From IMG/VR virus record IMGVR_UViG_3300021956_000094, positions 1 through 20,778 of that record: 20,778 nucleotides of DNA; one strand, 5' to 3'. Source of the stretch: a virus. Shown piece after piece: positions 1 through 20,778 of this stretch (positions are counted from its first letter, which is position 1; the number at the start of each line of letters is the position of its first letter). The notes below the pieces were generated by a model, which searched no databases, was not told the DNA's origin, and worked only from the letters and a program-made list of their open reading frames with translations. A program made the translations under genes and the position numbers.

Positions 1-22
1 AAGAAAGGAAGAGTTATAAGTA

Positions 23-35
23 ATTGATTATCAAT
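23..35. promoter_or_regulatory. 13-nt perfect palindrome, possible operator
   Basis: The sequence ATTGAT-T-ATCAAT is a perfect 6-bp dyad around a single central base. It lies about 55 bases upstream of the TATATTTG box of the first gene. A role as an operator is inferred from its position and symmetry only. In AT-rich DNA a palindrome this short can arise by chance. Confidence 0.25.
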
Positions 36-52
36 ATAGAATTTTACATAAA

Positions 53-71
53 TTGTCCACTTTTGTGACAA
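53..71 (+). promoter_or_regulatory. Inverted repeat over the -33 region
   Basis: TTGTCCAC, four T residues, then GTGACAA form an inverted repeat with one extra C in the left arm. The repeat covers the TTG at 63-65 that would serve as the -33 element of the promoter for the RepL-like gene. A repressor or the gene's own product could bind here, but that is inference. Confidence 0.3.
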
Positions 72-96
72 AAATTGTAAATTAGGTGTATATTTG
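63..96 (+). promoter_or_regulatory. Bacteroidota-type promoter (TTG, N23, TATATTTG)
   Basis: TATATTTG at 89-96 matches the TAnnTTTG -7 box of Bacteroides and Flavobacterium primary-sigma promoters. TTG at 63-65 lies 23 bases upstream, at the long end of the known spacing. Transcription would start close to position 103, the likely ATG, so the mRNA may be leaderless or nearly so. The box overlaps a TTG codon at 94, which argues against that codon being the translation start. Confidence 0.55.
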
Positions 97-102
97 CATA
101 TT

Positions 103-504
103 ATGGAATTAAAAGGAATTCGCCAAGTAGTGGCTAAAGGTAAGGATAGAATTGTTGTAGATAATGCAACAGGTGAGGTGATGGAGTTGAGTGATGTATC
201 AACCCATAAGAAGTTAGATAGCCTACCTTTCATAAAGCTATATAGTGAGGGCATTATTGCCTTGTCTCAGTTACCGTCAAGTGGTGTTGTGGTGTTATGC
301 TATATATTGGGTTACCTAAAGAAGTCAAAAACCCAATTCTTTTTCCATCCTGAGCGGTGTAAAGAGTTCTGTGGATATAAGAGTAAGCGAGATGTAATGA
401 GAGGTTTAAAAAGCCTTATAGAAGCAAATGTGATTAAAACTACAGATGATGATAATGTATTTGAGATTAACCCTAATATGTTTTATAATGGTAAGAGGAT
501 ATAG
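103..504 (+). CDS. Winged-helix protein resembling plasmid replication protein RepL
   Basis: A 133-aa protein counted from ATG 103. A TTG at 94 extends the frame but lies inside the promoter box. The N-terminus reads like a short beta region (IVVDNATGEVMEL), followed by FIKLYSEGIIALSQLP and a helix-turn-helix-like segment (HPERCKEFCGYKSKRDVMRGL). It ends with a wing and INPNMFYNGKRI. This order, and the NPNxFxxGxR ending, recall RepL-type plasmid replication initiators and related phage winged-helix proteins. Such proteins bind DNA, and some start replication. Here the gene has its own host-type promoter and directly precedes the fibre module, so it could equally be a transcription regulator. 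An in-frame ATG at 181 would give a shorter protein. The fold call is reasonably firm; the replication role is not. Confidence 0.5.
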   Translation: MELKGIRQVVAKGKDRIVVDNATGEVMELSDVSTHKKLDSLPFIKLYSEGIIALSQLPSSGVVVLCYILGYLKKSKTQFFFHPERCKEFCGYKSKRDVMRGLKSLIEANVIKTTDDDNVFEINPNMFYNGKRI

Positions 505-516
505 GAGCGTATTATA
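505..516 (+). promoter_or_regulatory. GAGCGTATTATA element, copy 1 (before fibre module)
   Basis: This exact 12-mer begins at the base after the TAG stop of the RepL-like gene and ends 20 bases before the ATG at 537. It is one of four identical plus-strand copies in the window. A module promoter or RNA-processing site is inferred from its recurrence and placement. Confidence 0.6.
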
Positions 517-536
517 ACATTATAAAATAATTTAAA

Positions 537-812
537 ATGGCTTCATTTTTAAGAGACGTAAATTACCAAGCTATAGTGGCTAAACCTGTAGTATTTGTGC
601 CAGGTACAAACCAAGTAGCTTTTGATACTACTTTAGATAGAGTAGGTGGAATATATGTTGGTGGTGGCGGAACAGTTGTCGTTAAGATGGCTGGTGATTC
701 AACTGGAACTTTAGTTTCATTTGTTGGTGTTACGGCAGGTACATTTTTACCTATTCAAGTAGTTTATATTTCAAGCACAAGTAGTGCAACTAATTTAATA
801 GCTTTATTCTAA
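537..812 (+). CDS. Small beta-rich phage structural protein, paralogue 1
   Basis: A 91-aa protein with no signal peptide or membrane segment. It is rich in Gly, Val and Thr and appears all-beta. It belongs to a widespread type of small phage protein with the pattern GGIYVGGGGTVVVKMAGD, then a FVGVTAGTFLPIQV stretch and a short hydrophobic end (NLIALF). Such proteins usually sit beside tail-fibre or decoration genes, and their exact place in the virion is generally unknown. A second copy lies at 2547-2915, with the fibre gene between the two. It is the first gene after GAGCGTATTATA copy 1; its AT-rich leader (TATAAAATAATTTAAA) has no Shine-Dalgarno site. A structural role is inferred from family context. 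Confidence 0.5.
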   Translation: MASFLRDVNYQAIVAKPVVFVPGTNQVAFDTTLDRVGGIYVGGGGTVVVKMAGDSTGTLVSFVGVTAGTFLPIQVVYISSTSSATNLIALF

Positions 813-815
813 TCT

Positions 816-2321
816 ATGTATTTAGGAATACAAAATTCATCTGGCGCATCAATAGCTATTGAAGGTCCATACGTTCCACCTACATTGGCTTCTGCATTTA
901 TTGCAGTAAGTGGGATAACTGACCCTGTGCAACAAACTGCAATTCAATTGTTATCTGATGATATCCAGAACTCAGCAATACAATCTAAAATAAAAGCATT
1001 TTATCCTTTTATTCAAAAGTATAGAAATGGTGTTTGGACTACAAGTAGTTCAACTCAAGATATGTCTGATGCAGGTATGGGAATGATTGTAAATGCTAAT
1101 GGGTTAAATGGTTCGGTTAGTACATCAGAAATTAACCCTGATGGTGGTACAAAAACATATCAAATGAGTTTTCCAGTATCAGCCGCTTCAACTGTTTATT
1201 TGAACAATGTTGGTGCTTATTGGATGATGGGTTATAATTCTAATGCAGAAACATATTCAAATGCAAGTCAAACAAACCCTGTTGGCATTATTATTGATGC
1301 AACTACATTTAATATAAGTACAACAACAGTAAACGTAAATGAATCAGGAGTTATAGCTGCACCTAATGGTTATTATAGAGTATGGTTTAAGTCAGCATTT
1401 ATGACTTATTCTATTTATATAAAAGCATCAGCAACTAATCCTAATTACCTTGCTTTTTATGTATATCTTAATAGAGTTTGGCTAATAGGTAATTCAACAG
1501 GTAATTTTTATTCTGGACCTACTAATGGAGAAGTGGTTTATATATATGGGTTACAAATAGAAGGTAATAGTTCAAATGTATTTAATGCAGGTTTTGGAGC
1601 ACCTACGGCATATCAAAAAGTTCCTTATAACGTAGATGTTAATGCAGCAAATGCACAATGCTATAGATTAAACTTTATGAATCCAACAGGTCCATATAAT
1701 TTAATTCAATTGGGAAGTGAGTTACAATGGTCATCTGGAGTTTCATCTCAAGGTGGAGCATATAATACAAATATTAATTTAGCTTTGGAATCATGGGGAA
1801 ATTATCCTCATATTTTTCAAAGAAATTCAAATCAATATTGTGATAACATAAATTATAGAAGTTATGTTGGGGCATCCATAAAAGGCAAATCGGATTTAGT
1901 AAATGATTATTCTATAGGTAGTCAAAGACCTCTTGCAAATACATTTACTGCAATAAGTCCATTAAATACTAATCCAAGTATTTCTACACGTTTTGCTATA
2001 AACAGTTCAAATGATGTATTAAATGACGGGTTGCCAACAAATTTGATATATGGTATGACAAGAACTTCAAGTGGAACTTTAAAAACATATAAAAATGGCG
2101 CTATAACAAATTTTTCAAGTCCATATAATGGGGTTCCAGATTGTCCAATATATATATCTGCATTAGCAGGTACATTTGATGGAATTAATATAAATATTTA
2201 CAGTCCTTCTACAAGGTTATTAAGTTGTATTTCAATTGGAGAAATATTAGCTGATTTTGAAGTTGGACAATTAATTGGAATTATGAATAATTATAATAAC
2301 TATTTAAAAAGGTCTTTGTAA
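816..2321 (+). CDS. Tail fibre / receptor-binding protein with nested carbohydrate-binding-like domain
   Basis: A 501-aa protein. Residues about 28-66 (AFIAVSGITDPVQQTAIQLL to KAFYPFI) match a linker helix common in phage tail-fibre and adhesin proteins. Residues about 280-500 read as a concanavalin/LamG-like jelly roll, with a TLKTYKNG strand, SCISIGEILADFEVGQL and a C-terminal helix ending NNYNNYL. In relatives, as I recall them, this jelly roll follows the YPF directly. Here about 210 residues intervene and end with GYYRVWF, YSIYIKAS and VYIYGLQIEG...APTAYQKV, which look like a carbohydrate-binding beta-sandwich with the usual GxQLExG end strand. The likely role is binding host surface glycans. 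The gene is 4 nt from its upstream neighbour and overlaps the next by one base (TAATG). The fibre call is good; exact domain folds are inferred. Confidence 0.6.
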   Translation: MYLGIQNSSGASIAIEGPYVPPTLASAFIAVSGITDPVQQTAIQLLSDDIQNSAIQSKIKAFYPFIQKYRNGVWTTSSSTQDMSDAGMGMIVNANGLNGSVSTSEINPDGGTKTYQMSFPVSAASTVYLNNVGAYWMMGYNSNAETYSNASQTNPVGIIIDATTFNISTTTVNVNESGVIAAPNGYYRVWFKSAFMTYSIYIKASATNPNYLAFYVYLNRVWLIGNSTGNFYSGPTNGEVVYIYGLQIEGNSSNVFNAGFGAPTAYQKVPYNVDVNAANAQCYRLNFMNPTGPYNLIQLGSELQWSSGVSSQGGAYNTNINLALESWGNYPHIFQRNSNQYCDNINYRSYVGASIKGKSDLVNDYSIGSQRPLANTFTAISPLNTNPSISTRFAINSSNDVLNDGLPTNLIYGMTRTSSGTLKTYKNGAITNFSSPYNGVPDCPIYISALAGTFDGININIYSPSTRLLSCISIGEILADFEVGQLIGIMNNYNNYLKRSL

Positions 2322-2554
2322 TGAAATATTTTGAAATAAATAAAAATATAGCAGATATTATAAATAATAAAAATTTTACATTTGATGGTAATTGGTTATT
2401 TAGTGTAATAAATAAAAATGAAAAGTATTATATAAGCAAACAAGAATTAGATAATATACAAATACCAGATTATTTATTTTTATTAGATAAAGATAGTATA
2501 GGTAGATATATAAATATAAAAGAATCAACATTTAACCCATTTGATAATGAGTAG
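2321..2554 (+). CDS. Small unknown protein between fibre genes
   Basis: A 77-aa protein that I do not recognise. It is acidic, rich in Asn, Ile, Lys and Asp, and has no membrane segment or signal peptide. It begins MKYFEINKNIADIINN and holds an NWLFSVINKNEKYYISKQEL stretch that could form a small alpha/beta fold. The start overlaps the fibre stop by one base and its end overlaps the next ATG by 8 nt, so translational coupling is likely. Its base composition is even more AT-rich than its neighbours. Flanking fibre genes suggest a tail-fibre chaperone or attachment factor, but nothing in the sequence proves that. Confidence 0.45.
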   Translation: MKYFEINKNIADIINNKNFTFDGNWLFSVINKNEKYYISKQELDNIQIPDYLFLLDKDSIGRYINIKESTFNPFDNE

Positions 2555-2915
2555 TTTTTTAAGAGATATAAATGTTCAACCTATTACAGCTTATGATGTA
2601 ATAGCGGGTCCTATTACAGGACCTAATCAAATATTATACAATACATATATTACAAGAAGTGGTGGGGTTTATGTTGGTGGTGCTGGTAACTTAAGTGTGA
2701 TAATGGCAGGTGATAGTACAAATACTATTGTAACTTTTTTTGGAGTAACTACAGGACAATTTTTACCAATTCAAATAAAGTATGTATCAAGTACATCTAC
2801 TTGTTCTTTAGTTAAATTGTTTATTAATGCTGAAGAATTAGCTGGAGTTACAAGTGGTTTGCTTTGGGAAAACGCAACAATGAAATGGGAAAATGCAGCA
2901 TTTAATTGGGATTAA
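2547..2915 (+). CDS. Small beta-rich phage structural protein, paralogue 2, with Trp-rich tail
   Basis: A 122-aa protein from ATG 2547; an in-frame TTG at 2541 is a less likely start. It is clearly paralogous to the protein at 537-812. Shared features are the SFLRD start, GG(I/V)YVGG, MAGDST, a FxGVT.G.FLPIQ block and SSTS. It also carries a C-terminal extension absent from the first copy. The extension holds tandem aromatic motifs, LWENATMKWENAAFNWD, at residues about 106-122, a type of tail seen on various phage structural proteins. The extension might mediate assembly contacts. The duplication brackets the receptor-binding gene, so the two copies may occupy related positions in the tail or fibre base; that is inference. 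Confidence 0.5.
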   Translation: MSSFLRDINVQPITAYDVIAGPITGPNQILYNTYITRSGGVYVGGAGNLSVIMAGDSTNTIVTFFGVTTGQFLPIQIKYVSSTSTCSLVKLFINAEELAGVTSGLLWENATMKWENAAFNWD

Positions 2916-2936
2916 AAATTTTAAAAATATAAAACA

Positions 2937-3563
2937 ATGGCAACTTTAACAGGTAATACAATTCAATCCACATATCAGAGTTTATTTAAATATGCTGATA
3001 ATACTATAGGTGGAGCAACAAATAAAGAAATGACCGATGGTGTTGGTGGTTCAACAGGTCTATTTTTAGGAACAACAGGCAACATTGGTATTGGGACTGC
3101 AACACCAGGTGCTGCAAGATTATATATCCAAGGTACAGGTACAACATCTGCAACTTATGGTTTGAGAGTAACTACATCAGGTGGTATTAATAACTTAACT
3201 GTATTAGATAATGGTAATGTAGGTATTAGACAATCTTCTCCTGCTGCTAGACTTCATGTTCAAGCAGGTGGTGCTACTACATCAGATAGTGTATTAAGAT
3301 TAAGAAATAGTGCTGATACACTTAACTTATTTAATATGTATGGTACAGGTCAAGTAACAATGGGTATTAATAGTGTAGATGCTTCAGCATTATTTCAAAT
3401 GGAATCTACTACTCGTGGATTTTTATTTCCAAGAATGACTGATGCTCAAATTACTTCTATTGTTGCTCCTGCTACAGGTTTACATGTTTATTCTACTACA
3501 CAAAATGTATTAGCATTTTGGGATAGCACAGCTTGGCATAAATACACCCACACAAATCTATAA
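2937..3563 (+). CDS. Tail fibre / spike-like protein with GNxGIG repeats
   Basis: A 208-aa protein. Repeated segments of the type GNIGIGTATPGAARLYIQG (about residue 48) and GNVGIRQSSPAARLHVQAG (about residue 93) are typical of phage fibre and bacterial adhesin shafts that form trimeric beta structures. The C-terminal part has MESTTRGFLFPRMTDAQITS and a TGLHVYSTTQNVLAFWDSTAWHKY ending, a frequent terminal module in Bacteroidota fibre-like proteins. There is no signal peptide, so it is assembled in the cytoplasm. The leader is AT-rich without a Shine-Dalgarno site. It most likely forms an accessory fibre or spike beside the large receptor-binding protein. The fibre call is fairly secure; whether it contacts the receptor is unknown. 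Confidence 0.6.
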   Translation: MATLTGNTIQSTYQSLFKYADNTIGGATNKEMTDGVGGSTGLFLGTTGNIGIGTATPGAARLYIQGTGTTSATYGLRVTTSGGINNLTVLDNGNVGIRQSSPAARLHVQAGGATTSDSVLRLRNSADTLNLFNMYGTGQVTMGINSVDASALFQMESTTRGFLFPRMTDAQITSIVAPATGLHVYSTTQNVLAFWDSTAWHKYTHTNL

Positions 3564-3584
3564 TCTATAAATTAAACATATAAA

Positions 3585-3938
3585 ATGAAAGCTTTACAAA
3601 TCAACGCAGAAGTATTAACAACAACAGGATTAAATATCCCTGCAGGTGCAGTAGTTGTAATCAATGAGTTCTTAACTCAATCATTCCAAGAAAAAAAAGG
3701 TAGCATTCCTGTTCAAATAGGTATTTCTACATTTGTTAACAAAGAAGCATATGAGTCAGGAAAATCAGAAGTAGCAACTGTATCTTCTTACAATCAATTA
3801 ATTACTTGTGATATTACTCCAGATGAGTATTCAACTATCCCTTGTGAAACATTGTCTATTATGGAAGTTCAAGATGTTTTAGAATTTTTATATCCAGGTA
3901 ATGTAGTAGTTATTGATGTAGTTAAACCAACTGTATAA
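3585..3938 (+). CDS. Unknown small protein downstream of fibre genes
   Basis: A 117-aa protein with mixed alpha/beta character, starting MKALQINAEVLTTTGLNIP. It has a valine-rich strand (AGAVVVINEFL) and a hydrophobic C-terminal segment (LEFLYPGNVVVIDVV) that looks like a buried beta strand rather than a membrane helix. No catalytic motif is visible. It overlaps the next gene by one base (TAATG), which links it to the membrane-protein cluster that follows. I do not recognise the family. Its position suggests a minor structural or fibre-assembly role. Confidence 0.45.
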   Translation: MKALQINAEVLTTTGLNIPAGAVVVINEFLTQSFQEKKGSIPVQIGISTFVNKEAYESGKSEVATVSSYNQLITCDITPDEYSTIPCETLSIMEVQDVLEFLYPGNVVVIDVVKPTV

Positions 3939-4219
3939 TGAAGAAATTAATAAACTTTATAGCAGGTTTCTTTTTAGATAAACCTGATGCTCCTTCAATG
4001 AAGCGTTTGATTGCTTTATTCTTAGGTATTCTATTGGGTGTAACCCTATACCATAATAGCTTTAGCGAGCAACATGTAGCTCCATCTGAGGCTTTAGTAT
4101 ATTCAGTAACTTTATTGATTGCTGCTCTATTAGGGTTGAAAGTAGTTGAAAAAGCTATTGATGGATATTTTGGAAAGAAAAACAAAACTGATGACTCAAG
4201 CGAAGAAACCAGCAACTAA
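3938..4219 (+). CDS. Two-pass membrane protein, holin-like
   Basis: A 93-aa protein. It has an amphipathic N-terminus (MKKLINFIAGFFLDKP) and two predicted membrane helices at about residues 22-38 (KRLIALFLGILLGVTLY) and 53-69 (LVYSVTLLIAALLGLKV). The charged hydrophilic C-terminus is rich in K, D, S and E. This size and topology fit class II phage holins, which form inner-membrane holes that release or activate endolysin. However, an endolysin and another holin-like gene lie 13 kb away at 17169-17944, so this protein may be an alternative holin, an antiholin or an unrelated membrane protein. It overlaps the next gene by 29 nt. Topology is well supported; function is inferred. Confidence 0.45.
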   Translation: MKKLINFIAGFFLDKPDAPSMKRLIALFLGILLGVTLYHNSFSEQHVAPSEALVYSVTLLIAALLGLKVVEKAIDGYFGKKNKTDDSSEETSN

Positions 4220-4493
4220 AAAAACAGCGACTAAAAAGGTAGTAGACACAGCATCAGGTGCTGTTAAACTACCTGTTAGTTTTAATCAATTTAGAAAGTA
4301 CCCAATAGCAGCGGTAGCTTTCCTTTGTGTATTTGGTATTATCTATGTATACAAAGATATGAAGGCTGGTTCAAGCAAAGGTATTGATAACTGCATTGAA
4401 GACAATCGTAATCTTCAAAAGACAGTAGATAAGAAAGACTCAATTATTTATAACATCATAGCACAACAAGCAATTATCAATGCAACCAAATAA
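4191..4493 (+). CDS. Single-pass membrane protein with basic Lys/Ala/Thr N-terminus
   Basis: A 100-aa protein from ATG 4191. The frame opens upstream with a TTG at 4146, but ATG 4191 gives the short-overlap arrangement seen across this cluster. Residues 1-17 are strongly basic with KKPATK and KKTATKK repeats. One membrane helix lies at about 38-54 (PIAAVAFLCVFGIIYVY), and an external segment at 66-98 could form a short coiled coil (NRNLQKTVDKKDSII). By the positive-inside rule the basic tail would be cytoplasmic and the coil periplasmic, a topology shared with inner-membrane spanins. Overlaps with both neighbours (29 and 14 nt) suggest coupled translation. Function is not established. Confidence 0.45.
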   Translation: MTQAKKPATKKTATKKVVDTASGAVKLPVSFNQFRKYPIAAVAFLCVFGIIYVYKDMKAGSSKGIDNCIEDNRNLQKTVDKKDSIIYNIIAQQAIINATK

Positions 4494-4836
4494 AGCAGCA
4501 GCAATAATTACACTTGTTATACTTGGGTTAATATTAATAATGTTGACCTCTATAACAGCACAGAAAGCAATCCGATCTCACGAAGTTAAAGGATGGCATT
4601 CTATAAATATTGACTCTATGGTTACCGTAACCGTAAAAAAAAATAGTCAGTTTATAGAAAAACGTGTTGGTGAGCTAAAGCACGCAGAGAAAGCTTGCGA
4701 TAGTTTTAAAATTGTAGTAACTGAATTAAAACAAGAAAATATAAAACTCAATGAAAAGATTAATGGTGATGACGATGATGTTGCTGGTAAGCCATTTGAG
4801 CTTAAGCCAATCGTATCCGAAAACAAAAATAATTAA
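4480..4836 (+). CDS. N-terminal membrane anchor with periplasmic coiled coil, i-spanin-like
   Basis: A 118-aa protein. A membrane helix at about residues 7-27 (AAIITLVILGLILIMLTSI) is followed by a mainly charged, helical region (VGELKHAEKACDSFKIVV, then ELKQENIKLNEKI) that looks like a coiled coil. It ends with an acidic patch (DDDD). Inner-membrane anchor plus periplasmic coil is the layout of Rz-type i-spanins. The final 86 nt overlap the next gene in another frame, as Rz and Rz1 often do. The overlapping partner has a signal peptide but no lipobox cysteine, so a classical Rz/Rz1 pair is not proven. The Lys-Asn-rich C-terminal tail has no known role. Confidence 0.45.
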   Translation: MQPNKAAAIITLVILGLILIMLTSITAQKAIRSHEVKGWHSINIDSMVTVTVKKNSQFIEKRVGELKHAEKACDSFKIVVTELKQENIKLNEKINGDDDDVAGKPFELKPIVSENKNN

Positions 4837-5149
4837 TGGAGATACGGTCGTATTATTATTGAAGTCACAAGCGGAAGATATTAACACTAAATTCTATAAC
4901 TACAATGAAAAAATTAATACTCAAAAAAATCAAATTGATAGTCTATTCTTACTTAGCAAAGTTGGGAATAAAGCTATAATTGATAGTTTGAAAGAAAGAT
5001 TGGATATTGCTATTATGGCTAATAACCAATTGTTTGGATATAATGAAGGCTTGAGAAAAGCATTTGAAGATATAAGTAGTTCTTTAGATAGTGCATTAAT
5101 GAGAAGGGCAAGGTATATTAAAAGAAAATATGTATTAGATAAATATTAA
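4751..5149 (+). CDS. Secreted coiled-coil protein overlapping the upstream gene
   Basis: A 132-aa protein. Residues 1-19 form a signal peptide (MKRLMVMTMMLLVSHLSLS), probably cut before Gln20 by signal peptidase I; no cysteine follows, so it is not a lipoprotein. The mature part starts with IINGDTVVLLLKSQ, a pattern I associate with secreted phage and prophage proteins of Bacteroidota. It continues as a mostly helical, heptad-like region with QKNQIDSLFLL and IDSLKERLDIAI, then a basic end (RRARYIKRKY). Its first 86 nt lie within the upstream gene in another frame, so the signal peptide is dual-coded. It probably acts in the periplasm with the preceding membrane proteins. Confidence 0.5.
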   Translation: MKRLMVMTMMLLVSHLSLSQSYPKTKIINGDTVVLLLKSQAEDINTKFYNYNEKINTQKNQIDSLFLLSKVGNKAIIDSLKERLDIAIMANNQLFGYNEGLRKAFEDISSSLDSALMRRARYIKRKYVLDKY

Positions 5150-5151
5150 TT

Positions 5152-5415
5152 ATGGACCAAAAAACATTTGAACGAGCTAAAGAAATACTTGCTAAAATAG
5201 CTGAGCTTGAAAAGAAAGGGGAAAAAATACCTGATGTAAAAGCTGTTAAAATTACAGTTAGTTATAATGGTATTTCGTTTGTTGATATATCTTCAGTATT
5301 AGATGTTGATACTGTTGATGAGATTAAAAGTGGAATTTCAGATTCTTGCAATAAAGCAAATCAAGGTATAGCTGAAACTATATCTAATTTATATAGTGAA
5401 TTTTTTAAATTATAA
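5152..5415 (+). CDS. Small unknown protein
   Basis: An 87-aa soluble protein that I do not recognise. It begins with a charged helix (ERAKEILAKIAELEKKGE), followed by a short beta pair (VKITVSYNGISFVDIS) and C-terminal helices (VDEIKSGISDSCNKANQG). There is no signal peptide or membrane segment. It starts 2 nt after the upstream stop and ends 2 nt before the next ATG, so it belongs to the same transcription unit. It separates the membrane/secreted cluster from the lysine-rich cluster. Confidence 0.45.
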   Translation: MDQKTFERAKEILAKIAELEKKGEKIPDVKAVKITVSYNGISFVDISSVLDVDTVDEIKSGISDSCNKANQGIAETISNLYSEFFKL

Positions 5416-5417
5416 TT

Positions 5418-5570
5418 ATGCCATTTAAAAGTAAAGCACAACGAGGATTTATGTACGCTAACAAACCAGAGATGGCTAAGCGTTGGGAAAAAGAAACCCC
5501 TAAAGGTAAAAAATTACCTAATAAGGTAAAGACTAAAGTTCAATCTAAAATGGCTAAAAAAAGAATGTAA
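5418..5570 (+). CDS. 50-aa basic conserved phage microprotein
   Basis: A 50-aa protein that starts MPFKSKAQRGFMYANKPEMA and continues KRWEKETPKGKK. The SKAQRxFMYAxxPExAxRWExxTP pattern is shared by many very small phage proteins of unknown function, usually found among head genes. The second half is lysine-rich. It ends exactly at the first base of the next ATG (TAATG), with 2 nt before its own start, as expected of a real coupled gene. Its basic charge would fit DNA or RNA binding or virion packaging, but no function is known to me. Confidence 0.6.
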   Translation: MPFKSKAQRGFMYANKPEMAKRWEKETPKGKKLPNKVKTKVQSKMAKKRM

Positions 5571-5917
5571 TGGCAAAAGCAAAATTAGATAAATCAAAAA
5601 TGCCTTGTAATAAGCCTAAGGCTGATACAGATGGTAAACATAAACGAGTGGTTAAAGCTTGTGCTAATGGCAAAGAAAAGATTGTCCATTATGGTGCTAA
5701 AGGATATAGTTCTAACTATAGCCCAGAAGCTCGTAAACAATATAAGAAACGTCACGCTAAAGAAGCTAACAGTTCTAAACTAACTGCTGGCCATTGGGCA
5801 TATCACGATTTATGGAGTACTAAATCTAAAGTGTATAGAGAAGGTAAAACTTCAGGTAAAGGAGAAAGATTTAAATCATCTGCTAAAACTAAATCAACTG
5901 CTAAAAAGAAAAAGTAA
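5570..5917 (+). CDS. Lysine-rich conserved phage protein
   Basis: A 115-aa, strongly basic protein. The N-terminal part has CNKPKADTDGKHKRVVKACANGKEKIVHYG, shown here as CNKPKAD, then VVKAC and GKEKIVHYGAKGY, a pattern I recognise from conserved hypothetical proteins in many phages. It is followed by ARKQYKKRHAKEAN and a TAGHWAYHDLW segment. The C-terminus is a low-complexity KSSAKTKSTAKKKK tail. Cys and His residues are present (C13, C31 and several His), but I cannot define a zinc site. The gene overlaps both neighbours by one base. A nucleic-acid-binding virion role is possible but unproven. Confidence 0.55.
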   Translation: MAKAKLDKSKMPCNKPKADTDGKHKRVVKACANGKEKIVHYGAKGYSSNYSPEARKQYKKRHAKEANSSKLTAGHWAYHDLWSTKSKVYREGKTSGKGERFKSSAKTKSTAKKKK

Positions 5918-6123
5918 TGACAACTATCCACGAGTTTCAATCTACTATATGGGTTGATACTCCCCACGGAGAAGGCATCGCAATATTAATGATAGATTAT
6001 GGAATACATCAAAATACAATATGGGTGGTGGCAAATAAGGACGATGGAAGAGTTCGTCATTATGATTCAAATGATATTAAATACAGTACAAACCATACAT
6101 TAAAAATTAACAATGGCAAATAA
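5917..6123 (+). CDS. Small conserved phage protein (HGEGIAxxxIDYG type)
   Basis: A 68-aa protein with TPHGEGIAILMIDYGIHQN, TIWVVA and RHYDSNDIK, a compact beta-rich pattern. Similar small proteins occur in many Bacteroidota phages and prophages, without an assigned function. It overlaps the upstream gene by one base and the next by 11 nt. It is much less lysine-rich than its neighbours, so it is likely a distinct functional unit rather than another basic packaging factor. Confidence 0.5.
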   Translation: MTTIHEFQSTIWVDTPHGEGIAILMIDYGIHQNTIWVVANKDDGRVRHYDSNDIKYSTNHTLKINNGK

Positions 6124-7348
6124 ATTATCTAAAAAACAAATTGAAACATTATTGGCTAATATGCCTAAGCCTAAGCAGGCTGCTAATGCTGTAGATAATA
6201 CAAGTAAAGCAAAACCAAGACCTGAAGAAAACCCAGCGTCTAAAGAAGCATATAAGATGTTTCTTGGTCAATTGCAAAGAAAACAAGAAAGCCAAAAAAA
6301 ATTTATTAATGATGCAGGTCCTGCACCTGTTTATAAAAATGTAGGTGAAAAAGTTAGAGCAGATTTAGAAAAAGAATCAAGACAAAGAGATTTGGCAGCA
6401 TCTATTCCAAACGAAAAATTAAATGCTTGGGCAGAAAATGTTGGTATCCCTGTAGCTGATATAGCTGCTGTATTAGAAGCTCCTGGAGCTGGTAAAGCAT
6501 TATTAAGATTATTTGAAGAAAAAGGTGCACCTGAAGCTTTAAAAAACATTATTAAAAGCAATGTTGAAAATGAAGTAAAAGATGAATTAGTTCAAAAAGA
6601 TTTATTTGGCAATAAAGTATATGTGCCTAATAATTTACCAGAAGATGTAAGAGCATTAGCAGATGCAAATAGAGACGCATTGACATTTTCTAAATCTCCA
6701 TATAATAAAGCTAAAATGCAGCAATTTAGACCTGGACAAACATTTGATATAACTAATACAGAAGCAATGTTTCCAGACAATCCTAAAGCTAAACAACTAT
6801 ATGAATTAATACAAAAAGATGATAAAAGTTTAAAAGGTAAAACTCTTGAGTCTTTAGTTCCTAAAAATGGAGCAGAAGGAAGATATCTTGCAGAAGATAT
6901 TGGAGATTTAAATGATTTAGCAATAGTTAGAAAAGGTCAAGATTATAAAAAAACATATGATGCTGCAATTCATGAATTAGGTCATAGTAGAAGCATTAGA
7001 AACCCGTCTACACCTGAAGAAAGAAAAATATTAAAGGATGCTTGGTCAGGATTAGATACAGACCAAGAGTTAGAACAAGAAGCTGTTCAACATGAACTTA
7101 GAATGAAACTTGGAGATAAACTTGGCAATAGAGTATATACAGAGAAAGATATACCTGAAATAAAAAGCATTATGACTAATTTTGCTAAAGAAAATCACCC
7201 ATATATTACAGATGCAAATAAATTTGATTATAGTAAAATTGTGAATTCTTTAAATAAAATAGGTGCAGCTGCTGTTACAGGTGCAACAACTAAAAAATTA
7301 CTTTCAGATAAAACAGTTCAAACATTAAAGAAAAAAGCTAATGGCTAA
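6113..7348 (+). CDS. Putative zinc metallopeptidase (HELGH), virion-associated candidate
   Basis: A 411-aa protein. Residues 287-291 read HELGH within YDAAIHELGHSRS, a zincin HExxH motif. About 28-36 residues later the segment ELEQEAVQHELRMKLG (319-334) supplies glutamates suited as the third zinc ligand, much as in ImmA/IrrE-like and related zincins. The first 200 residues are charged and helical, with a Pro/Lys-rich start and an Ala-rich helix (ADIAAVLEAPGAGKALLRLF). The C-terminus has a weakly hydrophobic GAAAVTGATTK stretch, too short for a confident membrane helix. No signal peptide is seen. It lies among small basic genes upstream of the terminase, so it could be an ejected virion enzyme, a maturation protease or an anti-host factor. 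The catalytic motif is visible; its role is inferred. Confidence 0.5.
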   Translation: MANKLSKKQIETLLANMPKPKQAANAVDNTSKAKPRPEENPASKEAYKMFLGQLQRKQESQKKFINDAGPAPVYKNVGEKVRADLEKESRQRDLAASIPNEKLNAWAENVGIPVADIAAVLEAPGAGKALLRLFEEKGAPEALKNIIKSNVENEVKDELVQKDLFGNKVYVPNNLPEDVRALADANRDALTFSKSPYNKAKMQQFRPGQTFDITNTEAMFPDNPKAKQLYELIQKDDKSLKGKTLESLVPKNGAEGRYLAEDIGDLNDLAIVRKGQDYKKTYDAAIHELGHSRSIRNPSTPEERKILKDAWSGLDTDQELEQEAVQHELRMKLGDKLGNRVYTEKDIPEIKSIMTNFAKENHPYITDANKFDYSKIVNSLNKIGAAAVTGATTKKLLSDKTVQTLKKKANG

Positions 7349-7463
7349 ACAAATCAGCAATTCAAACAAAGTAACTTTTGGGGATAGAAAAAGAGGTAAT
7401 GCAAAGAAGGCGTATAATAAACATACACCTCGTCCAAAGAAGTATAGAGGTCAAGGTAGGTAA
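7341..7463 (+). CDS. 40-aa basic conserved phage microprotein
   Basis: A 40-aa protein starting MAKQISNSNKVTFGDRKRG and ending KYRGQGR. The start lies inside the end of the metallopeptidase gene (8-nt overlap, ATGGCTAA), and a TAA stop follows at 7461-7463. The VTFGxRxxGxAKKxxNKHxxxxxxYRGQGR pattern recurs in small phage proteins I have seen. It has no hydrophobic core and is probably disordered until it binds nucleic acid or another virion protein. It is easily missed by automated calling because of its length. Confidence 0.55.
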   Translation: MAKQISNSNKVTFGDRKRGNAKKAYNKHTPRPKKYRGQGR

Positions 7464-7482
7464 CTTTTAAAACAAATATATA

Positions 7483-7680
7483 ATGGAAAAGAAAAAAGCA
7501 ACTAAAGTAGGATTCAAAGCATTGGCAAAAGGTGCAGCAAAAGAATACATGAAAAAAGGTAAGTCTCCTGCTAAAGCAAAAGAAATAGGTGCAGCAATTG
7601 CAGCTAAAGTAGGAATGAAAAAGTATGGTAAAGCAGCTATGGTAAAAAAAGCTATTGCTGGCCGTATGAAAAAGAAATAG
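7483..7680 (+). CDS. Lys/Ala-rich histone H1-like small protein
   Basis: A 65-aa protein made almost entirely of Lys, Ala, Gly and Met. It starts MEKKKATKVGFKALAKGAAK, continues MKKGKSPAKAKEIGAAIAAK and ends RMKKK. It resembles the C-terminal tails of histone H1 and bacterial Lys/Ala-rich nucleoid proteins, and would carry a high positive charge. It is the last gene before the host-type promoter at 7701. Condensing phage or host DNA, or entering the head with the genome, is plausible but not shown. Low-complexity sequence makes homology calls unreliable. Confidence 0.5.
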   Translation: MEKKKATKVGFKALAKGAAKEYMKKGKSPAKAKEIGAAIAAKVGMKKYGKAAMVKKAIAGRMKKK

Positions 7681-7687
7681 TATAATA

Positions 7688-7708
7688 ACGGATATTTCCG
7701 TATATTTG
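7688..7708 (+). promoter_or_regulatory. TATATTTG promoter box with overlapping inverted repeat
   Basis: TATATTTG at 7701-7708 matches the Bacteroidota TAnnTTTG -7 box and would start transcription near 7715, ahead of the GroES-like and terminase genes. ACGGA-TATT-TCCGT at 7688-7701 is a 5-bp inverted repeat that abuts the box by one base. It might be an operator or a weak terminator for the upstream unit. No clear -33 TTG is seen at the normal spacing, so the promoter may need an activator. Confidence 0.45.
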
Positions 7709-7710
7709 CG

Positions 7711-7733
7711 AATCAACACAACACACACAAACA
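7711..7733 (+). promoter_or_regulatory. G-free A/C-rich leader of the GroES-like gene
   Basis: The 23 bases before ATG 7734 contain only A, C and one T, with alternating CA runs and no Shine-Dalgarno site. Unstructured A-rich leaders favour translation initiation in Bacteroidota. Similar G-free leaders precede the scaffold, capsid and 16168 genes. Confidence 0.35.
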
Positions 7734-8336
7734 ATGGAAACACAAAACAGTATGAAGCCTGTAGGGTCTAATGTATTCGTTACAATTCCAGAGGCACTAC
7801 AAACAACAATTAAAACACAAAATGGAGTAGAGTTATATATTGACCCTTCATTTGAACCTGAACAATGGGCAGTAACAACTGCAATAGTTCATTCCGTAGG
7901 CGGAAGATTCCCTCATAATATAAAAGAAGGTGATGAAGTAATGGTCAGCTATTTAATGGTAGCTGACTATTATACTATTGGAGAAGAAAGAATCTACAAT
8001 AGGGTTAAGAGATACAATAATGAAGTTGTATGGGAAGCAGAAGAATTTATGATACTTGCTGTTAAAAGAGAAACAGAATGGGAAGGATTAGGTAAGTGGA
8101 TAATAATGGATGATATCAAAGGGGAAGAAATGAAATCATCATTTTTAATTATTCCTGATTCTATTCAATCTAAAGTATTAAAAGGTTGTGGGGAATTTGT
8201 ATCAGGTGATTTAGATGTAGCTGCTGGTGCTAAGCTATACTTTAATGAAATGTTTAGAAGTTATTATAAGTTCCCTGATGGAAGAAGTAGAATGATAATG
8301 GATAAAGAATTAATTGTAGGATATGGCAACGAGTAG
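7734..8336 (+). CDS. GroES-like co-chaperonin, probably two tandem GroES folds
   Basis: A 200-aa protein, about twice the length of GroES. Residues 7-111 follow the GroES pattern: MKPVGSNVFVTIPEA, a mobile-loop-like insert with GVELYIDPS, a TTAIVHSVGG strand, IKEGDEVMVS, and EEFMILAVK at the end. Residues 117-198 repeat it more loosely: GLGKWIIMDDI, FLIIPDSIQSKVLKG, GEFVSG, AAGAKLYFNE and MIMDKELIVGYG. Phage co-chaperonins such as T4 gp31 replace host GroES so that GroEL can fold the capsid protein. The gene precedes terminase and capsid genes, which suits that job. M7 at 7752 is an alternative start. The first domain is moderately convincing; the second is weaker. Confidence 0.45.
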   Translation: METQNSMKPVGSNVFVTIPEALQTTIKTQNGVELYIDPSFEPEQWAVTTAIVHSVGGRFPHNIKEGDEVMVSYLMVADYYTIGEERIYNRVKRYNNEVVWEAEEFMILAVKRETEWEGLGKWIIMDDIKGEEMKSSFLIIPDSIQSKVLKGCGEFVSGDLDVAAGAKLYFNEMFRSYYKFPDGRSRMIMDKELIVGYGNE

Positions 8337-8895
8337 ATATACAAAAGAACAAGTAAGTGCAATGATTATTAACCCTATGGTTGATGGAGATATTATTGCA
8401 GCTTATCCAAACTTGCAATCAGTTGTGCCTCAATCAATTGGCTTTGTTGACTTAAACAAACAGTTTAGGTATCTGTCTTGGATGTATGATTTTAGAAGTC
8501 CTGCGGTAAGAGACTTTAGTGATATCAAAAGAAGGAAAGAATGGGCAAAGAAAGAAGTAGGTCTAATGGTAGAACCTAACTATGAATTAGCTATTAGTTT
8601 CTTAACTAATGTAGTTAATAATAGGGTATGGGTTTTAATTTGCAGCCTTGAGTCTACATTTGTAGAATATGCTGAAAGAGTTGGAAAGAAAATTGAAGAT
8701 GACGATACAGGTAAAGAAATAGATATATTAAAAGCAGTTGAGATTAAAAATAAACTACTTAATCAAATGGGAGATATGATTGAAAAGATTGACTCTTTAT
8801 ATATCAGATTGTTTGCAGGAGATGAAGAATTAAAAGACCAACACGATACTCGTATGGCATTTACTCCTGAAGCTATTGCCAAAAAACTTAAATAA
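8323..8895 (+). CDS. Unknown protein beside TerL, possible small terminase
   Basis: A 190-aa, mostly helical and charged protein. It overlaps the upstream gene by 14 nt and the large terminase start by one base. The middle part holds DFSDIKRRKEWAKKEVGL and a long helix around AVEIKNKLLNQMGDMIEKID. The C-terminus is basic (PEAIAKKLK). Small terminases are short helical proteins encoded directly before TerL, so that is the leading guess from position and fold. I see no clear N-terminal helix-turn-helix, so it could instead be another packaging or head factor. Confidence 0.4.
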   Translation: MATSRYTKEQVSAMIINPMVDGDIIAAYPNLQSVVPQSIGFVDLNKQFRYLSWMYDFRSPAVRDFSDIKRRKEWAKKEVGLMVEPNYELAISFLTNVVNNRVWVLICSLESTFVEYAERVGKKIEDDDTGKEIDILKAVEIKNKLLNQMGDMIEKIDSLYIRLFAGDEELKDQHDTRMAFTPEAIAKKLK

Positions 8896-10922
8896 TGATT
8901 AAAGATACAGGTGGACAATTAGTAGATGTACAAGGGCTTAAATGCTATTTGCCAAGAAAGGGTTTCTTGTATAATCCGTTTACTAAAAAAGAAGAGTATG
9001 CAGGTATAGAAAGAAGGTCTACCCAAAACAAATACTGCTATTGGCAAATAGATAAAAGATTTGAACTTGTTCCAAAATGGGAACAGGAAGAGATAGAGAA
9101 AAGAAAGAGAGACCCTCAATATATTCACCCAGAGTTAGAAGAGTTTAAAGAATATTGCTGGATAAGAAGATTGAGTGGCCATTGGTTTAGAAGTAATAAT
9201 GAAGATGTATATATAACAGGTATCCATTGGTTTTATTTATCTTGTTATCATTTAGATATTGGGTTACCTCGTTATAGAGATGTAGATAGAAAATTCTTTT
9301 ATGCATGGGATTATGCAGTAGAAGATGATACTTGCTTTGGGTTAACCGAAGTTACAAAGCGTCGTAGTGGTAAAACATATAGAGCTGGTTGTATTGCATT
9401 AGAGGCAGCTTCTCGGTCAGAAAACTTCTTGGCAGGTATTCAATCCAAAACGGATGATGATGCCAAGCAAGTCTTTAGAAAGGCCATTGTAAATCCATAT
9501 AGAAAGTTAGTATCTTTCTTTAAACCTGTAAGTGATTTGCCTAACACAGGTAAAGTGCCAGCAACAGGGTTAAAGTTTAATAGTGGTAAGATTAATATAG
9601 AAGAAGATGAGTTGATGTCAGGCGTAGATTTTAAGTCATCTGTTGAAGGTGCTTATGACGGACAGAAGCTTGGTATATATATTGGAGATGAGGTTGGTAA
9701 AACAACTATGGTTAATGTTAATAGACGTTGGGACGTTGTTAGGTTTTGTCTTATGGACGACCAAGGTAGAATCATAGGAAAAGCTCTCCATACAACTACC
9801 GTAGAAGATATGGAAAGTGGTGGTGCTGAATTCTTTGATTTGTGGAAAGGTTCTAATCAATTAGAAAAAGTAGGAAAAAGAACTCGTACAGGTATGTATA
9901 GATTCTTTACGCCTGCAGATGAAACAAGATATATTGATGAATATGGGGTTGCCAATAAAGATTTAGCAAGAGAAGAAATATTAGAAGAAAGGCTTGCACT
10001 AAGAGATGACCCAAGGGCTTTATCTTCTGCAAAAAGAAAAGAACCATTAGACGAAAAAGAAGCATTTCAAATTGATTCTTCTTTGTGTAAGTTCAACCCT
10101 ATTAAACTAAATGATAGATTAGATTTGCTTAAATGGACTAATCCTAAATTAGTTAAAGGTAACTTTGCTTGGGAAAATGGAGTTAAAGATTCTAAAGTTA
10201 TATTCCTGGAAAACCCTAATGGCAAATTCTTAATTAGTTATTTGCCTATAGAACATGAAACCAACTTAGTGAAGAAAACATTTCAAGGTTGGATGCCATT
10301 AAATAACAGCAACTATACAGCAGGATGTGACCCTTATGACCATAAAGAAGTATCTGATGGCCATAGGTCAAGAATGTCTAATGGAGCATTTTGTATAATG
10401 AAAAAATACAATCCTTTAATACCTACTAAATACGATAAAGGACCTGTATTGCTTTATGTAAATAGACCTGGCAATCCTGAGGAGTTTTATGAAGATGTAT
10501 TGATGGCTTTGGTTTATTATGGTATCCATGGGTTAATAGAGAATCAAAAACCAGGGATATTGAGATACTTTGAGGCAAGAGATTATAAAAGTTTTGCATA
10601 TACTATTCCTGGCAAAACAGAACCTGGGATAGCTGCAACTACAATGAACAATAATTACATAGCTGAAATAACAGACCAATTCATTCAAGATAATATAGAT
10701 ACTGTTGAATTTGAACAACTTATAGAAGATTGGCTACAGTTTGACCCAGGCAATACAACTAAATTTGACGCTGCTATGGCTTTTGGCTATGCTTTAATTA
10801 TGATGGTTAATATTCAATATGCCACAGGAGAAAGAAAACAAGACGCTAAAATAGAAGATTATTTACCTTTCATGAGGGGTAAACAAAACAAAACATTTAA
10901 ATTTGGTAAGCTCAGGTTTTAG
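8895..10922 (+). CDS. terL: Terminase large subunit (DNA-packaging ATPase and nuclease)
   Basis: A 675-aa protein. The ATPase half carries a Walker A motif TKRRSGKT at residues 154-161 and a Walker B LGIYIGDE at 259-266, with Asp265 and Glu266 as metal-binding and catalytic residues. The RNase H-like nuclease half shows its first acidic residue in AGCDPYD (Asp479), a second in LIENQ (Glu549) and a third in FDAAM (Asp625). This motor cuts concatemeric phage DNA and drives it through the portal into the prohead. The length and motif order are typical of TerL from crAss-like and related Bacteroidota phages. The start overlaps the upstream gene by one base (TAATG). Identification is firm. Confidence 0.92.
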   Translation: MIKDTGGQLVDVQGLKCYLPRKGFLYNPFTKKEEYAGIERRSTQNKYCYWQIDKRFELVPKWEQEEIEKRKRDPQYIHPELEEFKEYCWIRRLSGHWFRSNNEDVYITGIHWFYLSCYHLDIGLPRYRDVDRKFFYAWDYAVEDDTCFGLTEVTKRRSGKTYRAGCIALEAASRSENFLAGIQSKTDDDAKQVFRKAIVNPYRKLVSFFKPVSDLPNTGKVPATGLKFNSGKINIEEDELMSGVDFKSSVEGAYDGQKLGIYIGDEVGKTTMVNVNRRWDVVRFCLMDDQGRIIGKALHTTTVEDMESGGAEFFDLWKGSNQLEKVGKRTRTGMYRFFTPADETRYIDEYGVANKDLAREEILEERLALRDDPRALSSAKRKEPLDEKEAFQIDSSLCKFNPIKLNDRLDLLKWTNPKLVKGNFAWENGVKDSKVIFLENPNGKFLISYLPIEHETNLVKKTFQGWMPLNNSNYTAGCDPYDHKEVSDGHRSRMSNGAFCIMKKYNPLIPTKYDKGPVLLYVNRPGNPEEFYEDVLMALVYYGIHGLIENQKPGILRYFEARDYKSFAYTIPGKTEPGIAATTMNNNYIAEITDQFIQDNIDTVEFEQLIEDWLQFDPGNTTKFDAAMAFGYALIMMVNIQYATGERKQDAKIEDYLPFMRGKQNKTFKFGKLRF

Positions 10923-10926
10923 TAAT

Positions 10927-10938
10927 GAGCGTATTATA
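10927..10938 (+). promoter_or_regulatory. GAGCGTATTATA element, copy 2 (before portal)
   Basis: The exact 12-mer begins 4 bases after the TerL TAG stop and ends 32 bases before the portal ATG. It is followed by AAGATAATTTAAAAG and then a Shine-Dalgarno-like GAGAGGG at 10956-10962. It would let the head genes be transcribed separately from the terminase genes. Confidence 0.6.
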
Positions 10939-10970
10939 AAGATAATTTAAAAGCCGAGAGGGCAGTAAAT

Positions 10971-13487
10971 ATGGAATCACCGCAAGTAATGTCATCAGTT
11001 GGAGTTTCGTTTCCTGATGAAAACATAGACCCAAAAAAGAAAAGAGAAAAGCCTTGGTTGCTTCAGTATGCAAGAGCAGCATTTTCTGCTTATGGGGATA
11101 CGCCATTTGGTAGTATTGGTTGGCGTTCAAGAGACAAGTATGAGTGGGTTAAAACTTATGCACAAGGTCGTCAAGCTACTGATAGATACAAAAAGATATT
11201 AACTCCTGACCAAGACCCTACAAATAACACATTAGTTGTAGATTGGTCTGTTTTACCTATTATACCAAAGTTTAGACGAATAGCTTTGAGTATGTTAGAG
11301 AAACAAAACTATGATATACAAATAGATCCTATTGACGCTTTTGCTGCATCTGAAGTAGATGAAAAGCTAAAGAAGATTAAGGTTAAAATTGCAATGAGAG
11401 AGGCTATGATGTCTATGGGTATGGAAGATTTAACTGATTCCCCTGTCGTGGCACAAGAAGCTGGTGAACCTGATGATTTAGATGGAATGCAAGTATTAGA
11501 GTTAGGTATTCGTCATAATGCTGCTATGGAAGCAGAACAAGTTGTAGAATTAACTTTTTCTCAAAATGATTATCCTTCTTTAAGAAGACAAGTATTGCAA
11601 GATTTATTTGACTACGGATTTGCTTCATATAAAGACTATAGAGATGGCGACCTTGTTGGCGTTAGAAGAGTTGACCCAAGAAGGATGCTATTAAACTATT
11701 GCACTTATCCTGACTTTAGAGATTTAAGATATGTTGGGGAGATTGTAGAAACCCCTGTTGCTCAATTAATACCAATGAGTAATGGCGAGTTATCTGAAGA
11801 TGACATTAAGTTCTTGTATATGTATGCTAACTCAAACCAATGGAGACAAGCAACTCCACTTGGTAATGCTTACTATGGTAGTTATTCTGACTTTTGGAAT
11901 AAAGGAAAGGTTCAAGTATTAGATTTAGAAATTTACTCTACTGACGAATTAGTTAGAGAAGAAAGGGTAGATAAAAGAGGTAATGTAATATTTGGTAAAG
12001 CATCATTTGAAGATTATAATAATAAGAAAGAAAAATATAAAAGAAAACAAATACAAGGTGGATATAGAGTAAAATGGGTTGTAGGTACTGACTTATGTTT
12101 TGACTATGGTCGTATGTATGATATGAAAAGAGACCCATTAAATATAGCTCGTATTAAATCAAGCTATCATTTATGTGCATCTGACTTTTATGATATGAAA
12201 ACATTCAGCCGTATGGAAGCTATTATTCCTTACGCTGACTCAATACAATTAGCATACGCAAGATTACAACACGAACTAAATACAGCCGTTCCTCATGGTT
12301 TCATGATTGACTTAGCTGCTTTAGAAGAAATTAGTCTTACAGGTGGTGGAGAGAAAATGACTCCATATGATATCCTTGACTTATACTTCCAAAGAGGGGT
12401 ATTAGTAACCCGTTCTGTCAATATGAATAATCAGCAAATTAGAATGAAAGCTGTAGAAGAATTGGCGGGTGGAGTAGGTAATTCAATACAAGAGTATTGG
12501 ACTTTAATCAATCAAAACATTGACCTAATTAGACAAACATTAGGGTTAAATGAATTGACTGATGGTTCTACTCCTAACCCTAAATTCTTGACTACTGTTG
12601 CTAATTTAGCTGCGTCTGGCACTAATAATGCGATGGGTGATATCTTTGCAGCTGACCGTCAATTAGCGGAAAGCCTTGCTGAAGCTATTATTATTCGTGT
12701 TCAAGATATTATTAAATCAGGAGATGGAGAAGACTTTGAAAAGTCTTTAGGTTCTGGAACTGTTGAGTTCTTAAAAGTTTCCCCTGAGATTTCTAAATAT
12801 ACATTTGGTATTACTATCGTAGATAAACCAACGGCTGAAGAAAAAGCTAAATTAGATGATTTAATGAAAGTTGCTCTACAATCTGGCCAAGTTAATATTG
12901 ATGATGTTATTCGTTTAGAGAACATTCAAAACATTAAACAAGCTGAATTATTTTTGGCTTATAAGGTTAAGAAAAATTTAGAAAAGAAACAAAAAGAAGC
13001 ACTTCAAGCTCAGCAAATGAATGGTCAGATTCAACAACAATCTGCTATGGTAGCTGAACAAGCTAAGCAACAAACTGCTCAATTACAAACAGAATTAGAT
13101 ATTAAATTAGTTCAAGCTAAAGCAGAAATGGAAGCTAAATTAATTCAATTAAGAGGTGACTTTGATTTAGAAAGAGAAAGAATTGCTGCATCTGGTAGAG
13201 TTGAGTCTTCATTTGTTCAAGCTAAAGAAAGAGATGTAGCTAACTTAAGAGACAATAAAACAAAACTATTGAAAGAAGACCTTGATGAAAAAATCAATGT
13301 AATTGATGTAGAAGCTGAATTAAAATCAACTGTAGAACCAATTACTCAACAAGGTAGACAATTACCAATAGATTTAGATACCTTTGCATTTGTAGGCAAC
13401 CCTGGAGCAACTCCTAATGAAGAGCAACCTCAACAAGAAGAGCAAATGCCATCAGGGTTAGAAACACTTGAAGAGGCAGCACAATAA
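10971..13487 (+). CDS. Portal protein
   Basis: An 838-aa protein directly after TerL, the usual portal position. The N-terminal third has PWLLQYARAAFSAYGDTPFG, KTYAQGRQATDRYKKIL and VVDWSVLPIIPKFRRIAL, a pattern I associate with crAss-like portals. A central alpha/beta region includes YRVKWVVGTDLCFDYG. A stem-like stretch has NIDLIRQTLGLNELTDGS. The C-terminal 200 residues are a long Gln/Lys/Glu-rich helix or coiled coil (residues about 665-790), ending in an acidic Pro/Gln tail. Portals form the 12-fold ring at one capsid vertex and bind terminase and connector proteins. A Shine-Dalgarno-like GAGAGGG lies 8 nt upstream, unusual in this window. The call rests on position and pattern. Confidence 0.8.
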   Translation: MESPQVMSSVGVSFPDENIDPKKKREKPWLLQYARAAFSAYGDTPFGSIGWRSRDKYEWVKTYAQGRQATDRYKKILTPDQDPTNNTLVVDWSVLPIIPKFRRIALSMLEKQNYDIQIDPIDAFAASEVDEKLKKIKVKIAMREAMMSMGMEDLTDSPVVAQEAGEPDDLDGMQVLELGIRHNAAMEAEQVVELTFSQNDYPSLRRQVLQDLFDYGFASYKDYRDGDLVGVRRVDPRRMLLNYCTYPDFRDLRYVGEIVETPVAQLIPMSNGELSEDDIKFLYMYANSNQWRQATPLGNAYYGSYSDFWNKGKVQVLDLEIYSTDELVREERVDKRGNVIFGKASFEDYNNKKEKYKRKQIQGGYRVKWVVGTDLCFDYGRMYDMKRDPLNIARIKSSYHLCASDFYDMKTFSRMEAIIPYADSIQLAYARLQHELNTAVPHGFMIDLAALEEISLTGGGEKMTPYDILDLYFQRGVLVTRSVNMNNQQIRMKAVEELAGGVGNSIQEYWTLINQNIDLIRQTLGLNELTDGSTPNPKFLTTVANLAASGTNNAMGDIFAADRQLAESLAEAIIIRVQDIIKSGDGEDFEKSLGSGTVEFLKVSPEISKYTFGITIVDKPTAEEKAKLDDLMKVALQSGQVNIDDVIRLENIQNIKQAELFLAYKVKKNLEKKQKEALQAQQMNGQIQQQSAMVAEQAKQQTAQLQTELDIKLVQAKAEMEAKLIQLRGDFDLERERIAASGRVESSFVQAKERDVANLRDNKTKLLKEDLDEKINVIDVEAELKSTVEPITQQGRQLPIDLDTFAFVGNPGATPNEEQPQQEEQMPSGLETLEEAAQ

Positions 13488-13511
13488 CACTAAAACACAA
13501 ACAAATATAAA

Positions 13512-14633
13512 ATGGAAAATCAAGTACAAGAAACTACTCAAGTTGCAGAGCAACCAGTAGCACCACAAACAGAACAACAAACTGCAGCACCTGCTTCTCA
13601 AGAGCAACAAATTGAAACCGCTCAAGTTGTACCTACTAAGGAAAACAAACTTGTATTTAAAGGAATTTCAACAGGTTATGAAACTAACCAAAAAGAAGAA
13701 CCTCAAGAGCAAAAGCAAGAACAAAGCCAAGAACAAACTCAAGAACAATCTGGCCAACAACAAGCTTCTGCTACTCAAGAAAATGAGAGCGTAATATATA
13801 GGGATGAATCAAGTGAGCCTCAACAAGTTGCAAAGCAAGAAGTTGACCCATTTGATTTATTAGGAGTAAAAGAAGATGATTATTTCAAGAAATTAGTAGA
13901 GGCTTATAAAAACGAATCATTAGATGAATTTTTAATTAAGACAAACATTGACTACGACGCAATCTCTGACCAAGAGATAATTAAAATGCAAATTGAAAGT
14001 CAATACCCTACTTTAGCTGAAGAAGAAAGAAATCTTTTACTTCAAAGAAAACTGAATAAAGAATACAATATAGGTTCGGAAGACGAATCAGAAGACAGGG
14101 TTGGAAAATTGTTATTGAAGGTAGAAGCCGACAAAATCCGAGAGGGATTAAAAAAGGAACAAGCTGAATATACACCATCTAAAAACCCTAATAGTGTAGA
14201 GGCAAGAATGCAAGCTCAACAAGAAGCTCAGTTGAAACAACTACAAGAGTTTCAAGGTTATGTGAAAGAACATCCTGCTACTAAACAACTTGAGACAAGT
14301 CGTTTACTGCAATACGGAGTTGGAGACACAAAACTAAACTATGAAGTTAACCAGGGGTTAAACCTTTCTGAATTAGCGGTAGACAGCAACAAATTCTTCC
14401 AAATGTTTTTAGGCCAAGATGGCAAAGTGGACATGAACAAGTTTTATAAAGTAGCAAACTATGCTGCAAGTATGGAAGGAGTTGAAAAAGCACTTATAGC
14501 TTATGGTCGTTCACTTGGAGAAAAAAGGCTTTATGATGAGTTAAAAAACACTAAGATTTCTGATAACGTAACATCTGCACCTTCAGGCTCAGGGTTTAAA
14601 ATTAAATCTATAGACAACAAGCCTTTCTTTTAA
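13512..14633 (+). CDS. Capsid scaffolding protein
   Basis: A 373-aa acidic protein between portal and major capsid genes, the standard scaffold position. The first 110 residues are low complexity, rich in Gln, Glu, Pro, Ala and Thr, and include four tandem QEQ(K/S/T) units at about residues 65-80. The middle is helical (DFLLxV-type DPFDLLGVKEDDYFKKLVEA, then LAEEERNLLLQRKL). The C-terminus has SAPSGSGFKIKSIDNKPFF, a short basic tail that in scaffolds commonly contacts the capsid protein. It would guide prohead assembly and then leave the head. No protease motif is seen in it. Its leader is G-free from 13481 to 13511. Confidence 0.7.
   Translation: MENQVQETTQVAEQPVAPQTEQQTAAPASQEQQIETAQVVPTKENKLVFKGISTGYETNQKEEPQEQKQEQSQEQTQEQSGQQQASATQENESVIYRDESSEPQQVAKQEVDPFDLLGVKEDDYFKKLVEAYKNESLDEFLIKTNIDYDAISDQEIIKMQIESQYPTLAEEERNLLLQRKLNKEYNIGSEDESEDRVGKLLLKVEADKIREGLKKEQAEYTPSKNPNSVEARMQAQQEAQLKQLQEFQGYVKEHPATKQLETSRLLQYGVGDTKLNYEVNQGLNLSELAVDSNKFFQMFLGQDGKVDMNKFYKVANYAASMEGVEKALIAYGRSLGEKRLYDELKNTKISDNVTSAPSGSGFKIKSIDNKPFF
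13704..13751 (+). repeat. Four 12-nt tandem repeats within scaffold gene
   Basis: Units are CAAGAGCAAAAG, CAAGAACAAAGC, CAAGAACAAACT and CAAGAACAATCT, in frame with the scaffold gene, each coding Gln-Glu-Gln plus Lys, Ser or Thr. Copy number could vary by slippage without breaking the frame. Confidence 0.7.
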
Positions 14634-14665
14634 ACAATAACTTAAACTTTTAAAACAAAAACAAA
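14634..14665 (+). promoter_or_regulatory. G-free leader of the major capsid gene
   Basis: The whole gap before ATG 14666 contains no G (G-free from 14622). It ends TTTTAAAACAAAAACAAA, without a Shine-Dalgarno site. A long unstructured A-rich leader suits the high translation expected for capsid protein. Confidence 0.4.
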
Positions 14666-16090
14666 ATGGCAAATTTTAGTAATGGTTCATTACCTTTTGG
14701 ATATGGTAACCAAGGTCCTACGGACAAACCATGGGTCTCACAAAGTAATAGTAACTTAATTGTTTCTACTTCTTTATTAGACCAAAGAGACATCTACAAA
14801 CAATTAGTTGACACTCAAGATGATGCTGAGTGGTTAGACTTTTTATGGATGGCTGGCAAAAAAGAAGCTACTTCTATGCCAATCTATTACAACATGTATA
14901 ATGACAAGTTGTATAACTTGATTGACTTAACAGGTGCTACAATTACTGGTAGCGGTACAACTGCAATTACAATTGTATTCCCTTCTGCTACAACTTCATT
15001 TAATTTTATCTTACTTAATGACTTAATTAAGTTCCCAGATACAAGTTATGCTGTACAAGGTGGTGTTGGTCGTGTAACTACTAAAAACACAAGTACAAAT
15101 ACAATCGTTGTAACTTCAGTAAATGCTGGTACTTTATCTGCAACTGCAGCTTCTAAATTATCTTGTTTTTCAAATGCTCAAGCTGAAGGTTCTGATGCTC
15201 CACAACAACGTCGTTGGTTAGTAAACAAATTACAAAACCAAACTCAAATTTTTAGAAACACTTTGAAAATTACTGACGTTCAAAATATGTCTAAAATTGA
15301 ATTAGAATTCAATGGTAAACCTTATATCTTACCATATGAAAACATTCAATCTTTACAAAAACATCGTGGTGACGTTTCATTAGCTTTATGGTTAGGACAA
15401 GCATCTACTGATACTTTCCAAGGATATCCATTTAGCCAATATGGACAAACTTATGCAACCCAAACTACTCGTGGTATGGATAGCTACATTACTACTTATG
15501 GTATTAATGGTCAAGTTGCTACTCCTAATACATTCACTTTAAGTGATTTATCACAAATGGAAGCTCAGTTAATTGCTGCTCGTTCTCCTTTTGAGTATAT
15601 GATTGCTGGTTCTAATGCAGCTGTTGCAACAATTTCTGACTTCTTGAAAAACTTACCAAGTTCTTCTGCAACTGCTCCTGCAGGTACAGGTGTTAACTCT
15701 GCTCGTATTGTTGTAGATGGTCGTGAAATTGATTTAGAAGCAGAAAAATTCCGTCATGGTGGATTTACTTTCAACTTAAAAGCGTTTAAAGTATTGTCTA
15801 ACCAAGATGTTATGAACTACTCTGGTTCTACTGTAACTAAATCTGCATACTTCATGCCAATGGGTAAAGTAAAAACTGTTGGTGGTGGAATGGCTGATTA
15901 CTTCCGTTATCGTTACCAACCACAACCTACTCCAGGTTTAGGTTCTTCTGAAACTGCAGAAATCATGACTGGTGCTCTTGCTCCAACTCCAACTAACCAA
16001 GAAATGAGTTTAACTACTACTTGGACTTCAAACATTGGATTGGAAGTATTTGCTCCTAATCGTTTCGCAAAATACCAAGTTAATGCATAG
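14666..16090 (+). CDS. Major capsid protein
   Basis: A 474-aa protein after the scaffold gene. The N-terminus (MANFSNGSLPFGYGNQ) leads to a helical arm with LLDQRDIYKQLVDTQDDAEW. A beta-rich segment at about residues 90-165, heavy in Thr, Ser, Val and Ile, may be an inserted or extended-loop domain. AEGSDAPQQRRW near residue 173 and NQTQIFRNTLKITD follow, a pattern I associate with capsid proteins of crAss-like and related phages. The end has GLEVFAPNRFAKYQV. It would form HK97-type capsomers. The gene uses more CGT, GCT and C-ending codons than its neighbours, and a strong terminator follows, both as expected for a highly expressed gene. The HK97 fold is inferred, not shown. Confidence 0.8.
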   Translation: MANFSNGSLPFGYGNQGPTDKPWVSQSNSNLIVSTSLLDQRDIYKQLVDTQDDAEWLDFLWMAGKKEATSMPIYYNMYNDKLYNLIDLTGATITGSGTTAITIVFPSATTSFNFILLNDLIKFPDTSYAVQGGVGRVTTKNTSTNTIVVTSVNAGTLSATAASKLSCFSNAQAEGSDAPQQRRWLVNKLQNQTQIFRNTLKITDVQNMSKIELEFNGKPYILPYENIQSLQKHRGDVSLALWLGQASTDTFQGYPFSQYGQTYATQTTRGMDSYITTYGINGQVATPNTFTLSDLSQMEAQLIAARSPFEYMIAGSNAAVATISDFLKNLPSSSATAPAGTGVNSARIVVDGREIDLEAEKFRHGGFTFNLKAFKVLSNQDVMNYSGSTVTKSAYFMPMGKVKTVGGGMADYFRYRYQPQPTPGLGSSETAEIMTGALAPTPTNQEMSLTTTWTSNIGLEVFAPNRFAKYQVNA

Positions 16091-16105
16091 TTAACTTAAT
16101 ATAAA

Positions 16106-16140
16106 GGGGGTACGAAAGTGCCCCCAATATATTTTTAAAA
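16106..16140 (+). terminator. Intrinsic terminator after the major capsid gene
   Basis: GGGGGTAC-GAAA-GTGCCCCC at 16106-16125 is an 8-bp GC-rich stem with one G-T pair, closed by a stable GAAA tetraloop. An A/T-rich tail with TTTTT follows. It lies 15 bases after the capsid stop. It may reduce, rather than fully block, transcription of the 16168 gene, and it should protect the capsid mRNA 3' end. Confidence 0.75.
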
Positions 16141-16167
16141 TTTCTTCACAAACAAAACTACACAAAT

Positions 16168-17043
16168 ATGGCACTTAAAAAAATTGGCATGTATAATAAT
16201 ATCCCTGAGGATATAATGCCAAAGTTACCTAAAAGAGGTACAGTAATTACTTATAGATTTTTAAATTTTAGTTATGATCCATTTGGAGAAGATACAAGTC
16301 CAATATTTCAAGCTAAATTAATGTTACCTTGTTTTTCAAGATTTTTTAATGAAAAAGCAGGAGAATGGGTTGAGATTGGTTTAATAGGAGGAGTTGACTC
16401 TTATGGCAACCCTCTTCACGATAAAATTAGAAGAGTTTGGTTAGAGCCAGGTTCTACTAATGGTTTTTTAAATTTAACTATTGGCAATTCACAAGATGAT
16501 GAATTATTTCAATATTTAGAACTTTGTTCATTTAATAAATCTAATAAATTTAGAGATGAACATGTAGGTGCTATTTTAGAAAGAGTTGATTTTGAAGCAG
16601 AAGCTAAAGAAGCTCGTAATGAATTGAAATCTAAAATGGATGCTATTAAAAAAGCAGCTTTAATTACAAAAGAAGATTTACCTAAAGTTGCTTCATTATT
16701 AGGATATGATTACGAATTAGGCGAAGAGCAAGTTCGTTTTGAAATTGAAAGTTTTGCCCATGAATTCCCAGAAGATTTTATGGAAAGAATGGAAGATAAA
16801 TTGTTTGACATTAAAGCAACAATATCTTTAGCAATTGATGAAGACATTGTTTACATTGATGTTGAAGAAAGAAAACTTAAATGGTCTGATTCTAAAGGAG
16901 ACATTATGCGATTAGTTGATATGGAAATCAACGAAGTTATTGAAGCATATGCTACTTGGGCTTCTAAAGAAAAATCAGGTAAAGATGTCCATACAGAACT
17001 TTTAAGTATGTTGTCAAAACATAAATTAAAATTAAAAAAATAA
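16168..17043 (+). CDS. Conserved unknown protein downstream of the capsid gene
   Basis: A 291-aa protein. The N-terminal 130 residues look like a beta-rich domain (GTVITYRFLNFSYDPFG, PIFQAKLMLPCFSRFF, then EIGLIGGVDSYG). The C-terminal half is charged and helical (EAEAKEARNELKSKMDAIKK and ERMEDKLFDIKATISLAI) with a Lys-rich end. It has no signal peptide, membrane segment or recognisable catalytic motif. It sits between the capsid terminator and a second terminator, so it has a partly separate expression unit, with a G-free leader from 16121 to 16167. Its position suggests a head-associated or cargo protein. I cannot name the family. Confidence 0.5.
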   Translation: MALKKIGMYNNIPEDIMPKLPKRGTVITYRFLNFSYDPFGEDTSPIFQAKLMLPCFSRFFNEKAGEWVEIGLIGGVDSYGNPLHDKIRRVWLEPGSTNGFLNLTIGNSQDDELFQYLELCSFNKSNKFRDEHVGAILERVDFEAEAKEARNELKSKMDAIKKAALITKEDLPKVASLLGYDYELGEEQVRFEIESFAHEFPEDFMERMEDKLFDIKATISLAIDEDIVYIDVEERKLKWSDSKGDIMRLVDMEINEVIEAYATWASKEKSGKDVHTELLSMLSKHKLKLKK

Positions 17044-17061
17044 CTTAAGATTGTGTTTGTG

Positions 17062-17109
17062 TTGAAATCTTGAACGGGGGAGTTTCTACTTCCCTTTCAA
17101 GTATTTCAA
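17062..17109 (+). other. Long imperfect RNA hairpin before the terminator
   Basis: TTGAAAT and CTTGAA at 17062-17074 pair with TTCAAG and ATTTCAA at 17096-17109, with one bulged T at 17102. The inner GGGGAG at 17077-17082 pairs with CTTCCC at 17089-17094 around a 6-base TTTCTA loop. About 20 base pairs form in total. It may be a first terminator, an mRNA-stabilising structure or part of a small RNA that ends at the terminator just downstream. Confidence 0.55.
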
Positions 17110-17119
17110 TTAAAATTAT

Positions 17120-17150
17120 CCCTATGTACTAACGTATATAGGGTTTTTTT
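17120..17150 (+). terminator. Intrinsic terminator before the lysis cassette
   Basis: CCCTATGTAC-TAAC-GTATATAGGG forms a 10-bp stem with one G-T pair, and seven T residues follow at 17144-17150. This is a canonical Rho-independent terminator on the plus strand. It ends two bases before GAGCGTATTATA copy 3. Confidence 0.85.
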
Positions 17151-17152
17151 AT

Positions 17153-17164
17153 GAGCGTATTATA
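17153..17164 (+). promoter_or_regulatory. GAGCGTATTATA element, copy 3 (before lysis cassette)
   Basis: The exact 12-mer lies directly after the terminator poly-T. The ATG at 17151 overlaps it (only A and T lie before it), so that ATG is unlikely to be the true start. The likely endolysin ATG at 17169 begins 4 bases after the element, which would make the mRNA leader extremely short if the element is a promoter. Confidence 0.65.
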
Positions 17165-17168
17165 CTAT

Positions 17169-17762
17169 ATGTTTGAAAAATTAAAAGGCATTGTTCCTCA
17201 GCCACTTTTAGACCAAATGCCAGCTAATGGCATTGACACGCCACTTAGAGCAGCTCACTTTTTAGCACAAGTTGCTCACGAATCAGGTACATTTAAATTC
17301 AAATCAGAAAACTTAAACTATAGTAAAGAATCTTTAGTTAAGGTTTTTCCTAAATATTTTACAGCTGCATCAGCAGAAGCTTACCATAGACAACCAGAAA
17401 AAATAGCTAATAGGGTTTATGCAAACCGTATGGGCAATGGTGATGAAAAAAGTGGTGACGGTTGGAAGTTTAAAGGCCGTGGTTATATTCAATTAACAGG
17501 CAAAGACAATTACAAACAATTTTCTCAAGACATAAAAGATAACAAAGTGTACGACAACCCAGATATAGTTGCCGATGATGAATATGCAGGACTAAGTGCT
17601 ATATGGTTCTGGAATAAAAATGGCCTAAATAAAATAGCAGATACAGACAATTTAAGAGACGATAAAACATTAATCAAGATTACATCAAGGGTTAATGGTG
17701 GAACTCACGGACTTGCTGATAGATTAGAAAGATTTAATAACTACAAAAAGATTTTATTATAA
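17169..17762 (+). CDS. Endolysin, glycoside hydrolase family 19 (chitinase-like)
   Basis: A 197-aa protein from ATG 17169; an in-frame ATG at 17151 would add six residues encoded by the putative promoter element. Key motifs, numbered from 17169, are AAHFLAQVAHESG at 28-40, with Glu38 the likely general acid, SENLNYS at 46-52, FKGRGYIQLTGKDNY at 101-115 and SRVNGGTHGLADR at 173-185. This pattern is the GH19 fold of many phage endolysins that cleave peptidoglycan glycan strands. There is no signal peptide, so release needs a holin. It heads the lysis cassette and overlaps the holin-like gene by one base (TAATG). Identification as GH19 is firm; peptidoglycan as substrate is inferred from phage context. 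Confidence 0.88.
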   Translation: MFEKLKGIVPQPLLDQMPANGIDTPLRAAHFLAQVAHESGTFKFKSENLNYSKESLVKVFPKYFTAASAEAYHRQPEKIANRVYANRMGNGDEKSGDGWKFKGRGYIQLTGKDNYKQFSQDIKDNKVYDNPDIVADDEYAGLSAIWFWNKNGLNKIADTDNLRDDKTLIKITSRVNGGTHGLADRLERFNNYKKILL

Positions 17763-17944
17763 TGGATGTAACTACTTCTCATTCTTCAGCAAACCATTAT
17801 TGGTTGTTAGCAAGTTTATTTTTAAATATAGTTGCTAATTTAGACAAAACAAATATTACCTTTGTATTAGGTGTTATTGTTTCAATACTTGCGATAATTA
17901 ACTATGTTATTCAAATCAAAAAGAATCTTAAACGTAAAAAATAA
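17762..17944 (+). CDS. Small holin-like membrane protein
   Basis: A 60-aa protein with hydrophobic segments at about residues 13-27 (YWLLASLFLNIVANL) and 32-52 (ITFVLGVIVSILAIINYVIQI), then a strongly basic tail (KKNLKRKK). Short length, one or two membrane helices, a positive C-terminus and overlap with the endolysin gene all fit a phage holin, which would permeabilise the inner membrane at a set time. Holins lack conserved sequence, so the call depends on context. The next gene starts 3 nt downstream. Confidence 0.6.
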   Translation: MDVTTSHSSANHYWLLASLFLNIVANLDKTNITFVLGVIVSILAIINYVIQIKKNLKRKK

Positions 17945-17947
17945 ATT

Positions 17948-18484
17948 ATGGGTACGAAAGCTATTGGTATATTCTTATTGGGCGTTATTATTAGCGTGCT
18001 TTATTCCTGTAGCCCTGTTAAGAGAGTGCTTAGCAATCCCAAATATTATGCCCAAGTTAAGAGGCAAGTTATCCTTAATGGAGAATGCGTTAATGATACA
18101 ATTACGGAAGAAATACTTAAAGATACAATAATCTATAAAGATACAGTTATCCACGATAGCTTTAAGGTCAATATGCCTATGGAGTGTCATTTAGATACCA
18201 TAGTAAATGATTTTAGCGTGTATTTAGAGAATGGCAATCTTTGGGTTAAATGGTTAGGTAAAATGCCTACAAGGACCATTAATAAACAAACAACCCACGT
18301 TGTGGTTGATAAGGCTAAAGAAGCTATATTGTTAGATTCTTGTGCAAATCAAGCAAGAAAGATATATGAGCTTGATAATCAAATAAGTAGAAAAAATTCT
18401 ATTATATCAAAATTATTTATTGGGTTAGCAGTAATATTACTTATTATGTTAAGAAAACCCATAATGAAACTCACTTCTTTTTAA
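17948..18484 (+). CDS. Putative unimolecular spanin (lipoprotein with C-terminal membrane helix)
   Basis: A 178-aa protein. Residues 1-20 are a signal peptide ending in the lipobox LYSC, so Cys21 should be lipidated. The ectodomain is charged, with several Cys and repeated DT-rich beta-like strands (IYKDTVIHDSFK). A hydrophobic segment at about 156-168 (LFIGLAVILLIML), flanked by Lys155 and Arg169-Lys170, should anchor the C-terminus in the inner membrane. An outer-membrane lipid at one end and an inner-membrane helix at the other is the u-spanin layout known from phage T1 gp11, which disrupts the outer membrane after endolysin action. Its position directly after endolysin and holin supports this. 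The membrane helix is short (13-19 residues). Confidence 0.6.
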   Translation: MGTKAIGIFLLGVIISVLYSCSPVKRVLSNPKYYAQVKRQVILNGECVNDTITEEILKDTIIYKDTVIHDSFKVNMPMECHLDTIVNDFSVYLENGNLWVKWLGKMPTRTINKQTTHVVVDKAKEAILLDSCANQARKIYELDNQISRKNSIISKLFIGLAVILLIMLRKPIMKLTSF

Positions 18485-18490
18485 GCTATT

Positions 18491-18502
18491 GAGCGTATTA
18501 TA
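18491..18502 (+). promoter_or_regulatory. GAGCGTATTATA element, copy 4 (before connector genes)
   Basis: The exact 12-mer begins 6 bases after the spanin TAA stop and ends 17 bases before ATG 18520. The spacing resembles that of copy 1. It separates the lysis cassette from the head-tail connector genes. Confidence 0.6.
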
Positions 18503-18519
18503 TAGAATAATCAAGCTCA

Positions 18520-19266
18520 ATGACTACAATATTTGACGTATATAATTTCATTAATTTTGTTTGTGATAAAAACAGAAGAGGGTTTTTAAGCCCTGAAGAG
18601 GTGTCGCAAGCATTAGATGCTGGTCAAAATGATTTATTCCATTACTATTGGGGTTTACCATCTACTGCCCAGGCATTAAAAGGTGGGGCTCCTACTCCTG
18701 ACTATGGTTCAAGTCAATTAACATTAGACGCTTTAAGACCATTTAGGAAAAAACAAGATATTCCTCTTTCAAGTTTAACATCAACAAGCTATTTAGATAT
18801 AGCAACAGTTGTACCTGATTATGCTTATTATTTAGGTTTGTATAATATTGGTGGTACTGCTGGACCTGGTGGAATAGGTATATTTGAAATAGAGCAATAT
18901 TTAAATACAGAGTTAGTAGATGCTTTAAATTCAGCATTATATCCAGTAAGTGATTACACCCCTATATTTGTATTTGAAAATTCAGGAATACAAATATATC
19001 CTGTTACATATATAACTAATGCTACTGGTTATAGTTTAAGATTCCAATACATATCTAAACCTACAACTCCTGTAATTGGTTATAGTGTTGTTGGTAATAC
19101 AATTGTACCAGCAGCTACAACTCCTTCAGGTACACCAAATAATGAAATAGAATTTGGTAAAGAATATTGGATGGAAGTAGTATCAAGAGCACTATCTTAT
19201 ATTGGAGTTAACTTAAGTGCTGCAGAAGTAAGTAATTTAGCTGCACAAGAATATACATCATCATAA
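18520..19266 (+). CDS. Probable head-tail connector / ring protein 1
   Basis: A 248-aa protein. The N-terminus DVYNFINFVCDKNRRGFLSPEEVSQALD and LRPFRKKQDIPLS recalls ring or connector proteins of crAss-like phages, which begin with a helical domain followed by beta strands. The rest is Gly/Thr/Tyr-rich and beta-like, and the C-terminus has a helix (IEFGKEYWMEVVSRALSYIG). No signal peptide or membrane segment is present. It is the first gene after GAGCGTATTATA copy 4 and precedes two more proteins of comparable type. These rings stack below the portal and bind the tail. The assignment rests on position and pattern. Confidence 0.5.
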   Translation: MTTIFDVYNFINFVCDKNRRGFLSPEEVSQALDAGQNDLFHYYWGLPSTAQALKGGAPTPDYGSSQLTLDALRPFRKKQDIPLSSLTSTSYLDIATVVPDYAYYLGLYNIGGTAGPGGIGIFEIEQYLNTELVDALNSALYPVSDYTPIFVFENSGIQIYPVTYITNATGYSLRFQYISKPTTPVIGYSVVGNTIVPAATTPSGTPNNEIEFGKEYWMEVVSRALSYIGVNLSAAEVSNLAAQEYTSS

Positions 19267-19275
19267 AATTAAAAT

Positions 19276-19938
19276 ATGTCTACTACTAAAGGTCAAATGA
19301 TAGAGCGTATTCGTAGAATCCTTTCTGGGGGTTTTCCAAGTACGCGTGATAGAATAAGAGATGCTGAAATTGAAAAGCATATGGAGTCTGCAATGAACAG
19401 ATTGCTTAAAGCAGAAATGTTCAATGTTACTTATAATATGGATGGAGACTCAATACCTCAAGGGGTAATGATTGCAACATATACTAATTTGCCAGCATCG
19501 GGTATAGTAAACGATCCATCATATACGGTTAAAATACCTGTAACCCCTCAGTATCTTCCTGATGGAATGGGTGTATTTAAAGTTATTGTAAAAAACTCAT
19601 TGCCTTCTGCTGAACTTATACCAATACCTCCAGGACAATATGGAATACTTAATGGTTCAGGAGAATCATCATCTTTAATATCTCAAAGAATTGGTTATAC
19701 TTGGGAAGGTCCTAATGTAAGAGTATGGCAAACTGCCACACTAACTACATTGGCTCAATTATTTGAAATGCAATTATGTGTGGTTAGTTTAAATTCATTA
19801 TCATCAACCAGCGTATTGCCATTAACTCCTGATTTAGAAGAAGCGGTTATTGATGCAGTTGTTAAAGCTTATGTAAATGAAGTAAGAACAATCAGAGATG
19901 AGAGCTTCCAAGGGTCACCTGAAAACTTTATAAAATAA
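19276..19938 (+). CDS. Probable head-tail connector / ring protein 2
   Basis: A 220-aa protein. It begins KGQMIERIRRILSGGFPSTR, followed by a helix with EIEKHMESAMNRLLKAE, a start typical of connector-like proteins that insert a helical domain against the portal. The middle is beta-rich with a PVTPQYLPDGMG loop and IPIPPGQYGIL. The C-terminus is helical (DLEEAVIDAVVKAYVNEV). It starts 9 nt after the upstream stop, and the next gene starts 6 nt downstream, so all three connectors are probably co-transcribed. The ring role is inferred from order, not from a motif. Confidence 0.45.
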   Translation: MSTTKGQMIERIRRILSGGFPSTRDRIRDAEIEKHMESAMNRLLKAEMFNVTYNMDGDSIPQGVMIATYTNLPASGIVNDPSYTVKIPVTPQYLPDGMGVFKVIVKNSLPSAELIPIPPGQYGILNGSGESSSLISQRIGYTWEGPNVRVWQTATLTTLAQLFEMQLCVVSLNSLSSTSVLPLTPDLEEAVIDAVVKAYVNEVRTIRDESFQGSPENFIK

Positions 19939-19944
19939 TATTAA

Positions 19945-20778
19945 ATGGCAACACCTACTAATTCATATGTTACCTTAGACCAAATAGTTAACCATTGGCT
20001 TTTGTCCAATGGTAAAACTGTCCATAATTACATGAAGGCATATACCTTTGCTACTGAAGCAGTAAGGGAATTGTCTTTTAACTCTCTTCATTTAATACAA
20101 GAAACTTTTTTGGCTAAACCAAAAGGACAATCTTGGTGGAACTTACCAAGCGATTATACTGATTGGGTTAGCGTTGGTATTAGAAATGGTGAATTTTGGA
20201 GACCTGTTGGAGTATTAAAAGGATTAATGCCTTTTCCTGCTCCTCATAATTATGGATTAGATTTAGCTACATCTGTAGTTAAAACTCCAAGTGTGGGTTC
20301 TACTGCAGAATTTTATACTTATACATTCAATTTAACTAATACGGCTGCTGCTGCTGAATTTAATAATATTGTTACAGCAAAAGCACAAGGTATGCCATTT
20401 GGGATACAAAATGTTTTGCCATTGGCAGCTGTATCAACTACAGCAGTTGGTACAACAGGCACAGTTATCATAAGTCCTTCTACAGGCCTTACATTTAATC
20501 AAACATTAGGGTTACAGTCTGTATTGTATTTATGGATATATCCTATTCCTAATCAAGCATTAATTGATGATGATTATGCCAATTGGGGTGATGAGGTAAG
20601 TGGTTATGCAGGAAGTCCTACTAACCCTTGGTTTACTCCATATCAAGGTTTCCTTCCATTCTTTTTCTCTGATTTATATAATGATTGGGGACAAATGAAA
20701 GGTCGTCAATTTGGTTTAGGAGACGGAACAAGGATAGACTCTGTTGTAATAAATGTAGAGCAAGGTATAATTGTTTGT
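19945..20778 (+). CDS. Probable ring / tail-tubular protein, 3' end outside the window
   Basis: The open frame runs 278 codons to the window edge without a stop, so it is partial. It begins MATPTNSYVTLDQIVNHWLL and has YTFATEAVRELSFNS, a long N-terminal helix, then WWNLPSDYTDWVSVGIRNGEFW, a pattern (LPxDYxxxVxVG) I associate with crAss-like ring proteins. Beta-rich, Thr/Ala-rich stretches and a Trp/Pro-rich region (PTNPWFTPYQGFLPFFFSDL) follow. It likely belongs to the head-tail connector stack with the two genes upstream. Confidence 0.5.
   Translation, partial: MATPTNSYVTLDQIVNHWLLSNGKTVHNYMKAYTFATEAVRELSFNSLHLIQETFLAKPKGQSWWNLPSDYTDWVSVGIRNGEFWRPVGVLKGLMPFPAPHNYGLDLATSVVKTPSVGSTAEFYTYTFNLTNTAAAAEFNNIVTAKAQGMPFGIQNVLPLAAVSTTAVGTTGTVIISPSTGLTFNQTLGLQSVLYLWIYPIPNQALIDDDYANWGDEVSGYAGSPTNPWFTPYQGFLPFFFSDLYNDWGQMKGRQFGLGDGTRIDSVVINVEQGIIVC

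Follow-up and report, generated by a model that had tools for sequence, protein, structure and literature searches.

A putative unimolecular spanin in a late lysis cassette

We propose that the 178-residue lipoprotein encoded at 17948–18484 is a putative unimolecular spanin (u-spanin), and that the cassette which it closes comprises the late lysis genes of a podovirus-like phage of Bacteroidota; we put the probability of this explanation as a whole at about 0.85. The strongest argument for a part in lysis comes from related loci, in which the predicted adjoining enzyme is exchanged (GH19, GH24, M15_3, M15_4) beside a constant lipoprotein.

The stretch of DNA under analysis (referred to hereafter as the window) is a complete IMG/VR virus record of 20,778 bases, and is probably a piece of a larger phage genome. 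Its packaging and head genes match the PHROG terminase, portal, and major head protein families, and tblastn matches to the terminase and portal among named isolates fall only in Flavobacterium, Cellulophaga, Tenacibaculum, and Maribacter phages (~22–30% identity), which makes a member of the Bacteroidota the most likely host. Scans of genome contigs returned no relatives of the lipoprotein family, and hence no direct link to a host. Elsewhere in the window, a 411-residue protein (6113–7348) carries a HExxH metalloprotease-like motif (AIHELGHS) and has no significant PHROG match.

The three lysis ORFs, all on the plus strand, sit between a gene without known function and a virion structural gene. 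The leading ORF (17151–17762) encodes an endolysin of 203 residues from position 17151, or of 197 residues from position 17169, the latter start being common to relatives that do not have the six-codon extension (L004, L005, and L006). An earlier note on this DNA had read the gene as a GH19 endolysin, and the Pfam GH19 profile agrees (PF00182, E = 6.4e-8, 33.1 bits against a curated cut-off of 25.5), as does the endolysin family PHROG_181 (E = 6.5e-73). The close packing that it reported, with overlaps or gaps of at most 3 nt, can be read directly from the ORFs: the endolysin stop codon (17760–17762) shares 1 nt with the ATG (17762) of a 60-residue ORF (17762–17944), which ends 3 nt before the lipoprotein begins at 17948. 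Twenty close relatives from IMG/VR keep this order to the extent that their contigs cover it. At one locus (L021, 7561–8117), a stretch across the holin/lipoprotein junction is missing, so that the first part of the holin-like gene runs straight into the central part of the lipoprotein gene region; this is either a true deletion or an assembly error.

The 60-residue protein has one clear transmembrane (TM) segment by hydropathy (32–50), a possible weaker one at approximately 13–26, and a very basic C-terminus. It is conserved in all intact relatives and has a weak match to the holin family PHROG_4237 (E = 0.08); position and shape are what mark it as holin-like.

The lipoprotein opens with a hydrophobic signal and a lipobox-like motif, LYSC, that places the predicted lipidation site at Cys21 (codon 18008–18010), followed by SPVKR. 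At its far end lies a C-terminal TM segment (approximately residues 150–171, 18395–18460), which is also helical in low-confidence AF2 models; the best 19-residue hydropathy window is 150–168 (KD 2.25), basic residues flank the segment on both sides, and RKPIMK follows it in a K/R-rich tail. In a six-frame scan, this is the only ORF of the window to combine a lipobox with a C-terminal TM segment. A slightly stricter version of the same scan across 130 loci (1.36 Mb, overlapping) recovered 111 family copies and eight other matches, the latter reducing to five distinct sequences of 71–85 residues, four of which lie on the minus strand of their locus; since nearly everything recovered is a family copy, the layout is not a product of chance. 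Together with conservation across the family, these features bear out, at the level of sequence, the earlier reading of a Cys21 lipid plus C-terminal helix as the u-spanin layout.

No significant PHROGs or Pfam assignment was obtained for the window lipoprotein, and tblastn against 50,697 phage records gave no match. Two AF2 models were poor (mean pLDDT 62.6 and 65.3, pTM 0.24 and 0.29); in both, a helix follows the lipid Cys (~23–43), some strands occupy the central part, and the TM segment lies within a long C-terminal helix, but the β-containing ectodomain so modeled is not reliable. Foldseek comparison of a low-confidence model with BFVD returned a single weak match (E = 4e-4, TM 0.37), a protein from an uncultured member of the Caudovirales, which we do not count as evidence.

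In the scheme that we favor, the holin-like protein would permeabilize the inner membrane, allowing the GH19 endolysin to escape and cut peptidoglycan. The 178-residue protein, with its Cys21 lipid in the outer membrane and its C-terminal helix in the inner membrane, would then span the freed periplasm and, presumably through fusion of the two membranes, destroy the outer one. What we infer here is the lipidation of this protein, its sorting to the outer membrane and its topology, membrane fusion, the role of the holin, and a disulfide-linked dimer through Cys47 (discussed below).

A widespread lipoprotein family beside exchangeable endolysins

A first search for relatives of the lipoprotein yielded the 20 close ones, and stepwise profile searches then widened the set. 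The resulting family comprises 61 distinct sequences in three groups, reaching down to ~21–30% identity, and profile–profile comparison (hhalign) joins the groups with probabilities of 99.7% and 98.7%. Every one of the 61 carries a lipobox-like Cys followed by x-PVK, and the C-terminal TM segment is clear in 59, the exceptions being L126, where the contig end cuts the gene, and L132, which scores 1.24; the C-terminal tail is net basic or neutral. Acidic residues after the lipid Cys serve, as a rule, as a surface-export signal for lipoproteins. In this family, the residue between the lipid Cys and PVK is Ser, Asn, or Asp and no acidic export signal is seen, a pattern compatible with a lipoprotein that faces the periplasm.

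The three groups differ in what adjoins the lipoprotein. In the window group, the neighbor is the GH19 enzyme. In a second group (L041, L083, L084, and L088; ~21–34% identical to the window protein), no endolysin was recognized beside the lipoprotein, which in L041, L083, and L084 holds an equivalent place near a structural gene. The third and large group (L097–L134; 24–31% identical) mostly has an endolysin directly downstream, or in a few cases (L097, L098) no more than ~0.7 kb further on, its type varying between M15_3 peptidase, M15_4/VanY peptidase, and GH24 phage lysozyme (Pfam, PHROGs, and motif tally); in several of these loci, a gene for a two-TM protein also immediately precedes the lipoprotein. 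It is this swapping of unrelated endolysin types while the lipoprotein stays that argues for a lysis role of the latter and, with the lysis neighbors in the window, supports the earlier description of a lysis cassette. The distant members gave only weak PHROGs or Pfam matches, to families without known function, and we found no isolate record with a member of the family.

Comparison of the window gene with that of L010 shows 37 synonymous against four amino-acid-changing codons across codons 45–131, with the signal peptide and TM segment varying more than the ectodomain; this points to strong purifying selection on the ectodomain. Two further members, L078 (4308–4844) and L008 (905–1441), have a common C-terminal anchor and differing ectodomain alleles, a pattern of mosaic exchange in which ectodomains and anchors recombine, as read from the alignments. 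Synonymous change is low in codons 22–44 of the lipoprotein gene; an overlapping gene or RNA element was considered as the cause and set aside, given the disappearance of the effect in L015 and the mosaic nature of the gene.

A near-invariant periplasmic cysteine

The window protein has three periplasmic cysteines, Cys47, Cys80, and Cys132. Cys47 (codon 18086–18088) lies exactly 26 residues past the lipidated Cys, and Cys80 (codon 18185–18187) is kept in the two nearer groups by alignment. Across the family, the first periplasmic Cys falls at +26 from the lipid Cys in 60 of the 61 members, a count to be read with the knowledge that this Cys formed no part of the search patterns, although confirmation by similarity favors sequences that retain it; the remaining member (L135) has no periplasmic Cys. 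In 32/61 members the +26 Cys is the sole periplasmic Cys, and a single conserved cysteine of this kind suggests an intermolecular disulfide, such that Cys47 might link a homodimer.

The +26 Cys sets the family apart from the u-spanins catalogued so far, none of which (0/58) has a periplasmic Cys, this being an observed regularity and not part of the definition (Kongari 2018; PMC6139136). There is little mechanistic data on u-spanins, and the absence of periplasmic Cys has been read as meaning that they have no need of covalent dimerization; a large family with a near-invariant Cys at fixed spacing offers a direct test of that idea. We would also suggest, tentatively and at somewhat less than even odds, the wider picture of a u-spanin family, widespread among uncultivated phages of Bacteroidota, whose members work as disulfide homodimers via the +26 Cys, with some relatives adding a two-component spanin-like pair within the cassette that holds the u-spanin.

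A second block of membrane genes and possible dual spanins

The window has a further block of membrane genes at 3938–5149, retained in most of the close relatives tested. Its 93-residue leading protein (3938–4219, plus strand) has two TM segments, is found at 92–99% identity in close relatives, and is a second holin candidate. In the distant locus L120, the gene that immediately precedes the u-spanin encodes a protein 50% identical to it, a homology which raises the possibility that the lysis genes of the window phage may be split between two places. The next gene (4146–4493, plus strand) encodes a TM-plus-coil protein that has a homologue in L120, an i-spanin-like gene (31% identity over 54 residues, E = 5e-9), and the block also holds two further secreted or membrane proteins. 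At its end (4751–5149) is a 132-residue protein whose signal peptide, once cleaved (LSLS/QSYP), would expose an N-terminal Gln, in keeping with the Q rule of Bacteroidetes. The L007 record (91,067 bases) has two blocks of the 3938–5149 type on opposite strands (25543, plus; 85984, minus), and is perhaps a chimeric contig or derived from two related phages.

In L120 itself (4183–4808), the i-spanin-like TM-coil gene overlaps one for an o-spanin-like lipoprotein without a TM segment, in the same cassette as the u-spanin. This pair lies upstream of the u-spanin in 15 distant contigs (L120, L102, L103, L104, L106, L111, L113, L114, L116, L124, L126, L127, L128, L130, and L133), making phages with both spanin types possible. 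If true, this would contradict a statement of the 2025 ISME survey, according to which Bacteroidetes phages rely on u-spanins and on no other spanin type (PMC12596118).

Alternative explanations

Phages are known to make lipoproteins that act in exclusion, and the window protein could be a lipoprotein with another role of this kind (superinfection exclusion, for example) that has come to lie in the late lysis region by chance; the group in which no adjoining endolysin was recognized would sit well with this. A spanin nonetheless better accounts for the C-terminal anchor in the inner membrane and for the recurring association with exchangeable endolysins, and we regard the alternative as improbable. 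A still smaller probability attaches to a true spanin located elsewhere, as a two-component system in or near 4146–5149, to which the 178-residue protein would be accessory. The homology of the 4146–4493 product to the i-spanin-like partner seen in the 15 distant contigs speaks for such a system; against it, the two genes that follow 4146–4493 have no lipobox and no match to the o-spanin-like protein, and the 178-residue ORF is the sole lipoprotein candidate of spanin layout within what is an incomplete 20.8-kb contig.

The least probable of the alternatives, for which we see scarcely any room, is an embedded two-component spanin, in which a 75-residue ORF in the +1 frame (17904–18131, plus strand) would be the o-spanin and the 178-residue protein the i-spanin. 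Most close relatives keep this frame open, its LLLAC includes a lipobox-like LLAC, and the low synonymous change in codons 22–44 is what an overlapping gene might leave. That signature fits mosaic exchange, however, given its loss in L015; the Cys of the +1 ORF is missing in L015 to L019, L061, and L079; L069 has no +1 ORF of at least 40 residues; and the surrounding frame already encodes a lipoprotein that has a conserved Cys of its own. The embedded o-spanin was rejected on the grounds that neither Cys nor ORF is conserved across relatives, and 17904–18131 is probably a by-product.

Comparison with known spanins

The earlier note held that descriptions of u-spanins in phages of Bacteroidota are rare, a view contradicted by three publications (PMC6139136, PMC8776804, and PMC12596118). 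Kongari 2018 (PMC6139136) lists in Table 5 u-spanins from Cellulophaga, Flavobacterium, and Riemerella phages, its families and members including phi13:2, phi12:1, phi10:1, RAP44, 11b, and FCL-2; the records give Bacteroidota hosts for phi13:2, phi12:1, 11b, FCL-2, and RAP44. Bartlau 2021 (PMC8776804) annotates u-spanins in two Cellulophaga phages, Ingeline and Nekkels, and in Nekkels a GH19 enzyme lies beside it; these belong to other phage groups, and the likeness to the window is one of annotation. The u-spanin of Cellulophaga phage phi13:2 was not found in the genome stretch examined.

As judged by the searches made here, the predicted lipoprotein family is a so far undescribed and widespread one, new in that it has no sequence match to the u-spanins searched and in that it conserves the +26 Cys. 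A profile of the family would also permit annotation of lysis cassettes for which present libraries give no assignment.

The closest parallels in arrangement come from Flavobacterium phage 11b, where a GH19 endolysin is followed 1 nt on by the lipoprotein-TM gene PHG11b_49, and from Riemerella phage RAP44 (gp03). Both proteins, which we identified with entries of the catalogue from their layout and position, have a lipobox (FSC), a C-terminal TM segment, and an adjoining endolysin, as does the window cassette, whereas no homology between them and the family profile could be detected, and neither has a periplasmic Cys (sequences checked).

By definition, u-spanins combine a lipobox with a C-terminal TM segment, and the T1 protein gp11 complements Rz/Rz1 (PMC6139136); a location together with holin and endolysin genes is customary for them but not required. 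The window protein resembles the gp11 type in its N-terminal lipobox, C-terminal TM segment, and holin/endolysin cassette, while differing in its three periplasmic cysteines; the periplasmic domain of the T1 family is reported to be mainly β (a property that is not definitional), and the low-confidence AF2 models have some strands in their central part. With lambda Rz/Rz1, the window protein would have in common the proposed end effect and the presence of periplasmic Cys for covalent dimers, the difference being that the task falls to two proteins in lambda and would here fall to one.
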